Assembly (NCBI GenBank): GCA_026129685.1
Contig: JAHCHO010000014.1
Location: 38,627 to 102,626, forward strand
Reading direction: 5' to 3'
Source: Fimbriimonadaceae bacterium
GTDB lineage: Bacteria; Armatimonadota; Fimbriimonadia; Fimbriimonadales; Fimbriimonadaceae
Length of the DNA stretch: 64,000 bases
Part shown: piece by piece, positions 1 to 64,000 of the stretch
How positions within the stretch are numbered: the stretch's first letter is position 1
Layout of the letters: each line of letters opens with the position of its first letter
The notes under the pieces: model-generated
The model's input: only the letters and a program-made list of their open reading frames with translations
What the model was told of the DNA's origin: nothing
Databases searched by the model: none
Position numbers and translations under genes: made by a program

Positions 1-1377
1 TTCGCGACGCCCATCCAACTGCTGTTCGCCCCGCTCGATCCGAACGGTCGGGTCACCGTCGGCGGTCTTCACTTGGAGCGTCGGATCGGGGTCCCGGGCT
101 CCTTCGCGACCGCAGCCTCGGGCCGACCGCACTTCTATGTCAACCGCGAGGGCACCCTCCTCTACGTTCCGAGGCGGTCCATCCGCCGCGTCTACGGGCT
201 GAGAATGGCCTTCCGCAACGGGGACCAGGCCTCCAACGTGATCGACGCGGAGGTCGCCGTCTTATCCGGTACGGGGTACGCCGAAGTGGATCTCGCCCTG
301 TACGGCCCGTCCGGCGGCACCTTCCGCGCCTCGCCGGGTTCGGTCCAGTTGGTGGGCGGTTTCACGCAGTTGGCGGCCGGCGCGCCGTTCTCGTCCGATC
401 CCTACGAGTTCAAGGTGGTGGACGTGGTGCTCGGGCGGATCGCCCTCAACCCGCTGGCCTACGACGCGATCGCCGCCGAGTCCGAAGACCCGACGCGGAT
501 CGACGTCAACTACGACGTGTTCGACTGGCGCATCCTGCGCGACGACTTCCGGGTGGCGGAACAGATTCCGGCCCGGCAGAAGACGCGGATGCGCAGCCTG
601 AAAGTGCTCGGCAACCCCGGCCCGGACGGTCGGCCCTACGGCGGGCTGGGTTTCTCGGTCCCGGCGCGGGACGGAACGCCGATCGCGACGGACGTGGCGA
701 TCGTGGACATGGAGTCGGGACGCTTCCTTCTTCCGGGAACCTATGTGGTCGACAAGTCCATCGGCCTGATCACGTTCTACGATGAGGACGCGAGCCGGGC
801 GGGTCTGCAAGGACGCGTGTGGGACGCGGTCGGCGGCCAGACGGTCATCGACTTGGGCGGGCGACGGGTTCGGGCGCTGTACGAGGTCGTCGGCGAATGG
901 GCGGTGCACTTTTCGAAGTCGGCCGACGCGTACGTGGCGACCGACGGTCGGCCCTCGCTCGGCGAATTCTTGGTGGGTGGTCCGCTCAGCGGGCTGGGAC
1001 GTCCGACACGGCTCTACTTCGCGCGCTCCGAACTCGGCAAAACGGTCGTGGTGGGCGAATGCTGGTACCGGGACTCGGCGAACAATCTGCGCCGGTTGAG
1101 CGGTCAGAGTTTTGTGATCCGCGAATCGTCCTCCGACATTCTGCCGTACCTCGACATCGCCGAGGCGGCGCCGGACGCGGTCGGCTTTGACACCGATCTG
1201 ACCTACGGGTACGTGGCGCGAGAGGTTCGCGGCGGCTCGATGCGGATTCTGGTGAGTCGGAACGCGGAGTCTTTCCACCTGTCGAACGACTCCGCGGAGA
1301 ACGTCCGAACCTTCGAGGCCTGGGGGCGCAACTGGCGGCGCACCGCCTCGGAGACGTTTGTGGGAGGCGACCGATGA
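1..1377 (+). CDS. Hypothetical protein, 5'-truncated by window edge
   Basis: The frame is open from base 1, so the true start lies upstream; a TTG at 73 is only an internal candidate. The stop at 1375-1377 overlaps the ATG of the next gene (ATGA), which points to translational coupling with the prepilin-like gene. The visible 458 residues are rich in beta-strand-like segments, Gly, Asp and Arg, with no catalytic motif and no membrane segment. I do not recognise the family. Its position directly ahead of a prepilin-like gene suggests that it is the C-terminal part of another pilin-like or secreted surface protein, but the N-terminus that would show this is outside the window. Confidence 0.75.
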   Translation, partial: FATPIQLLFAPLDPNGRVTVGGLHLERRIGVPGSFATAASGRPHFYVNREGTLLYVPRRSIRRVYGLRMAFRNGDQASNVIDAEVAVLSGTGYAEVDLALYGPSGGTFRASPGSVQLVGGFTQLAAGAPFSSDPYEFKVVDVVLGRIALNPLAYDAIAAESEDPTRIDVNYDVFDWRILRDDFRVAEQIPARQKTRMRSLKVLGNPGPDGRPYGGLGFSVPARDGTPIATDVAIVDMESGRFLLPGTYVVDKSIGLITFYDEDASRAGLQGRVWDAVGGQTVIDLGGRRVRALYEVVGEWAVHFSKSADAYVATDGRPSLGEFLVGGPLSGLGRPTRLYFARSELGKTVVVGECWYRDSANNLRRLSGQSFVIRESSSDILPYLDIAEAAPDAVGFDTDLTYGYVAREVRGGSMRILVSRNAESFHLSNDSAENVRTFEAWGRNWRRTASETFVGGDR

Positions 1378-3440
1378 CCCGAATTCGACGTGGCTTCACG
1401 CTGATCGAACTGCTGACGGTGATGGCCATCTCGGCGATCCTGCTCGGGCTGATCATCGTCCCCCTTATCCAAAGCTTCAACCTGACGCGTCTGGCGCAGA
1501 CCTACGCGGCGGTGCAGTCCACGGCTCGGCAGGTCGCCGACCGCATCGCGCGGGAGATTTCGAACGGCTCGAGCGTGCGCGACAACAGCGGCGCGGCGGG
1601 GATGGTGGCGGTGGTGGTTCCCGGCCAGGACGGGACGCCGACCGAGGTGCTGTTGCCCTACGCGAAGATCGACATCGTGGACCCGGCGGCGGGAGACCCT
1701 TCGGCCGTTCGCGACGGCGCGTTCGTCAACCCGGACACGGGGAAGGCGGACCCGACGATGTCGGTGCCGCGCGGACAGCCGGTTTTGCCCGCGATGCCGG
1801 GCCTTTCGCTGACCCGCTACTTCGTCGGTCTGGCCGATCCTTTGCAGACGGCGCCCGACGGAACCGTCGGACCGGGTCGCTACACGAACCCCTACGACGG
1901 CTTGCTCATGGTCAAGAGCGGCGCGAAGGACAATTTGTACGTCCTCTACCGGGCGCAGGTGCCGGTGTACCGCCGCAACGCGACGACGGGCCGGGTGGAG
2001 CCGAACACCGACCTGTTCGACTTCGACGGGACGGGCCAGCCGGTGCTGGACGACCCATTCTTCTTCGTCTTGCGGGACAGCGAGGTCGGCACCGGCGCCG
2101 CGGCCGCCAAGATCGCGCGGATTCGCCAGTGGCTCCGGTACGCGAACGTCGTCACCGAATTGAACCGCTTCGACAGCATCCAGCCCGTCTACAACAAGGC
2201 CACGCGCGCGGTGTCCTACGACGGCAACGTCCCGCGCCTGATTCCGCTCGTCCAGTTCAAGCCGACGCAACTCTCGAAGGAGCCGGCGACGGGGATGGTC
2301 TCGATTCGGTTGGGCGAGGAGTCCGACTCGATGACCTCGTACGGACCGGACGTCTACCGGACCGAGTTCGGCGCTTGGGTGGACGCCTCCATTCGGCACT
2401 ACGCCTACGACGCGGGGCAGACGACCGGACCCTACCAGGTCGGTCGTTTCGGCGGGGGAGTTCCGGGATTCAGCGTGTTCGCCTACGACCCGACTTCGGG
2501 AGGGAGCGACCTGACGGGAGGCACCGAACTGTTCGACGTCAGCGCCTACAGCGACGCGGTCGCCACCGGCTCGCCCTACCCCTTCGGCAACGCCGTCGCG
2601 GCGGCGAACGGGCGATCGGGCTGGATGTCCGACGTCAATCTGCGGAATCTTTTCGCGCCTTTCACGGTGAACGCCAAGACGGGTCGGATTCTCACGAGCT
2701 TCGGAGTGGACGAGATCGGCGACTGGGACCATGGCGGAACCAACAACTGGCCGACGACGAGCACGGGCGACACGGTGGGTCCGGCGGGAGCGGCGGCCAA
2801 CGCCCAGTTCACCGACCCGACGCGCGGCATCAACAACGCGTTCAACAAGCACTACCTCGAGAACGAGAACCTGCGCGGCGTGCTGCACCGGTTCATCGAT
2901 CTGCGCGTGACCCCGGGCGCGGGATCGGTGGCGAGTCCGCTCCATCCGGACCCGACAATCGGGTTCCGAAAGGCACGGATCGTGCCGGGATCGGAGGTCG
3001 TGATCGGACCCGACCAGAACCCGGGCGCGAACTACGGACGGCCCGTCCGGTACACCCGCACCACGCGGACGCCCGGCCGGAACCAGTACCGCATCAACTA
3101 CAACGATCTCGCGGAGCCGGACTACTCTCTGTTCGGCCTCTCGAACCCGCCCGCCGACTACGATCCCAACGACTTCGTGTCGGCGGTGTTCCAGCCTCGC
3201 TTCAAGGTCGGATACCTGCAACTGAACTCCGACCCGGCGACCCCGCTTCCGAGCGGGAACATCGAGGTGTACTACCGATTCCAGTTCTCTCAACGGCGCG
3301 ACGTGTTCGAGGTCGACTACGACACGCGCCAGGTCATGTCCGTGTTGCTGACGATCCGGAGCTACCCGCAGAGCAGCTACCCGGAGCCCCAGGCGGTCAC
3401 CTTGACCGCGACCGGGACGGTGCGGAACTTTACGCGATAG
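1374..3440 (+). CDS. Type IV prepilin-like protein with large C-terminal domain
   Basis: The N-terminus is a short basic leader followed by GFTLIEL and a hydrophobic helix (about residues 8-33). This is the class III signal cleaved after Gly7 by prepilin peptidase, and Glu5 of the mature protein is present. At 688 residues it is several times longer than a major pilin, so it is more likely a minor or tip pilin of PilW type, or a pseudopilin carrying a large surface domain. The rest is Gly/Asp/Pro-rich with no recognised enzymatic motif. It overlaps the previous gene by 4 bases and is 4 bases from the next. The prepilin call is firm; its exact role is inferred. Confidence 0.85.
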   Translation: MTRIRRGFTLIELLTVMAISAILLGLIIVPLIQSFNLTRLAQTYAAVQSTARQVADRIAREISNGSSVRDNSGAAGMVAVVVPGQDGTPTEVLLPYAKIDIVDPAAGDPSAVRDGAFVNPDTGKADPTMSVPRGQPVLPAMPGLSLTRYFVGLADPLQTAPDGTVGPGRYTNPYDGLLMVKSGAKDNLYVLYRAQVPVYRRNATTGRVEPNTDLFDFDGTGQPVLDDPFFFVLRDSEVGTGAAAAKIARIRQWLRYANVVTELNRFDSIQPVYNKATRAVSYDGNVPRLIPLVQFKPTQLSKEPATGMVSIRLGEESDSMTSYGPDVYRTEFGAWVDASIRHYAYDAGQTTGPYQVGRFGGGVPGFSVFAYDPTSGGSDLTGGTELFDVSAYSDAVATGSPYPFGNAVAAANGRSGWMSDVNLRNLFAPFTVNAKTGRILTSFGVDEIGDWDHGGTNNWPTTSTGDTVGPAGAAANAQFTDPTRGINNAFNKHYLENENLRGVLHRFIDLRVTPGAGSVASPLHPDPTIGFRKARIVPGSEVVIGPDQNPGANYGRPVRYTRTTRTPGRNQYRINYNDLAEPDYSLFGLSNPPADYDPNDFVSAVFQPRFKVGYLQLNSDPATPLPSGNIEVYYRFQFSQRRDVFEVDYDTRQVMSVLLTIRSYPQSSYPEPQAVTLTATGTVRNFTR

Positions 3441-3444
3441 CCCT

Positions 3445-6400
3445 ATGAACTCCCCCCGGACCTCTTCCCGAAACCGCGCGCGATCCGGCCAGACGCTGGT
3501 CATCGCGATTCTGACGCTGGGAGCGATCTTGGCGGTCGGACTCGTGTTCCTCGGGTTGATCGCGAACAACGTCGTCAACACCGGGGCGAGCCGACGGCTC
3601 TCGGTGGCGGCCCAACTGGCGCAAGCCGGGGCGCGCTACGCCCACGAGCAGCTGCTTTCGAGCGACGCGGGAGCCGACTGGCGCCCCACACCGACGGACT
3701 TGGGAGCCGGCAACGTGACTCGCGACCCGGACGCCCTCTACCTGCGCCCTGGCAGTGGCTTCGGTTGGCGAGACGACGCCGACCCTCAGGTCGACCTTGG
3801 CGGTCCGGACGGTCTGGGCCCGTTCAGCCGAACGAATTTCGACTCCGGGCGCGCGCTCGTCCGGGTGCGCTACGCGCCCGCCGATCCGAGCGTGTTCCTG
3901 ACCTCGACCGGTGCGCTGCGCGATCCGTCGAAGGTGCGTCCGTACCTGATCATCGAAAGCGTGGGTCGCCCGGGCGACATCAACCTGAACGACCCGACGA
4001 CGCTGCCCGCGGGCGGCGCGGTGACCTACCGGGGCTTCGCTTCGAGCGAGGAGTTTCGCGCCAGCCTCGGCGAGTTGCGGCGGCGCGACGGGCGCATCGC
4101 GAACACGAACAAGACGCTCGCCTTCGTGACGATCGGTCTCGTGGAGCGGGCCCGCTCGGTCTACAACAAGTTCGACGTCTCGACCCCGGTCGAGATCGGC
4201 GTGCCGGAGTCCATCGGGGTGCGATTCCTCGGCGCGGACGTGGCGTTCCCGATTCAGTACGGCAACAGCGCCCCCGTCCCCAACCTGGGGAACCCGGGTC
4301 TGCTGACCCCGAACGTGCCCTTCGGCGCCTCGACCCACATCAACGGCAACGCGGTGTTCTACGGGGAGTCGGTCTACAACCTGAACGCGACCCTCGGCGA
4401 GATGCTCACGGTGAGCGGCACGCTCAAGGGGGCGAACGACGACGCGCGCTTGACGATTCGGAGGGGATTCTACAGTGGAAGCTGGCAGACGCAGGTCACG
4501 AGCGTCGGCAACGCGACCTCGCCGAGCCTCGACAGCCGTTCGAACGACTTCCAAACGATCGAAGGCACGGTGCGGGACGGCTACGTGAAGCCGGACGCGG
4601 GCGGGTTCTCCCGAGGCGTCGGACGCATCGAGCCCCCGACCATCCTGCGTCGCGACCCCAACACGGGTTCGACCCGCTACGACCGGCTCACCAAGGAGAG
4701 CGGCAACGGCGACGCCGGCCTCTACGGGCACGGGCAGGGTGTGTTCGTGAACAACGGTTCGGACCGGCAGATCCGGTCCGCGCGGAACGATCGGGAACGC
4801 GCCGGCTCCGAGGAGTCCATGGTCTACGACTGGCTGAACCCGAACAACGGCCAGCAGGGGTCCGGGTGGCAAGGTCCGTATTATGTGCCGCGCGGCGCCT
4901 TCCTGAACCTGTTGCCAGACGGATTCACGATCACCCGCGATACCCGTGGTCCCGAGGAGGAGCGTGTTTGGCATCGCCCCGACGGGACTCCGAGCGCCCT
5001 CGTGACGATTCGCTACCGCGTCGGCAGCGTCGGTGGACGGCCGTACATCGTGAACAGCCTGACCCCCGGGGTGGACATCAACCAGGCGTCGATCGACTAC
5101 ACGCGGGGACAGCCCTTCAACGGGGTCCTGCTGTTCGACGGCAACGTTCGGGTGCGCGGCGTGATCCCGACCGACCTGCAGATGACGGTCGTGTCGAACG
5201 CCACCATTTACATCGAGGGCAGCATCGTGAAGGGCGTCTCCGTCGGCGGGGTTCGGCTGAACCGACCGAGCCGGTCCGCGATCGCGCTGTTGGCCAAAGA
5301 CTACATCGCCCTCAACACGACCCAGTTGTTCGCGCCGTTCGTCGGCCAGACGATCCGGACGAAGCAGGAGCAAGAGAACCCGTCCGGCTACAACCCGGTC
5401 GAACTTCGCGTTTCCGACATCCTGCACCTGCAAGCGGAGATGCTGCTCGATCCCAACTCGGCGGGCGTCCCGTCGATGTGGACGGCCTACGCGGCGGGTT
5501 ATCGCCCGATCGACAACCCCACCCTGCCGATGAACCCGGCGCTGTTGTTGACCCATACGGCGGACAACTCGGGGCCGACGTTCCTTTCGATGGACGTCAA
5601 CCTCGGTTCCGGCAACAGCACCTACAGCTTCTACCGAAGCCGGTTCCTGGGGGGGACGCCCGCCGGCACGTCGGTGGCGGACGGCGTTTACGCGTTCCCA
5701 GCGACCTCGTCGGCCGCGACGATTACCCCGAACTACGCGAGTTCGCTGATCGGCGGCACCGATCCCCGGATCACCGTCTACGGACTCGGCGATCCGGGCG
5801 TGCAGGTGTACCCAAGGTTCGAAACGGTCGGATTCCCGATCCTCATGAACGGCCCGACCCCCCAGGAGAACTACGCTCTGCGGCCGCACGAGACGAACTC
5901 GTTCTCGTTGCGCGTGAACCCGATCGGCACCGACCCGGTCAAGGAGTACCTGTTGGCGCGGGCGGCGATCGTTCCCCACGACGTCCGGATCGAGGCGACG
6001 CTCTACGCCGAGGACGGTTGCTTCTTCGTCATCCCCGGCCTGTGGTTCAACCCGAACCCGAACGATCGGCGAGAGAATTACAGCGAGGGGTCCACCGAGG
6101 AGTCCCGCATCCAAGCCCGAATTCGGCGCTACCAGGACTTCGGCGCCCTGCCGGAGGCCCCGTTCTACGGCGAGCCGCTCGACGTCAAGGTCTCCATCGT
6201 TGGCGCGATCTCCGAGAACATGCCGCCATCGATCGGCCAGCAGGCGCTCTGGCTTCAGAAGTGGGGCTGGATTCCCAACAAGCTCGGCGCGAGCGGGATA
6301 TCCATTCCGCAGGGCCACGTGCCGGCCTGGTACGACTCGAACAGCCGACCTTACGTGCCGAACCTGACCCTCACCTTCGATCCGGCGCTGGCGACGGGAC

Positions 6401-6531
6401 GGGTGAACGGTTTCGACCTTTCGCCCGCGAACCCCTACGTCCGTACCGACGACTTCGGGCGGCCGCTGGCCCCGATGCCCAACCTGCCCGTGAGTCCAAC
6501 CCTGGCCTACTTCGGCGAGGTGACCCCGTAA
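3445..6531 (+). CDS. Large membrane-anchored PilX-like surface protein
   Basis: The 1,028-residue product has a basic N-terminus, a single hydrophobic segment (about residues 17-41) and then a segment (AAQLAQAGARYAHEQL) resembling the region after the helix in PilX-type pilus assembly proteins. It lacks the GFTLIEL leader of true prepilins. The remainder is long, beta-rich and Asn/Gly/Pro-rich, as in exported surface proteins. The gene lies 4 bases after the prepilin-like gene, and its TAA shares one base with the next ATG (TAATG), so it belongs to the same transcript. A role as a pilus-associated minor subunit is inferred from position and topology. Confidence 0.7.
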   Translation: MNSPRTSSRNRARSGQTLVIAILTLGAILAVGLVFLGLIANNVVNTGASRRLSVAAQLAQAGARYAHEQLLSSDAGADWRPTPTDLGAGNVTRDPDALYLRPGSGFGWRDDADPQVDLGGPDGLGPFSRTNFDSGRALVRVRYAPADPSVFLTSTGALRDPSKVRPYLIIESVGRPGDINLNDPTTLPAGGAVTYRGFASSEEFRASLGELRRRDGRIANTNKTLAFVTIGLVERARSVYNKFDVSTPVEIGVPESIGVRFLGADVAFPIQYGNSAPVPNLGNPGLLTPNVPFGASTHINGNAVFYGESVYNLNATLGEMLTVSGTLKGANDDARLTIRRGFYSGSWQTQVTSVGNATSPSLDSRSNDFQTIEGTVRDGYVKPDAGGFSRGVGRIEPPTILRRDPNTGSTRYDRLTKESGNGDAGLYGHGQGVFVNNGSDRQIRSARNDRERAGSEESMVYDWLNPNNGQQGSGWQGPYYVPRGAFLNLLPDGFTITRDTRGPEEERVWHRPDGTPSALVTIRYRVGSVGGRPYIVNSLTPGVDINQASIDYTRGQPFNGVLLFDGNVRVRGVIPTDLQMTVVSNATIYIEGSIVKGVSVGGVRLNRPSRSAIALLAKDYIALNTTQLFAPFVGQTIRTKQEQENPSGYNPVELRVSDILHLQAEMLLDPNSAGVPSMWTAYAAGYRPIDNPTLPMNPALLLTHTADNSGPTFLSMDVNLGSGNSTYSFYRSRFLGGTPAGTSVADGVYAFPATSSAATITPNYASSLIGGTDPRITVYGLGDPGVQVYPRFETVGFPILMNGPTPQENYALRPHETNSFSLRVNPIGTDPVKEYLLARAAIVPHDVRIEATLYAEDGCFFVIPGLWFNPNPNDRRENYSEGSTEESRIQARIRRYQDFGALPEAPFYGEPLDVKVSIVGAISENMPPSIGQQALWLQKWGWIPNKLGASGISIPQGHVPAWYDSNSRPYVPNLTLTFDPALATGRVNGFDLSPANPYVRTDDFGRPLAPMPNLPVSPTLAYFGEVTP

Positions 6532-9500
6532 TGCGACGCTTCCTCGGTCTCGTCATGGCGGCGGCGTTGACGGCCGCCTCGTTCGGTCAGATCGGCTACG
6601 CGAGGCGCTCGGAGACGATCCGGGCGGGCGTGGTCGTGATCGGAGGCCAAGTTCGCGGCGGGGTCCCGGCCAACCTCTATCCCTACGTCTGGTTCAACCT
6701 GGACAACAATCGCACCGCGAAGCCGGCGGGTTGGAGCTTCGCGAACCCGCGCCCCGCGACGATCGCGACCTCGGCGATGGCGGCGCGTTGGAGCGCGATC
6801 GCTTCCGTCGTCGGCGGTCCGGGTCTCGCGGTCGGCGACCGGCTGACGAAGCGTCACGCGGCCTACTGGGAGGTTTCCCTGGCCGACACAAGCGAGGAGC
6901 AGATCGCGGACTACGACATGCTGTACCTGGCGATGCGGGCGGGCGCGAGCCTCAACCCGTTCGAAAGGGAGCGCCTACGCAAGTTCGTGGACCAGGGCGG
7001 CGTCCTTTGGGTCGAGATCGTCGAGGGCGCGGGCGCGGGCACCCCGGACGTTCTGAACGGCCTGCCGATCCCGGTCCGTCCGCGCGCCGTGTCGACGAGC
7101 GACTACGGCATCGACCTGGCTCAGCCGCTTCTTCGCTACCCCAACCGGATCAGCCCGACGGAGGCGCTCGCCCTCAACTACGGCGAAACCGGCACCGCGA
7201 TCCTGCCTTTCACGCTGGACGATGCGGGCATCGACGCGCTCCGGCCGCAGCAGACCACGATCGAGGCGGACGCGCGGAAACTCCGTCCGATCGCCGTCGG
7301 CCTCGGCGGGTCGCTCGTGGTCGGCTCGATCGGCGACGGTCTGATGGTCGTGTCGAACCGGGGCGAGTCGCGCATCCTGAACCGTGGCGTCGTTGGGAAC
7401 GGATCGCCGGAGGCCAACGCCCAAGCAATCGCGGGCGAGACGATCCGAGACGCCTTCCACAACGCGGCGGCGAAGCTCGCGCTCAACATCGTCTCCCTGC
7501 GGACCGGGTTCGGCTCGGTTTCGGGCGGCTCGCAGAAGACGGGCAGTTCCCCCATCGACGCGGGCGCGCCGATGCTCGGCAGCTTCACCACGCCGAACCC
7601 CTCGATCGGGGCCGGAGAGTTTCATCCTCCCGCGCTCTACAAAGGACTCCTGGTCGTGACGAACGGCAACCGGCTGTACGTTTACGACGCGAACCCCGGC
7701 AACGACGTGGACGGCGACGGTGACCCGGACGACGGCGAACGGGACTACGCGCGGGGGTTTGGATACGACCTGCTTTGGTCGTCCGCGGCGGGCGGCGGAA
7801 CGCTCTCGTCCCCCACCTGCGCCGAGGTGCCGGGCGCGCCGGTGAAGGACCAGATTCTGGTGACGACGGTCGCGGGCGAACTGGTCGCCTTCGACGCGTT
7901 CAACCTGGGTGCCGACGGTCGGGTGCGCCCGGGACCGGCGACGCCGCTTTACACGGTCAGCCCCCCCGGCGGGGCGGGCACCTCCACCGAAGCCTACGCG
8001 CCGACGGTACAGGAAGGCTACGCCTATGTCGCCGACACGGTCGGGTCCTCCAACCGGGTCGCCCGGGTCTGGGCCGCCGATCTCGCCACGGGCACGAACG
8101 TTCGCTCGACCACCGACTGGATCGTGGGCGGGGCGGGCACGAACCTCCTGCGCGAGACGGGCGGTTCGCCGACCGTCGGCTACGTTCCGGTCCGGGACAA
8201 TTCGGGCGCGATGGACCGAGTTTTGTACCTCGCGACGAAGCCGCGTCCGGGCGGCGGCGGACCGAGCGCGACGGCGGGGATCAGCAGTCTGTGGCTCGGT
8301 GCGCGCGGGGAAAGCCCGACGGAGTGGCAGACGCGCACGGTGGGAAGCACGACCGAACTCATCGTGACGACGCGGGCCGCGCTTCAGGGGCTAACCATTT
8401 ACCGTCCCGACGCGACGAGTGGCCTGGGGCTCAAGCTCACGCTGCTCAAACCGACGGGCGATCCTTATACCGCCGCCGAGATGAACGCCATGTTCACGGG
8501 CGCGGTGAGCCAGCCGTCGCCGGGCACCCTCGTGTTCGGGATGAACTCGACGTCGGTCATCCCGCCGGAAGCGGGCGTTCGGATCGACTACACGCTCGAT
8601 TGGGGTACCGGAAACCCGGGCGCGACCAACCTGCTCGTGCGCGGCCAGATCTACCTGCCCGACGACGCCGACCTGACGCGCACCATCTTCCCGAGCGTCG
8701 CCCTCGCCCCGAACGGCAACCTGTTCGCGGTGTCCGGCGCGCCGGGCAAGGGCGGCTCGCTTTTCTGCCTGCGCGAGGAAGGGCGCGGCACGTTCAACCT
8801 GCTCTACCGCTGGGACCTCTATCCCGAACACACGATCCGGTTGAACCAGGCGAACCCGGTCACCTACGCGGAAACCCTGTTCGACGAGGATCCGGTCGCG
8901 CAACTGGCGGGGCCGTTCTTGGCGGGGCGCCTGGCGAACCTGGCTTTCAAGAGCGGGCCGGCGGTTCGCGGCGATACCGTGTACGTCGTCGCATCTGCGA
9001 CGAAGAACGTCTTCGTCGACATCACGATCGTGCTCGCGTTCGACGCCAACCCGGGGCCGCGCGAGATCACCGTCGGAAGCATCCCGGATCGGTTCAGCAT
9101 CGTCCAGCCGGACATCGCGCGAAGCGCGACGCGGAACGATCCGCGCACCTTCAACAGCTTCCAGATGAACCAGTTCCGTTACGAGAAGAGCGACGACGGA
9201 ACCAAAGGGGTCGTCCGCTTCGACACGCTGATGACGACGAACCGGGGGCCGATCACCAACGCGCTGAGCACCAGCCAACCGGTGGTGATCCGACGCGCCG
9301 GCGCTCCGGACCAACTCGTCGAGCCGGGCGCGACGGGCGGAAACTGGAGTCCGTTGCGTTGGTACATGGTTTTGAACGGATACCGCAACAACAGCGCGCC
9401 GTTCGTCTCCGGTCACACGCTCTTCATTGCGGGCGACAGCGTCGTTCCCTCCCTCTTCGAGAACGGTTTCACGGCTCCGCCCAGCCGACGGGACGGCCTC

Positions 9501-11066
9501 GTGTTCGCGCTCGCGGCGGCGATGAGCCCGAACGACGCGTTCCTCGCCTCGAACTCGCAACGGGCTTGGATGAAGCAGGCCTACACCCTCAAGGTCGGCG
9601 GACCGGACGTCATCGACCCCAACCCGGCGATCCTGTGGCCTCAGTACAAGGGCTCGTCGTCGCTGGCCGACTTCATCGTGCGTTTCCGGCAGACGGTGTT
9701 GAAGGGCTCGTCCGACGCGTTCGGGATCATCGGCGGCGAGGGCGGCGTGTACTCCTGGACCTCGCAAGGCGTGTACGGCTTCCGCAAGGCGGACCTCGTC
9801 ATCGCCGACGAGGGCCGGGTCGGTCGCTACGACACCGTGGGCAACCCCGAGTTCTCGATCGACAGCACCTACTACGGCGGCGAGACGGCGGAGAACGCGG
9901 CCACGAACAAGACGCCCCTCGTCCGTCCCACCCGCGCCTACCCGGTCGGCTCGAACGAGTGGCTGATCGTGGACACGGGCGCGAACCGGATCGTCCGCGT
10001 GGACGCGACGGGCAAGGAGACCCGCGCGATCGAGGGGTTCCGACTCGATCCGGCGCGGACGGTGGACGGCTTTGCGCCGAACGATCCCCAGACCCTGAAT
10101 CGGCCCCGCGACGTGGCGGTTTACACCAGCTACGAGACCAACCCCACGGGCGTGACCTCGCCGCAACCGCTCGAGTTCTGGGAACGCTACGTCGTCGCCG
10201 ACACGGGCAACCATCGGATTCTCGAGATCGTGGACCGGTACGCGGTCGACCCCACGACGCGCGGCATCACCGGCGTCCTCGCTCGGGGCGTTCTCGTCTG
10301 GCACAGCCCGGCGACCCTGACCGGCAAGCGGTTCGAGTACACGAACGTGGCAAGGGCGTGGATCGAAGACGGGGCGAACAGCCGATTCGTCTTCGCCGCC
10401 GGAGTTTCGAACGTGCGTCCGACGGCGGCCGACTTCGGCCTGACGCCCCCGGGCGGGATCGCGCAGGAAAGCACGGGCAATGGCGGGGTCGTGATCTTTG
10501 ACGGCGCCAACTCCCAAGTGGTGGGTGAGATTCAGGTACCCGCGGTGGCGGCCGGCACCTACTTCGTCGCGAGCGACGGCGGTTTCACCTCGTTGCCGCA
10601 GGAAGCGCGCGCGAAGCCGTTGGCCAACCTGCAGAGCCTGACCATGCGGGTGCGCCGCATCGGGGGCAACCCGGTCCTGACGATGATGATCGCGGACGGG
10701 ACCGGCTTTTACGAGGTCGCGCAGACCGCGCCCGGAGTTTGGACCACCACTTGGATGATGCCGCGCGAGGCGTACCTTGCGTTGCGCCGTTCCGGGACCG
10801 ACGTGCCGCTCGACAACAACCCGGTCGAACTCAACGCCGTGTACGCGCGACGATTGGACTCGGGCGACCTTCTCCTGGTCAACGGCTATGCCGGACGGAC
10901 CCGCGGCGGGAGCCGGTTCCTGGGCGAAGTGATCCAGATCGCCGAGGAAGACTACGACCCGACGAAGCGAAACCTCGGGTTCAAGACCTCGAGCCTCGTG
11001 TTCGAGCTGCCGCCGATCACCGGTGCGCGGGGACTGTCGAGCCCGGTGTTCGCCGATCGACGATAG
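6531..11066 (+). CDS. Giant secreted beta-propeller (PQQ/NHL-like) protein
   Basis: The start is the ATG overlapping the previous stop (TAATG). It gives a good Sec signal peptide (MRRFLGLVMAAALTAASFGQ) and a product of 1,511 residues. The N-terminal part contains a segment like the glutamine-amidotransferase-type DUF4159 region (LRKFVDQGGVLWVE). Further on are propeller-type repeats with VVTNGNRLYVYDANPG and VTTVAGELVAFDA. Towards the C-terminus are NHL-like blades (VDTGANRIVRVDATG, VVADTGNHRILEIVD). These repeats normally form multi-bladed propellers for protein or ligand binding. The protein is probably exported and may decorate the cell surface or pilus. No active site is visible, and the substrate or partner is unknown. 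Confidence 0.75.
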   Translation: MRRFLGLVMAAALTAASFGQIGYARRSETIRAGVVVIGGQVRGGVPANLYPYVWFNLDNNRTAKPAGWSFANPRPATIATSAMAARWSAIASVVGGPGLAVGDRLTKRHAAYWEVSLADTSEEQIADYDMLYLAMRAGASLNPFERERLRKFVDQGGVLWVEIVEGAGAGTPDVLNGLPIPVRPRAVSTSDYGIDLAQPLLRYPNRISPTEALALNYGETGTAILPFTLDDAGIDALRPQQTTIEADARKLRPIAVGLGGSLVVGSIGDGLMVVSNRGESRILNRGVVGNGSPEANAQAIAGETIRDAFHNAAAKLALNIVSLRTGFGSVSGGSQKTGSSPIDAGAPMLGSFTTPNPSIGAGEFHPPALYKGLLVVTNGNRLYVYDANPGNDVDGDGDPDDGERDYARGFGYDLLWSSAAGGGTLSSPTCAEVPGAPVKDQILVTTVAGELVAFDAFNLGADGRVRPGPATPLYTVSPPGGAGTSTEAYAPTVQEGYAYVADTVGSSNRVARVWAADLATGTNVRSTTDWIVGGAGTNLLRETGGSPTVGYVPVRDNSGAMDRVLYLATKPRPGGGGPSATAGISSLWLGARGESPTEWQTRTVGSTTELIVTTRAALQGLTIYRPDATSGLGLKLTLLKPTGDPYTAAEMNAMFTGAVSQPSPGTLVFGMNSTSVIPPEAGVRIDYTLDWGTGNPGATNLLVRGQIYLPDDADLTRTIFPSVALAPNGNLFAVSGAPGKGGSLFCLREEGRGTFNLLYRWDLYPEHTIRLNQANPVTYAETLFDEDPVAQLAGPFLAGRLANLAFKSGPAVRGDTVYVVASATKNVFVDITIVLAFDANPGPREITVGSIPDRFSIVQPDIARSATRNDPRTFNSFQMNQFRYEKSDDGTKGVVRFDTLMTTNRGPITNALSTSQPVVIRRAGAPDQLVEPGATGGNWSPLRWYMVLNGYRNNSAPFVSGHTLFIAGDSVVPSLFENGFTAPPSRRDGLVFALAAAMSPNDAFLASNSQRAWMKQAYTLKVGGPDVIDPNPAILWPQYKGSSSLADFIVRFRQTVLKGSSDAFGIIGGEGGVYSWTSQGVYGFRKADLVIADEGRVGRYDTVGNPEFSIDSTYYGGETAENAATNKTPLVRPTRAYPVGSNEWLIVDTGANRIVRVDATGKETRAIEGFRLDPARTVDGFAPNDPQTLNRPRDVAVYTSYETNPTGVTSPQPLEFWERYVVADTGNHRILEIVDRYAVDPTTRGITGVLARGVLVWHSPATLTGKRFEYTNVARAWIEDGANSRFVFAAGVSNVRPTAADFGLTPPGGIAQESTGNGGVVIFDGANSQVVGEIQVPAVAAGTYFVASDGGFTSLPQEARAKPLANLQSLTMRVRRIGGNPVLTMMIADGTGFYEVAQTAPGVWTTTWMMPREAYLALRRSGTDVPLDNNPVELNAVYARRLDSGDLLLVNGYAGRTRGGSRFLGEVIQIAEEDYDPTKRNLGFKTSSLVFELPPITGARGLSSPVFADRR

Positions 11067-11088
11067 GGCCAATCCTGAAACGAAGAAC

Positions 11089-14000
11089 ATGCTAGAACGC
11101 TTTGCCAGCAGTCGCAGTCGGTGGATCGCGGGCCTCTGCGCCCTCGTGGCGGTCGCCGTCGGGTTCGCCCAGGACTACCCGAGCCTGCGCGGGAACAACC
11201 AGGGTCAGGGGCGCAACGCGAATCCGGCTCTCTATGGACCCGGGATCGCGAACCTGCGCTGGTTCCACCCGAACGCGAACGACCCTAGGGGCGGACGCAT
11301 GATTCTGGACAACGCGAGCACCACCGCAGCGCCGTGGACGGCTCCGGCCGGTGTGTCAAGAACCGGGGTCTGGCTCGACCCGACGGCGGCGGAGGACTCT
11401 CCGTTCGGCTACCGGCCCACGATGTTCCCGTCCTACAGCTATGCGACGACGGTCGCGACGTCGGACCAGACCGACCCCACCGTGGGTTCGACCGCCACCT
11501 TCGATTGGCTCTTCGATCCGTCGGTGCTCTTGCCGGCGGTCAACAACATCCCCCAGAACTACGAGATCTGGGTGTGGCTGCCGATCGGGCCGACGACGGT
11601 GGGCGGCGCGCTGCGGTACTCGCAACGCTACTACGTCTACGAAATCCAGTACGAGAGCGGAAAGCGGTGGGTCGAGGTCCTCGACTCGTACCTGACCGGG
11701 CCCGGCTGGGCTCGGTTGGGCAACGGCGGCGCGACGACGAACCAACTCTTCGCCTACGACGGCACGAACCCCATCCGGGTGCGGCTCCACAACACGGTGT
11801 CGCGCAACCCGAACGGTGGCCTCAGCGACACGCCGGGGGAGACCCTCGTCTACGCCGACGCCGTCATGCTCGTCCCGCAGGTGGGTTCCTACGCGGCCTC
11901 GCCGGTGGTGGGCGCGATCGACGCACCGGGCGGCGGCACCGAGACCCGGGTCGTCGCGGCCTTGAACGAGCAAAGCCTCGGATTGCGCGAGGGGAGCTCG
12001 GTGACCACGACCCGTGGCACCGTCACCTCCTATTCCTACAACCATGCCGGACTGCCCAACACCTGGGCGCCTTGGTCCTTCACGCCGTTGCTGGAATCGG
12101 AGAACACGATCCAGATGGACAACGGCGGCGCGGGCGTGACGTTCGCGCCCCCTTGGCAAGCCGAGACCATCGCGTCGGGCTTCTTCGGCACCGGGTACCT
12201 GGCCGCTCCGACGACGAACACGCTCGGGTCCGCGACCAACGTTCGCTACAAACCGACGCTCGAGGACGGCGAGTTCGAAGTGTGGATGTGGCTCCCCGGC
12301 GACTCGAACGGCGAGCAGTTCGGACAGGCCGTGCTCGTGCAAGTCTACGAAGGCGCCACCCTCGCCTCGAGCAACACGGTGGACATGAGCCTCAATCGGG
12401 GCTGGGTGCGCGTCGGGTCGCAACGTTTCCGACACTCCGACGACGACCCGATCGAGGTCGTGGTGACCAACTACTCCGCCGATCCGGGGGACGTCGGCAA
12501 GAAGGCGTTCGCCGACGCGGTTCGATTTGTCGGCGCCTCGAACCTGGCGATCAACTCGACGCCGGTGCAGACCAAGGCCCTTGTCCGGACGACGAACGGC
12601 GGGCCGACGGTCGAGAAGGACGTCGTGATCGTCGCCGCCGAGAACGGGCGCATCTATTGCCTGGACGCCTACGGCAACGGCGACGGAAGCACCAACGTTT
12701 ACTGGACGTACCCCAGCACCCCCGACCCGGACAACACCGGTTGGACGGATCCGAACCAGGTGGCGGGCCTAGACGGACCGGGGGGCGTCGCGACGATGCC
12801 GACGGGCTTCGACCTCAGTTCGGCGATCGTCCAGCGGATCAACGGTTCCGACTTCCTGTTCATCGCGTCGACCAACGGCCGGGTCTATTGCCTCGATATG
12901 GCGGGCCGCGGCGACATGAACTTCGCGACGCGCCGTCCGGGGACGACCACCCGCGTGTGGTCCTATCCGAACGACTATCCGGCGGCGGCGCAGACCTCGA
13001 ACCTCGGGGCGTTCTCCGGCTCCCTGGTCTTCGAGACGACCGCCCAGGGTCCCACGATCTTCGCGGCGACGACCCAGGGAAGGTTGTACGCGCTCAACGC
13101 GGTCGGCGGTCCGAACCGCACCACGAACGTTCGTTGGGCCTTCCCTAAGGTCGCCCAGCCGACGATCGGCGCCATCCGCCACACGCCGTTGATCGAGTTC
13201 GGCAACGTGTATTTCGGGACGGACCGGTTCGTGCCGGACGGATCGGCGGACGGTGTCCCCAAGGGCCGGTTCTACTGCCTCGACATGGACGACGGCACCC
13301 TTAAGTGGAAGTTCGAGAGCCTGTCCGGCAACGCCCCCGGCGACTGGGGGACCTCCGGACCGACCTCGGCCCCCTCCGCGATGTTGAGCGACGCCGGGAT
13401 GAGCGACACGGTGTTCGCGCAGAACCAGGACGGCACCCTCTACGCTTTCTCGGCTAACGGCGACGGATCCGGCAACGCCCAGGTCTACTGGTCCACGAAC
13501 GAACTTGCGACGGGGGCCACGGGAAGCCTGACCTTCACCACGATGAGCGTGTACGATGGAACGGGCTTGGGCACGCACCTGACGAGCCCGGTCGTCCTCG
13601 TGCCAACCGCGGACGGGCGCTTCACCGCGATGTTCGCGAGGCTGAGCGACGTGAACCGGTTCGGCACGCGCCGCGCTTGGGAGTACGTCTCCGCCTCCGA
13701 TTCGCTCGTCGCCTCGATGGCGCAGGGGAACGGCTGGCTCTACGGCGGCGACCCGGCGGGCAACCTCTACGCATGGAACAACGAAGCGGGCGCGCCGATC
13801 ACGCCCGGTGACGTGCCGGGCCAGCAGACGATCGTCGAAAACGACCCGGTGGGCGACGACTTCCGCGAGTCGAAGATCAAGTTCATCACGCGGGACGCCT
13901 ACAACCAATTGCGGCAGACGCCGGCCGGGCTGAGCTACGCCCAGGCGCTTCTGCCCGCCAACGAGTCTCCGTCGGGCGTGTTCGAATGGGGCCAGACGAT

Positions 14001-17000
14001 CTACATCCTGGTCTACGACTTCCCGTACAGGACCCAGGACGAGGACGGAAACCCGGTCGCCCCGCCCGCCGTGAACTTCCAGTTCTCGAGCGACGGCCGG
14101 TCCAACCGGAACCTGACGGTCGAGAGTCGGCAGTTCGCGGTGCCGGGACCCCTTCCCGACAAGGACGGTTACGCGATCCTGTCGTTCACGATCCAGGGCG
14201 GCGGCGTGAACGCCCTTCCCCCGGGCGACGGACGGGTTTCGTTCTCCATCAGCACCGCTTCGGTGAACACCGAGGGCCAGCGCCAGAACATCGTGATGCG
14301 CCAGAGCGACTCGGTCATCGCCTTCCAGGTGGCGAACCCGCTGGCTCTTGTCATCCGTCGGCTTGGGAACGGCAACCCGGATCCCCTGCGCTCGATCGGG
14401 GCGACGACCGACGCCGCCGACCCGCAGAACCTGGTCAACGGCTCTCCCGACATTCCCGCGACGACGGCAAGGGAGGATCTCCTGACCGCCACCACCGGGA
14501 TCGCCTACCATGGACAGGCCGCCAACACCCAAATCGAGGTGATCGACCGGAGCCTGATGAGCTTGTTGCGCGGCCCGGGACGGGGCCTCGACAACGTGCG
14601 CGTCGAACGTGGCGATCTGGCTTGGACGGGCGGAGCGACGACCGTCATCAAGCCCCTTGCGGCGGGCATCTTCACGGGCTTCGAAGAACTGCCGAACCTC
14701 TATCCGAACACGAGCTTGGACTACCCGGACGTGCGCGCCGCGCAGGTCAAGGTGACCAAGGAACTCCTCGGACAGACCGAGAATCCGGTTTTCGGGCCGG
14801 TCTCCCTGAACCCGCCGACGAACGTGGATCTCAACACGCCGAGCAACCGGACGCTTCGACCCACCGCGTTCGACCTCGAGGTGGACGTGCCGAAGTACCA
14901 GCCCGCCAACCTCTCGACGGGAGTCGACTCGGCGGCCGCGACCATCCCGTACGGCTACCGGGGCAGCGTGCTCGTCTACGTGGACACCAACGGAAACGGC
15001 AGCCTCGAGCGAGGTGGTCGCGCCCGGGAGGCGTTCCGCGAGATGTGGCTGACGACGAACGTCGCGCCCGACGAGCGTTTCTACGTCGGCACCCCGACGG
15101 TGGACCTGGGCTCACTGGCTCAGGGAGCGGGCTATGCGCCGACCCAGCCGCTCGACCTCGACAGCGGCTTCACGCCTTGGGACGGACCCTTCCGGACGAT
15201 GTTCCAAACGTTCACCGTGCTGAGCGAGAGCAACGTCAACCTGCTCAATCTTCGCTTGGCGAAGGCCACGACCCCGAACGGATCGGCCTTCGAACCGTGG
15301 CAGTTGTTCGGCGTGGACCTCGATCCGAACGTTTGGGTGAACGGAATGCTGAATCTGCACTCCGACATGGACGACGGGTTCAGCGTTACCAAACGGGTGA
15401 TGCTTCAGAAGCCGCGGGTCGGAGACGGCGGTCCGACGAACCTTACCGTCAACCCGATTCGCCGGGCGAACCCGAACCTGGGCGTGGCGCAGGGTCCCCT
15501 CAACACCAACCCCAACTTCGCGCCCGCGCCCCCGAGAGTGACGGTTTCGGTCCCGCTTGGCATGCCCGTCGGCGCTTACCAGCAGCTGTTGCGCGTGATC
15601 GAGGACACCGACGACGACAGCGCGCTCGCGCTCTCGCCGACGCAAGGCCCGCTCGAATCCTACTCCGACCCGGGCTTCCAGGTCCGGTTCCGAGTTCGCG
15701 AAGGTCGTCTGACGTCGGGGGCGTCGACGTTCTCCGCGCCGATGATCGACGGCGCGGGAAGCGGTTCGACGTTCCGCTTCGCCAACGACCAGCCGGCGGG
15801 CGCGCGCGACGGCTTTGGGAACCTGGTTCTGATGTTCGCGTCGACTCGGCCCTCGTTCGCGGCGGCTCCGCCGACGGAGCCCTCGCGCAACGACGCTTGG
15901 CGTCTCTACCTGAGCACGATTCAGGGGATGAACCCGACGAACGGCCCGAGTCCGCTTCGCGACCTGAACGCGTTCGTTTCCGGAACGAAGACCCAGTGGT
16001 GGAAGAATTCGCTCGGGCCGTTCCCGAGTCAGCCGGCGGACACGCTGTTCGACTCCCTTCCGGGTGAGACGGTGATCGCCAACACCGTTCGGTTCGGCGC
16101 GCCATCCTTGCCGACGAACGCCTTCAAGGACGCTTTCAGCCTCGCGGCGCGGACCGACTCCTTCATCGGCTATCTCGGCACGGCGCAGAAGCTGACCGCT
16201 TCCGGACGGGTGGTGGACAACCGCCTTTACGTCCAGCGCATCCGACTGAACGATCTCGGCGTGCCAACCTTCTACAAGGCGGGCGGCGGCGACGCGTCCA
16301 TGCCCTGGACCTTGCCGTTCGACCCGAATCTCGCCAAGGGCAAGCCCTCTTTGTTCCAAGTCGGCGACACGGTGATCGTGATGTTCGCGGCGGTCGGCCC
16401 GAGCGAATCGTCGCTTTATGTGACGACGCTGCTCGACGGCGCGTCCGGCAGCCCTTGGGGCCCGGTCGTGAAGTTGGACCTCGGCACCGGATTCGAGTAC
16501 GTCGGGTCGCCCTCGATCATCGGTCGCACGACGAGCGGCGGGGTCAACGTGGTCGAGTTCGCCTTTGAGGGCAAGCAGCGCGGACGAACCTACAGCGCGA
16601 TCTACTTCGGGCGCGCCGCGATCACCGCCCTCGGCGGCTCTTCCAGCCTCAGCGACCTTCCGACTCGAACCACCGAGCGGCTCGGCTCGGTCGGGAACGC
16701 GACCTTTGCGGCGAGGGGCATCCTGTGGAACGCGGCGCAAACGATCGAGCTGGGGATTCGGGTCGGCACGGGCGCTTACCAGAACCTCGAGACGGCGGGC
16801 ACGCGCCAGACGGACGCCTCGGGCGTGATCTCGTTCGACACGAAACTCGGCGGCAAGGCCTACCTCGACCCGAGCCGAGGGACCGTGCGATTCGCGGGGA
16901 CCGTTCCCCCGAACAACGCCACCCTGTTCCTGAGCTACACGCCGAGGGCGCTTCGCGCCAGTGCGGACGTGGCGGCGAACTACTTCGGGCCGACCCTGTT

Positions 17001-17586
17001 GCTCGACCGCCGCTACGTGGCGGACACGAGCTACTGGGCTCGCCCCAGCGGGGCGCCCGCGCAGACGTCCGACGCCATTCGCGCCGATCGCTACCTTCTC
17101 GGCTACGTTCGCGGGACAGCGACGACGGGCGAGGCCACGCGGCCTTACCTCCAGACCTACCGGTACGGAGTCCAGTTGCCGCAACCCGTCGCGACCAACC
17201 AGGACGGCTCGCTCGCCGGCTTCACGCTCTCCGGCGCGACCGGCTTCTACCAGGTGGATCCGGCCAACGGGCGCGTTTACGTCCAGCAGGTGGACGAGGG
17301 CGCGACGCTGACCGTGAACTACACCGGGACCCAGGGGGTCGTGAGCTTCCAGGCGCCCGTCACCCTGATGACGGAGAAGGCCGAAGCCCCGATTCCGATG
17401 GACGAGGCGATGAACGAGACCGGCCTCTCGATGTCGCTCGACCCGTTCGACCCGACGGGCACGGCGGACGCGAACCGTCGGCCGCCGCTCGTGTGGATGT
17501 TCTGGCGAAGCACCCGATTCGGTTCCTCCGATCTGTTCTTCCAGACGATCGCGCCGCGGTTCGCGCCGACGCCGGGAGGAAGGTAG
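11089..17586 (+). CDS. Giant secreted PQQ-like propeller protein
   Basis: ATG at 11089 gives a 2,165-residue product with a Sec signal (about residues 1-27, ending VAVGFAQ). Roughly residues 500-950 contain four or more PQQ-type repeats: AAENGRIYCLDAYG, ASTNGRVYCLDMAG, AATTQGRLYALNAVG and KGRFYCLDMDDGTLKWKFES. The N-terminal part has two paired domains with YEIWVWLPIG and FEVWMWLPGD, resembling golvesin-like or CBM-like jelly-roll modules. The C-terminal third is beta-rich, with no recognised enzyme motif. It follows the other giant propeller protein after 22 bases, which suggests co-transcription and paired function at the cell surface. The next gene block has its own promoter. Confidence 0.75.
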   Translation: MLERFASSRSRWIAGLCALVAVAVGFAQDYPSLRGNNQGQGRNANPALYGPGIANLRWFHPNANDPRGGRMILDNASTTAAPWTAPAGVSRTGVWLDPTAAEDSPFGYRPTMFPSYSYATTVATSDQTDPTVGSTATFDWLFDPSVLLPAVNNIPQNYEIWVWLPIGPTTVGGALRYSQRYYVYEIQYESGKRWVEVLDSYLTGPGWARLGNGGATTNQLFAYDGTNPIRVRLHNTVSRNPNGGLSDTPGETLVYADAVMLVPQVGSYAASPVVGAIDAPGGGTETRVVAALNEQSLGLREGSSVTTTRGTVTSYSYNHAGLPNTWAPWSFTPLLESENTIQMDNGGAGVTFAPPWQAETIASGFFGTGYLAAPTTNTLGSATNVRYKPTLEDGEFEVWMWLPGDSNGEQFGQAVLVQVYEGATLASSNTVDMSLNRGWVRVGSQRFRHSDDDPIEVVVTNYSADPGDVGKKAFADAVRFVGASNLAINSTPVQTKALVRTTNGGPTVEKDVVIVAAENGRIYCLDAYGNGDGSTNVYWTYPSTPDPDNTGWTDPNQVAGLDGPGGVATMPTGFDLSSAIVQRINGSDFLFIASTNGRVYCLDMAGRGDMNFATRRPGTTTRVWSYPNDYPAAAQTSNLGAFSGSLVFETTAQGPTIFAATTQGRLYALNAVGGPNRTTNVRWAFPKVAQPTIGAIRHTPLIEFGNVYFGTDRFVPDGSADGVPKGRFYCLDMDDGTLKWKFESLSGNAPGDWGTSGPTSAPSAMLSDAGMSDTVFAQNQDGTLYAFSANGDGSGNAQVYWSTNELATGATGSLTFTTMSVYDGTGLGTHLTSPVVLVPTADGRFTAMFARLSDVNRFGTRRAWEYVSASDSLVASMAQGNGWLYGGDPAGNLYAWNNEAGAPITPGDVPGQQTIVENDPVGDDFRESKIKFITRDAYNQLRQTPAGLSYAQALLPANESPSGVFEWGQTIYILVYDFPYRTQDEDGNPVAPPAVNFQFSSDGRSNRNLTVESRQFAVPGPLPDKDGYAILSFTIQGGGVNALPPGDGRVSFSISTASVNTEGQRQNIVMRQSDSVIAFQVANPLALVIRRLGNGNPDPLRSIGATTDAADPQNLVNGSPDIPATTAREDLLTATTGIAYHGQAANTQIEVIDRSLMSLLRGPGRGLDNVRVERGDLAWTGGATTVIKPLAAGIFTGFEELPNLYPNTSLDYPDVRAAQVKVTKELLGQTENPVFGPVSLNPPTNVDLNTPSNRTLRPTAFDLEVDVPKYQPANLSTGVDSAAATIPYGYRGSVLVYVDTNGNGSLERGGRAREAFREMWLTTNVAPDERFYVGTPTVDLGSLAQGAGYAPTQPLDLDSGFTPWDGPFRTMFQTFTVLSESNVNLLNLRLAKATTPNGSAFEPWQLFGVDLDPNVWVNGMLNLHSDMDDGFSVTKRVMLQKPRVGDGGPTNLTVNPIRRANPNLGVAQGPLNTNPNFAPAPPRVTVSVPLGMPVGAYQQLLRVIEDTDDDSALALSPTQGPLESYSDPGFQVRFRVREGRLTSGASTFSAPMIDGAGSGSTFRFANDQPAGARDGFGNLVLMFASTRPSFAAAPPTEPSRNDAWRLYLSTIQGMNPTNGPSPLRDLNAFVSGTKTQWWKNSLGPFPSQPADTLFDSLPGETVIANTVRFGAPSLPTNAFKDAFSLAARTDSFIGYLGTAQKLTASGRVVDNRLYVQRIRLNDLGVPTFYKAGGGDASMPWTLPFDPNLAKGKPSLFQVGDTVIVMFAAVGPSESSLYVTTLLDGASGSPWGPVVKLDLGTGFEYVGSPSIIGRTTSGGVNVVEFAFEGKQRGRTYSAIYFGRAAITALGGSSSLSDLPTRTTERLGSVGNATFAARGILWNAAQTIELGIRVGTGAYQNLETAGTRQTDASGVISFDTKLGGKAYLDPSRGTVRFAGTVPPNNATLFLSYTPRALRASADVAANYFGPTLLLDRRYVADTSYWARPSGAPAQTSDAIRADRYLLGYVRGTATTGEATRPYLQTYRYGVQLPQPVATNQDGSLAGFTLSGATGFYQVDPANGRVYVQQVDEGATLTVNYTGTQGVVSFQAPVTLMTEKAEAPIPMDEAMNETGLSMSLDPFDPTGTADANRRPPLVWMFWRSTRFGSSDLFFQTIAPRFAPTPGGR

Positions 17587-17666
17587 TTACGCTCCGTCGA
17601 ATCGGGTCGTCTGATGTCGTGAGGCTCGTGCGAGACCCCAAGAAGGCTCACGCCCGCGAACTTGCG

Positions 17667-17696
17667 TTGACACCCCTCGCGAAGGGGAAGTAAGAT
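17667..17696 (+). promoter_or_regulatory. Sigma70-type promoter for the pil operon
   Basis: A consensus -35 (TTGACA, 17667-17672) is followed after 18 bases by TAAGAT (17691-17696), 31 bases upstream of the pilM ATG. It lies in the 141-base gap after the giant propeller gene, which has no other recognisable feature. It would allow pilMNOPQ expression independent of the prepilin and propeller genes. Confidence 0.6.
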
Positions 17697-17727
17697 AGCG
17701 ACGGCCCAGGATTGCGGAAGTCAGGAT

Positions 17728-18951
17728 ATGGCGAAAAAACTAAGCAGCGTCTTAGGCGTCGACATCGGATGTCACCAGGTTAAGATCGCCGAGATCAAGA
17801 TGCAGGGCAAGCAGCCCGTGGTCACGGCCTTGGGCATGGCGCCGACGCCCGCCGGGTCGGCGGATCACACGGGCATCTTCAACGCGGACGCGATCAGCGC
17901 GGCGGTGAAGCAGGCCATCAAGCAGTCGGGGGCAAGCGTCGGCGCGGTCGTGGTGTCGCTCGCGGGCCAGTCGGCGGTGCTCGTTCGAACGCTGGAAGTG
18001 CCGCGCATGACGGACGACGAGTTGCGCGAGCACATGCAGTGGGAGATCAACCGCAACATTCCGTTCACCGAAAGCACGATCGTCAGCGACTACAAGGCCA
18101 TCCCGAACGGCAATCCGAACTCCGCCAACATGGACGTGGTGATGGCGATCGCCCCGCAGTCCGCGATCGACGCGGTGATCGCGTGCGTGCGGAAGGCGGG
18201 TAAGACCGTCGCCGCCATCGACGTCGAACCGCTCGGGCTCGCCCGAACCCTCCACTCGAACTACGACGACATGGCGGACAAGACGGTTTGCATCGTCGAA
18301 ATCGGCCACAAGACCAGTTCGATCAACATCTACAAAGGCGATCATCTGATGATGCCGCGCCAGGTGTTGCTGGGCGGCGAGCTGTTCACCCAGGAGATCG
18401 CCCGCGAGTACGGGATCGGCGAGGAAGAAGCGGAGGCCGTCAAGCGCGAGAAGGTGGACCTGAGCGGATACAGTTCGGTTCCCGCCCCCATGTACGGCGC
18501 GGCGGAACCCACGCAGTTTGGCGCGGACCCCGGGCAGTTCACCGCCTACAATCCTTTCGCCGAGGTCGAGGCGGACGAGCCCGCCCCGGTGGAAGAGCCG
18601 GTCGAGGCGCCGATCGATACGACCCCCCAGATCGACAACTCGGATCGAGGACGGACGTACCGGGCGCTCCAGCCGTTGCTCGACGAGTTGGTCTCCGAAA
18701 TCCGGCGCTCGATCGACTACTATCGGAGCCGTGGGGACGATGTGGACCTCCTGCTGGTGTGCGGAGGCGGGGGCAAGCTCAAGGGACTCCCCCGGTTCAT
18801 CCAGGCCAGCACCGACATCGCGTGTGACGCGATGGACCCGATGCGGCGTCTCAATGTAAACGCGCGCAAGCTCCCCGCCGGGTTTGTGGAAGAGAACAAG
18901 GCGGACTTTGCGGTGGCCGTTGGGAACGGCCTGCACGCCTTCTACGACTAG
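17728..18951 (+). CDS. pilM: Type IV pilus assembly ATPase-fold protein PilM
   Basis: PilM is the actin/FtsA-like cytoplasmic ring protein of the type IV pilus machine; it binds ATP and the N-terminal peptide of PilN. The N-terminus LGVDIGCHQVKIAEI is the typical phosphate-1 motif, MQWEINRNIPF is the conserved PilM segment, and VCGGGGKLKGL is near the C-terminus. At 407 residues it is longer than usual (about 350), because a Pro/Glu-rich linker occupies about residues 248-302. It heads the pilM-N-O-P order, 9 bases from pilN. Confidence 0.93.
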   Translation: MAKKLSSVLGVDIGCHQVKIAEIKMQGKQPVVTALGMAPTPAGSADHTGIFNADAISAAVKQAIKQSGASVGAVVVSLAGQSAVLVRTLEVPRMTDDELREHMQWEINRNIPFTESTIVSDYKAIPNGNPNSANMDVVMAIAPQSAIDAVIACVRKAGKTVAAIDVEPLGLARTLHSNYDDMADKTVCIVEIGHKTSSINIYKGDHLMMPRQVLLGGELFTQEIAREYGIGEEEAEAVKREKVDLSGYSSVPAPMYGAAEPTQFGADPGQFTAYNPFAEVEADEPAPVEEPVEAPIDTTPQIDNSDRGRTYRALQPLLDELVSEIRRSIDYYRSRGDDVDLLLVCGGGGKLKGLPRFIQASTDIACDAMDPMRRLNVNARKLPAGFVEENKADFAVAVGNGLHAFYD

Positions 18952-18960
18952 GACGATCGA

Positions 18961-19932
18961 ATGAAGCTTAATCTTCTTCCGAAGACCATCTCGGAGGCGA
19001 AGGCGGGCCGCGCCGCCATCGTCTTCTCGATCCTGCTTTTCATCATCCTGCTCGGGGCGGGAGGCGCGCTCTACGCCTACTCGGACCAGCAGTTGAAGCA
19101 GGCTCGGGATCGGGTCGCCGCGCTCAAGCCAGACTACGATCGGGTCGTCGCGAACGCTCGCGTCGCCGAGACCAAGATGGCGGACGCGTCGCAGCTCTAC
19201 CGCAACGCCTCGCTCGCCGAGGCGATGCTGGCGCACAACACGAAGTACCCGGACCTCTACGACGAGCTGTTCCAGTACATCCCGTCGTACTACCGGCTGA
19301 TCTCGATGTCCGCCGCGCCGATCGGGTCGGGCCAATGCCAGGTCACCCTCGTCGGCACGCTCCAGACCTTCCAGCAGTACGCCGATATCACGCTGGCGCT
19401 CCGGCGATTCCCGGACGTCGTCAGCGTGCAACGAAGCGGCTACCAGATTATCGAGCGGTACGTTCCGAACCTCCAGATCGGCGACCAGGTCGCCTATCCG
19501 ATTCGGCCCGGCGAGGCGCCGATCCCGACCGATCCCATCGACCGGATGAACTACCTCATCGCCAACGCGCAGGGCAGTTCCGGTTTCCAGGGGATCGGGG
19601 GTTTCGGTAGCGAAGACTCGTTCACCCCGCGCGGAGCGATGCTGGACTGGTCCGTGGTCACGATGACGTTGATCGTCTCGAGGGACCTTCAGGTGCCCGA
19701 CCCGAACGCGACCCTCGGGGCGCCGGCGGGTGGGAGCGCCGGTGGCGGCGGGTTCGCCGGCGTGCCGGGTGGACGCATTGGTGGCCCTCCGGCAGGGGTC
19801 GGTGGTCCCGGAGGACCTCCTCCCGGGTTCGGCGGGCCGCCGGCCGGGAGCATCCCGCGGGGGATCGGCAGCAGTTCGGGTCCGCCCGCCGGATTCAGCG
19901 GTAGCACGGGCGCCCCGCGAGGTGGTCGGTAA
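18961..19932 (+). CDS. pilN: Type IV pilus inner-membrane protein PilN
   Basis: PilN is a bitopic inner-membrane protein whose cytoplasmic N-terminus docks on PilM and whose periplasmic domain pairs with PilO. The start MKLNLLPKTI matches the PilM-binding motif (INLLP in well-studied PilN). A membrane helix (about residues 19-41) is followed by a coiled coil and a ferredoxin-like domain with VTLVGTLQTFQQYADITLAL. The last 75 or so residues form a Gly/Pro-rich tail that is absent from typical PilN (about 200 residues). It lies between pilM and pilO with gaps of 9 and 2 bases. Confidence 0.88.
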   Translation: MKLNLLPKTISEAKAGRAAIVFSILLFIILLGAGGALYAYSDQQLKQARDRVAALKPDYDRVVANARVAETKMADASQLYRNASLAEAMLAHNTKYPDLYDELFQYIPSYYRLISMSAAPIGSGQCQVTLVGTLQTFQQYADITLALRRFPDVVSVQRSGYQIIERYVPNLQIGDQVAYPIRPGEAPIPTDPIDRMNYLIANAQGSSGFQGIGGFGSEDSFTPRGAMLDWSVVTMTLIVSRDLQVPDPNATLGAPAGGSAGGGGFAGVPGGRIGGPPAGVGGPGGPPPGFGGPPAGSIPRGIGSSSGPPAGFSGSTGAPRGGR

Positions 19933-19934
19933 CC

Positions 19935-20762
19935 ATGAAGCTTTCGCGCTGGACCATTCTCTCGATCGGTTTCTTCCTTGGGCTGACGGGCGTCGCCTTC
20001 GCCTTCTTCCAGTACTTCATGCCGAACATCGAAGACGCGAAGAACAACAACGAGTTGGCCGAGCAGTACCGAGCCGAGATTCAGAAGAGCGGCCAGGCCA
20101 AGAAGCGGGTCGAGAACGTCGTGGCCCAAATTCGGGCCAAGGCGGCGGAGTGGAATCGGGTGATGTCGGTTCACTCCTTGCCCGCTTCGTTGGGCGCGGG
20201 CGGGATCGACCTGTCGGTGAACCCGTACCAACTCACCGTCGACGCGCCGAAGTTCCGCAACAGCGTGCAGCGGCAACTCAACAAGCAGCTGAAGGTCGGA
20301 GGGGTCGAGGTGCAGGGTCCGCTCATCCCGTTCCCGAGCGACGACGCTTCGTCCATTCAGGCGGCATACTTCAACATGTCGGCCTTCGGGTTCCCGGCCG
20401 TGCTCTACAATCTGGGACAGGTCACCGTGCGCGGGACGTACGCGCAGATTTGTGAGAACGTCCGAGCTTGGAGTCGGATGCCGAACTTCCTGGCCGTCGC
20501 GGACGGATTGACGCTCACCGGCACCTCGCCGAACATGACGGGCACCTACAACCTGACGATCCTTGGTTTCATCCAGGAGGATCGCGTGTTCCCCTCGAGC
20601 GCTCTGGGCGGCGGCGGCGCGGCCCCGGCGGCGGGGAACGCGCCCCCGGCCGCCGCGGGCGGCCGACCGACGGGTCCCCCGGCGGGAGTCGGGATCACCG
20701 ACGGCGGCGCGGGCGGTCGTGGCGGTCGCGGCGGACGAGGCGGGGCGGACGAGGACCTCTAA
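19935..20762 (+). CDS. pilO: Type IV pilus inner-membrane protein PilO
   Basis: PilO forms the periplasmic alignment subcomplex with PilN and PilP. One membrane helix is present at about residues 7-27, then a coiled-coil segment rich in Lys, Asn and Glu (30-75), then a ferredoxin-like domain with AYFNMSAFGFPAVLYNLGQ and the typical PilO element RAWSRMPNFLAVADGLTLTG. After about residue 215 the protein ends in a Gly/Ala/Pro-rich tail with GGRGGRGGRGG. It starts 2 bases after pilN, which implies coupled translation. Confidence 0.85.
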   Translation: MKLSRWTILSIGFFLGLTGVAFAFFQYFMPNIEDAKNNNELAEQYRAEIQKSGQAKKRVENVVAQIRAKAAEWNRVMSVHSLPASLGAGGIDLSVNPYQLTVDAPKFRNSVQRQLNKQLKVGGVEVQGPLIPFPSDDASSIQAAYFNMSAFGFPAVLYNLGQVTVRGTYAQICENVRAWSRMPNFLAVADGLTLTGTSPNMTGTYNLTILGFIQEDRVFPSSALGGGGAAPAAGNAPPAAAGGRPTGPPAGVGITDGGAGGRGGRGGRGGADEDL

Positions 20763-20767
20763 ACGAA

Positions 20768-21469
20768 ATGGCGACCATGCGAACACCTTTGGGACTTCTG
20801 GCGATCGCGACGCTCGGCGCGGCGCTCGCGGGATGCGACGTCGGCCCCGTGAACGACGATCCGGTGGCGGTGACTCCGCTCGGCAACGAGCTGACCGAGT
20901 TCAAGCCGGACGTGCAGGTCGGCCTTCCGGTCGAACCGGATCCGACGCTGGCGGTCGCGCTCGCCGAGCAGATTCAGTCGGGCCGTACCCAGTACCGGCC
21001 GAACCCCTTTGCGCTCCTGCCGGCCGAAAGGAAGTACGAGTCCGACCAGGGCGCAGCGCGCCTCATCAGTTCGATCGGCTTCTACACCTTCCTCCCGCCG
21101 GAAGTGAAGGAAGAGGCCCAGCCGATGACCGAGCCGCAACCGTATCGCCGGCTTAGTGGGATTCTCGTCGGCCAGTCGGTGACGGGCATTCTCGAGGACG
21201 ACAGCCGGCCGGGCGAGGGTCTTCTGATTCGGCCTGGGATGGCGATTCCCAATTCGCCGTGGCGGGTCGCGTCGATCGATTCGGAGAAGGCGGTTCTTCG
21301 GCGAACGGGTCCGAACGCGGAGAACACGTTCCCGCGCGAGGTGACGGTACGCCTGGAGAGCCGGCCGGGCGGGACGGGATTCACGCCGGGCGGCGTGCCC
21401 GGCAGGGCGCCCGGCGGAGCGGCCGGAGGCGGTCGCGGCGGCGGCGTCGGCCAGTCCGACGATTTCTAG
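20768..21469 (+). CDS. pilP: PilP-like pilus lipoprotein
   Basis: The start at 20768 lies 5 bases after pilO; a second ATG at 20777 is equally possible. The N-terminus has a lipobox (GAALAGC), so it is probably lipidated and anchored in the outer or inner membrane. The position after pilO, the lipoprotein signal and the beta-domain segment VTGILEDDSRPGEGLLIRPGM match PilP, which bridges PilNO to the secretin PilQ. The sequence is divergent and ends in a Gly-rich tail (GGGRGGGVG). The assignment rests mostly on synteny. Confidence 0.65.
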   Translation: MATMRTPLGLLAIATLGAALAGCDVGPVNDDPVAVTPLGNELTEFKPDVQVGLPVEPDPTLAVALAEQIQSGRTQYRPNPFALLPAERKYESDQGAARLISSIGFYTFLPPEVKEEAQPMTEPQPYRRLSGILVGQSVTGILEDDSRPGEGLLIRPGMAIPNSPWRVASIDSEKAVLRRTGPNAENTFPREVTVRLESRPGGTGFTPGGVPGRAPGGAAGGGRGGGVGQSDDF

Positions 21470-21517
21470 CCTGTAACGTTTTCGAAGGAAACGCATCTGA
21501 TCAGAGTACAGAGGTTC

Positions 21518-22264
21518 ATGAGCATGAAAAACCTGACGAAATTCATCGCGATGGGCGCGTTCGGGCTATGCCTGATGATCGCGTCGCCCCTTGCGAACGC
21601 CCAGCCCAACGACCCGAGCAACCAAAAGATCCCGTCGCTCGAACTCGATCAGGCGGACATCCGCGACGCGTTGCGGCAACTCTTCAAGAACGTCGGCGAC
21701 GTGTCCTACACTTTGGCGCCGGACGTGGTCGGCGTGGTGACGGTGCGCCTCAAGGACGTTTCCTTCGAAACGGCCCTTCGCAACGTTCTCCAGCAGGTGG
21801 ACGCGACGTACCGCATCGAAGGCGGCGTCTACCAGATCATCCGCAAAGAGCAACCGATCGTGACGGGCGGCAACGACAACACGGAACTGCCCACGACGCC
21901 GACGGACAACAAGGTCACGGCGCGCATCAAGATTCGGCACGCCGACCCGCAGTACATCATCGGAATGCTGAACGGGAGCCTCGGCCCGGGCACACCGCCT
22001 GAGATCAGCGGCCTCTCCGGCATGTTCGGCGGCGGCTTCGGCGGCGGCATGGGTGGCGGTTTCGGCGGCGGCATGGGCGGCTTTGGCGGAGGTCAGGGCG
22101 GCTTCGGCGGCGGCGGATTCGGAGGCAGCGGCGGCTTCGGCGGCGGCGGCTTCGGCGGTAGCGGCGGCTTCGGCGGCGGTCGTGGCGGCGGCTTCGGCGG
22201 CGGCGGCTTCGGCGGAGGCAGCGGCGGCTTCGGCGGCGGCGGTTTCGGCGGCCGGGGATTTTAG
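21518..22264 (+). CDS. Short secretin N-domain (STN) protein with Gly-rich tail
   Basis: A Sec signal peptide (about residues 1-28, cleavage near ANA) is followed by an STN domain (about 38-107: LELDQADIRDALRQLF and VTVRLKDVSFETALRNVL). Next comes one secretin-N type strand-helix segment (ARIKIRHADPQYIIGML). From about residue 168 to the end it is almost wholly Gly/Phe repeats. No outer-membrane barrel domain follows, so it cannot form a secretin channel alone. It may cap or extend the PilQ periplasmic ring. ATG at 21518 has GAGG just upstream; ATG at 21524 is an alternative with better spacing. Confidence 0.75.
   Translation: MSMKNLTKFIAMGAFGLCLMIASPLANAQPNDPSNQKIPSLELDQADIRDALRQLFKNVGDVSYTLAPDVVGVVTVRLKDVSFETALRNVLQQVDATYRIEGGVYQIIRKEQPIVTGGNDNTELPTTPTDNKVTARIKIRHADPQYIIGMLNGSLGPGTPPEISGLSGMFGGGFGGGMGGGFGGGMGGFGGGQGGFGGGGFGGSGGFGGGGFGGSGGFGGGRGGGFGGGGFGGGSGGFGGGGFGGRGF
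22023..22260 (+). repeat. GGC-rich tandem repeat encoding Gly/Phe tail
   Basis: Irregular tandem copies of ggcggcttcggcggcggc-type units encode GFGGG repeats in the STN-domain protein. It is a coding low-complexity repeat, prone to slippage, so repeat number may vary between strains. Confidence 0.8.
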
Positions 22265-22272
22265 GCTAGAAT

Positions 22273-22314
22273 GATCGGACGACCCGCGTTCGCGGAATCG
22301 CGGGTCGTCCGATC
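22273..22314 (+). terminator. Strong 16-bp hairpin between STN gene and pilQ
   Basis: Bases 22273-22288 and 22299-22314 are perfect reverse complements around a 10-base loop. A small 6-bp hairpin (gttctc/gagaac, 22316-22332) follows. There is no U-tract, so it may be an attenuator, a partial terminator or an mRNA-stabilising structure rather than a classical Rho-independent terminator. Confidence 0.55.
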
Positions 22315-22354
22315 GGTTCTCAAACCGAGAACGGACGAGGGTATAGGAGCTTAG

Positions 22355-24055
22355 ATGATGCGTTTTGGATGGACACGGCTTGCGCTCGCGCTCGCTGTCT
22401 CAGGGATGAGTGTTGCGGCGTCGAATCTGGCCTTCGCGCAAGCGGAGCAGACCGATCTGCGAGTCAACCTCAACCTTCGTGACGCCGACCTGCGGGCAGC
22501 GACGGCGATGCTGACGAAGATAACGGGCGTCCAGTTCATTATCCAACCCAGTAGCGAAGGGTATGGGCGCGTGACCCTGAACCTCAGCGACCAGCGTCCG
22601 GACGACGCGATTCGCTATGTGTGCATGGCGGCGGGCGCGACCTTCCGGCGGGACGACAACGGCATCTACATTCTGAGCCCGGGGAAACTCGAGCCGGAAG
22701 CCGTCAAGCCGACGTTCCCGGTGATCGAGGCCCCGCGCGTCCTGAAGCGCCTGCGCGTCATCAAGGGCGACTCGCAAGAGGTCTACGAGCGCATCGTCTA
22801 CGGGCGGCCGCTCGACCCCCTGCGCGGCTGGAAGGAGCTTCTGAACTTCCGGGCGATGATGGAGCGCGGTTCGATCGGCGGCAAGATCAACACGCCCTCC
22901 TTCGTCAACCAGAACCGCGAATTCTACAACCCGGTCAGCACGGCGGCGCCCGTCAGCGAAACCCCGATGCCCACGACGGGCGCGGAGTCCGGTAACGACG
23001 TGACGCTTCCCGGCGAGTCGGCGGGCCAGATTGGCGGCTTCGGCGGCGGACGCGGCGGCGGCGGCCAGATCGGCGGCGGCGGCATCGGCGGCGGCGGAAT
23101 CGGTGGCGGCATTGGTGGCGGCGGTCTCGGCGGCGGCCAGTTCGGCGGCGGCTTGGGCGGTGGTCTGGGCGGTGGCCTGGGTCAGGGCGGCGGCGTCCAG
23201 CTCCAGGGCGGCCAAGGTCTCGTTCCGACGGGAATCGACTTCGTGTACTACGATCCGGCGACCAACGACCTGATCGCGCGAGGGACCGAAGAGGCCATCC
23301 AGCAACTCCAGCAGATGGTCACGATGTTCGACGTGGCGCCGCGCCAGGTCGAAATCAAGGTCGAGTTCATCACGACCTCGTCCTCGGTCAGCAAATCGCT
23401 GGGCTTCGACTGGCTCTACCAGCGCGGCACGATGTTCATGGGGAACCGCCCCGGCTCGTTCGCGCGCTCGGGCGATCCGTTCTTCCTGAACTACTCGACG
23501 GGCAACGTGACGGCCCGAGTCCGGGCGCTCCTCCAGGAGGGCTTCGGCAAGGTCGTCAACGCGCCGATGGTTCGCACGTTGAACAACCAACCCGCGTCGG
23601 TGTTCGCGGTCACCCAGACCACGATCTTCACCAACCAGGTGGTTTCGAACACGGGCGGCCAAGTCATCATCGTGCCGGTGCTGCAACAGGTCCCCGTCAC
23701 GACCGGTCTGACGGTCACGCCGCGCATCAACGACGACGACACGATCACGATGGGCCTGGCCCCGACGATCGGCGACTTCGGCCAAATCCGGCGCGGCCCG
23801 GACGGCACGGAAGTCCCCGACTTCCTTCAGCAGTCCATTTCGGTCGTGGCGCGCGTGAAGAACAATCAGACGATCGCGCTGGGTGGCATCACCCGCAACC
23901 AGGACCTCGGGACGCACACCCGCTTCCCGATCCTTGGCGACCTGCCGATCATCGGTCAGTTCTTCCGGCAGAACACCCGCGACCGGAACACGAGCGAGCT
24001 CATCATCTTCGTCACGCCTCGCATCCTCGAGGACGACGAGACGGGCGGCGGCTAG
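22355..24055 (+). CDS. pilQ: Type IV pilus secretin PilQ
   Basis: PilQ is the outer-membrane channel through which the pilus passes. A signal peptide ends near residue 29, followed by an STN domain (about 34-105), a linker, a Gly-rich stretch (about 226-288), a secretin-N segment (FVYYDPATNDLIARGTEEAI) and the secretin barrel (about 325-560). The signature region near the C-terminus (FPILGDLPIIGQFFRQ, then ELIIFVTPRI) is canonical. A Shine-Dalgarno AGGAG lies at 22345-22349. The Gly-rich insertion between periplasmic domains is unusual. It closes the pil block. Confidence 0.92.
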   Translation: MMRFGWTRLALALAVSGMSVAASNLAFAQAEQTDLRVNLNLRDADLRAATAMLTKITGVQFIIQPSSEGYGRVTLNLSDQRPDDAIRYVCMAAGATFRRDDNGIYILSPGKLEPEAVKPTFPVIEAPRVLKRLRVIKGDSQEVYERIVYGRPLDPLRGWKELLNFRAMMERGSIGGKINTPSFVNQNREFYNPVSTAAPVSETPMPTTGAESGNDVTLPGESAGQIGGFGGGRGGGGQIGGGGIGGGGIGGGIGGGGLGGGQFGGGLGGGLGGGLGQGGGVQLQGGQGLVPTGIDFVYYDPATNDLIARGTEEAIQQLQQMVTMFDVAPRQVEIKVEFITTSSSVSKSLGFDWLYQRGTMFMGNRPGSFARSGDPFFLNYSTGNVTARVRALLQEGFGKVVNAPMVRTLNNQPASVFAVTQTTIFTNQVVSNTGGQVIIVPVLQQVPVTTGLTVTPRINDDDTITMGLAPTIGDFGQIRRGPDGTEVPDFLQQSISVVARVKNNQTIALGGITRNQDLGTHTRFPILGDLPIIGQFFRQNTRDRNTSELIIFVTPRILEDDETGGG

Positions 24056-24080
24056 ACTCCGTCGCGCATCATCGCGTCGC

Positions 24081-24119
24081 CAACGGCGGCAGGAACCCTT
24101 GGGAGTCCTGCCGCCGTTG
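24081..24119 (+). terminator. Hairpin terminator after pilQ
   Basis: Bases 24081-24094 pair perfectly with 24106-24119 (14 bp, 11-base loop) between the pilQ stop and the aroK start. It probably separates the pil and aro transcripts. No T-run follows, so termination efficiency is uncertain. Confidence 0.55.
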
Positions 24120-24136
24120 CGTTGCATGAAGGAACC

Positions 24137-24652
24137 ATGGCCGAGCGGTGCTGGATTCTGGTGGGAATGATGGGGGCCGGGAAATCGGCCGTCGGACGCG
24201 ACCTCGCCTGCCTCGCCCAACGCGAGTTCTGGGATACCGACCTGATGCTCCAGCGTCGAGTCTGCCACTCGATCCCCACGATCTTCCGACTCTACGGCGA
24301 GGACACCTTTCGGGCCCACGAGACCACCGTGCTGAGAGGGCTGTCCCCCGGGGCGGCGGTTCTCTCGACGGGAGGGGGCATCGTGACGCGGCCGGAGAAC
24401 TGGGCCGAACTGCGCCGGTTGGGCACCGTCGCTTACCTACGGGCCTCGCCGGAGGGTCTGATCGCGCGGCTGTCCCAGAGTCGCAAGAGGCGACCGTTGC
24501 TCCTAGAGGAGTCCTGGGAAGAGGACCTGCGACGGCTCCTCGCTCGGCGCGCGCCGTTGTACGAGCAAGCGGACGTGATTCTCGACGTGGACGGGCTCGA
24601 GATCGCCGAAGCCGCCGCCCGCCTGAAGGAGCGATTCGAATCATGGACCTGA
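24137..24652 (+). CDS. aroK: Shikimate kinase
   Basis: The enzyme phosphorylates shikimate with ATP (fifth step of the chorismate pathway). Walker A is GMMGAGKS (residues 10-17), followed by the substrate-binding DTD and the motif STGGGIV. The length of 171 residues is normal. ATG at 24137 is preferred over a TTG at 24122 because GAAGGA lies 3 bases upstream of the ATG. The 3' end overlaps aroB by 10 bases, and aroK-aroB adjacency is common in bacteria. Confidence 0.92.
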   Translation: MAERCWILVGMMGAGKSAVGRDLACLAQREFWDTDLMLQRRVCHSIPTIFRLYGEDTFRAHETTVLRGLSPGAAVLSTGGGIVTRPENWAELRRLGTVAYLRASPEGLIARLSQSRKRRPLLLEESWEEDLRRLLARRAPLYEQADVILDVDGLEIAEAAARLKERFESWT

Positions 24653-25668
24653 TCGTCGAGCACGAGGGAAAGCCTTACCCGGTCGCTTTCCGAAGCCTTG
24701 TGCAGATCAAGGACGCCTTGCCGACTTCGCGCGCGGTCGTGACGGACGAGAATCTGGCTCGGCTCTACCCGGGCTTTCTCGAGGGGGAACGGGTCGTGAC
24801 GGTCGCTCCCGGCGAGGCGTCGAAGGGTCTTGCGACCTACGAGCGCGTCGTCCGCGAGTTGGCGCAATCGGGCGCGGACCGCAAGACGGCGATCGTCGGT
24901 TTTGGGGGCGGCGTGGTGGGCGACCTCGCGGGATTCGTCGCCGCCACCTACCTGCGGGGGGTGCCGTTCGTCCAGATTCCGACGACGCTGCTGGCGCAGG
25001 TCGACTCTTCGGTGGGCGCCAAGGTGGGCATCGACCTGCCCGAGGGCAAGAACCTGTTGGGTTCGTTCTGGCCGCCGATCGCCGTCTATGCCGATCTCGG
25101 GACGCTCCGAACCCTCCCCGCACGCGAGTTTCGAAACGGGCTGGCGGAGGTCTGGAAATACGCCTACATCATGGACGCACCCCTTGCCTCCGCCCTGGAG
25201 GGCCTGACCCAACCCGGCGACCCCCGGCTCGAAGGCGTCGTGCGCCGTTGCGTCGAACTCAAGGCGGAGGTGGTGGGAGAGGACCCGTTCGAGCGATCCG
25301 GACGCCGCGCCATCCTGAACTTCGGGCACACGATCGGCCACGCGATCGAGGCGGTGACGGGCTACGGAGCGGTCCTCCACGGCGAGGCGATCGCGATCGG
25401 AATGGTGCTGGAGGCGCGCCTGGGCGAGCGGCTCGGCATCACGCCCCCGGAAACGACCGCCTTGGTGCGCCGCACACTGGGCGAGGTTGGCCTCCCTACG
25501 GCCCTCCGCGAGGGCTCCGACCCGGATGCCCTCCTGGGAGTCATGCGACGGGACAAGAAGGCCACCCAGGGGCGCCTGGCGTTCAGCCTGGTGGAAACCC
25601 TGGGAACGTGTAAACTGTATCACGACGTGCCCGAGGACGCCGTGCTCGGGGTGCTGCAGGCCGGATGA
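24643..25668 (+). CDS. aroB: 3-dehydroquinate synthase
   Basis: It converts DAHP to 3-dehydroquinate using NAD and a metal ion (second step of the shikimate pathway). Diagnostic segments are GGGVVGDLAGFVAATYLRG (NAD binding), IPTTLLAQVDSSVGAK, KNLLGSFWPP and the metal-site region LNFGHTIGHAIE. The 341 residues are slightly shorter than typical (about 350-360) but complete. It starts inside the end of aroK, and its stop overlaps the next ATG (ATGA). Confidence 0.95.
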   Translation: MDLIVEHEGKPYPVAFRSLVQIKDALPTSRAVVTDENLARLYPGFLEGERVVTVAPGEASKGLATYERVVRELAQSGADRKTAIVGFGGGVVGDLAGFVAATYLRGVPFVQIPTTLLAQVDSSVGAKVGIDLPEGKNLLGSFWPPIAVYADLGTLRTLPAREFRNGLAEVWKYAYIMDAPLASALEGLTQPGDPRLEGVVRRCVELKAEVVGEDPFERSGRRAILNFGHTIGHAIEAVTGYGAVLHGEAIAIGMVLEARLGERLGITPPETTALVRRTLGEVGLPTALREGSDPDALLGVMRRDKKATQGRLAFSLVETLGTCKLYHDVPEDAVLGVLQAG

Positions 25669-25880
25669 AGACCCTTCGCGACGCTGTTTCGGTCCTCGGG
25701 TTGACGCTCTTGGCCGCGGGCTATGCCGCGAGCCAGGCGGCGGCCTTTGACGGAACCGTGGCGGACTATTCGGCGCGGGTCGACAGCCCGGCGGTCCAGC
25801 GACTCTCCCTGTTGTTCTTCCTCGTCCTTGTCGCGCTCGCCCTCGTGCGGGATCGTCCGACCCCCTCCGACCCATCGTGA
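25665..25880 (+). CDS. Small two-helix membrane protein
   Basis: This 71-residue product overlaps aroB by 4 bases (ATGA) and the next gene by 4 bases (GTGA), so it is clearly within a coupled operon. Two hydrophobic segments are visible: about residues 9-28 (could also be a signal peptide) and 47-61. It has a short polar C-terminus and no known domain. Its position beside the membrane-anchored PASTA protein makes an accessory membrane role possible, but this is only inference. Confidence 0.6.
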   Translation: MKTLRDAVSVLGLTLLAAGYAASQAAAFDGTVADYSARVDSPAVQRLSLLFFLVLVALALVRDRPTPSDPS

Positions 25881-27613
25881 TCGGTACCGTACTGCGCGTT
25901 CGATACGAGTTGGTGCAGGTCCTGGACGAGGGGCCGATCTTCACCACCTATGTCGGACGCGACCGGCAAGCGAACAAGGACGTCGCGGTGCGGGTCCTGC
26001 ACGAGCCATACGCCGGCGAGAAGGCTTTCCATTCGGCGCTGAAGGAGACGATCGAACGGTCGCATCGGGCCGACCATCCCTCCATCGAACGGATCGCCGA
26101 GCTGGACGTCCACGACGGAATCGCCTACATGGTGGGCGAACTCACGGTCGGGACGCGACTCGACGATCGTATCCGCAAACTCGCGCCCTTTTCGGTTCCG
26201 TTGGCGGTCACGACGGCGGTCGACGTTTGCGAGGCCCTTGCCGCCCTCCACCGCGTGGGCCTGGTGCACGGCGACATCGGGGCCCACACGATCGTGGTCC
26301 GGCCGGACAACTCGGTGTGCCTGCAACTGACCGACTTTTGGGAAGCCTACGGGGCGAGCGCGACGGCGGGTTCGGTCGTGCTCCAAAGCATGGCGCCGTA
26401 CCTCGCGCCGGAGGTCTGCGCGGGCGCCATGCCGACACCGAGTTCCGACGTGTACGCGGTGGGGGTGCTGCTCTACGAAATGCTGACGGGCCGGCAGCCG
26501 TTCCAGGGAGAAACCGCGATCGCGACGGCGATGAAGCACGCGGCGGCGCCGATCCCGAACGTCGCAACCCTGAATCGGTCGGTGCCACCCACCCTCGTCG
26601 AGATCGTTCGCCGAAGCTTGGCCAAGGCGCCGGAAGAGCGCTACCGCGACGCTTCGGAACTGTTGAGCGAGCTGCGCGTGTTTCAGGACGCCCTCCGGTT
26701 TGGCCGGTCGGTCACGGTGAACAGCCCGGGCGCCTCGACGAAACGGACCCCGTTGGCCGGGGTCGAGGCCGAGGTGGCGCCGCGCATGTCGGCGATCGAA
26801 AGCGAGGCGGTCCGACGCAAAGGAATCGATGTGAGCGATACCGGCATCCCCGGGTTTCTGAAAGGAGCCATCTGGTTCTTCTCGGCGCTGATCGGCGGCA
26901 TGGTCCTCGCGTTCGTCATCTTCAACGTGAACAAGCCCCAGCAGGTTCGGGTGCCGGACCTGCGCGGCCTCAGCGTGGCGGAGGCGAGCGACCAACTGAA
27001 CCGGCTCCACCTGAACTTGCGGGTCGGCGCCCGCGAGACGAACGAGGAGGTCCCGCGCGATCACATCGTCGACTTGAATCCGAGCGCCAACCAGCCCGTT
27101 TTTGAAGGGTCGACGGTGACGGCCAAGGTGAGCAGCGGGAGTCGCTTCGTCACCGTGCCCGACCTCCGTGGGTACACCGTCGACGACGCGCGCGCTCTCC
27201 TGAAGACGGTGGACCTCGAACTCGACGAGCGCGTCATCAAGCGGCGCAACGACCAGTACGCCGCGGGCACCGTGTTCGATCAATCCCCCGAACCGAAGCG
27301 GCGTCTCGAGCGGCTCTCGCGGGTCTCGGTGACCGTCTCTTCACCGGACGAGGTCAGCCGCGTGGACACGACGACCTCGTACATGCACAAGATCAAGCTC
27401 GATCTGTCCAGCCTCGACCGGCCCGTCGTGGTCCGGGTCGATATGACGGACGCCCGCCCGACTCGGGTCGTCTACGAGCGGCGTCACGAGCCGGGAGACA
27501 CCGTCGAGTTCGAGGCGGAGGGGATCGGCGAGGACGCGACGATCAGCATCTTCTACGACAACGAACTGGTCAAGACGGTGCCGATCAAGGCAACAAGGGA
27601 CGGTCGGGAATGA
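25877..27613 (+). CDS. PASTA-domain Ser/Thr kinase-like protein, probable pseudokinase
   Basis: The layout is that of PknB-type envelope kinases: a cytoplasmic kinase fold (about residues 1-275), one membrane helix (about 329-351), two PASTA domains (about 355-420 and 421-490) that normally bind muropeptides, and a further extracytoplasmic tail. The catalytic site is degraded: the VAIK lysine is Arg39, the catalytic loop reads HGDIGAHT (Lys and Asn lost, Asp133 kept), DFG reads DFW, and the Gly-rich loop is poor. APE is kept. It is therefore probably a sensor or scaffold rather than an active kinase. GTG start overlapping the upstream stop; ATGA overlap with rpe. Confidence 0.85.
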   Translation: MIGTVLRVRYELVQVLDEGPIFTTYVGRDRQANKDVAVRVLHEPYAGEKAFHSALKETIERSHRADHPSIERIAELDVHDGIAYMVGELTVGTRLDDRIRKLAPFSVPLAVTTAVDVCEALAALHRVGLVHGDIGAHTIVVRPDNSVCLQLTDFWEAYGASATAGSVVLQSMAPYLAPEVCAGAMPTPSSDVYAVGVLLYEMLTGRQPFQGETAIATAMKHAAAPIPNVATLNRSVPPTLVEIVRRSLAKAPEERYRDASELLSELRVFQDALRFGRSVTVNSPGASTKRTPLAGVEAEVAPRMSAIESEAVRRKGIDVSDTGIPGFLKGAIWFFSALIGGMVLAFVIFNVNKPQQVRVPDLRGLSVAEASDQLNRLHLNLRVGARETNEEVPRDHIVDLNPSANQPVFEGSTVTAKVSSGSRFVTVPDLRGYTVDDARALLKTVDLELDERVIKRRNDQYAAGTVFDQSPEPKRRLERLSRVSVTVSSPDEVSRVDTTTSYMHKIKLDLSSLDRPVVVRVDMTDARPTRVVYERRHEPGDTVEFEAEGIGEDATISIFYDNELVKTVPIKATRDGRE

Positions 27614-28260
27614 GGCCCGAACTCGCGCCCTCGGTCCTTTCGTTCGACTTCGCCGACCTGGCGAGTCCGGTGCGCGACCTGGTGGCGGCGGGGGCGGATT
27701 GGATCCATCTCGACGTGATGGACGGGGTGTTCGTGCCGCCGATCACCTTTGGTGCCAAACTGGCGAGCGACCTTAAGGACGCGGTTCCCGAGGCGCGCTT
27801 TGAGGCGCACCTTATGACCGTCGACCCGGAACGGCACTTCGAGGCGTTCGTCGCGGCGGGATGCGAGCGGGTGATCTTCCAGGTCGAGGCGACCGCCCAC
27901 GCCCATCGGCTGGCCCAGACGCTGCGCGGCATGGGGGTCCAAGCCGGGGTGGCCCTCAACCCCGGGACCCCGGTTTCGGCGGTGGAGGCGCTGCTCGATG
28001 CGGCGGACCTCGTGCTCGTCATGACGGTCAACCCCGGCTGGGGCGGTCAGAGCTTTCTGCCCTCGGTCCTGCCGAAGATCTCGCGGGTCCGGGAACTGGC
28101 GCCGAAACTTGCGATCCAGGTGGACGGCGGGGTGGACCCGACGACGCTTCCCTTGGCCCGGTCGGCGGGCGCGAACGTGTTCGTCGCCGGGAGTTTCCTG
28201 CTCTCGCGGCCCTCGATCGGCGAAGCGCTGCGGGAGTTGCGGTCGGCATGCGCGGGCTAA
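27610..28260 (+). CDS. rpe: Ribulose-phosphate 3-epimerase
   Basis: It interconverts ribulose 5-phosphate and xylulose 5-phosphate (pentose phosphate pathway). The TIM-barrel family motifs are all present: LAPSVLSFDFADL, HLDVMDGVFVPPITFG, AHLMTVDPE, TVNPGWGGQSF and IQVDGGV, including the two catalytic Asp and metal-ligand His residues. Its 216 residues are typical. It overlaps the PASTA protein by 4 bases and the next small gene by 13. In many bacteria rpe sits next to PASTA kinase genes, which supports the order seen here. Confidence 0.95.
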   Translation: MRPELAPSVLSFDFADLASPVRDLVAAGADWIHLDVMDGVFVPPITFGAKLASDLKDAVPEARFEAHLMTVDPERHFEAFVAAGCERVIFQVEATAHAHRLAQTLRGMGVQAGVALNPGTPVSAVEALLDAADLVLVMTVNPGWGGQSFLPSVLPKISRVRELAPKLAIQVDGGVDPTTLPLARSAGANVFVAGSFLLSRPSIGEALRELRSACAG

Positions 28261-28553
28261 AGGTCTTGACGACGATCTCGCTGGTGGTAGGGTTGGCCCT
28301 GATGGTGGCCTGGCCTTGGGTGATGTCGGCACGCCCCGCAAGGGGCTCGCCACGGGCGAAACTCGAAGCGTTCGGCGTATGGCTCACCGCCTACTTCTCG
28401 ATCACGCTCGTGGCCTTCGCGCTTGCGGCGATCGGGGGATTGCTCATCGTACGGGCGACCCGGCGGGAATTCCTCGCGCGAAGCAAGGCCAATATGGAGG
28501 CGCTGATCGAGGGGCTTCGTGAGGACGCGTCGCGCGGCCGGAGGGCCGAGTGA
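28248..28553 (+). CDS. Small two-helix membrane protein
   Basis: ATG at 28248 lies within the end of rpe and the stop overlaps the ribD GTG (GTGA). The 101-residue product has hydrophobic helices at about residues 7-27 and 46-70, then a basic cytoplasmic-like tail (RATRREFLARSK). No family is recognised. It is probably expressed, given the coupling on both sides. Confidence 0.6.
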   Translation: MRGLKVLTTISLVVGLALMVAWPWVMSARPARGSPRAKLEAFGVWLTAYFSITLVAFALAAIGGLLIVRATRREFLARSKANMEALIEGLREDASRGRRAE

Positions 28554-29602
28554 CCGATTCGGCGGCCATGGCACGCGCCGTACGGCTCGCCCGGCGCGGG
28601 TGGCCGGCCCCGAACCCGCACGTGGGATGCGTTCTGGTCCGGGACGGCGTCGTGGTCGGCGAGGGGTGGCACGAGTTTGCGGGCGGACCGCACGCGGAAG
28701 CGGTCGCGTTGCGGCAGGCGGGGGAGAGGGCGCGGGGGGCGACCGCCTACGTCACGCTGGAGCCGTGTTCCCACCACGGGAGAACGCCCCCTTGCGCGGA
28801 GGCGCTGGTCGCGGCCGGCGTCGATCGCGTCGTGGTGGCGGTCCAGGATCCTAATCCGAAGGTCGATGGCGGCGGAGTTTCGATGCTGCGTCATGCGGGG
28901 ATCGAGGTCGAAGTCGGGTGTCTGGCGAACGAAGCGGAGCGGGTCAACGAACGGTTCTTGGCGGCCATGCGGCGGGAGCGACCGTTCGTCGCCCTCAAAG
29001 CCGCCTGTTCGCTCGACGGGCGGATCGCCTTGCCGAGCGGCGAGAGCCGGTGGATCACCGGCGAGAGGGCGCGGCGGGCGGGACGAATGCTGCGCGCGGA
29101 GATGGGGGCCGTGCTCGTCGGGCGAGGCACCGTCGAGACGGACGACCCGGCGTTGACGGTGCGAGACCGTCGGGTGAGGAACGAGCCGTTGCGCGTCATC
29201 CTAGATCCTGGCGGGCGCCTCGGCCCGGCCAAGCGGGTGTTCGAGGGCGCCGGCTGGGTTCGGTACGTGTCGTCGGGGCGAACGGTTCGGCCGGGAGACC
29301 GGGCGTTGCCGGTCCGAGCCGACGGCGGCTTCGACCTGGATGCCCTCTTGGCCGACCTGTTCCAGCATGGGACGACGGGACTGCTCGTGGAGGGGGGCGC
29401 GGTCACCCTCGGCCGGTTCCTAGAGGCGGGTCGTTGGGATCGGTTGGACCTGTTCGTCGCGCCCAAAGCGCTGGGGTCCGGTCCCGCTTGGGTCGAGGCG
29501 CGCGCGCTCGCGACTCTGGCGGACGCCCCCCGCGCAAGGCTGGAGAGGGTTCGTCGGATCGGCGACGATCTCTGGCTCAGGTACCGTCCGACTTCGTCCT
29601 AG
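28550..29602 (+). CDS. ribD: Bifunctional riboflavin biosynthesis deaminase/reductase
   Basis: RibD deaminates the GTP-derived pyrimidine and then reduces its ribosyl side chain. The N-terminal zinc deaminase domain shows PHAEAVAL and [12 protein letters not shown] (zinc His and two Cys, catalytic Glu). The C-terminal reductase domain starts near residue 145 ([17 protein letters not shown]) and contains [13 protein letters not shown]. The 350 residues are typical. GTG start overlapping the upstream stop; it converges with the CoA-transferase gene, sharing CTAG. No FMN riboswitch is visible upstream. Confidence 0.93.
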
Positions 29603-30255
29603 AAGGCCATCTCGGACAGGTTTGGCGATACCGCGAAGTCCGGTTCGGTCCCCGCGCGGACTTGCTCGACGCTGACGCCGGGGGCCAGCTCGAGCAGCGT
29701 CAGGCCGTTCGCGCCGACATCCATGACGCACAGGTCGGTGACGATCAGGTCCACGCATCGTCGGCCGGTAAGGGGGAGGCGGCACTCGCGCAGGATTTTC
29801 GCGTCGCCCGCCTTGTTCGTGTGCTCCATCACGACCACCACCCGCTTGACGCCCGCCACGAGGTCCATCGCCCCGCCCATGCCCTTGACCATCTTGCCGG
29901 GGATCATCCAGTTGGCGAGGTCTCCGAACTCGCTGACCTCCATCGCGCCAAGGATGGAGAGGTCGATGTGGCCGCCCCGGATCATCGCGAAGGACTCGTG
30001 CGAGGAGAAGTAGGCGGTGCCGGGAATCTCGGTGATGGTCTGCTTGCCGGCGTTGATCAGGTCAGGGTCCTCCTCGCCCTCGAAGGGAAAGGGACCCATC
30101 CCGAGCATGCCGTTCTCGCTCTGAAGGACCACGTCCATCCCGGACGGGATATAGTTGGCCACCAGCGTCGGGATGCCGATCCCGAGGTTTACGTAGTAGC
30201 CGTCTCGGAGTTCGCGCGCGGCGCGCATCGCCAGTTGGTCGCGGGTCAGTGGCAT
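29599..30255 (-). CDS. 3-oxoacid CoA-transferase subunit B
   Basis: This is the beta subunit of the family I CoA transferases (succinyl-CoA:3-oxoacid or acetoacetate type), with the catalytic glutamate in the motif [10 protein letters not shown]. Other conserved blocks are [56 protein letters not shown] and [17 protein letters not shown]. The 218 residues are full length. A GTG four codons earlier is an alternative start. The A subunit gene, normally directly upstream, is absent here and elsewhere in the window, so the partner must be encoded in another locus. Confidence 0.9.
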
Positions 30256-30295
30256 CGTCGTCACTCGGTTCCGGCCGATTTGCCGGGCACGTACG

Positions 30296-31012
30296 ATGAT
30301 AGTCGAAACGATGTCGTTCTTGGGTTCGTCGGCCATGGCCGTGGGCTTGTTCGTCGCCCTCGCGACGCTTGGGTGCGGTCCGGTCCGTCCGGAACCGACG
30401 AGTTCCATGCCCCCCGGCACGGGCGAAGTGTTCCTGCGGGCGTTCAAGGCGGAAGCCGAACTCGAGCTTTGGGAGAACGCCAAGCCGGGAGAGCCGTTCG
30501 TCCTCTTGCGGACCTTCCCGATCGCCAGGCTTTCCGGCAAACCGGGCCCGAAGCGGCGAGAAGGGGACGGGCAGGTGCCGGAGGGTTTCTACACGATCGA
30601 TCGGTTCAACCCCAACAGCCGCTTTCACCTTTCGCTCGGGTTGGACTACCCGAACGCGTCCGACCGGATTCGGGGCGATAAGAACGAGCCCGGGTCGGAC
30701 ATCTTCATCCACGGCAGCAACGTCAGCATCGGTTGCCTCGCGATGACGGATCCTTGGATCGAAGAGATCTATGCGCGTTGCGCGGCCGCGCGGGATCGGG
30801 GTCAGCGGGCGATTCGCGTCCACCTGTTCCCGGCGCGGTTCGGAACCGAGGCGATGCGGGCTCTGGAGCGGCGATACGCGAAGGACGCTGCTTTGCTCGC
30901 CTTCTGGAAGGAACTCGAGCCGGCTTACCGGGAGTTTGAGCGGACGCGGAGGGTCCCGCCGATCAAGGTAGGGGCCGAGGGGCAGTACCTCGTGGGGTCG
31001 CTCGCCCGCTAG
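30296..31012 (+). CDS. L,D-transpeptidase (YkuD-like) lipoprotein
   Basis: The catalytic motif HGSNVSIGC fits the HGxxxSxGC signature of L,D-transpeptidase catalytic domains, which cross-link or modify peptidoglycan through the Cys. The surrounding [12 protein letters not shown] and GSDIFIHG also match. An N-terminal hydrophobic stretch ending TLGC is a plausible lipobox, so the enzyme would be membrane-anchored outside the cytoplasm. A second ATG at 30311 is a possible start. It is transcribed divergently from the CoA-transferase gene, 40 bases away. Related YafK-type proteins act as amidases rather than cross-linkers. Confidence 0.8.
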
Positions 31013-31033
31013 GCTCCGGATCGCACGAGACTC

Positions 31034-31087
31034 GTGTTCGACACCACCGGCCGCAAGTTCACCCGGGAAGAACTCAACGAGCGTTGA
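31034..31087 (+). pseudogene. Possible antitoxin gene remnant
   Basis: The short frame after the transpeptidase stop reads VFDTTGRKFTREELNER and ends in a TGA overlapping a TTG where a PIN-toxin reading frame would begin. This arrangement resembles the C-terminus of an antitoxin coupled to its toxin gene. The rest of the antitoxin is missing. It is tentative, because the fragment is very short. Confidence 0.25.
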
Positions 31088-31497
31088 CTTTCTGGATTCG
31101 ATCGTGATCCTGTCCATGTTCGAACGGAACGACACGCTCAAGGGCGACGTGGCTCGACGCCTCGTGGGGAGGGCACTTGACTCAGGCTCGGGGGTGATCC
31201 GTCACCAGGTGGTCCAGGAGTGCCTGAACGGGCTGACCAAGTACCACCGACAACCGACGCGAGGCGAAGAATCGACTCTGTTGGAAGAGGTTCTGGTTCC
31301 GCTTTGGCGGGTCATGCCCACGCTTGACCTGTACCGACGAGCTGCTGTCGGTACGGACCCGTTTCGGCTTCCACTTCTGCGACGCACTGATCCTGGCCGG
31401 TGCCATTGAGTACGGTTGCTCGCGATCGTTGACCGAGGATCTGCAGCACGGCCAACGCGTCGAGGGCGTCCTCGTCTGGAACCTGTTCATCGGCTGA
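31084..31497 (+). pseudogene. Decayed PIN-domain (VapC-like) toxin gene
   Basis: Two frames together give a PIN ribonuclease domain. Frame one has FLDSIVILSMFERNDTLKG and VIRHQVVQECLNGLTKYHRQ (metal-binding Asp and Glu present). Near 31340 the match shifts to another frame with RFGFHFCDALILAGAIEYG and TEDLQHGQRVEG, the second half of the fold, ending at 31497. The natural start would be a TTG at 31084, but one base appears missing near 31091 (ttctgg for ttcctgg). Two frameshifts imply inactivation, unless the assembly has errors. Confidence 0.7.
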
Positions 31498-31558
31498 CGG
31501 TCCGCCCGACTCGCGGGTGGACGCGCGCACGCTGCCGGGCGAGTATCATCCCGAGAGC

Positions 31559-32476
31559 ATGCAGGTTCACTTCGGCGTGGCGTCGTTGGTCGCCGAATGG
31601 AAGGCGTCGGTGGCGTGCGTCGGCACGTTCGACGGGGTCCACCTTGGGCATCGCGCGGTGATCGAGCGGGCGGTCGCCCGAGCGCGGGAGCGGGAGGAGC
31701 CTGCCGTGCTCGTCACCTTCGACCGTCATCCCGCCGCGACCCTCGCCCCCGACCGTTGCCCCCCGACCGTCGCGCCGCTCGAGGCGAACCTCGCCGCGTT
31801 CGAGCGGTTGGGAGTCGCCCTCGCCGTCGTGATGGCGTTCGATCGGGCGATGAGCGAGACCCCGGCCCAGACCTTCCTTGACGACGTTTTGGTGGCCGGT
31901 CTGGGGGCCACGTCGTTGGTCGTCGGTCGCGATTTTGGCTTTGGGCGGGGCCGGGAGGGCAACGCCGAGTGGCTCGCTCCGCGCATCCCGACGGAGGTCG
32001 TGCCGCCGTTCCTGGTGGACGGCGTGCGGGCGAGTTCGACCGGGGTCCGCCAGACGGTGCTCGCCGGGGACGTGGAGACGGCGGCACGGCTGCTGGGTCG
32101 GCCTTTCGAGGTGGCGGGGGTGGTGGTCTCGGGTCGAAAGCTGGGCCGCGAACTCGGCTACCCGACGGCGAATCTGGCGCGATCGGTGCGGCAGGTCGTG
32201 CCGAAGGACGGGGTGTACGCCGGGATCGCGCGAACGGCGCAAGGGACGTTCAGGGCGGCGATCGGGGTCGGCGTTCGGCCCACCGTGACGGCCACTCCCG
32301 AACGCACGATCGAGGCCTTCTTGCTCGACTATCGGGGCGACTCGTTGTACGGGTCGTCGTTGTCGCTCGCCTTCGTCCGGCGTTTGCGGGACGAAGAGCG
32401 GTTCCCGAATCTGGACGTGCTCGCCGAGCAGATGGGCCGCGACGTGGCGCGTACCCGCGACCTCGTAGTACTCTAA
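31559..32476 (+). CDS. ribF: Bifunctional riboflavin kinase/FAD synthetase
   Basis: It makes FMN from riboflavin and then FAD. The N-terminal nucleotidyl-transferase domain has GTFDGVHLGH (residues about 23-32) and VVGRDFGFGRGREGN. The C-terminal flavokinase domain has GRKLGRELGYPTANL. The 305 residues are typical. ATG at 31559 is chosen because the protein then begins just before the conserved domain; a GTG at 31517 would add 14 residues. It lies outside the ribD operon and downstream of the decayed PIN gene. Confidence 0.93.
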   Translation: MQVHFGVASLVAEWKASVACVGTFDGVHLGHRAVIERAVARAREREEPAVLVTFDRHPAATLAPDRCPPTVAPLEANLAAFERLGVALAVVMAFDRAMSETPAQTFLDDVLVAGLGATSLVVGRDFGFGRGREGNAEWLAPRIPTEVVPPFLVDGVRASSTGVRQTVLAGDVETAARLLGRPFEVAGVVVSGRKLGRELGYPTANLARSVRQVVPKDGVYAGIARTAQGTFRAAIGVGVRPTVTATPERTIEAFLLDYRGDSLYGSSLSLAFVRRLRDEERFPNLDVLAEQMGRDVARTRDLVVL

Positions 32477-32527
32477 GGTCCCGGTCCGGCACGTTTGGCC
32501 GCTATGATCCGTCCCTAAGGACGAACC

Positions 32528-32980
32528 ATGAAGGTCCTTGAAGAGTTCAAACAGTTCGCCCTCAAAGGGAACATGCTCGATATCGCGGTCGGCATCATCA
32601 TCGGCGCGGGGTTTACGGGGGTCGTGAACTCGCTGGTGAAGGACGTGATCACGCCGCCGATCGGAATGCTCACAGGCGGGATCGACTTCTCCCAGAAGTA
32701 CCTGGTGATGAAGCCGGGAAAGACCGGCGGGACCGCTTATCCCACCTTGGACGCCGCGGCGGCCGACGGCGCGATCACCCTGAACTACGGCGCGTTCCTG
32801 AACCAGTGCATCAGCTTTCTGATCGTGGCTTTCGCGGTCTTCATGCTGGTCCGGAGCTTCAACAAGGTTCGCGAGAAGTTCGAGAAGAAGCAAGCGGAAG
32901 TGGCGGACGTGCCCGCCTCGATGCCGCCCGACATCGCGCTCCTCACCGAAATCCGCGACCTCCTCGCCGCGGCCAAGTGA
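32528..32980 (+). CDS. mscL: Large-conductance mechanosensitive channel
   Basis: MscL is a homopentameric inner-membrane channel that opens on hypo-osmotic shock. The N-terminus KEFKQFALKGN-like segment (LEEFKQFALKGNMLDIAVGIIIG) is diagnostic, with TM1 about residues 17-45, a periplasmic loop and TM2 about 78-104. It ends with a charged cytoplasmic helix. At 150 residues it is within the family range. A TATGAT -10-like box lies at 32503-32508 without a clear -35. Confidence 0.95.
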   Translation: MKVLEEFKQFALKGNMLDIAVGIIIGAGFTGVVNSLVKDVITPPIGMLTGGIDFSQKYLVMKPGKTGGTAYPTLDAAAADGAITLNYGAFLNQCISFLIVAFAVFMLVRSFNKVREKFEKKQAEVADVPASMPPDIALLTEIRDLLAAAK

Positions 32981-33060
32981 CGCGCCTCGAGTGGTCCCGT
33001 GCCGCGAGCCGGCGTCCCGGGTCGGTCCATCGCCCACCCAAGTAAACTGCGCCCAGGACC

Positions 33061-34272
33061 ATGAAAGTACTCGTTGCCGACAAGTTCGAAGCGATCGGGT
33101 TGGACGGACTCAAGCAGATGGGCGCGGACGTCGTGTACGAGCCCGACCTGGTGGACGCCGCCTTGGGCGCGCGCCTTCGGGAAACCAAGGCGGTCGTCCT
33201 CATCGTGCGTTCCACCAAGGTGACCGCCGACATGCTGGAGGGGGCGTCCCTCGGGCTGATCATTCGGGCCGGTGCGGGTTACAACACGATCGACGTCAAG
33301 GCGGCGAGCACCAAGGGCATCCTCGTCTCGAACTGCCCCGGCAAGAACGGGAAGGCGGTCGCCGAACTGGCCTTCGGGCTGATGCTCGCGATCGATCGGC
33401 GCATCCCCGACAACGTCGCCGACATTCACGCCGGCAAGTGGAACAAGAAGGAGTACAGCAAGGGACGCGGCCTCCATGGGCGGATGCTCGGGCTGATCGG
33501 CATGGGCAACATCAGTCAGGAGATGATCCCGCGCGCGAAGGCGTTCGGCATGTACGTGAACTGCTTCAGCCGGTGGATGCTTCCCGACGTGGCGGCCGCC
33601 CTGGGTATCGGGCGCTCCGAGACCCTCGAGGACGTCGCCCGGCAGTCCGACGTGGTGTCGGTCCACGTGGCGCTGACCCCCGAAACGCGAGGCATGATCG
33701 GCAAGGAGTTCTTCGACGCGATGAAGGACGGCGCCACCTTTCTCAACACGAGCCGCGCCGAAGTCGTGGACCAAGGAGCGCTCTTGGAGGCCGTCTCGAG
33801 CGGGCGAATCTTCGCCGGGCTCGACGTGTTCGAGGGCGAGCCCGCGGGCGGGACGGGCGCCTACGACGGTCCGCTGAAGGACTGCCCCAACGTCTACTGC
33901 ACCCACCACATCGGGGCCAGCACCTTGCAGGCGCAGGAGGCCGTCGCCCTCGAGACGGTGCGGATCGTGAAGGAGTACAAACTCACCGGCGTCGCGCCGA
34001 ACGTGGTCAACGTCCGTGGCTCCGATACCGCGGAGTTCCTGATGGTCGTTCGCCACGCGGACCGGGTGGGCGTCCTCGCGCACATCCTCGAGCAACTTCG
34101 GCACGAGCACATCAACATCCAGGAGATGGAGAACATCGTGCTGGGCGGCTCGCAGGCGGCGATCGCGCAGATGTCCATGGACAAAGAGCCTTCCGCCGAC
34201 TGCCTGCACAACATCAAGCTGAACGCGGCGATCTTCGACGCCCAGGTCATGCCCATCCACCGCGACCACTAG
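33061..34272 (+). CDS. serA: D-3-phosphoglycerate dehydrogenase-like protein
   Basis: This D-2-hydroxyacid dehydrogenase family member most likely oxidises 3-phosphoglycerate in serine synthesis. It has the N-terminal substrate domain with IRAGAGYNTIDVKAA, the NAD-binding motif GLIGMGNIS (GxGxxx near residue 143), the catalytic Arg in VALTPETRGMI, Glu in the DVFEGEP segment, and His in CTHHIGAST. A C-terminal extension from about residue 330 resembles an ACT regulatory domain (HADRVGVLAHILEQL). The 403 residues fit the short SerA type. Substrate is inferred from family. Confidence 0.85.
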   Translation: MKVLVADKFEAIGLDGLKQMGADVVYEPDLVDAALGARLRETKAVVLIVRSTKVTADMLEGASLGLIIRAGAGYNTIDVKAASTKGILVSNCPGKNGKAVAELAFGLMLAIDRRIPDNVADIHAGKWNKKEYSKGRGLHGRMLGLIGMGNISQEMIPRAKAFGMYVNCFSRWMLPDVAAALGIGRSETLEDVARQSDVVSVHVALTPETRGMIGKEFFDAMKDGATFLNTSRAEVVDQGALLEAVSSGRIFAGLDVFEGEPAGGTGAYDGPLKDCPNVYCTHHIGASTLQAQEAVALETVRIVKEYKLTGVAPNVVNVRGSDTAEFLMVVRHADRVGVLAHILEQLRHEHINIQEMENIVLGGSQAAIAQMSMDKEPSADCLHNIKLNAAIFDAQVMPIHRDH

Positions 34273-34278
34273 GCTGCC

Positions 34279-34719
34279 ATGGACGAAAGGCCGGCCGTCC
34301 CGATCTTGCTCGGTCCCGGCGCGACGATGCCCGAGTACGCCACCGAGGGGGCGTCGGGTTTGGACCTGCGGGCGACCGAGACCGTCGTCCTCGCGCCGTT
34401 GGAGCGCCGCCTCGTGCCCACGGGCGTGCGCCTCGCCATCCCGCCAGGCTACGAGGGTCAGGTTCGACCCCGCTCGGGCTTGGCCCTGAAGAAGGGGATC
34501 GCGATGGTCAACTCGCCCGGGACGATCGACGCCGACTATCGTGGCGAAATCGGGGTGATCGCGATCAATCTGAGCGCAGAAACCGTCCAACTAGACGCGG
34601 GTGAAAGGATCGCGCAACTCGTGATCGGTCCGGTCGTCCGTGCCGAACTCGTTCTGGTCGACGCGCTCGACGAGACGCCGCGCAACGAGGGCGGGTTCGG
34701 CAGCACGGGCGCCCGCTAG
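34279..34719 (+). CDS. dut: dUTP diphosphatase
   Basis: It hydrolyses dUTP to dUMP, keeping uracil out of DNA. All five trimeric dUTPase motifs are present: [42 protein letters not shown] and the C-terminal arm [10 protein letters not shown]. The 146 residues are standard. The ATG lies 6 bases after serA, so the two genes probably share a transcript. Confidence 0.96.
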
Positions 34720-34737
34720 CGCCCGGGAGAGACGCGC

Positions 34738-35700
34738 GTGAGCGAGCCAACGAACATTATCGCCGAACCGTACGAGTTCGAGGAGTCGAGCGAAGTCGAG
34801 CGTGAACTCGCTCGCGTCAACCTGCTCCGCATTCGCGGCCAGTACGACGACGCCCGTCTGGCCTGCCTCAAACTGCTCAACGACCACCCGAACTCGGCCC
34901 CCGCCCACACGCTTATGGGCGACATCTGCGTCGACAAGCAAGACCTGCCGCAGGCCGCCGAATGGTTCGAGATGGCGATCGGCATCCTGCCCGAGTCGCA
35001 GGTGGACGCCGAGAAGTTGGAGAGCGTTCGCCGCCGGATGAAAGACCGCGAGGCGGCCAACACGGCGGAGATGCTCGGCCTGCCGACGAGCCGTCCCAAG
35101 GTCGGAATGTTCGCGGCGGTCGCGCTGGGCCTCTTGGTCCTCATCGCGGCGGCGGCGTACCTCGTGGGGCGCAACCTCCGACCGACCACGGACCGGGCGG
35201 TGATCCGGCAACCGATCACCATCCCGGAAGCGGCGGTCGCGCCGGCGCCGGTATCCGGCGAAGCGACCACCCCGCCCGTCGAATCGACGCCCCATAGCCC
35301 GACGCCGAGCCGGGTGGAAGCGGATCGCACACTGCTGGGCGAACTCGTGCCCGGCGCCCCCGAATCGATCCTGCTCCTCGAAGCGATGCGCGATCCCCGC
35401 TCCCGGTCGGTCCACGTCACGGTGGACGCGGGCGACGTCGCGGTCGCGCGCGAAGTCGTTGCCCGGGTTGGGGCGCACGCGCTCGAGCGACTTGCCGATT
35501 GCCCCTCCGTCACCGTGAGGGTGTTGCGGGCCGGTCAGGTCGAAGCGATCGGCGACGTTTCGCGGGATGCGGTGGTCGCCACCAGCACGGAGGAATGGCG
35601 CGGCGAGCACGAGAACGACCCCGGCGCCTTCGCCACCTCCGTCGTCTCGAATCTGTGGACGCGTACCGGAACCTCGGGAGCCGCCCCGCCGTCGCCGTAG
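34738..35700 (+). CDS. TPR-containing membrane protein of unknown function
   Basis: GTG at 34738 has GGGAGAG 6 bases upstream. The N-terminal 105 residues are helical and TPR-like (VNLLRIRGQYDDARLACLKLLNDHPNSAPAH, then a second repeat with DLPQAAEWFEMAI). A membrane helix follows at about residues 120-142, then a Pro/Thr-rich linker and a C-terminal domain of about 130 residues with no recognised family. The arrangement suggests a cytoplasmic TPR module and an external C-terminal domain. Confidence 0.7.
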   Translation: MSEPTNIIAEPYEFEESSEVERELARVNLLRIRGQYDDARLACLKLLNDHPNSAPAHTLMGDICVDKQDLPQAAEWFEMAIGILPESQVDAEKLESVRRRMKDREAANTAEMLGLPTSRPKVGMFAAVALGLLVLIAAAAYLVGRNLRPTTDRAVIRQPITIPEAAVAPAPVSGEATTPPVESTPHSPTPSRVEADRTLLGELVPGAPESILLLEAMRDPRSRSVHVTVDAGDVAVAREVVARVGAHALERLADCPSVTVRVLRAGQVEAIGDVSRDAVVATSTEEWRGEHENDPGAFATSVVSNLWTRTGTSGAAPPSP

Positions 35701-35764
35701 GTCTTCGGAACCCGTCCAGGGTCCACATCGCATCGGCGTCGCGCTCCTCGCGTAGGAGGAAGGC

Positions 35765-36661
35765 ATGATCCCCGACCTGTCGCACGCCCTCTGGAAAGAG
35801 GCGATCGAGCACTACTACTGGGACCGGCTCGATCGAGCCTACGAGATCGCCTCCACCCAGGGTCTCGGCCAGATGGGCGCGTACCTGAGTTGGTTCCGGA
35901 TGATCGAGGCGGAGTGGCTCACCCGTCGCGACGGCGAGCGCCTGAAGGTGGAGCCCTGGTTGGAACTCGAGTGGTCCCCCGGCGACGTCGGATACGCGGA
36001 CATGCGCCCGATCGGAGAGGCCGTTCGGGCCGCGTGCGACGAAGTCGCGCAGCGTCTCGGCTGGACGCACGGGGCGTCCACCCTCGTTTCGATCCTACGC
36101 GAGGAGGCGCGCGCGCCATGGAGCATCGCCGCCGACGGCTACTGCGTGGACATGCACCCCTACGAGAAGATCTGCCTCCCCCGCTACGCGCTCGAGGACC
36201 GGATCGACTTCCGCCGCGTCGTTCGCCACGAGTACGCCCACGTCGTCACCATCAACCTCGCCGCCGGGACGGCTCCCCGCTGGCTTTCGGAGGCGGTATC
36301 GGTCTTGCTCGAAGGGGGCCGAGATCGGGCGACGGAGCGCGCGTTCCGCGATGGTTCGGCGCAATGGCTCGACCCGGATCCGCTCGAGAAATCGTTCTCC
36401 GCGGAGGATCGGAGCCGGGTGTGGCTGGCCTACCGGCAGTCGGGTTTGATCGGCGGCTACCTCGCGTCGCTCGAAGGCGAACTCAGGGTCGGCGACCTGC
36501 TCCGCGCCCACGCCGAAGGATCGTTCTGGAAGCGGCTCGGGGCGGGCTTCCTCGGGGCGACGCACACCGACGTCGCGATGCGTCGGACCTACGGCCGCTC
36601 GGTGTCCCAGGTGTTCTCGGAGGCGCTCGCATGGTTGCGGTCGGGACGTCCGGTCGGCTGA
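35765..36661 (+). CDS. HExxH metallopeptidase-like protein (peptidase MA-like)
   Basis: The motif VVRHEYAHVVT contains HExxH, and the downstream WLSEAVSVLLEGG supplies the third zinc-ligand Glu in the spacing seen in peptidase MA-like gluzincins. The 298-residue product has no signal peptide or membrane helix, so it appears cytoplasmic, unlike many family members. A strong AGGAGG lies at 35754-35760. The upstream gene encodes a TPR membrane protein. Substrate unknown. Confidence 0.7.
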   Translation: MIPDLSHALWKEAIEHYYWDRLDRAYEIASTQGLGQMGAYLSWFRMIEAEWLTRRDGERLKVEPWLELEWSPGDVGYADMRPIGEAVRAACDEVAQRLGWTHGASTLVSILREEARAPWSIAADGYCVDMHPYEKICLPRYALEDRIDFRRVVRHEYAHVVTINLAAGTAPRWLSEAVSVLLEGGRDRATERAFRDGSAQWLDPDPLEKSFSAEDRSRVWLAYRQSGLIGGYLASLEGELRVGDLLRAHAEGSFWKRLGAGFLGATHTDVAMRRTYGRSVSQVFSEALAWLRSGRPVG

Positions 36662-36834
36662 ATCGTTTCTCCGCGTCTTTACGGGGAGTGCCAAACGTCC
36701 GATACATACGGTAGAGTTCGGGATCGGATCGAGTCCCTAAGGATGGTCCCCGGGCTTGGCCGATTTCAGAACCGCCGCGACGGCGGGCGGACGCAAGGGC
36801 GGTCCGGTCGGGCGGTGCGCTGCAAGGAAGCAAC

Positions 36835-38283
36835 GTGAAGATACTTTTCGTTTCGGCAGAGGTTTCGCCGTTCGCCAAAGTGGGCGGGCTGGCGGACGTG
36901 GCGGGTTCGCTCCCCTTGGCGCTCCATCGGCTGGGAATGGACGTTCGCATCGCGATGCCGGCCTACCGCATGGTCGAACAAGACCCCCGCCATCAGGCCA
37001 AGCGCATCGCCGACTTCGACGTTCGGGTCGGGCCCGACTGGGTTCAGCGCGGGCACGTCTCGCGGACCCAGCTGGACGAAGTCCCCGTTTACCTGGTGGG
37101 CGGCGATCCGCGCTTCGACCAAACCGTCTCCAGCGAAACCGTGTACATCGCCGGCGCCGAGCAGCACCTGTTCTTCGCCCGAGCCGTGCTCGAGGGGATG
37201 AAGGCGATCGACTGGATACCGGACGTGGTCCACGCCAACGACTGGCACACGGGCTTCCTTCCGGTGTTCATGCGGGAGTCCCGGGACCGCGAGTGGGCGA
37301 ACGTCGCCTCGATCTTCACCATCCACAACCTGGCCTACCAGGGATGCTTCGATCCCGTGCTCTTGGACAAGGTCGGATTGCCCCAAGAGCTGTACAACAT
37401 GCACCAGCTCGAGGCCTACGGGCAGGTGAACTTCCTGAAGGCGGGCGCCGTGTTCAGCGACATGGTCAACACCGTCAGCAAGCGTTACGCCGAGGAAATC
37501 CAAAGCGAGGGGTTCGGTTGCGGACTGCAGGGCGTCATGCGCATGCTTCACTCGCACGGGGCGCTGAGCGGCATCCTGAACGGCCTCGACACCGGGCTCT
37601 TCGACCCTTCGGTGGACCCGAACCTGCCCGCCCACTATTCGTTCAAAGAACCGGACGGGAAGGCGGTGTGCCGTGCCAAGTTGCTCGAAGAGGTGGGGCT
37701 CGCACCGATCGAGGGCGCGCCCGTGATGGGCGTCGTCAGTCGATTGAGCGAACAGAAAGGCATGGACCTGATGGTGCGCGCCGCCGATGCGATGTTCGCC
37801 TTGCCCGCGCAACTGATCGTGCTGGGGGTCGGCGACCCTTGGCTCGCGGGCGAGTTCAGGAAGATGCAGGCGAAGTATCCCGGGCATTTCCGCTTGGTCG
37901 AGCGCTTCGACGTCGCCTTTGCCCAACGGGTGTACGCCGGGTCCGACGTCTTCCTGATGCCGAGTTCCTTCGAGCCGTGCGGCCTCGGCCAACTGATCGC
38001 GCTCCGGTACGGCACGGTGCCCCTTGTTCGCGAAACGGGCGGCTTGGCGGACACGGTGTGGGACGGGGTGAACGGCTTCTCGTTCAAGGACCGGACGCCG
38101 GAGGGTCTGGCGGCGACGGTGGCGCGGGCTCGAGACGCCTACCTGGACCCGATCCGTTGGCGGGCGCTCGTGCTGAAGGGCCTTGGCGGCGACTATTCGT
38201 GGGACAAGAGCGCGGTGAGTTACGTGAACCTGTACCGGCGGGCGATCGGCTCGCGATTCGGGGCGCTCGCCCCGACGCTCTGA
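36835..38283 (+). CDS. glgA: Glycogen synthase
   Basis: This GT5 enzyme elongates alpha-1,4-glucan from ADP-glucose. The N-terminal KVGGLADVAGSLP is the ADP-glucose binding KxGGL motif, followed by VHANDWHTGFLPVF, the GT-B C-terminal domain with GVVSRLSEQKGMDL, and the catalytic EX7E-type region SSFEPCGLGQLIALRYG. GTG at 36835 is supported by AAGGAAG at 36824-36830. The 482 residues are standard. The 173-base gap upstream holds no gene. Confidence 0.93.
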   Translation: MKILFVSAEVSPFAKVGGLADVAGSLPLALHRLGMDVRIAMPAYRMVEQDPRHQAKRIADFDVRVGPDWVQRGHVSRTQLDEVPVYLVGGDPRFDQTVSSETVYIAGAEQHLFFARAVLEGMKAIDWIPDVVHANDWHTGFLPVFMRESRDREWANVASIFTIHNLAYQGCFDPVLLDKVGLPQELYNMHQLEAYGQVNFLKAGAVFSDMVNTVSKRYAEEIQSEGFGCGLQGVMRMLHSHGALSGILNGLDTGLFDPSVDPNLPAHYSFKEPDGKAVCRAKLLEEVGLAPIEGAPVMGVVSRLSEQKGMDLMVRAADAMFALPAQLIVLGVGDPWLAGEFRKMQAKYPGHFRLVERFDVAFAQRVYAGSDVFLMPSSFEPCGLGQLIALRYGTVPLVRETGGLADTVWDGVNGFSFKDRTPEGLAATVARARDAYLDPIRWRALVLKGLGGDYSWDKSAVSYVNLYRRAIGSRFGALAPTL

Positions 38284-38304
38284 AGGCTCGGGATCGCGGC
38301 GGGC

Positions 38305-38310
38305 CATAAT
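38305..38310 (+). promoter_or_regulatory. -10 box of the tRNA-Arg promoter
   Basis: CATAAT lies 11 bases upstream of the tRNA 5' end, in the short gap after glgA. No clear -35 is visible. Confidence 0.4.
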
Positions 38311-38321
38311 AGGGTCGTCGC

Positions 38322-38397
38322 GGCCTCGTAGCTCAGCGGATAGAGCGCCTCCGTCCTAAGGAGGGCGTCGGGGGTTCGAGTCCCTCCGAGGCCGCCA
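38322..38397 (+). tRNA. tRNA-Arg (anticodon CCU)
   Basis: All four arms fold: acceptor stem ggcctcg/cgaggcc, D stem gctc/gagc, anticodon stem cctcc/ggagg with loop gtcctaa (anticodon CCU, reading AGG), T stem ggggg/ccctc (one G-U) with loop ttcgagt, and an encoded CCA end. The 3' half is the attachment site of the adjacent island, and the insertion restored an intact gene. Confidence 0.95.
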
Positions 38398-38398
38398 C
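38353..38398 (+). repeat. attL: island attachment repeat within tRNA-Arg
   Basis: These 46 bases, from the anticodon loop to one base after CCA, recur exactly at 52984-53029 in the same orientation. This is the classic product of site-specific integration into a tRNA 3' end. The left copy belongs to the intact tRNA. Confidence 0.9.
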
Positions 38399-38465
38399 AT
38401 TTTTTGAACCTAGAACGGCCCATTTGAACCTAGAGGGAGGCGGTTTTCAGACCCCAGATTCGAGG

Positions 38466-38544
38466 AGTTTGGGCAAAGTTTGGGCAGAATTGGCATCGTT
38501 CTGGCGCACGCCACGGGAAACTCTGCCCAAACTTTGCCCAAACT
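38466..38544. repeat. Subterminal inverted repeat with TTTGGGCA motifs
   Basis: Bases 38466-38488 and 38522-38544 are perfect 23-base reverse complements separated by 33 bases. Each arm carries TTTGGGCA twice, spaced 11 bases apart. It lies 68 bases inside attL and may hold arm-type binding sites for a recombinase or an accessory factor. No gene is visible between the tRNA end and about 38870; this repeat and a -10 box are the only structures I can see there. Confidence 0.7.
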
Positions 38545-38792
38545 GCGCCCAAGGAAATCCTTCCATCGCCCCGGGCTAATGAACCCCTGGGACCTCCGGG
38601 CAGACTGTTGACGTTCGCCCACTGAGGGCACGGCGAACCACCGGTGTGTAGACCGAGGCGCAACGGACTCGAAGCGACCGTCCTCCATGGACCTCTTCCC
38701 GCAGAGGATCCGCCAGCGAGTCTGGGTCTTGCCGGACTGACCATCTGCAAGAAGAGAAGAAAAAAGTCCCTCCGATCAGCGGTGACCCGTCA

Positions 38793-38798
38793 TATAAT
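38793..38798 (+). promoter_or_regulatory. -10 box (TATAAT) ahead of the island operon
   Basis: A perfect TATAAT lies 73 bases upstream of the likely start of the IscU-like gene. The -35 region is weak. It is the best promoter candidate for the six-gene RHS operon. Confidence 0.45.
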
Positions 38799-38870
38799 GG
38801 CAACGTATCCAACGGAATCGGACGCTTGGGAAGCGAGAGTCCGCTACCGCTGGGGGAGCTGTCCGAGATC

Positions 38871-39236
38871 GTGTTCAGCACGACAGTCATCGAACACAAT
38901 GCCAGTCCCCGCAATGTCGGGGAATTCCAGGGCGCGAACCGACATGGGCAGGTCGGGATGCCGGGGTGTGGCCCGTACGTCGACCTTTGGCTCAGAATTG
39001 ACGGGGACACCATCTCCCGAGCCTCCTACCGGACCTACGGTTGCCCGGCTGCCGTTGCCTGCGCCAGCCTCGTCGCCGAGATTCTGCACGGCTGGTCGGT
39101 CGGGCAGGCGCGCGCTTTGGAAGCCAGGGACATCGAAGTGTTGCTCGGCGGACTGCCGGAGGGCAAGGGACACTGTCCCGAGATGGCGATCGAGGCGCTT
39201 CGAGACGCGTTGGGCGATGAGGTGGCCAAAGCATAA
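38871..39236 (+). CDS. IscU/NifU-N-like scaffold protein, atypical
   Basis: The sequence matches the IscU fold: VIEHNASPRNVGEF, GMPGCGPYVDLWLRIDGD, YRTYGCPAAVACASLVAEIL and GGLPEGKGHCPEMAIEAL. The three cluster-ligand cysteines (33, 58, 102) and His101 are kept. The Asp that normally follows the first Cys motif (CGD) is Pro (CGP). GTG at 38871 starts the product just before the conserved domain (121 residues); a TTG at 38826 is an alternative. No cysteine desulfurase or other iron-sulfur gene is nearby. Its stop overlaps the next start (TAATG), so it is the first gene of the RHS operon. Confidence 0.75.
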   Translation: MFSTTVIEHNASPRNVGEFQGANRHGQVGMPGCGPYVDLWLRIDGDTISRASYRTYGCPAAVACASLVAEILHGWSVGQARALEARDIEVLLGGLPEGKGHCPEMAIEALRDALGDEVAKA

Positions 39237-39970
39237 TGGCACTTCCGTGGGCTTCTGCAGCGTCCGGCTTCCCGCCGCTCTTGGTCAGGCCTCGCAACCT
39301 CGGCTCGGAGGTCGGGTGTTGCGACGACCGCCCGTGGCATTGCCTGGCGGGCGACATATGCGCCATCCCAGACCCCTCGTGCATGGATCTGAAGTGCCGC
39401 ACGCCAAGCGGAAACGACGATTGTGCCGATTGCTCCGAAAGCGAGTATGTGGTGGAGGATTGGCAGATCAGTTACTTCTCCATCGGCAGTTGCAGCTGGA
39501 GCGGAGGCAGTACGGACTGGGACAACTCCAGCAACACCTTTACTCAGAACATACCACCGAGCGCGACGTCTCTATTTGTCAAGTGTGAAGGCATTATCAA
39601 GGTTACCGCAACTTTCACTAACGAGGACGAGGACGTGCCACCGTGCGTCCTGCTGAAGATCGAGTCCACGGCACGGTCCTCGTGCGTCGAGGAGTTCCAG
39701 AATAGCGGTATGTGCAGTAACGGGATCGGTGATCCCGATCTTGCGTATCAGGGCGCAGGACCGCATCACTATGTGATACAGCATCAGTCCGCAGGAGAAG
39801 AGGTCTATATGCTCAAGGTTGAGACCGATCCGTTGAGCCCGGCTTATCGCACTGCCAGCGTGGCGATCAAGGTCACCGCTCTTGGCCTGGCGACCGGCGA
39901 ACAGGCTCCGTACCCAACCGGAACAATGTCATCGTATATTCTTGTGGAAGGCGAGGTGCTGCTGCCGTGA
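39236..39970 (+). CDS. Cys-rich protein of unknown function
   Basis: The 244-residue product shares one base with the upstream stop (TAATG) and four with the RHS gene start (GTGA). The N-terminal third is Cys-rich (CCDDRPWHCLAGDIC, CMDLKC, CADCSES); the remainder is beta-strand-like. No signal peptide is evident. I do not recognise the family. The position suggests an adaptor, chaperone or cargo protein for the RHS product, possibly metal-binding, but no function can be assigned from the sequence. Confidence 0.6.
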   Translation: MALPWASAASGFPPLLVRPRNLGSEVGCCDDRPWHCLAGDICAIPDPSCMDLKCRTPSGNDDCADCSESEYVVEDWQISYFSIGSCSWSGGSTDWDNSSNTFTQNIPPSATSLFVKCEGIIKVTATFTNEDEDVPPCVLLKIESTARSSCVEEFQNSGMCSNGIGDPDLAYQGAGPHHYVIQHQSAGEEVYMLKVETDPLSPAYRTASVAIKVTALGLATGEQAPYPTGTMSSYILVEGEVLLP

Positions 39971-42900
39971 ACGCACGCGAGCTCGATCAGCTCCTTCACG
40001 GTAATGGATCGACCGATCCCTACTTGCCGGTTCCCGACGCGTTCACCGGCGAACTGAAAGTTGATCCGAACGTACATCTACGAGCCAAGGCTCTCGACGT
40101 TGATCTTGCGTTTTACTACAGCTCGCTCTCCGACGACGACCGCCAATACGGAAAAGCAAGATCGCTTAATGTGGACTGCCGGGTCTTGTCGACGGTCGGC
40201 GGATCGGTCGTTACCTTGGTGCGTGGCGACTTTCGAAAGCACGTGTACTCGCTCGTCGGCTCCTCGGGCGGGATCACGACCTACGTGGAGACCACCGAGC
40301 CGCCAAGCTCTTCGACTCTGATCTACGACGGCCGTTTCGTTGAGACGTTCAACGATGGGCTGCAGATGATCTACGGAGAGGTCGCGGGTACAAGCCCGAA
40401 TCTCTCATTGTTGCTGAAACGGTATCAGAACCCATTGGGGGTGGGGCACACCTACAGCTACCTGGTTGATGGAGCCGATCGGTATCTGCAGGCTATTCAG
40501 GAGCCGGCGGGCCGCTTGGTGACGTTCGTCTACGATAGCGGTTCCCCGACGAAACTGCTTAACCACGTGGAGGACTGGACGGGACGCCGGTGGAGCTTCG
40601 CCTATGACGATCGGCAGTTGACGACCTACACCTCCCCGCTTGGCTGCGCGACGAAATACGCGTACTCCTCGGCCGGCGGACCTTCGACGATAATGCTTCT
40701 TCATGAGATAGAGGACCCGCGCGGCTATGCCACGAGTTACCTGTACGATGAACGCCGAAGAACCATCACGATGACGGCCGGCACCGCCGTCTGGGATTGG
40801 GACCGTTCGACCACGGGCCAAACGGTTCTTACGGAGCCACACGGGGGCAAGACCACATACCAGTTCGATGCCAACGGCGACCTCATGCTCAGGTTGGACC
40901 CGACCGGTGTTGTGAGCGCCTATGCTTACCAGAGTCGCCGCCCGATCCGGATTGACGGGGTGGATGGCCATGTGTACAGCGTGAGCTACGACGCCGCGGG
41001 GCGAATCGTGCTTGTCTGGCTCAAGACGAATCACTTCACGACGTTCGGCTATGACGGCTATGGCAACTTGACGACGGCCGTAGACCCATTGGGACAGGTG
41101 ACGACGTACGCCTATTCCGGAGCGACGCGGCTCTTGGAGTCCGTCGCGGACCCTCTTGGTCGGAGGACTACGCTTTCGTACTATGGCGATGGCCTCGTCA
41201 ATACGATCAAGGACCCTCGTGGTCTGGTAACGACGTTCGCCTACGACCGGTGGGGCAACATGACCACGCTCACGGCCTCCGACGGAGGCGTGTGGCGTTA
41301 CGGCTACGACGAGCTGAACCGCCGGATAAGCGTCCAGTTGCCGATGGGACCCAGGGTTTGGACCTACGGCTACGACGCGGGCGACAACATGGTGTTCGCC
41401 GAAGACCCGGATCTGAACGTCACGACGTACATCTACGATTCGTGTTTGCTGCAGGCCGTTCGGGATCCCTTCGGCTTTGCCACGACATTTGCCTACGGGC
41501 GATTTGGGAATCTGCTCACGGAAATCGATGCTCTCGGCTATCGAACCAGCTACGGTTACGATGTCATGGGGTTGCCCGTCAGCGTTGAGGACGCGATGGG
41601 TCATCTAGGAACCATCGTTTATCAAGCAGGGACCAGCCGAAGGCAAGCTGACATTGACGCTTTGGGAAACCGCACCAGCTACGGTTACGATATAGCAGGA
41701 CGGCTCTGGAGCATTACGGATCCCTTGGGGCGGATAGCAACCATCACCAACGATCAACCGGCTTCGCTGGTCGTTGACTCGTACGTCAACGGTTATCGCC
41801 GGGCAGACGGCAGCTATGTGACCTACGTGTACGATTCGCTAGACCGCCTTGTTGCATCGGTCAGCCCGCTCGATTATCGAAGCACGAGCGTGTACGATGC
41901 GGCCAGCCAGCTGGTTTCGCTGGTTGATCCGCTCGGCAACACCACCCACTTTTACTACGACGCCGCCGGGAACCAAACGGCCATGTTGGACGCCAACGGC
42001 AAGGTCTCGACAGTCGCGTACTACTCGAACAAGAACACGCCTCTGTCCGCCATTGATCCTCTCGGGAGACGTACCACCTACAGCTACGATGCGATGGATT
42101 GGTTGCGCAACCTGACCGATCCGGCAGGCGGAGTCCTGAGCATGAACTACTGGAATGCAGGCACGCTCCGGTGGGTCTTGAACCAACTCAACCAGACGTC
42201 GCGGTCGTACGAGTACGACCAACTCCAGCGCGTGCGAAAGCAAAACGACGCCTCTGGTGGAGCGGTGACCTTCCTTTACGACGCGATCGGACGGACGGTG
42301 GGCCTGTGGTACAGCGACAACCTCAGAGTGACCATTCAGTACGATCCCCTCGGGCGACGGACCACAATGGTGGATTGGACGGGGACGACAACGTACGCCT
42401 ATGACGCGCTGAGCCGCCTGCTCGGCCAGTCTCAGCCCGGTGGTCTGAACGTTGGCTACGGCTACGATCCGGTGGGCAACCGAACTCATATGGTTGATCC
42501 CGACGGGGGACGGTTCACCTATAGTCACGATGCGCTCGATCGCCTGATGGCGTTGCAGGTCCCGACCGGCCAGTTCTACACCCAGCAGTACGACGCCGAC
42601 TCCCGGCGGACCACCCTGCTGCTCGGCTTGGGCTCCAAGCGCCAGTACCGGTACGACGCCGCCAGCCGCCTCACCACGCAGATCGAGCTCAACTCCTCGA
42701 ATCAACCCATCTACACGATGGTGGACAGCTATGACGCCGTCGGAAACCGGACCGGGCGGACGACGAACGGCGAGCGGACGACCTGGGCCTACGACGACGC
42801 GTATCGGCTGATTCGGCAGGAGAGGCCGGGGCAGTGGGCCACGTTCGCCTACGATTCGAACGACAACCTTATCCTCAAGCACCATCAGGGCGAGCATGCG

Positions 42901-44157
42901 CGAACGATGTCCTACGACGCCGCCGGGCGGCTCGCCCAGGTTCTGCAGGGCGCGAACGTCACGACCTTCGTCTGGGGACAGCGGGGCGTGATGGCCCGGG
43001 TGTACGAGAACGGGACGGTCAAGGCCACCTACTCGCACACGGACATCAACAACAACCTGTGGGTCGCCGAGGAGAGCGGAGTCCGCTCGACCTACCAATA
43101 CGACGGGGACAACCTGCGACGCAACCTTCACAACGCCCAGTTCGGTCGGGCGACGGTCGTCTGGGACGGCGCGGACTACCTGCACTTCCGGCCGAGCGTG
43201 GGTTCGAAGCGGGTGTTCCACGTCCTGGAGGGCGAGGTCGTGGGGGAAAGCGTCGGCGGAACCGTGGAGGACTACCTCTTGGATTCGCTCGGCAGCGTGG
43301 TCGGGGTGCTGGACTCCTCCCAGGCGCTTACCGAGACGTTCGCGTACCGGCCGTTCGGGGAGCTCGCGCCGGGCGAGTTCGAGCCCGAGTGGCGGCCGTT
43401 CCTCTGGGTGGGCGGGCTCGGCTACTTCTTCGACGGGCTCCGCCACTACGTCCGGGCGAGGGTGTACCGGCCGGACTTCGGAAGCTGGAACCAGCTCGAT
43501 CCGTTGTGGCCGAACCAGCCACCATTTCAATACCCGGTCAGTCCCCTGGACGTCGTTGATCCGTCGGGACTGCAGGCCTCGTATTTGCCGCTTCTCGTAC
43601 GCTGGCCCAAGCCCGGCAAACCGCAGAAGCCGACCGACAAGAACGTCGTTATGATGGGTGACACTTTTCCCGGCTCTCAGCTCTTCTACCATCTCGTCAA
43701 GCCGGGGATCTACCGATCGGACGTAGAGCTTGAATGTCCGACAAAGAATCAACTAAGGTCGCAGTTGGTCGACTGCAACTCGTTTTGGTTCTATGGTCAC
43801 GGGGACAATGCCGGTCGGCTGTATCTAGCGCCCTTCCGAAACGGGGACCCCGACGACTGCAGGTTAGTACCCGACGATGTGGCCAAGATCGCGGCGTTTC
43901 GACGGAGGCTCGGCATTCCGAAAATGAAGTATGCGTACCTTGGCGCATGCGACATCGCGCAGAACCCAGAGGCCATCAACAACTGGCTTAGGATGGCGGA
44001 GGTCGTGTACGCCTATCCCTATCCAACGGCCGAGGCGTGGCCCCCACGTCTGAACATCCCGCATGTCTATCGCGAACCGCTACCAGTTCAGGAAGCTTCC
44101 AAGTGTCCCCCAAGGACGAGTACCGGCGGCAAAAAGACCGAGAAGAAGAATTGGTGA
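39967..44157 (+). CDS. RHS-repeat protein with variable C-terminal tip
   Basis: The 1,396-residue protein consists largely of YD/RHS repeats (many copies of GYDxxGNL and YDALxRL types), which form a large beta-shell enclosing the C-terminal region. The conserved RHS core ends with AYRPFGE, RARVYRPDFGSWNQLDP and DPSGLQ (about residues 1150-1203). The remaining 193 residues are a variable tip, as in polymorphic toxins. The tip has His1278 in FWFYGHGDN and Cys1328 in AYLGACD, reminiscent of a caspase/CHAT-type His-Cys dyad. No secretion signal or PAAR/VgrG domain is visible. GTG start overlapping the upstream stop; the last 4 bases overlap the next GTG. Confidence 0.88.
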   Translation: MNARELDQLLHGNGSTDPYLPVPDAFTGELKVDPNVHLRAKALDVDLAFYYSSLSDDDRQYGKARSLNVDCRVLSTVGGSVVTLVRGDFRKHVYSLVGSSGGITTYVETTEPPSSSTLIYDGRFVETFNDGLQMIYGEVAGTSPNLSLLLKRYQNPLGVGHTYSYLVDGADRYLQAIQEPAGRLVTFVYDSGSPTKLLNHVEDWTGRRWSFAYDDRQLTTYTSPLGCATKYAYSSAGGPSTIMLLHEIEDPRGYATSYLYDERRRTITMTAGTAVWDWDRSTTGQTVLTEPHGGKTTYQFDANGDLMLRLDPTGVVSAYAYQSRRPIRIDGVDGHVYSVSYDAAGRIVLVWLKTNHFTTFGYDGYGNLTTAVDPLGQVTTYAYSGATRLLESVADPLGRRTTLSYYGDGLVNTIKDPRGLVTTFAYDRWGNMTTLTASDGGVWRYGYDELNRRISVQLPMGPRVWTYGYDAGDNMVFAEDPDLNVTTYIYDSCLLQAVRDPFGFATTFAYGRFGNLLTEIDALGYRTSYGYDVMGLPVSVEDAMGHLGTIVYQAGTSRRQADIDALGNRTSYGYDIAGRLWSITDPLGRIATITNDQPASLVVDSYVNGYRRADGSYVTYVYDSLDRLVASVSPLDYRSTSVYDAASQLVSLVDPLGNTTHFYYDAAGNQTAMLDANGKVSTVAYYSNKNTPLSAIDPLGRRTTYSYDAMDWLRNLTDPAGGVLSMNYWNAGTLRWVLNQLNQTSRSYEYDQLQRVRKQNDASGGAVTFLYDAIGRTVGLWYSDNLRVTIQYDPLGRRTTMVDWTGTTTYAYDALSRLLGQSQPGGLNVGYGYDPVGNRTHMVDPDGGRFTYSHDALDRLMALQVPTGQFYTQQYDADSRRTTLLLGLGSKRQYRYDAASRLTTQIELNSSNQPIYTMVDSYDAVGNRTGRTTNGERTTWAYDDAYRLIRQERPGQWATFAYDSNDNLILKHHQGEHARTMSYDAAGRLAQVLQGANVTTFVWGQRGVMARVYENGTVKATYSHTDINNNLWVAEESGVRSTYQYDGDNLRRNLHNAQFGRATVVWDGADYLHFRPSVGSKRVFHVLEGEVVGESVGGTVEDYLLDSLGSVVGVLDSSQALTETFAYRPFGELAPGEFEPEWRPFLWVGGLGYFFDGLRHYVRARVYRPDFGSWNQLDPLWPNQPPFQYPVSPLDVVDPSGLQASYLPLLVRWPKPGKPQKPTDKNVVMMGDTFPGSQLFYHLVKPGIYRSDVELECPTKNQLRSQLVDCNSFWFYGHGDNAGRLYLAPFRNGDPDDCRLVPDDVAKIAAFRRRLGIPKMKYAYLGACDIAQNPEAINNWLRMAEVVYAYPYPTAEAWPPRLNIPHVYREPLPVQEASKCPPRTSTGGKKTEKKNW
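43250..43502 (+). repeat. RHS core segment, copy 1 of 253-base duplication
   Basis: This stretch encodes the end of the RHS core and recurs at 44829-45081 with 4 mismatches. The copy within the full-length RHS gene is the likely source. Confidence 0.9.
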
Positions 44158-44795
44158 GGCCAAGATCGCCGTTGCGGAAGCGTATGAAAGCGAAGTGGAT
44201 CGCCGGTCTGGTGGTGATCATCGGTCTGGCGGGATACGGAATCTATCTTTACATCAGTATGTTGAGGTTCTACGCTGGAATCGCCAGAACGACTGTCATG
44301 TGGGAAGGGATGTGGCACACTGAGTGGACGGAGGAGGAAGTCGTTCGCGCGGCAAGACAGGAACCAAAAGCCGACGACCTTTCGATCGAGGCCACGGTCG
44401 AGAACGCGGGTGATCGGGAGCAGGTGGTTCACCTGCAGTTCGGCGGCCCCTTTGGGATCAGCGAAGTCTATGCGTTTCGCCATCGCGTGAAGCTCGTCAA
44501 AACGGTCCGCTCCGAGGACGGGACGTCGCTCGCGGCGATCGCCTCGATATCCGACGGCGGGTCCAGCACTCAAGCGCTCATCGTCAGCACGGGTGGCAAG
44601 TCGGTGGACGAGGGCACCATCATAGCCGCTACCAGGGAAGATAGGGACGCGTTGGATATCAAGTGGCTGAGCAACACGAAACTAGAGATTCGCGTGACGA
44701 GAGACGGCTGGGAGGTGCGACACGCCGGAGCGACGTACGATGCGGACAAAGCGGGCAGTCCCTACGTGATAGACCTGGAGACGCCGTCACCATGA
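44154..44795 (+). CDS. Single-TM protein, candidate immunity to the RHS tip
   Basis: GTG at 44154 overlaps the RHS stop (GTGA), and the stop overlaps the next ATG (ATGA). The 213-residue product has a basic N-terminus, one membrane helix (about residues 15-36) and a hydrophilic domain outside or in the periplasm with no recognised fold. Genes directly after an RHS tip usually encode its immunity protein, so this role is likely from position. An upstream GTG at 44103 or an ATG at 44184 are alternative starts. Confidence 0.65.
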   Translation: MRPRSPLRKRMKAKWIAGLVVIIGLAGYGIYLYISMLRFYAGIARTTVMWEGMWHTEWTEEEVVRAARQEPKADDLSIEATVENAGDREQVVHLQFGGPFGISEVYAFRHRVKLVKTVRSEDGTSLAAIASISDGGSSTQALIVSTGGKSVDEGTIIAATREDRDALDIKWLSNTKLEIRVTRDGWEVRHAGATYDADKAGSPYVIDLETPSP

Positions 44796-45787
44796 GGGCC
44801 CGCGGCCGACCGATGCGGTTTCGCCCGGGCGTCGGCGGAACCGTGGAGGACTACCTCTTGGATTCGCTCGGCAGCGTGGTCGGGGTGCTGGACTCCTCCC
44901 AGGCGCTTACCGAGACGTTCGCGTACCGGCCGTTCGGGGAGCTCGCGCCGGGCGAGTTCGAGCCCGAGTGGCGGCCGTTCCTCTGGGTGGGCGGGCTCGG
45001 CTACTTCTTCGACGGGCTCCGGTACTACGTCCGGGCGAGGATGTACCGTCCGGACTTCGGAAGCTGGAACCAGCTCGATCCCATATGGCCCCTTACAGCC
45101 CCATACTCCTACGTAGGAGGCCGTCCCTCGACGTTCGTTGATCCTTCTGGCCTCCAACTCATCCAAGGTTGGAGTTGGAGCAAGTACTGGTCCGATTGCG
45201 GAGCGGTTCTTCAAGGGTACGGTGATGTGCTGAACCCTGCGGCATGGTTTGACGGCATGAAGAACCTAGCTTGGACGGCCGGGGAACAGGGATTTGGTGC
45301 GGCCGGCAGTCAGCTGCTCGACGGGTTGGTTCGGAGCGCCTGCTTCTGGGAAGCATTCGGTGAGACTGACAACTGTCGTGCTTTTGGCAACCGCTTTGGC
45401 TCGTCTCTGTTGCTCTATGGTGGCGGAGCGCTCAAAGTGAACTCGCTAGGTGTGCGCACTAAGGTGGTGACCCATTGGTCTAACAAAGCAGAAGTGATCG
45501 ATACGTTCAAACGTGCATACGCCCAGGGGGGACCGACCAAAGCAGCTGAAGCCTGCAGCGGTGCTTGGGTCATGATTGGCGGTCGTACCCCCTACAACCA
45601 CTTGATGTCTGGCCGAGTCGCCCGTTACAAGGATAGCGTCACCGTTAAGGTCCCGACCAACTGCCTATACTATCCACCAGGCATGGAGTACCTCAAGGCC
45701 CCTCTCGGGCAGCGAATCGTAGGCCCACCCCGCCCATGGTACCAATGGTGGAAGCCGGGGAAACCTCTTGTTCCCAAGGACAAATAA
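44792..45787 (+). CDS. Orphan RHS C-terminal module with a second variable tip
   Basis: The 331-residue product begins with 12 unrelated residues, then about 84 residues of RHS core (YLLDSLGSVVGVLDSSQAL to SWNQLDP) nearly identical to the full RHS protein, then DPSGLQ and a new tip of about 215 residues. The tip contains WSNKAEVIDTFKRAYAQGG and ARYKDSVTVKVPTNCLYYPPG, which faintly resembles ADP-ribosyltransferase-related (TreTu-like) toxin tips; this is not certain. It cannot form the RHS shell alone. Such displaced tips act as a reservoir for recombination into the main gene. Coupled on both sides (ATGA, TAATG). Confidence 0.8.
   Translation: MRARGRPMRFRPGVGGTVEDYLLDSLGSVVGVLDSSQALTETFAYRPFGELAPGEFEPEWRPFLWVGGLGYFFDGLRYYVRARMYRPDFGSWNQLDPIWPLTAPYSYVGGRPSTFVDPSGLQLIQGWSWSKYWSDCGAVLQGYGDVLNPAAWFDGMKNLAWTAGEQGFGAAGSQLLDGLVRSACFWEAFGETDNCRAFGNRFGSSLLLYGGGALKVNSLGVRTKVVTHWSNKAEVIDTFKRAYAQGGPTKAAEACSGAWVMIGGRTPYNHLMSGRVARYKDSVTVKVPTNCLYYPPGMEYLKAPLGQRIVGPPRPWYQWWKPGKPLVPKDK
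44829..45081 (+). repeat. RHS core segment, copy 2 of 253-base duplication
   Basis: Copy of 43250-43502 (249 of 253 bases identical), in the same orientation, 1,579 bases downstream. It gives homology for exchange of the tip and immunity genes. Confidence 0.9.
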
Positions 45788-46557
45788 TGGGAGGATTCGA
45801 TGGCCTGTTCACGACTATGCTGGTCTTGGCGTCACTGCAGACTACGCTTGACATCATGGCGGCGTTGTACGTGATAAGGGGCCCCCGTATGTATCTCCCA
45901 AGGGAAGCAGAGTATCTCCTTGGTCGAACAAGGCCCATTGCTTGCTTCATTCCGGTGGCGATGGCGCTTTCACTGGCCGCCATGGTTCTGTCGGACAAGC
46001 TCAGCCTACGCGCCATTGGTCTCGCCAACATGGGAGCTCAGTTGCTCTGTCTCTTTGCGTGGACTTCACGTCGCGAGTCGGGCGCGATGCTGCGAGTAGT
46101 GGCGTTGGACAGTAGCAAGACAACGAATGACGTATTATGGTGTTCCGATCTCCTGGACGAGTATAGGAGGAACGTCGTCTTCTATTTGCTGGAGCATGAG
46201 CGAGTTCAACTCGCCATGGACGTGCCACCGACCCACCCACTGCGAACGGCGAAGGACCTCAACGGTCGGAGACCGTTCATGGTGGCGGCGTTTCTCGGCT
46301 TAGAGGGTTTCGTGGATCAGGAAGGCGTCCACGATCTGACCGTTGTGGAAGATCGTCAAGGCTATCGGGTCGGTCATTACGCAGCGGCTGGTGAGCACGC
46401 CGGAGTTCTCTTGCTTCTGGCCAGGAAAGGAGTTGATCCGAATCCGGTTAACTTGAGAAACGGCGTAAAGGCTACGGAGCTTTGGCCGGAGTTTGACTGG
46501 GGCTTGGTGCGCACAGATGAAGGAGCAGACGAACGCGTGCCAACCGGTTCCAAATAG
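45787..46557 (+). CDS. Membrane protein with ankyrin-like C-terminus, candidate immunity
   Basis: The ATG shares a base with the upstream stop (TAATG). Three hydrophobic segments (about residues 6-30, 50-75, 80-100) precede a cytoplasmic-type region whose end resembles ankyrin repeats (GYRVGHYAAAGEHAGVLLLLARKGVDPNPVN). Its position directly after the orphan RHS tip suggests that it neutralises that tip; membrane topology would fit a membrane-active or periplasmic toxin. The function is inferred. Its stop lies 9 bases from the convergent glycosyltransferase gene. Confidence 0.65.
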   Translation: MGGFDGLFTTMLVLASLQTTLDIMAALYVIRGPRMYLPREAEYLLGRTRPIACFIPVAMALSLAAMVLSDKLSLRAIGLANMGAQLLCLFAWTSRRESGAMLRVVALDSSKTTNDVLWCSDLLDEYRRNVVFYLLEHERVQLAMDVPPTHPLRTAKDLNGRRPFMVAAFLGLEGFVDQEGVHDLTVVEDRQGYRVGHYAAAGEHAGVLLLLARKGVDPNPVNLRNGVKATELWPEFDWGLVRTDEGADERVPTGSK

Positions 46558-46566
46558 TCGAGGGCC

Positions 46567-49500
46567 CTAGAAGGGAGGGCAAGGCGGCCCCGTCGACGTC
46601 TGGGTCCTCGCGTCCTCAAGGCGCGCGAGCGTCTCTCCATGGTCGGGATTCAGCTCGTGGGCACGGCCCAGCCAGCGGACGGCCCCTTCGACGTCGCCCG
46701 CGTCCTGGGCGAGCGCGCCCAGGTGGAAGGCGCCCTCCGCGACCCCCTGACCGGCCAGCCACTCCAGGTGGCCCGAAGCCTCTTCGTACTGGGTCGAGGA
46801 CAGCAGTCGCCGGGCGAGGACGAGTCGCGCCGCCTTGGAGTGAGGATGGCTCGCCGCCAACTCGCGCAAGGCGCGCAGCTCGTTCGGAACGCCTCCGATG
46901 GCTCGGGCGAGTTCGCCGGTCATCCCTATCCACTCCTCCGACAGTCCGCCCGCGCTCTGCAGGCCGAGCACGCACTCCTTGGCGACGGGAACGTCGCCGG
47001 CCTCGAGCGCGGCCCGGAAGAGCTGTCGGTAGGCGGGAACGAAACCCGGATGAAGGCGAATGGCCTCGCGGAAGTGCCGCTTGCCCTCGGCGTACGCTCC
47101 GCGATCCATGTGGACGTTGGCGAGGTTCAGGTGCGTTTTGAACCCGAGGATGCCGACGTCAATGCTGGAAAAGTGCCCGCCGATGTCCGCGCCCACGACC
47201 CGCTCGTAGCTGGCGATCGCCTGGGCGTGCTCGCCCCGGTGTCCGTGCAGGACGCCCTTGTGGAAGAGCAGTTCCGGGTCGCCGGGCACGATCGCCAGTC
47301 CGGCTTCCACCGTCCTCATCGCTTCTTCGGTCCGTCCGAGTTCCCGTAGCGACAGAGCTTTGAGCGCATAGGCCTTTCGCACGTGCGACTCCTCCGGCTT
47401 CGAGACCGCAAGGCACTTGTTGAACCAATCCACCGCGTCCTCGTGCTTCCCGTCGAAGTGGGTGGTCATACCCCAGTTGAAGAGCACAAAGGGATGCTCC
47501 GGGTTTTCCTTCAGTTCGAGCGAGAGCAGGTGGTAGTCCCGGTGTCGCTTACGGGCCTGACCCTCCGACGACGTGTCGTAACCACTGTGCAGGACCTCCG
47601 CGCCGAGGCGTGTAATGTGTCCCCCTGCCCGTCGGATGGAAGGCACGATCTGCTCGTGAATCCGACCCTCGAAACGGAACTGCGGTAGGTTGCGAAAGAG
47701 CTTCACATGGTCCACGACGGTGCCGTAGATCGGGTCGTCGTTGACGAAGCGCACCGGAACGACGAAAGCCGTCGTTCCCGCAGTGGCGTCGAGCGCCGCT
47801 CGCACGATCGCTTCTCCGGAGTTCCAGGGCAACGTGTCGTCGGCGTCCATCCAGAACACCCACCGCCCCCTGGCGTGCCGGAGCGACTCGTTCCGAGCTT
47901 CCGCAAAGCTGTCGGGCCACTCGATGGCGTGCACGTCCGCTCCTTGATCACGGGCGATACGGACCGTATTGTCCGTCGAGCCTGTGTCGACGACAACGAT
48001 CTGACTGAAGAATGGCCCTGCCGATCGGAGGCACTGCTCAAGCACCCGCTCCTCGTTCCTAACGATCATGCAGAGCGAGATGTCGGCCTGCAGCTTCAGG
48101 CCGGCCATCTGGCGAAGGAGCTTCTCCGGTCTCCTGCCCTCATCGAAGGCGATGCGCTCGGACGATCGTCCGCTCAGTTGGCTGGCGAAGCCGGTCTGCA
48201 GGTCCAGCTTCCACTTCTCCAGAAAGAGCCCTTCGTTCGCTTCAAAGTGGTCCACCAGGTTCACTTGGACTCGCTCCAGGCTCTGGTGCGCCGCGTGATG
48301 GACGAAGGCGTTCTTTGAGATCACCAACCGGTATCCCGCCCTTCTGAGACGGTAACAGAGGTCGTTGTCCTCGAACATGCCCAGACCGAAGCGCGGGTCG
48401 AAGAGCCCCACCTCATCGAGGGCGCTGCGCTTCACCGCCAGACAGAAGCCGACAAGCATGTCAACGTCTTGATCGTCTTCTCCTCGCATGGCGAAGTCCT
48501 CGGCGAACAGATTGATGTTGTCGAGGTTCGTATAGCTCACCGGGGTGAGCTGGTGGTGGCCGACGCGGTTGCTAAGCGGTCCTGCCGCCGCGATCGAGCC
48601 GGACGAGGTCAGCGATTGGATAAGGCGAACGAGCCCCGCACGAGGAACGATCGCATCGCTGTTGAGGAGCAGGACCACCGCACCGTCCGACTCCAGGATC
48701 CCCCGATTGCAGGTGGGACCGAATCCCAAGTTCTGTTCGTTACGGGTCAAGCGGGCGAACTCGTAGCGCTCGACCACCGACGCGGCGTCGTCCGGGGAGG
48801 CGTCGTCAACCACGATCACCTCGTGCAGAAGGTCCCGACACGAGCCGAGGCTGTCGAGACACCGTTCTATGTCGTCCGGTCCGCCGTAGAGAGGAATGAC
48901 GACACTGACCGATGGCCATCCCTCGGTGTGCTCGACGCACGGCGGGTGCAGCGGATCGGAATCTCCGTGGTGCGCCCGGTACTGGGTCCAGCACGACGCG
49001 AGGATCTCCGGAACCTTGCGTCTCTCGGCCCATCCGTAGGCTTCCGGATGAGTGGGGTGAATCTGGCGCATCGTCCGGTCGGCATCCCACCCGGTCCACA
49101 CCTTGGCGAACCACCTCTCGGCCACCTCGTGTTTATGGCTCCAGGTGGAGGTTTTGCGGACGATCCTCTCGTTCGGCAGCACGTATGAGAGGTGGTGGAG
49201 CAGGCCGTACTCTTCCTCAAGGATCAGTTGGCGACCACCTCGGTACGCCCGAATGTGTTCGTGCTCGACGACCTGTGGATTCAGCATCAGGAAGGGTCGA
49301 ATACGCTCGCGTGGGCGGATCGCGTACTCAGGGCTCTTCCAATACGTGTCCATAGCGACGCCGACTCGGTCGGCGAGGCCGGCACGCCCGATCCGGAGAA
49401 GGACGTCCAGGAGTCCTGGCTCGACGACCTCGTCACCATCAGGGATCAGTAGAGTTCGGCAACCGGCCTCTTTGGCGTACGCGAGGGCATGCTTGCGGTG

Positions 49501-49767
49501 AGCGCCCTCCTCGGCCCACTCGCCTTGGATAATATCCGCACCCGCAGTCCGCGCCACCTCGATCACGCGTTGGTAAGGTCCCGCACTGCCCGACCACGGG
49601 CGAGAGGAAACGAAGACGACAACCCTTCCGGCGGTGGCGAAAGACTCGATCGACTGCGCCAAGTACCATTGATCGTCGTGCGCGACGTACGCGACAAGGA
49701 CCTCCTCGGAGGTGGTATTGCACATGTGGGCCTTCGCGGCGACTCCCCGGCTCAACTCAGACATCAC
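46567..49767 (-). CDS. Giant protein: three glycosyltransferase-2 modules plus TPR
   Basis: Residues about 20-240 form a GT-A-like module (AYVAHDDQWYLAQSIESF, LIPDGDEVVEPG). Residues about 285-540 are a clear GT2 module (VSVVIPLYGGPDDIERCLDSL, VLLLNSDAIVP, GMFEDNDLCYRLRRAGY). Residues about 585-780 are a second clear GT2 module (ISLCMIVRNEERVLEQCLRSA, WVFWMDADDTLPW). The C-terminal 270 or so residues are TPR repeats. It probably transfers several sugars to a surface polymer or protein. GTG at 49767, ATG at 49764 and ATG at 49725 are possible starts; the last has a GAAGG at good spacing. Confidence 0.85.
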   Translation of the reverse strand: MMSELSRGVAAKAHMCNTTSEEVLVAYVAHDDQWYLAQSIESFATAGRVVVFVSSRPWSGSAGPYQRVIEVARTAGADIIQGEWAEEGAHRKHALAYAKEAGCRTLLIPDGDEVVEPGLLDVLLRIGRAGLADRVGVAMDTYWKSPEYAIRPRERIRPFLMLNPQVVEHEHIRAYRGGRQLILEEEYGLLHHLSYVLPNERIVRKTSTWSHKHEVAERWFAKVWTGWDADRTMRQIHPTHPEAYGWAERRKVPEILASCWTQYRAHHGDSDPLHPPCVEHTEGWPSVSVVIPLYGGPDDIERCLDSLGSCRDLLHEVIVVDDASPDDAASVVERYEFARLTRNEQNLGFGPTCNRGILESDGAVVLLLNSDAIVPRAGLVRLIQSLTSSGSIAAAGPLSNRVGHHQLTPVSYTNLDNINLFAEDFAMRGEDDQDVDMLVGFCLAVKRSALDEVGLFDPRFGLGMFEDNDLCYRLRRAGYRLVISKNAFVHHAAHQSLERVQVNLVDHFEANEGLFLEKWKLDLQTGFASQLSGRSSERIAFDEGRRPEKLLRQMAGLKLQADISLCMIVRNEERVLEQCLRSAGPFFSQIVVVDTGSTDNTVRIARDQGADVHAIEWPDSFAEARNESLRHARGRWVFWMDADDTLPWNSGEAIVRAALDATAGTTAFVVPVRFVNDDPIYGTVVDHVKLFRNLPQFRFEGRIHEQIVPSIRRAGGHITRLGAEVLHSGYDTSSEGQARKRHRDYHLLSLELKENPEHPFVLFNWGMTTHFDGKHEDAVDWFNKCLAVSKPEESHVRKAYALKALSLRELGRTEEAMRTVEAGLAIVPGDPELLFHKGVLHGHRGEHAQAIASYERVVGADIGGHFSSIDVGILGFKTHLNLANVHMDRGAYAEGKRHFREAIRLHPGFVPAYRQLFRAALEAGDVPVAKECVLGLQSAGGLSEEWIGMTGELARAIGGVPNELRALRELAASHPHSKAARLVLARRLLSSTQYEEASGHLEWLAGQGVAEGAFHLGALAQDAGDVEGAVRWLGRAHELNPDHGETLARLEDARTQTSTGPPCPPF

Positions 49768-49945
49768 CGCGCAACGGGAGCATACCTTCGCGTGGTCTCG
49801 ACCCTATCGTGAATCGCTGAGTTCGGTTGACTCCCCGATGGCCGTTGGGGAGCGCTGCCAGGTGGCTTGTGACGGACCGCGCTAGATTCAGACCCCTGGG
49901 CCGTGACCCAGATGGTGGCGCAAGAGGCAATCGGAAGGCCGCCCG

Positions 49946-50818
49946 CTACCTCAGCGCCACGGACGAACCCGTCGCCACTTTTGGAGTACCCGGGCCGAAG
50001 CGTCCGAGTGAATACCGCTTCCGAAGGTCAGGGACGGCGAGAATCGAGACCTCAACTGGATTCTGCGGCGTGATCTCTCCGTCACTGCCCCAGCTCTCGT
50101 GCAAGGCGGTCTTCACCTCCCTCCATCTGAACGCCGGGTTGAGCACCGGAGAGCTCATCTCTATCTTGTCCGTCTCGGTGTTGACGCGACGCTCGGAGAC
50201 GACGGGGAACACCAAGGAGTGGAACTCGGAAGGGGCAAACCCGCCCATGTCGCCGCCCCATTGGCCGAGCATAACCTGCAAGCCGTTTGCCAGACGGCCG
50301 GTGAACCACACGTGCAACGGATCGCGCCGAACTCGCTTCTCGCGCTCCACGGCAGTCAGCGATAGGGCGCTCTCGACCTTGTACGTTGCGTACCGGACTT
50401 CTTCGGGCCCGCCTGTCTGACCCATGATCACGTTCCAGAGCGTCCCGGCGGTGGTTGGCTCAATGGATGCCTTAATGTAGAATCCCTCGACCATTCCCCG
50501 TGCGTCCAGGAAGACCCAAAGCAAGCTCTTGCTCTTCATCGGTCCTTCGAGAGCCCAGAGGTAGCGCTCTGGAGACACCCCGGTGGGCTCCTGTCCGACG
50601 ACGGCGAGCAACCGGTCCTTCGACTTTCCTTGGGCATCGAGGGCTTTCTGGAGCAGTGCGAGGATCGGCTCGGAGGTGAACGGCCTGCGCGGCGCTGTCG
50701 GCGCGGCGGCCGACCCGGGATGAGCCACGCTCAGGCTCGTCCGATCAGGATTGGCGCAACCGGCGAACGCGCAAGAGGCGAAAAGGGCGATCAGCAATCG
50801 AACGGCAGGTTCTCTCAT
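49946..50818 (-). CDS. Lipoprotein of unknown function
   Basis: ATG at 50818 is preceded by GAGAGGGA at good spacing and gives a lipoprotein signal (residues 1-22, lipobox FAGC). The 290-residue product continues with a Pro/Ala-rich linker and then a domain with no recognised family. It lies between the glycosyltransferase gene and the IS element, on the minus strand, 178 bases upstream of the former. That gap contains no gene. A role with the glycosyltransferase is possible. Confidence 0.65.
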   Translation of the reverse strand: MREPAVRLLIALFASCAFAGCANPDRTSLSVAHPGSAAAPTAPRRPFTSEPILALLQKALDAQGKSKDRLLAVVGQEPTGVSPERYLWALEGPMKSKSLLWVFLDARGMVEGFYIKASIEPTTAGTLWNVIMGQTGGPEEVRYATYKVESALSLTAVEREKRVRRDPLHVWFTGRLANGLQVMLGQWGGDMGGFAPSEFHSLVFPVVSERRVNTETDKIEMSSPVLNPAFRWREVKTALHESWGSDGEITPQNPVEVSILAVPDLRKRYSLGRFGPGTPKVATGSSVALR

Positions 50819-50975
50819 CTTGGCATCCCTCTCTATAGGTTCGAAGTCGCCCAGCGGCACCCTGCCAGAAAGACCGCCTTCTGGTTGAGGTCAACCTCCG
50901 ACGAACCGGTGACCGGTTCCCCGTAGTCTTTCCACCCCTGGATCAGAGGATTCGGCTCCAGAATAGGAGACGAAC

Positions 50976-51245
50976 ATGGCAGAAAGGAAACGGTACACCG
51001 AGGAGCAGATCCTCAAGGTTTTGGGTGAGATCGACGCCGGTGCGAGCATCGCGTCGGTATCGCGGTCTCACGGCATCAGCGATCAGACCATCTATGCGTG
51101 GCGCAAGCGCTTCGCCGGGATGTCCCGGAGCGAGCTTGCCGAGCTGAAGGCGATGCAGGAGGAGAACCGCCGGCTCCGGCACCTGGTGGCGGAGCTGAGC
51201 TTGGACAACGCGGCTTTGAAGGAGCTCCAGCGGGGAAAATGGTGA
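50976..51245 (+). CDS. IS3-family transposase OrfA
   Basis: This 89-residue helix-turn-helix protein has the IS3 OrfA signature KRYTEEQILKVLGEIDAG and SRSHGISDQTIYAWRKRF, followed by a leucine-zipper-like helix (ELKAMQEENRRLRHLVAEL). It binds the IS ends. It ends in the ATGGTGA overlap with OrfB, near a GGGGAAAAT stretch suitable for programmed -1 frameshifting to make the OrfAB transposase. Confidence 0.9.
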   Translation: MAERKRYTEEQILKVLGEIDAGASIASVSRSHGISDQTIYAWRKRFAGMSRSELAELKAMQEENRRLRHLVAELSLDNAALKELQRGKW

Positions 51246-52057
51246 GCCCCGGCAGCAGGCGACGCGGCGTGCGCTTCCTGCTGGACCGGGGCTTTCCCAG
51301 AACGTGTGCTTGCCGGGTGTGCGCGATCTCCCGTCCGGCAAGCCGCCATGTGCCCAAGGAGCGGAGTCCGGGGCTCAGGGCAAGGGTTCTGGAACTGGCC
51401 AGGGCGAACCCTCGCTACGGCTTTCGGCGCGTCCACGCGCTCTTGCCAGGTGTGAACCTCAAGGCGGTCCACCGCATCTGGAAGGAAGAAGGGCTTGGCG
51501 TTCGGCATCGCAAGCGAGCCAGGCTCGTGGTTCCGAAAGCGGAAGGTCCGCAGCTCACCGGTCCGAATCAGGCGTGGTGCCTGGACTTTGCGCACGAGCG
51601 GCTCGAGAACGGTCGCCATACGCGCATCCTCGGCGTTCTGGACTGCTTCACGCGGGAGTGCCTGCTGCTCAAGGCGGCAAGCTCGTTTCCGGCGTTCCAG
51701 GTCGAGAAAGAGCTCGAATGGTTGTTCCTGGTCCACGGCAAACCTGCGGCGATAGTCTCGGACAACGGTCCCGAGTTCCGGGCCATGACGCTCCCCGAGG
51801 GCGTCTCGAATCGCTTCATCCAGCCGGGCAAGCCCTGGCAGAACGGCTACATCGAGAGCTTCTTCGGAAAGCTCCGCGACGAACTCCTTTCCTGCGAACT
51901 CTTCGTGCGAGGCGCCGAACTGCAAGCGGCGCTCGCCGACTTCCAGGAACACTACAATCACCACCGACCTCATCTGGGACTCGGTGGACTGACCCCCGCG
52001 AACTTCAAACAGAAGTCGCAAGCGACAAACACGGAGGAACCGATCCTCTATTCCTAG
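51239..52057 (+). CDS. IS3-family transposase OrfB (DDE)
   Basis: This is the catalytic subunit with the RNase H fold. The DDE residues are in WCLDFAHERL (Asp), IVSDNGPEF (Asp) and GYIESFFGKLRDE (Glu), with the usual NPRYGFRRVHALL segment upstream and YNHHRPHLGLGGLTP at the C-terminus. It lies in the -1 frame relative to OrfA and overlaps it by 7 bases. The gene appears intact at 272 residues, so the element may be active. Confidence 0.93.
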   Translation: MVSPGSRRRGVRFLLDRGFPRTCACRVCAISRPASRHVPKERSPGLRARVLELARANPRYGFRRVHALLPGVNLKAVHRIWKEEGLGVRHRKRARLVVPKAEGPQLTGPNQAWCLDFAHERLENGRHTRILGVLDCFTRECLLLKAASSFPAFQVEKELEWLFLVHGKPAAIVSDNGPEFRAMTLPEGVSNRFIQPGKPWQNGYIESFFGKLRDELLSCELFVRGAELQAALADFQEHYNHHRPHLGLGGLTPANFKQKSQATNTEEPILYS

Positions 52058-52252
52058 AGTGGAAACTTATCGGGGACTGGTCAGGGCGCGGACCAATGAG
52101 CTCGGGGGAGCAGGGCGAGTCTCGCCCGGACAGAGCGGAAGTCCGGGCAGTCCCCAAGGCCCTGCGTGGGCAAGTCTTGCATTGGATTGGCAGAAAGAGG
52201 CAGCCGCAAGCGCGCGACTGCCTCTGGTAGAGATGGTCCGACTGGATCGGGC

Positions 52253-52798
52253 CTAGGCCTGGAAGAGCAGACCGTCCACCTGTTTCCTCGCGATCCGAGC
52301 GATCAGTCGGTCAACCGTGGGGTTGTGGCAAGCGAATGTGGGCAGTTTGTCCGGAGCCCGACGTGAGACGGCCAGGTCGGTCTTGGGGTCCCACTGGTAG
52401 CGCCAAAGCCGCGCCACTTGGAAGGGCTCCTGATCGAGCTCTTGGCCCAGGTGGTATCGGAAGCCTCCGGAGAAGACGACGATGCGCGGGGCTCCCCAGC
52501 GCAGCGGCACCACGGCGGCCCGCTGGTGGGCGGAGCTGTGGATGCCACAGACGAGCGTTACGCCGTCGAGGACCAGTCGCTCCGCCTCGGCCTCGATCTT
52601 GCTGAACTCTTGGGACGTGGAGTGTACGCGTCCGAAAGCCGAGGGCACATGAGCCAAGGTCGCCGAGAGGAGCCGAACGTTCCCGTAGAGCCACACGCCC
52701 GCCGGCTCGTAGAATCCAGGCTCCCAGTCAAAGGGAGCAGTACGACGAGGGGGCGAGATGGAGGTGCTCGCCAGAGCAAGGTCAGATTGGGCTATCAC
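52253..52798 (-). CDS. DprA-like Rossmann-fold protein, possibly truncated
   Basis: The sequence SQEFSKIEAEAERLVLDGVTLVCGIHSSAHQRAAVVPLRWGAPRIVVFSGGF (in parts) resembles the DprA/Smf nucleotide-fold region, in which the SG..GID..AH motif and the LG-G-L motif bind single-stranded DNA. The later FACHNPTVDRLIARI resembles the RN-R-I motif. The 181 residues are shorter than DprA (about 300), and no winged-helix or SAM domain is seen. It starts at GTG. It could be a degraded gene or a stand-alone DprA-like defence accessory. Low to moderate certainty. Confidence 0.45.
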   Translation of the reverse strand: MIAQSDLALASTSISPPRRTAPFDWEPGFYEPAGVWLYGNVRLLSATLAHVPSAFGRVHSTSQEFSKIEAEAERLVLDGVTLVCGIHSSAHQRAAVVPLRWGAPRIVVFSGGFRYHLGQELDQEPFQVARLWRYQWDPKTDLAVSRRAPDKLPTFACHNPTVDRLIARIARKQVDGLLFQA

Positions 52799-52888
52799 CT
52801 ACCCAGTCTTCAGGTGAGGAGTCGTTTCGTCCAAAGGTCCGGACTGGGTGCAATCCGCCCGGTTGTGCAACCCGGCTCCGGCAAGGTT

Positions 52889-52905
52889 TGCCCAAAGTTT
52901 GGGCA
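52889..52905. repeat. Subterminal TTTGGGCA dyad near attR
   Basis: TGCCCAAA and TTTGGGCA are perfect inverted 8-mers around one base, 78 bases inside attR. The 16-mer caaagtttgggcagaa at 52893-52908 also occurs in the left-end inverted repeat. It is probably the same protein-binding motif at both island ends. Nothing else is visible in the 185 bases from 52799 to attR. Confidence 0.6.
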
Positions 52906-52983
52906 GAAAGGGCTGCCCTTGGGACCACCAAATGACGCTTAAGGAACCTAACATGGGCCTTCTGCCAGCCTCACCAGCCATCG

Positions 52984-53029
52984 GTCCTAAGGAGGGCGTC
53001 GGGGGTTCGAGTCCCTCCGAGGCCGCCAC
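52984..53029 (+). repeat. attR: island attachment repeat
   Basis: Exact 46-base copy of the tRNA-Arg 3' portion at 38353-38398, in the same orientation. It lacks the acceptor 5' strand and the D arm, so it is not a functional tRNA. The last base also forms part of the stop codon of the flanking DUF1801-type gene. Confidence 0.9.
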
Positions 53030-53481
53030 TAGTCTGGCTTGGGGCGCCGCTTCGGGCCGTCCATCACCCGGATCAGGGTCCGAGGTTCGACCGGTACCGC
53101 CGGACGAAGCGCCGACTCCCACGCTTGGCGCACAAGGTCTTGGAGGTACGGGTCGTCCAGGTCCTCGGCGCGCGTCAGCTTGACGTGGCGGATTCGCGCG
53201 CCCGTGCCCACGAGCCGCCCCTCGGGGTCGTTGAGCGAGGCGCCTTGGGAGAAGCCAAGGTTCACGTACTTCGTGTAGACGGGCAGGTGGATGAAGTGGT
53301 CGCGATTGTGCTCGGTGAACCCGTAGGCGACGCCCACCGCGTTGGTGGCGTCCCAAACCGTTTCCACGCAGGGCGGCAGCATCTCGACCAATCGCGCCCG
53401 CAAGGCACGGGCGAGTTCCTGGGTCGTGGGCGGGTACGGGCCAAGAAACGCGACGAACTCGGCGGACTCGTTCAGTTCCAT
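53029..53481 (-). CDS. DUF1801 (YdhG-like) domain protein
   Basis: The start MELNESAEFVAFLGPYPPTTQELARALRARL and segments AVGVAYGFTEHNRDHFIHL and YVNLGFSQGASLNDPEGRLVG match the DUF1801/YdhG family, whose function is not established. The product is 150 residues from ATG at 53481. The stop codon overlaps the last base of attR, so this gene lay directly against the tRNA 3' end before the island entered, and insertion left it intact. Confidence 0.8.
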   Translation of the reverse strand: MELNESAEFVAFLGPYPPTTQELARALRARLVEMLPPCVETVWDATNAVGVAYGFTEHNRDHFIHLPVYTKYVNLGFSQGASLNDPEGRLVGTGARIRHVKLTRAEDLDDPYLQDLVRQAWESALRPAVPVEPRTLIRVMDGPKRRPKPD

Positions 53482-53561
53482 GATGCGGGATGCTACCAAG
53501 GTTCGGGCGGGGCGCCGCCTCTGGGAACCGACGCCTTCCCGCGCGCGGTAGGGTGACGTAG

Positions 53562-54044
53562 ATGGCACTCGTACCGCTTTCCCGCCGCCAGGTCCTGGTC
53601 CTCGGAGCCTCGGCGAGCCTCGCCGGTCCGACGCTCGCGTCGGCCCGACAAGCCCGGCCCGCCGCCTTGGAGGCCGAGGTCGTGCGGACGTTCGTCGCCT
53701 CGGCCCACTCCGATCTTGACAAGACGAAGGAAATGCTTCAAGCGAACCCCGCTCTTCTGAACGCCACCTGGGATTGGGGCGGCGGGGACTTCGAGGCCGC
53801 CATCGGTGGCGCCGGGCACATGGGCCGCGCCGATATCGCCGAGTTCTTGATCGGCCAGGGGGCCCGGTACGACCTTCACGTCGCGGCGATGTTGGGGCAG
53901 TTGGACGTGGTGCGCGGCGTTCTCTCCGCCTTTCCCAGCGCGAAAGACTCGAAAGGCCCCCACGGCATCAGCCTGGTGCGCCACGCCGAGAAGGGAGGCG
54001 AACGAGCCAGGGACGTGCTGGACTATCTCCGGAAACTCGGCTAA
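53562..54044 (+). CDS. Exported ankyrin-repeat-like protein
   Basis: The N-terminus has a twin-arginine-type signal (SRRQVLVLGASASLAG). The rest has helices resembling ankyrin repeats (ETDLDKTKEMLQANPALLNATWD-like, then IAEFLIGQGARYDLHVAAMLGQLDVV). The 160-residue length allows three to four repeats. It probably binds a partner outside the cytoplasm; the partner is unknown. It is transcribed divergently from the DUF1801-type gene, 80 bases away. Confidence 0.7.
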   Translation: MALVPLSRRQVLVLGASASLAGPTLASARQARPAALEAEVVRTFVASAHSDLDKTKEMLQANPALLNATWDWGGGDFEAAIGGAGHMGRADIAEFLIGQGARYDLHVAAMLGQLDVVRGVLSAFPSAKDSKGPHGISLVRHAEKGGERARDVLDYLRKLG

Positions 54045-54079
54045 CGTACGACCCTGCGCCGACCCTCCCATAATCGGGC

Positions 54080-55012
54080 ATGACGAGACGCGCCTTCCTT
54101 GCCGCCGCCGCCTCGGCGCTGCCGCTGAGGATGCCGGGACAAAACGGCGTCGGAAAGGTCGTGCGGGTGGCGATGATCGCCGACCTGCACCATGGTCTCG
54201 CGCCGGACGCCATCGCGCGATTCGACGCCTTCGAGGCGGCGGTACGGCAACGGGGCGACCTCGATCTGGCGGTGCAGATGGGCGACTTCTGCCATCCGGG
54301 CGCGGAGTCCGGACCCCTCACGGCCAAGTGGCGCGACCTCCCGGTTCCTCAACTCAACGTCCTGGGAAACCACGACATGGATCGCGGCACGAAGGAGACG
54401 ATCATGGCCCAATGGGGAATGCCCGCCCGATTCGGGGCGTACGACGTCGGGGCGTTCCGGTTCGTCGTGCTCGACCTCAACAACCTGCGGCGCGGCCAGG
54501 AGGTCGCTCCCTACGCGAACGGCAACTACTTCGAGTCGGGGGTGACCTGCGACTGGGCCGACCCGGAACAACTGGAGTGGCTCGAAAGGGAGTTGCGAAG
54601 GGGCATGAAGCCGACGATCCTGCTCTCGCACCAGCCTCTCGGGTTTGGGACGCCCGGCGGCCCCTTGCCGGAACCCCAGACTCGAGTGCTGCGAGTCGTT
54701 TTGGACGCGCGGGCGGCGAACCCGGCGGGGGCGGTTGTGGCGTGCTTGAGCGGGCACCTGCACGTCGACCGGTTCGAGGCGCACGAAGGGATTCCGTGCC
54801 TCTCGGTCAACTCGGCGAGCTACTTCTGGCACGAGGGGATGCACCCTTACCGTGACCCGCTGTTCGCCTTTCTCGAACTGGACCCGGCGGGGGAGTTGCG
54901 GGTCATCGGGCGCAAGGGCGCGTTTGCGAAGGACCCGCCGAAGGTGGCCACGATCGGCATGAGCGCTTCCATCTCGAACCGTCGAGTGCGCCTGACGCGC
55001 ACGAGGGCCTAG
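54080..55012 (+). CDS. Calcineurin-like phosphoesterase, Tat-type signal
   Basis: The metal-binding motifs of the metallophosphoesterase superfamily are all present: MIADLHHG (DxH), QMGDF (GD), LGNHDMD (GNHD), LSHQPLG (H) and LSGHLHVD (GHLH). The N-terminus (MTRRAFLAAAASALPL) is a short twin-arginine-like export signal. The 310-residue product could act on nucleotides, phosphodiesters or other phosphate esters; the substrate is not readable from the sequence. Confidence 0.8.
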   Translation: MTRRAFLAAAASALPLRMPGQNGVGKVVRVAMIADLHHGLAPDAIARFDAFEAAVRQRGDLDLAVQMGDFCHPGAESGPLTAKWRDLPVPQLNVLGNHDMDRGTKETIMAQWGMPARFGAYDVGAFRFVVLDLNNLRRGQEVAPYANGNYFESGVTCDWADPEQLEWLERELRRGMKPTILLSHQPLGFGTPGGPLPEPQTRVLRVVLDARAANPAGAVVACLSGHLHVDRFEAHEGIPCLSVNSASYFWHEGMHPYRDPLFAFLELDPAGELRVIGRKGAFAKDPPKVATIGMSASISNRRVRLTRTRA

Positions 55013-55017
55013 GGTCC

Positions 55018-55263
55018 GGTCATTCTGGGCGGAGCGTCGAACCCCGGCAGAAGGGGAGCAGGGGAATCGAAGAGGGCGGACCGGGATCCTTCACTGCGTT
55101 CAGGATGACAACCTGTCGCTACTGTCATTCTGAGCGAAGCGAAGAATCCCGGCAGAGGCGGAAGGAGGAGAAGGGGAATAGGAAGGGGCGGACCGGGCGG
55201 ACCGGTATCCTTCACTGCGTTCGGGATGCCAGTTCGTGGATTCTGCACGGCGCTCAGGATGAC
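55018..55263. repeat. REP-like palindromic repeats (CATTCTGAGCGAAGCGAA type)
   Basis: The gap between two genes consists mostly of imperfectly complementary copies: gtcattctgagcgaagcgaa at 55124-55143 and inverted relatives such as ccttcactgcgttcaggatgac near 55087-55108, 55208-55229 and 55242-55263, with ggcag spacers. They can form hairpins. Such repeats are scattered in many high-GC genomes, probably as non-autonomous REP elements. The last copy overlaps the 3' end of the kinase-like gene. Confidence 0.65.
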
Positions 55264-56168
55264 GCCTTCCTAGCTGCCGAGTCCTGTAGGGCCCGTTCCA
55301 CGAGCCAAAGCAGGTGGGCGCGCATCGTCTCCGTCGTCACGTCGGGGCGACCGAACGAGGGGTAGGTCGCGGCCCATTCGGGCAGGTTCTCCATCGGACG
55401 AAGGGCGGCGCGCAAGTCCCAGTAGGGAAGGGAGGTCGCGTCCAGCGGGATGAGCGAGAGGTAGTGTCGGGTGAAGGTCGCCATCGCCTCCGGGCCGAGG
55501 ATCCAGAGAGTGTCCAGACGACTGACGGCGAGGTCGCGCAGAGGTTCGCCGACGGCCGCGCTCTCCCAGTCCACCACGCCCACGATCTCGCCGTCACGCC
55601 AGATCACGTTCCCGGGCCAGTAGTCGCCGTGGCGCAAGACGGGGGGATTGAGTACCGGCTCGCGCCCTTCCAGAGCGGCCCAGACGTCGTCCTCGCGCAG
55701 GTCGGCGTTCCCGACCGCCGGACGGGGACGGGGCTTGGAGGGCATCGGTAACGAGTCCCCAATCCCGATGGCCTCGTGATCCACGCGATGGATCGCCGCC
55801 AAGCCCTCGGCGAACCGGACGAGGAACGCGTCGACGTCGTTTGGGTTCAGTTCGGGCGCGCCCTCGATGTAGTCCACGACGTAGAAGGGGGTTGGGGGCT
55901 CTGGCGAAAGGAATCGAGGGTTCGGGACGGGAACGCCCGTCGGCCGCAGGCGCCGCAACATCTCGAACTCCCGCTCGGCGGTGGTCGGAACCATCTGAAG
56001 CGCGTAGGGTCCGGGGTAGCGCGCGATGTGGGTTAGCGGGCCATCCGGGCCGAAGCTCTCGAAAGCGACCATGCGCGCGCTGATCCCGCCGCGCAACTCC
56101 CAGGCGCGACCGAGGCTCGCTCGCGGTCGAAAGGTCCGTAACGCCCGCTCGAGGTCGGCCGTGTCCAT
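55254..56168 (-). CDS. Aminoglycoside-phosphotransferase-fold kinase
   Basis: The Brenner motif VLRHGDYWPGNVIW and the downstream metal-binding VVDWESAAVGEP identify the APH/choline kinase fold. The N-lobe contains IARYPGPYALQ. At 304 residues it is full length. The family phosphorylates small molecules such as aminoglycosides, homoserine or choline; the sequence does not say which. The start is ATG at 56168, 47 bases from the divergent hydrolase gene. Confidence 0.8.
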   Translation of the reverse strand: MDTADLERALRTFRPRASLGRAWELRGGISARMVAFESFGPDGPLTHIARYPGPYALQMVPTTAEREFEMLRRLRPTGVPVPNPRFLSPEPPTPFYVVDYIEGAPELNPNDVDAFLVRFAEGLAAIHRVDHEAIGIGDSLPMPSKPRPRPAVGNADLREDDVWAALEGREPVLNPPVLRHGDYWPGNVIWRDGEIVGVVDWESAAVGEPLRDLAVSRLDTLWILGPEAMATFTRHYLSLIPLDATSLPYWDLRAALRPMENLPEWAATYPSFGRPDVTTETMRAHLLWLVERALQDSAARKASS

Positions 56169-56215
56169 AGACGGGCATTGTAGCCGCCGGGACCGAGGCG
56201 GGGTACAAACCGGCC

Positions 56216-57268
56216 ATGCGTCGCCTTCTCGCCCTACCGCTGCTCCTCTCCGTCGCGCCTTGGGGGCGGGCGGACGCGATCGACGACTACGTCCGGGCGG
56301 CGATGGAGAAGGACCACATCCCCGGCGTCTGTCTGGCCGTTCTCGGGCCGCGCGGGGCGGCGGACGTCCGAAGCTACGGTCTGGCGAACCTCGAGACGGG
56401 CACCCCCTACACGCGGGATACCGTGCATCGCATCGCGTCCCTATCCAAGCAGTTCTGCGCCTACGCCATCCTAACCCTCGAGCGGCAGGGCAAGCTCTCC
56501 CGGAACGACCCGCTCTCCAAGTACTTCCCGGAGGGGGCCAAGGAGTGGGAGGGGGTCACCATCGCGCAGACCCTCGCCCACCGGTCCGGCATCGCCGAAT
56601 ACGACATCGACTTCAACAAGACGTACACGAACGAGGAGTACGTGAGGCTGATTTCGTCGAAACCGCTGGCGGAGAAGCCGGGCGAGACGTACCGCTACAA
56701 CAACGTCGCCTATGCGCTCCTCGGGCTACTGGTTCAGAAGGTGTCCGGCGAGCCGCTGTCGGAGTTCGTCCGCAAGACGGTGTTCCAACCGGTCGGCATG
56801 AAGGACACCCGGTACTTCGACCCCGCCGAGGTGGTCTTGAAGCGGTCGGACGCGTACCGCTGGCGCGACGGGAAGTACGTGAACCCGACGTTTCTGCGGC
56901 CGAAGGTATGGGACGGGAGTGGGGGAATCCTCTCGACGATGGAGGACTTTCTGCGCTACGAGCGGGAACTGCGCGACCCGAAGGTCCTCGATCCCGCGAT
57001 CCTGGCCACCCAGTGGACGCCGTTTGGGGGCGCGGAAGAGGGTTACGGAGCGGGCTGGTTCCGCGAGAAACTGGGCGAGGGGCGCGCCCTGATCCACACG
57101 GGTTCGACCTGGGGGTTCACCTCGTGCTTTCTGCGCGACGTGACGGACGGCTGGACGGTCATCCTGTTCCGCAACGCGGAAGGGGGCTCGTCGAGCGACT
57201 GGGCGAAGGCGATCCTCAAACTGGCCAAGCCGGTCAGGATCGCGGCCGTTGCTTGTGGCCCGCTTTGA
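56216..57268 (+). CDS. Class C beta-lactamase-like serine hydrolase
   Basis: A signal peptide (about residues 1-19) is followed by the SxxK motif in RIASLSKQF (near residue 75), the YxN motif in YRYNNVAYAL, and HTG in LIHTGSTWGFTS, which stands for the KTG motif. This architecture covers class C beta-lactamases, esterases and DD-peptidases. The acceptor HTG rather than KTG points to an esterase or peptidase-like enzyme. It is exported; the 3' end overlaps the convergent gene by 35 bases. Confidence 0.82.
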   Translation: MRRLLALPLLLSVAPWGRADAIDDYVRAAMEKDHIPGVCLAVLGPRGAADVRSYGLANLETGTPYTRDTVHRIASLSKQFCAYAILTLERQGKLSRNDPLSKYFPEGAKEWEGVTIAQTLAHRSGIAEYDIDFNKTYTNEEYVRLISSKPLAEKPGETYRYNNVAYALLGLLVQKVSGEPLSEFVRKTVFQPVGMKDTRYFDPAEVVLKRSDAYRWRDGKYVNPTFLRPKVWDGSGGILSTMEDFLRYERELRDPKVLDPAILATQWTPFGGAEEGYGAGWFREKLGEGRALIHTGSTWGFTSCFLRDVTDGWTVILFRNAEGGSSSDWAKAILKLAKPVRIAAVACGPL

Positions 57269-57707
57269 GGAGGGTGACGATCTCCGCGATTCGGGCCGAC
57301 CTCTTCTCGGCGGGCTTCTTCGCCCCGTCCAGCCACTTGAGATAGCCCTTGCGATAGAAGGTGGCGAGGGCGTCGAAGAACGCCCGGGCCTCGGGCTCGG
57401 CGGCGAGGGCGGCGGCAAAGTCGGGCGGCAGGTCGTCGGCTTGCGGCCCTTCCGCCTCGATCGTCACGGATACCTCCAGGCCCTCTTCCAGCGGGCAGTC
57501 CCGCAGCCACGCCGCCCCGGGAGCGATCGCCCACCCGTCCTCCAACCGCACGAGCGGCCCCCGGAAGGCGACTCCGTCGAGGGTGCCGCGCACGTGGTGC
57601 CGCTCCTTGGTTCCCCAAGCTTCGTCAGGGTCGAAGGGTAGACGCACGATGGCTCTGTCTGACTCTTTTATGAACATCGCGTGAAAAGTCGCGCGTCTAC
57701 TGAACAT
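57234..57707 (-). CDS. DUF1905/YdeI-like protein
   Basis: The N-terminal half (RATFHAMF, AIVRLPFDPDEAWG, VRGTLDGVAFRGPL) matches DUF1905, and the C-terminal half (FFDALATFYRKGYLKWLDGAKKPAEKRSARIAEIV in parts) matches the YdeI/OmpD-associated helical domain. Such proteins are common but uncharacterised. ATG at 57707 covers the whole first strand of the domain; ATG at 57677 is shorter. A TACAAT -10-like box just upstream of 57707 could place the transcript start close to it. Confidence 0.75.
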   Translation of the reverse strand: MFSRRATFHAMFIKESDRAIVRLPFDPDEAWGTKERHHVRGTLDGVAFRGPLVRLEDGWAIAPGAAWLRDCPLEEGLEVSVTIEAEGPQADDLPPDFAAALAAEPEARAFFDALATFYRKGYLKWLDGAKKPAEKRSARIAEIVTLLKAGHKQRPRS

Positions 57708-57763
57708 TGCGCAGGTATTGTACACACCTTGTTCCCGAGAGGCCCCTCGGGACGGAGGCGCGA

Positions 57764-59386
57764 ATGGCGGTGGTTTCACGACTGAATCGGCGCGATTTCT
57801 TGATCGGCTCGGGGGCGACCCTGGCCGGCCTCGCGCTCGCGCCCCTGTCCCGCGTCTTCACAACCTCGCTGGAAGACCTGCCGAAAGACGCCCAGGGAGT
57901 GCGCTACGCGGAAGGATTCGTGTACCACGACCGGGCGGGCAAGGGCCAGCGCGCACTCGGCGACCCCGGGATTCCGGGTGTGTGCGTCTCGAACGGGCGC
58001 GAGGTCGTGCGGACCGACCGCCACGGCGCGTGGCGACTGCCCGTCACCGAAGACACCGTGCTGTTCGTGATCAAGCCGAGCGGTTGGAAGGTGCCGTTGG
58101 GACCCGACCATCTCCCCCGCTACCACTACATCCACAAGCCGGCCGGATCGCCCGCCTTCAAGTATCGGGGGGTCGAGCCGACCGGACCGCTCCCCTCGTC
58201 CATCGACTTCCCCCTGCAGAGGCAGTCCGAACCGAACAAGTTTCGGATGGTGCTGTTCGGCGACCCGCAACCGCGCAACCAGACCGAGATCGACTACATC
58301 GCGCACGACGTGGTGGAGCAAGCGGCGCGCGACGCGAAGGCGGTGGACGCCAAGTTCGGCCTGAGCCTCGGGGACGAGATGTTCGACGTGCTGTCCCTGT
58401 TCGAAAGCCTGAACCGAACGGTCGGGACGATCGGGATTCCTTGGTACAACGTCGTCGGCAACCACGACAAGAACTACGACGCCGAGGACGATGCCGCCTC
58501 GACCGAGACGTTTCAGCGAGTGTTCGGTCCGCCGTACTACGCGTTCGACTACGCGAAGGTCCACTTCGTGGTCTTGGACAACGTCGTGTGGCACGGCGCC
58601 GCTCGCCCCGGCTACCACGGTGAGTTCACCGAGCGCCAACTGGAGTTCGTCAAGAACGACCTCGCCCTCGTGCCGAAAGACCGGCTCGTGGTGATCGCGA
58701 TGCACATCCCGCTCGTGGACGTGCGCAACAAGGAGGCGTTCTACCGCCTCATCGAGGATCGGCCGCATACGTTTTCGCTCTCGGCCCACACCCACATCCA
58801 AGCCCACCATTTCATAGGCGAAGAGGGGGGGTGGAAGGGGGCGACGGCGCACCATCACCTCAACCACGCGACGGTCTGCGGGTCTTGGTGGGAGGGTGCG
58901 CCCGACGAACGGGGCATTCCGCACGCCACGATGGCGGACGGGGGTCCGAACGGCTACTCGATCGTCGAGTTCGACGGGCCGAGGTACCGAGTCATGTTCC
59001 GGCCCGCCAGCCGACCCGCCGAAGAACAGATGAACATCTGGATTCCGGAGGAGATCGCCCTCGAGGAGTCGGCTGAGACCGAGGTGATCGTCAACGTGTT
59101 CGCCGGGTCCGAACGGTCGGTCGTCGAGATGCGGGTCGGCGAGGGCGCCTGGTCACCGATGGCCCGATTCGAAGGCAAGGACCCGTTCTTCCTGAAACTC
59201 AAGGAGTTGGAGGCGAGTCCGACCCCGCCGCCGGGGCTCAAACTCCCGGGCGCGGCGAACACGAAGCATCTCTGGAAGGCGAACCTGCCCGCCCGCCTCG
59301 CGCCAGGGACGCACGCCGTCGAGGTCCGCACGACGGACATGTTCGGGCAGACGTACGTGGATCGGTGCATCGTCCGGGTGGTCTGA
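57764..59386 (+). CDS. Secreted calcineurin-like phosphoesterase with added N- and C-domains
   Basis: A twin-arginine signal (NRRDFLIGSGATLAG) is preceded by GGAGG 5 bases from ATG at 57764. An N-terminal carbohydrate-binding-like or CarboxypepD-type domain (about residues 50-145) precedes the phosphoesterase core with LFGDPQP, SLGDEMFDV, VGNHDKNYD, MHIPLVD and SAHTHIQAHH. A C-terminal Ig-like MetallophosC domain fills the last 120 or so residues. The protein is 540 residues. It is probably periplasmic, acting on phosphodiesters; substrate unknown. Confidence 0.82.
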   Translation: MAVVSRLNRRDFLIGSGATLAGLALAPLSRVFTTSLEDLPKDAQGVRYAEGFVYHDRAGKGQRALGDPGIPGVCVSNGREVVRTDRHGAWRLPVTEDTVLFVIKPSGWKVPLGPDHLPRYHYIHKPAGSPAFKYRGVEPTGPLPSSIDFPLQRQSEPNKFRMVLFGDPQPRNQTEIDYIAHDVVEQAARDAKAVDAKFGLSLGDEMFDVLSLFESLNRTVGTIGIPWYNVVGNHDKNYDAEDDAASTETFQRVFGPPYYAFDYAKVHFVVLDNVVWHGAARPGYHGEFTERQLEFVKNDLALVPKDRLVVIAMHIPLVDVRNKEAFYRLIEDRPHTFSLSAHTHIQAHHFIGEEGGWKGATAHHHLNHATVCGSWWEGAPDERGIPHATMADGGPNGYSIVEFDGPRYRVMFRPASRPAEEQMNIWIPEEIALEESAETEVIVNVFAGSERSVVEMRVGEGAWSPMARFEGKDPFFLKLKELEASPTPPPGLKLPGAANTKHLWKANLPARLAPGTHAVEVRTTDMFGQTYVDRCIVRVV

Positions 59387-59391
59387 CACCC

Positions 59392-60108
59392 TCAAGGCAG
59401 GCAGTCAAGGAGCGCCCAGGCGCAGACCGCGATCGCGGCGGTGTCCACGCGCAACACCCTTGGTCCCAGCGTGCGCCCTCGATCGCCGATAAGGGCGAGC
59501 TCGCGCGGCGCCCATCCACCTTCGGGGCCGACGACGAGGGCGACCTCTTCCCCGGGGGCTTCGACGCCCGTCGTGGCGGCCTCGCTCTCGGAGAACACGA
59601 TCGCCTCCGGGAACCGCTCGAGGGCGACGCGCAGATCGCGCGCCGTCTCGATTACCGGCTGGCGCGTGCGAAAGCACTGCTCGCACGCCTCGCGGGCGAT
59701 GACGCGCAGACGACGGAGTCGGTCGTCGAGTTTCTTGCCTTCCCAACGAACGACGGAACGCTCGGCGTGGAACAGCACGAAGCGGGCGACCCCCAGCTCG
59801 GTGCAGGACCGCACGATGTCGTCCATCCGATCGCCCTTTGGAAGGGCCTGAACGAGCGTCACCCGGCGCGTCGCTTCGGTGTCCACCCGTTCGACGGCGA
59901 CGGGGTGGGCTTCGCGTTCGAGAAACTCGCACCGGATCAGGGTTCCGTCATCGGGCAAGACGGCGATGGGGTCGCCAGGGCGCAGACGAAGCACCTTGCG
60001 GAGCTTGTCCACCTCTTCGGCGGGCAGGGGAATCGGGGCTTCGGGCGTCGCCCCGGGCACGAACACCCGGGGAAGGGACCTTAGCGGCGGAAGGTCGCGG
60101 CGACCCAC
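59392..60108 (-). CDS. rsmE: 16S rRNA (uracil1498-N3)-methyltransferase
   Basis: RsmE is a SPOUT-fold enzyme that methylates N3 of U1498 in 16S rRNA. The knot motifs are clear: VVGPEGGWAPREL (AdoMet binding) and LGPRVLRVDTAAIA. The N-terminal PUA-like part has HKVLRLRPGD-like LRKVLRLRPGDPI. The 238 residues are typical. GTG at 60108 lies inside the end of prmA (28-base overlap), so the genes are co-transcribed. Confidence 0.9.
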   Translation of the reverse strand: MGRRDLPPLRSLPRVFVPGATPEAPIPLPAEEVDKLRKVLRLRPGDPIAVLPDDGTLIRCEFLEREAHPVAVERVDTEATRRVTLVQALPKGDRMDDIVRSCTELGVARFVLFHAERSVVRWEGKKLDDRLRRLRVIAREACEQCFRTRQPVIETARDLRVALERFPEAIVFSESEAATTGVEAPGEEVALVVGPEGGWAPRELALIGDRGRTLGPRVLRVDTAAIAVCAWALLDCLP

Positions 60109-60914
60109 TCCAACTCCTCAAGGCGCTTTTCAAGCGCAAACCCGGCGCGTTCGGCGGCGGCGCGCACGTCCGGCCAGTTGTCCCGGATCACCCCGCTGAC
60201 GATCCAGACCCCGCCCGGCCGAACCGCCTCGGCGGCGTCCGGCGCGACGCGGATCAGCACGGCGCTGATGATGTTCGAGACGACGACGTCGTACGTCCGA
60301 TCCACGGCGTCGAATCCGTTCCCGGCGACCCACGTCGCCGCGACGCCGTTCCGCTCGGCGTTTTCGCGCGCGACCTCGACGGACAAAGGGTCCACGTCGA
60401 TGCCCACCACCGGATCCGCCCCCAGTTTGCGCGCGGCGATCGAGAGAATCCCGCTCCCACAGCCAACGTCGAGGAAGGACGCCCCCTCGGCGAGCACGTC
60501 CTCGATGAGTTCGAGGCACATTCGGGTGGTCGCGTGGTCCCCGGTTCCGAACGCTTGGCCCGGATCGAGGACCAGTTCCACGTCGTCCGGGCCGGCGTCG
60601 AACGCCTCCCACGTGGGCCGCACGACGAAGCGCTTGCCGATTCGGCGCGGCTTGAAGTGGTCGCGAAAGTTGGCGGTCCAATCCTGCTCGACGAGGCGGC
60701 CGATCTCGACCGTCGCGCCGTCGGCCTGGAGGGCTTTCGACAACCGCGCGGTGGCCTCCTCGATGCCCGCGACCTCGGGGAAGTAGGCGACCAACGCGCC
60801 TTCCTCTTCGAGGACGCTGGGCGCCCCGTGCTCGATGAAGACGTCAATGCGCGGCGACCAATCCGGTGGAACGTCGGCGTAGCGCGCCCGGACCAGGACC
60901 CAGGTCGGGTTCAT
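60081..60914 (-). CDS. prmA: Ribosomal protein L11 methyltransferase
   Basis: PrmA trimethylates ribosomal protein L11. The AdoMet-binding motif LDVGCGSGILSIAARKLGA and the catalytic-region VVSNIISAVLIRV (NI for the usual NIL/NP) match the family, with GTGDHATTRMCL upstream. The N-terminal L11-recognition domain is present. The 277 residues are normal. The ATG overlaps the dnaJ stop (ATGA). Confidence 0.92.
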   Translation of the reverse strand: MNPTWVLVRARYADVPPDWSPRIDVFIEHGAPSVLEEEGALVAYFPEVAGIEEATARLSKALQADGATVEIGRLVEQDWTANFRDHFKPRRIGKRFVVRPTWEAFDAGPDDVELVLDPGQAFGTGDHATTRMCLELIEDVLAEGASFLDVGCGSGILSIAARKLGADPVVGIDVDPLSVEVARENAERNGVAATWVAGNGFDAVDRTYDVVVSNIISAVLIRVAPDAAEAVRPGGVWIVSGVIRDNWPDVRAAAERAGFALEKRLEELEWVAATFRR

Positions 60915-62032
60915 CGGCGCCGCCGGAACAGCCCGCCCAGCAGGCCGCCGCCCTCCGGCTCTTTGGGTTCTTCGCCGCAAGCCCGGGCGAACTCCATCAG
61001 GAGTTTGCGCTGTTCGTCGTTCAGTTTCTTCGGGATTGCCACCGAAACGCGCACCCGCAGGTTGCCTCGCGCGCCGCCGTGCAACGGCGGCAGTCCGGCG
61101 CCGCGGATCGTGAACACCTCGCCCGGTTGGGTTCCGGCCGGAACGTCGAGTTCGAGGTCGTCGTCCAAGCCGTCCACGGTGATTTTCGCGCCAAGGGCGG
61201 CTTCGGCGATGCTGATCTCCAGTCGAGTCACGAGTTCTCGTCCATGACGCTCGAACCGCTTGTCGTCGGCGACGTTCAGAACGACGTAGAGGTCGCCGGC
61301 GTGCCCGCCGCGCAACCCCTCGTTGCCGCGGCCGGCGACGTGCAAGGTTTGGCCGGTCTCGACGCCGGGAGGAATCCGAATGGTCGTGGAGGTCTGTTCC
61401 TCGACGAGGCCGGTCGCGCGGCACGCGCGGCACGGGTTCTTGATCGTGTAACCCCGCCCGTTACAGGTCGGGCAGGTGGTCGTCGTGCGCACGCTGCCGA
61501 TGAAGGTGTTGCGAACCTGGGAGACCATTCCCGTGCCCTGGCAGGCGGTGCAACGATCCGGGGTCGCCCCGCCTTCCGCCCCGTTCCCCCCGCAGTCGGC
61601 GCAGGTCCGAAGGCGACGGTAGGACACCGTCTGCTCGACGCCTTGAAGAACGTCGGCGAGTTGGAGCACGACGTGCGCTTGGAGGTCTTCGCCGTCCACC
61701 GCGGTCGAGCGTCCGCGAGACCCGCCAAAGTCCGCGCCGCCGCCCCCGAAGAACATGTCGAAGAGGTCCGAGAACTGGACCCCGCCGCCCGCGAAGGGGT
61801 TGTCCGGCAGGTCGTCCACCGAGCCGAAACGGTCGAACCGCGCCCGTTTCTCCGGGTCGGAGAGGATGGCGTACGCCTGGCCGATTTCCTTGAACTTCTC
61901 TTCCGCCGAAGGATCGCCCGGGTTGACGTCGGGGTGGTACTTCCGGGCGAGCCGCCGATAGGCCGACTTGATCTCGTCGGCCGATGCCTCGCGCGGGACG
62001 CCGAGCGCCTCGTACGGATCCGTTCGCGTCAT
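60911..62032 (-). CDS. dnaJ: Chaperone DnaJ
   Basis: DnaJ stimulates the DnaK ATPase and delivers clients. The J domain includes YHPDVNPGDPSAEEKFKEI (HPD present), followed by a Gly/Phe linker, four Cys-rich repeats (CADCGGNG, CTACQGTG, CPTCNGRG, CRACRATG; the last departs from CxxCxGxG) and the substrate-binding C-domains. The 373 residues are typical. Its order with prmA and rsmE is common in bacteria. Confidence 0.95.
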   Translation of the reverse strand: MTRTDPYEALGVPREASADEIKSAYRRLARKYHPDVNPGDPSAEEKFKEIGQAYAILSDPEKRARFDRFGSVDDLPDNPFAGGGVQFSDLFDMFFGGGGADFGGSRGRSTAVDGEDLQAHVVLQLADVLQGVEQTVSYRRLRTCADCGGNGAEGGATPDRCTACQGTGMVSQVRNTFIGSVRTTTTCPTCNGRGYTIKNPCRACRATGLVEEQTSTTIRIPPGVETGQTLHVAGRGNEGLRGGHAGDLYVVLNVADDKRFERHGRELVTRLEISIAEAALGAKITVDGLDDDLELDVPAGTQPGEVFTIRGAGLPPLHGGARGNLRVRVSVAIPKKLNDEQRKLLMEFARACGEEPKEPEGGGLLGGLFRRRR

Positions 62033-62038
62033 CGAGTC

Positions 62039-62569
62039 TTATACGCTGAGGTCGTCATCCTCGTCGGTCGGCTCTTCTTCCTCTTCGAGATCGGTGAGCG
62101 AAAGGGTGCCGTCGACTTCCGGTTCGACGACGGTCGCCTCCGCCTCGTGCTCGTCCTCTTCGTCCGTCACCAGGTCGCTCAAGGTCGGGGCGTGGTCCGG
62201 CTCCTCCGCTTCCTCGTGGTCCTCGTCGTCGAGACCGAACTCGTCCAGCAGAATGTCGTCGTCCGCGACCAAGCCCTCGATCGCCAGCACGTCCTCTTCG
62301 TCCTCGATGCCGGGAAGCAGGATGCCGAACTCGTCCGTCACGATCGCTTCGGTCGTCTCCTCGGCCTCGACCAGGCTGGGATCCTTGAGGATCGGCCGAA
62401 TCTTGCCCGCCGCGATCTCCGCGAGCGCGATCGTGAGGGGGTGGTTCGACTCGATGCGCACCAACGGCGGCGCGCCCGCCTTCAGCTGCTTGGCCCGTTT
62501 GGCGGCAAGGTTCGACAGCACGAACTTGCCAAAAGGATAGTCGTTGAGGATGTCCGGGGAAGGAAGCAT
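62039..62569 (-). CDS. rpoZ: RNA polymerase omega subunit with long acidic tail
   Basis: The first 70 or so residues match RpoZ (YPFGKFVLSNLAAKRAKQL, HPLTIALAEIAAGKIRPI), which stabilises the RNA polymerase beta' subunit. The remaining 105 residues are an extremely acidic tail with repeated DE-rich blocks (EDEEDVLA, DEFGLDDEDHEEAEE, LEEEEEPTDEDDD). Omega is usually 60-100 residues, so the tail is an unusual addition. ATG at 62569 sits 6 bases upstream of no competing gene; it starts a run of minus-strand genes (rpoZ-dnaJ-prmA-rsmE). Confidence 0.85.
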   Translation of the reverse strand: MLPSPDILNDYPFGKFVLSNLAAKRAKQLKAGAPPLVRIESNHPLTIALAEIAAGKIRPILKDPSLVEAEETTEAIVTDEFGILLPGIEDEEDVLAIEGLVADDDILLDEFGLDDEDHEEAEEPDHAPTLSDLVTDEEDEHEAEATVVEPEVDGTLSLTDLEEEEEPTDEDDDLSV

Positions 62570-62758
62570 GATAATGGGGGCGCTCTTTAAGCCAAGAGAG
62601 CATACCCGATGCCCGTTGCGATTCGGCAAGTTCCGGAGGACGATGGGCGACGTTCCTCCCCCTTTGGGGCGACCGGGCATACATGGGGGGAGGCTCGGGC
62701 CACGGACGCCGGGCGCCCAACGTATCCGTACCCCAACGGGTACATTGCGAACAGAGCT

Positions 62759-63913
62759 ATGCCAGTTTCCGCCGAACGCGTCGTGGGTCCCGAACTCCTC
62801 GGTATCGCCGAGAAGGTGCATCGGGGCGAGCGCCTCTCTCGCGAGGACGGGGTTCGCCTGTACGAGACGCCCAACCTGACCGGCGTCGGATACCTGGCGA
62901 ACGTCGTGCGCGAGCGCAAGCACGGGGCGAAGACCTACTTCGTGCGCAACCAGCACGTCAACTACACGAACATCTGCAACAAGTTCTGCAAGTTCTGCAG
63001 CTTCTACGCCAAGAAGGGCGGCCCCTCGCCGTACGAGATGAGCCTGGACGAGGTCCGTCAGCGGCTGAGCTGGCACAAAGACGTTCCGATCACCGAGGTC
63101 CACATGGTGGGCGGAATCAACCCGCGCCTTCCATATTCGTACTACACGGACCTCGTGCGGGCGGTGAAGGAGGTCCGGCCGGGGGTGCACGTCAAGGCGT
63201 TCACCGCCGTCGAGATCGTGGAGATCGCGCGGGTGGGGAAGGTGTCGTTCGAACGCGCGTTGGCGGACCTCATCGAGGCGGGGCTCGATTCGTTGCCGGG
63301 CGGCGGGATCGAGGTGCTTTCCGACCGCGTCCACAAGGAGTTGTTCGGCAAGAAGCTCAACGGCGAGGAATGGAAGGCGGTCGCGCGCGCCGCCGCCAAA
63401 CTCGGCCTCAAGCAGTACGCAACCATGCTGTACGGCCACATCGAAACGGTCGAAGAACGGGTGGACCACCTGATCCAGTTGCGCGAGTTGCAGGACGAGA
63501 CGGGCCATTTCCTCACCTTCACGCCGCTTTCGTTCCACCCCGAGGGCACCGAACTCGAGGACATCAAGCCCCTTACGGGAGACGTGGACCTGCGCAACAT
63601 CGCCGTCAGCCGCCTCATGCTCGACAACTTCGACCATGTGAAGAGCTTCTGGATCATGAACACCGCCGCGATCACCCAGGCCGCCCTCTGGTACGGGGCC
63701 GACGATTGCGACGGCCTGGTCCACGAGTACGAGATCACCTATAAGGACGGCGAGTGGGGCAACAAGCGCCAGGCGCTGACCTACGAGAACATGGTCCACA
63801 TGATTCGCGAAGTGGGTCGCGAGCCGATCGAGCGCGACTCGCTGTACCGCGAAATCGTGCGGGACGATCCGGTTCCGTCGCCCCGCCGGTTGGTCCCGCT
63901 CGCCCAGGCGTAA
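62759..63913 (+). CDS. mqnE: Aminofutalosine synthase (menaquinone pathway)
   Basis: MqnE is the radical SAM enzyme that joins the enolpyruvyl side chain to SAM's adenosyl radical in the futalosine route to menaquinone. The cluster motif is CNKFCKFCSF (CxxxCxxC), and HMVGGINPRLPYSYY and FTPLSFHPEGTELE are typical. ATG at 62759 gives 384 residues, the standard length. The 189-base gap to the divergent rpoZ may hold promoters for both. The last 87 bases of the window show no feature. Confidence 0.93.
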   Translation: MPVSAERVVGPELLGIAEKVHRGERLSREDGVRLYETPNLTGVGYLANVVRERKHGAKTYFVRNQHVNYTNICNKFCKFCSFYAKKGGPSPYEMSLDEVRQRLSWHKDVPITEVHMVGGINPRLPYSYYTDLVRAVKEVRPGVHVKAFTAVEIVEIARVGKVSFERALADLIEAGLDSLPGGGIEVLSDRVHKELFGKKLNGEEWKAVARAAAKLGLKQYATMLYGHIETVEERVDHLIQLRELQDETGHFLTFTPLSFHPEGTELEDIKPLTGDVDLRNIAVSRLMLDNFDHVKSFWIMNTAAITQAALWYGADDCDGLVHEYEITYKDGEWGNKRQALTYENMVHMIREVGREPIERDSLYREIVRDDPVPSPRRLVPLAQA

Positions 63914-64000
63914 GGGAGGTTGGCCCGGCTGCCGAACGCGGAACGGAACTGGCACCCGCCGATTCTGCCGTCGCCGGTATGTCCTGGGCCTTTAGCCCCC

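Follow-up and report, generated by a model that had tools for sequence, protein, structure and literature searches.

In Armatimonadota, genes for an altered protein of the NifU/IscU fold lie directly in front of genes for RHS proteins. Where the distance to the contig end allowed a judgement, a same-strand RHS gene was found within 1,300 bases downstream of 63 of 68 altered genes (five had none), as compared with 1 of 31 canonical genes (30 had none); seven altered genes and one canonical gene were excluded as too near a contig end. The five further altered copies that we met later were all followed by RHS, and within the phylum, eight or more families contribute altered genes with RHS. The NifU–RHS pairing is real. 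The example analyzed most closely lies in a stretch of 64,000 nucleotides from a Fimbriimonadaceae bacterium, referred to here as the window. Our leading, though tentative, reading is that this locus is a predicted RHS polymorphic-toxin island in which the NifU/IscU-fold paralogue would act on a Cys-rich peptide as an adaptor with one cysteine, by way of a thiol or persulfide, and not as an Fe–S scaffold. The one-cysteine sulfur acceptors SufE and CsdE are among the closest known systems.

The loci behind these counts were picked by NifU score and not by the presence of RHS. They comprised 41 top-of-family matches, 20 top matches from outside the family, and another 40 with lower scores, together with three loci from public contigs, the window, and the housekeeping copy of the same genome. 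One duplicate (L146, identical to L198) was dropped before counting, and the remaining lower-scoring matches were left unfetched. The 85 genomes of the family hold many relatives of the window’s NifU-like protein, at about 35–64% identity, besides their housekeeping copies. A gene was called canonical if both Cys33 and Asp35 (numbering of the window’s protein) were present and altered in every other case, and by this rule the phylum's 107 inspected NifU_N genes fell into 75 altered and 32 canonical. Eight loci named as lying outside the phylum were also inspected (L131–L134, L139–L141, and L144). None of them had an RHS gene or a PGxGP motif; six were canonical, L140 had Tyr33 and no Cys58, and L144 had Asp33 with Asp35 kept. 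The pairing of first genes and RHS put forward in the preliminary description stands when read from the altered NifU-like gene, but homologous RHS genes without NifU do exist, in at least 12 regions from at least seven genomes.

In the window, six frames free of internal stops follow one another on the same strand (Table 1). The five coupled junctions, with overlaps of 1, 4, 4, 4, and 1 bases, match the preliminary description exactly, and its view that the genes belong together is supported: they form one conserved unit, with RHS genes directly 3′ of the altered NifU-like genes elsewhere. Its proposed promoter did not fare as well: the TATAAT hexamer is present at 38793, but where chance alone would give 2.2 promoter-like sites, a scan returned none. 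Gene starts are those chosen in that description; longer in-frame starts are possible (TTG at 38826 and GTG at 44037), and aligned relatives of the NifU-like protein start at the equivalent of 38871. Pfam gave no match for operon genes 2, 4, and 5, and the Cys-rich protein had no NCBIfam match either. The glycosyltransferase, the leader-like Cys-rich gene, the missing RHS signal, and the tRNA-flanked island had no place in the preliminary description.

Table 1. Features of the RHS operon and its surroundings, in positions of the window.
Feature	Position	Strand	Remarks
Left island end repeat, 3′ part of tRNA-Arg(CCT)	38353..38398	+	exact 46-base direct repeat; tRNA gene 38322–38397 (ARAGORN)
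NifU/IscU-fold protein, 121 aa	38871..39236	+	GTG start; altered cluster site: Cys33, Pro35 (for Asp), Cys58, Lys99, Cys102
Cys-rich protein, 244 aa	39236..39970	+	ATG start; 13 Cys; in the place of the module’s small Cys/Gly/Pro-rich peptide, plus an extra C-terminal part
RHS/YD-repeat protein, 1396 aa	39967..44157	+	GTG start; RHS_repeat E 2.2e-86, 18 stretches; no TM-like or signal-like segment by hydropathy
Variable C-terminal tip of main RHS protein	43594..44157	+	predicted caspase-like (clan CD) peptidase, as a lead only; YGHG and LGAC motifs; one homologue
Candidate immunity protein 1	44154..44795	+	GTG start; position after RHS tip; one TM-like segment near N-terminus (hydropathy)
Orphan RHS tip	44792..45787	+	ATG start; end of RHS core copied, C-terminus different; Rhs_assc_core 37.9 bits, cut-off 32.5
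Candidate immunity protein 2	45787..46557	+	ATG start; two TM-like segments; weak ankyrin-like C-terminus (Ank_2 E 0.026, below cut-off)
Two-domain GT2 glycosyltransferase with TPR repeats, 1,066 aa	46567..49767	-	Pfam; C-terminal half SunS-like; convergent to operon
Right island end repeat, copy of tRNA-Arg 3′ part	52984..53029	+	exact 46-base match to left end

The assignment of gene 1 to NifU_N is sound (Pfam E 8.7e-25), and its fold is that of the IscU/NifU N-terminal scaffold (A. fulgidus IscU, 4eb5; NCBIfam TIGR03419, NifU_clost). It matched four NCBIfam models, each with a score short of the curated cut-off (95.4 against 187.9, 73.8 against 273.3, 68.3 against 192.4, and 46.6 against 92.5 bits). 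The altered family differs from the scaffold both in being placed in RHS operons and in its site. One cysteine is invariant (75/75) and one lysine is kept in 73 of the 75 copies, while the first cysteine, at position 33, is lost in 74 and the aspartate (Asp39 of the scaffold) in 73, only two copies having Asp there. In 59 copies, position 33 holds Asp or Glu, and the third cysteine, at position 102, is present in 34 and absent in 41. With the first cysteine ligand and the aspartate lost, the altered family probably does not function as an Fe–S scaffold. The earlier designation of the first gene as IscU-like can be kept for fold and sequence but not for the scaffold role, which we reject for the family as a whole and retain as a rival for the window’s copy. 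The names that relatives carry in public sources, where they are named at all and not called hypothetical, are “iron-sulfur cluster assembly scaffold protein” and “NifU-like”; functionally, these are probably wrong as well.

The window’s copy is exceptional within the altered family in having all three cysteines with the aspartate gone, and for this copy alone we still consider the binding of a cluster or zinc. The NifU-like protein, at least that of the window, might carry either one and insert it into the Cys-rich protein. The 13 cysteines of its partner and the Cys-rich peptides of other modules would fit such a loader, as would the finding, in the accessible part of PMC4243993, that loss of Asp39 by itself makes cluster binding in IscU more stable. 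However, the losses of the first and third cysteines and the varied residues at position 33 leave the family with no constant ligand set. Cys33 of the window’s copy looks secondary, since this copy is nested among relatives with Asp, Glu, or Gly at that position. Taken together, we regard metal loading as improbable. The genome itself (a 3.94-Mb assembly) has three NifU_N genes: a canonical housekeeping copy on contig 16, the window’s copy, and a third on contig 13 that is directly followed by RHS.

A small overlapping Cys-rich frame after the NifU-like gene occurs more often than chance would allow. The gap between the NifU-like and RHS genes was long enough to scan in 59 of the 63 modules, and 49 of the 63, the window included, have a frame with at least four cysteines there, compared with 13 of 59 on the antisense strand; the median Cys content of the gap frames is 6.6%, against 3.7% antisense. 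Taking the first possible start, which favors early starts, 17 of these 49 frames begin exactly 4 bases inside the stop of the NifU-like gene and 41 have their start between -10 and +16 relative to that stop. The remaining arrangements include a frame with three cysteines (L055, L194, and L200), a NifU-like gene with an RHS tip after it that lacks the N-terminal part (L071, L089, and L110), and two modules without a clear peptide (L094 and L165). The peptides are rich in Gly, Pro, and Cys, mostly 60–110 aa long, and differ strongly from one another. A Hint-like domain is seen in some of them (Hint_2 at E 2.5e-4 and Hint at E 0.0012, neither reaching its curated cut-off). Searched against 41 genomes, the window’s Cys-rich protein found, besides itself, two weak matches near E 1e-3. 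In six modules (L128, L161, L163, L170, L174, and L182), a Cys/Gly/Pro-rich stretch, recognized by eye, opens the RHS protein itself, and this fusion ties the peptide to RHS. The Cys-rich gene is best described as encoding a fast-changing leader-like peptide that is fused to RHS in some loci.

The RHS proteins that the module accompanies mostly lack a signal-like N-terminus. For controls, we listed RHS repeats in 15 genomes and, from among the matches listed, took 12 regions distant from NifU, from seven genomes, together with two RHS-tip regions of the window’s own genome; a NifU profile search of these 14 regions gave no match. Four control loci were left out of the comparison, two with RHS in pieces (L215 and L217) and two having no frame with at least four repeat motifs (L227 and L228). 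Among the 10 usable NifU-less N-termini, two of which come from loci that are close copies of each other, the hydrophobic stretch reaches a score of 1.8 or more in nine and of 1.6 in the tenth. The N-terminal motif used for the module proteins was absent from 13 of the 63 RHS genes, the window’s included, which were left out; of the other 50, whose median is 0.90, five score 1.8 or higher (p = 1.4e-6 versus controls). By hydropathy, the window’s RHS protein has no TM-like segment and no N-terminal signal. This raises the question of how a large RHS protein that has no obvious signal would exit a cell that shows no type VI sheath. The T6SS sheath protein VipB was found in none of the 15 genomes, the window’s own included, while the E. 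coli control was found, and Phage_sheath was negative in 13, again including the window’s own, and present in two (G020 and G049). On these counts, we rejected a T6SS or another contractile sheath as the exit route.

Eag chaperones serve PAAR-type Rhs effectors of the T6SS, where a helper and a small N-terminal protein stand before RHS or are fused to it. By analogy, the NifU fold might be a dedicated chaperone without any chemistry, one that does no more than bind the Cys-rich leader of RHS and maintain its solubility. The order of helper, small leader, and RHS, along with the leader–RHS fusions, recalls the Eag–PAAR–Rhs arrangement, but the sheath is missing from all 15 genomes, Pfam found no PAAR in the window’s peptide (nor in the RHS protein), and a pure binder need not preserve one cysteine in every copy. 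We consider this explanation unlikely, and return to the one-cysteine adaptor in what follows.

A further component of the module is a glycosyltransferase. SunS is the S-glycosyltransferase of the glycocin sublancin. It is the nearest solved structure to the window’s enzyme (7msp, E 1.8e-22, residues 563–788), to which one GT2 half is related, and in both cases a Cys-rich peptide is encoded nearby; the window’s enzyme differs in having two GT2 domains, and GmaR is similarly close (E 2.7e-20). With trimmed starts, 34 of the 75 altered loci have a SunS-like GT2–TPR gene immediately upstream in the same orientation and four have one on the opposite strand, as compared with none of the 32 canonical loci. 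In other altered loci, the glycosyltransferase is found at the distal end of the RHS array. Across the 85 genomes of the family, 40 have both the altered NifU-like gene and the glycosyltransferase, 41 have neither, two have only the NifU-like gene (G056 and G072), and two have only the glycosyltransferase (G043 and G082), in a hand tally that is uncorrected for kinship and takes unfetched, partial, and low-identity NifU matches as housekeeping. The SunS-like glycosyltransferase is co-distributed with the altered NifU-like gene. One control locus, among the RHS tips of the window’s own genome, gave a weak glycosyltransferase match.

Both the operon and the glycosyltransferase are carried on an island of 14.6 kb (38353–53029) bounded by the tRNA-Arg repeats; a 28-base part of the repeat, with up to three mismatches, is expected 0.00 times by chance. 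GC content is 61.7% between the repeats and 67.2% and 66.9% outside. Among the island frames scanned with Pfam, the single mobile-element protein has a transposase-type integrase core (rve), which we take to be IS3-like, and no tyrosine recombinase was recognized. A look for the empty site of the island did not reveal one: in the three relatives where both island-flanking genes were found (G002, G011, and G013), they sit on different contigs. Repeated tRNA ends were seen in two other modules (L063, tRNA-Val, and L085, tRNA-Asn). As a general rule, tRNA linkage was discarded: a tRNA lies in the fetched stretch at 6 of 74 altered and 2 of 32 canonical loci, showing no enrichment. An Fe–S gene could have come by chance to lie before RHS on such a mobile element, and the island-like setting between tRNA-Arg repeats would suit that explanation. 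However, a bystander would not be expected to show the contrast in RHS linkage between altered and canonical genes, the spread over families, the shared altered site, and the overlapping genes, and we find it very improbable.

At the other end of the operon, RHS/YD repeats were confirmed in the main gene, where RHS_repeat was the only Pfam match; its Rhs_assc_core score of 23 bits is below the cut-off that the orphan tip exceeds. The orphan tip had been recognized as such in the preliminary description, and rightly so: over 262 bases, 43250–43511 in the main RHS core and 44829–45090 in the orphan tip are 97.3% identical, which fits an exchange of tips. For the main tip, a single homologue was found (P0121, E 3e-27, 44% identity), and it keeps both the YGHG and the LGAC motifs. 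In a low-confidence structural model (pLDDT 52), SAVED-CHAT, asparaginyl endopeptidase, and C11 protease rank first, at E 9e-3 or worse. Given the weak model and these values, a caspase-like (clan CD) peptidase is offered as a lead only; caspase-like tips are known among polymorphic toxins, according to the accessible part of PMC3482391. Position and motifs predict that the tips are toxins with cognate immunity.

A possible course of events can be sketched around the adaptor. Cys58 and the face surrounding Lys99 would be the parts of the NifU-like protein that bind the Cys-rich peptide, and the SunS-like GT2–TPR enzyme may glycosylate the same peptide or the RHS N-terminus. The treated peptide would then replace the missing Sec signal and permit deployment of the RHS shell. 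The tips would act as toxins, the main one perhaps as a caspase-like protease, and be neutralized by the products of the genes that follow them, while orphan tips could be swapped in through the near-identical core. In its fullest form, this would amount to a new, signal-peptide-free mode of RHS deployment in Armatimonadota, in which a one-cysteine carrier of NifU descent, along with a SunS-like glycosyltransferase, would modify the cysteines of a leader, fused or separate, that then takes the place of a Sec signal. We think this full scheme rather unlikely.

The preliminary description knew of no described RHS system with an Fe–S scaffold-like first gene, and the module was not found in the searchable literature. 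In that literature, which takes in few of the subscription journals, nothing was found that ties NifU to Rhs polymorphic toxins, nor anything on RHS in Fimbriimonas or on “Rhs repeat” in Armatimonadetes. For Rhs together with an Fe–S assembly scaffold and toxin, the sole match was unrelated, judged by its title and the start of its abstract. The accessible parts of a paper on RHS polymorphic toxins (PMC3482391) and of one on bacterial teneurins (PMC13018210) make no mention of NifU, nor the former of IscU. With the toxins described in the accessible part of PMC3482391, the module shares YD repeats, variable C-terminal tips, orphan tip cassettes, and candidate immunity genes, but it adds a NifU-like gene, a Cys-rich leader, and a glycosyltransferase, and has neither a signal-like N-terminus nor a T6SS sheath.

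The module is real and conserved. In several families of one phylum, it supplies RHS toxins with a dedicated kit, the parts of which can be tested singly. If the leader-modification reading is true, it would be, to our knowledge, the first known case of an iron–sulfur scaffold turned into a toxin-maturation factor. A housekeeping fold that has lost its cofactor site and become fixed in a predicted conflict system offers a clean example of its kind.

The island carrying the six-gene RHS operon sits at tRNA-Arg(CCT). Close to either of its ends is a 16-base, GCAAAGTTTGGGCAG-like repeat, and a transposase-type integrase core lies within it; no tyrosine recombinase was recognised in the island.

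Features of the island and of two further NifU-RHS loci
Feature	Position	Details
Genomic island	38353-53029	14.6 kb, at tRNA-Arg(CCT); ends formed by a 46-base exact repeat
Transposase-type integrase core	51098-52057	within the island; rve domains
Second NifU-RHS locus of the same genome	L007:11844-15601 (contig 13)	RHS gene split
NifU_N gene with Cys33 and Asp35	L197:5912-6289	third cysteine absent; RHS gene 1,048 bases downstream

The genome has a second NifU-RHS locus (L007), where the RHS gene may be broken, because it is split over two overlapping frames, and is followed by multiple RHS tips in series. At another locus (L197), a NifU_N gene near an RHS gene keeps the canonical Cys33 and Asp35; it may represent an intermediate, or it may have been recruited separately. 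A second type of RHS gene occurs in the same genomes (L216, L218-L226), with signal-like N-terminal hydrophobic stretches; no NifU-like gene was found near these genes. Several of the bacterial modules (L108, L109, L112, L125; JADZEW records) are filed under Methanoregulaceae archaeon SJ84, a name that appears incorrect.

Some leader peptides encoded between the NifU-like and RHS genes contain a Hint/intein-like domain, identified from library matches below the cut-off (L078, L079, L087) or by eye (L082, L213). In four of the five, the exception being L087, this domain ends in His-Asn. The domain and its ending suggest that these leaders cleave themselves.
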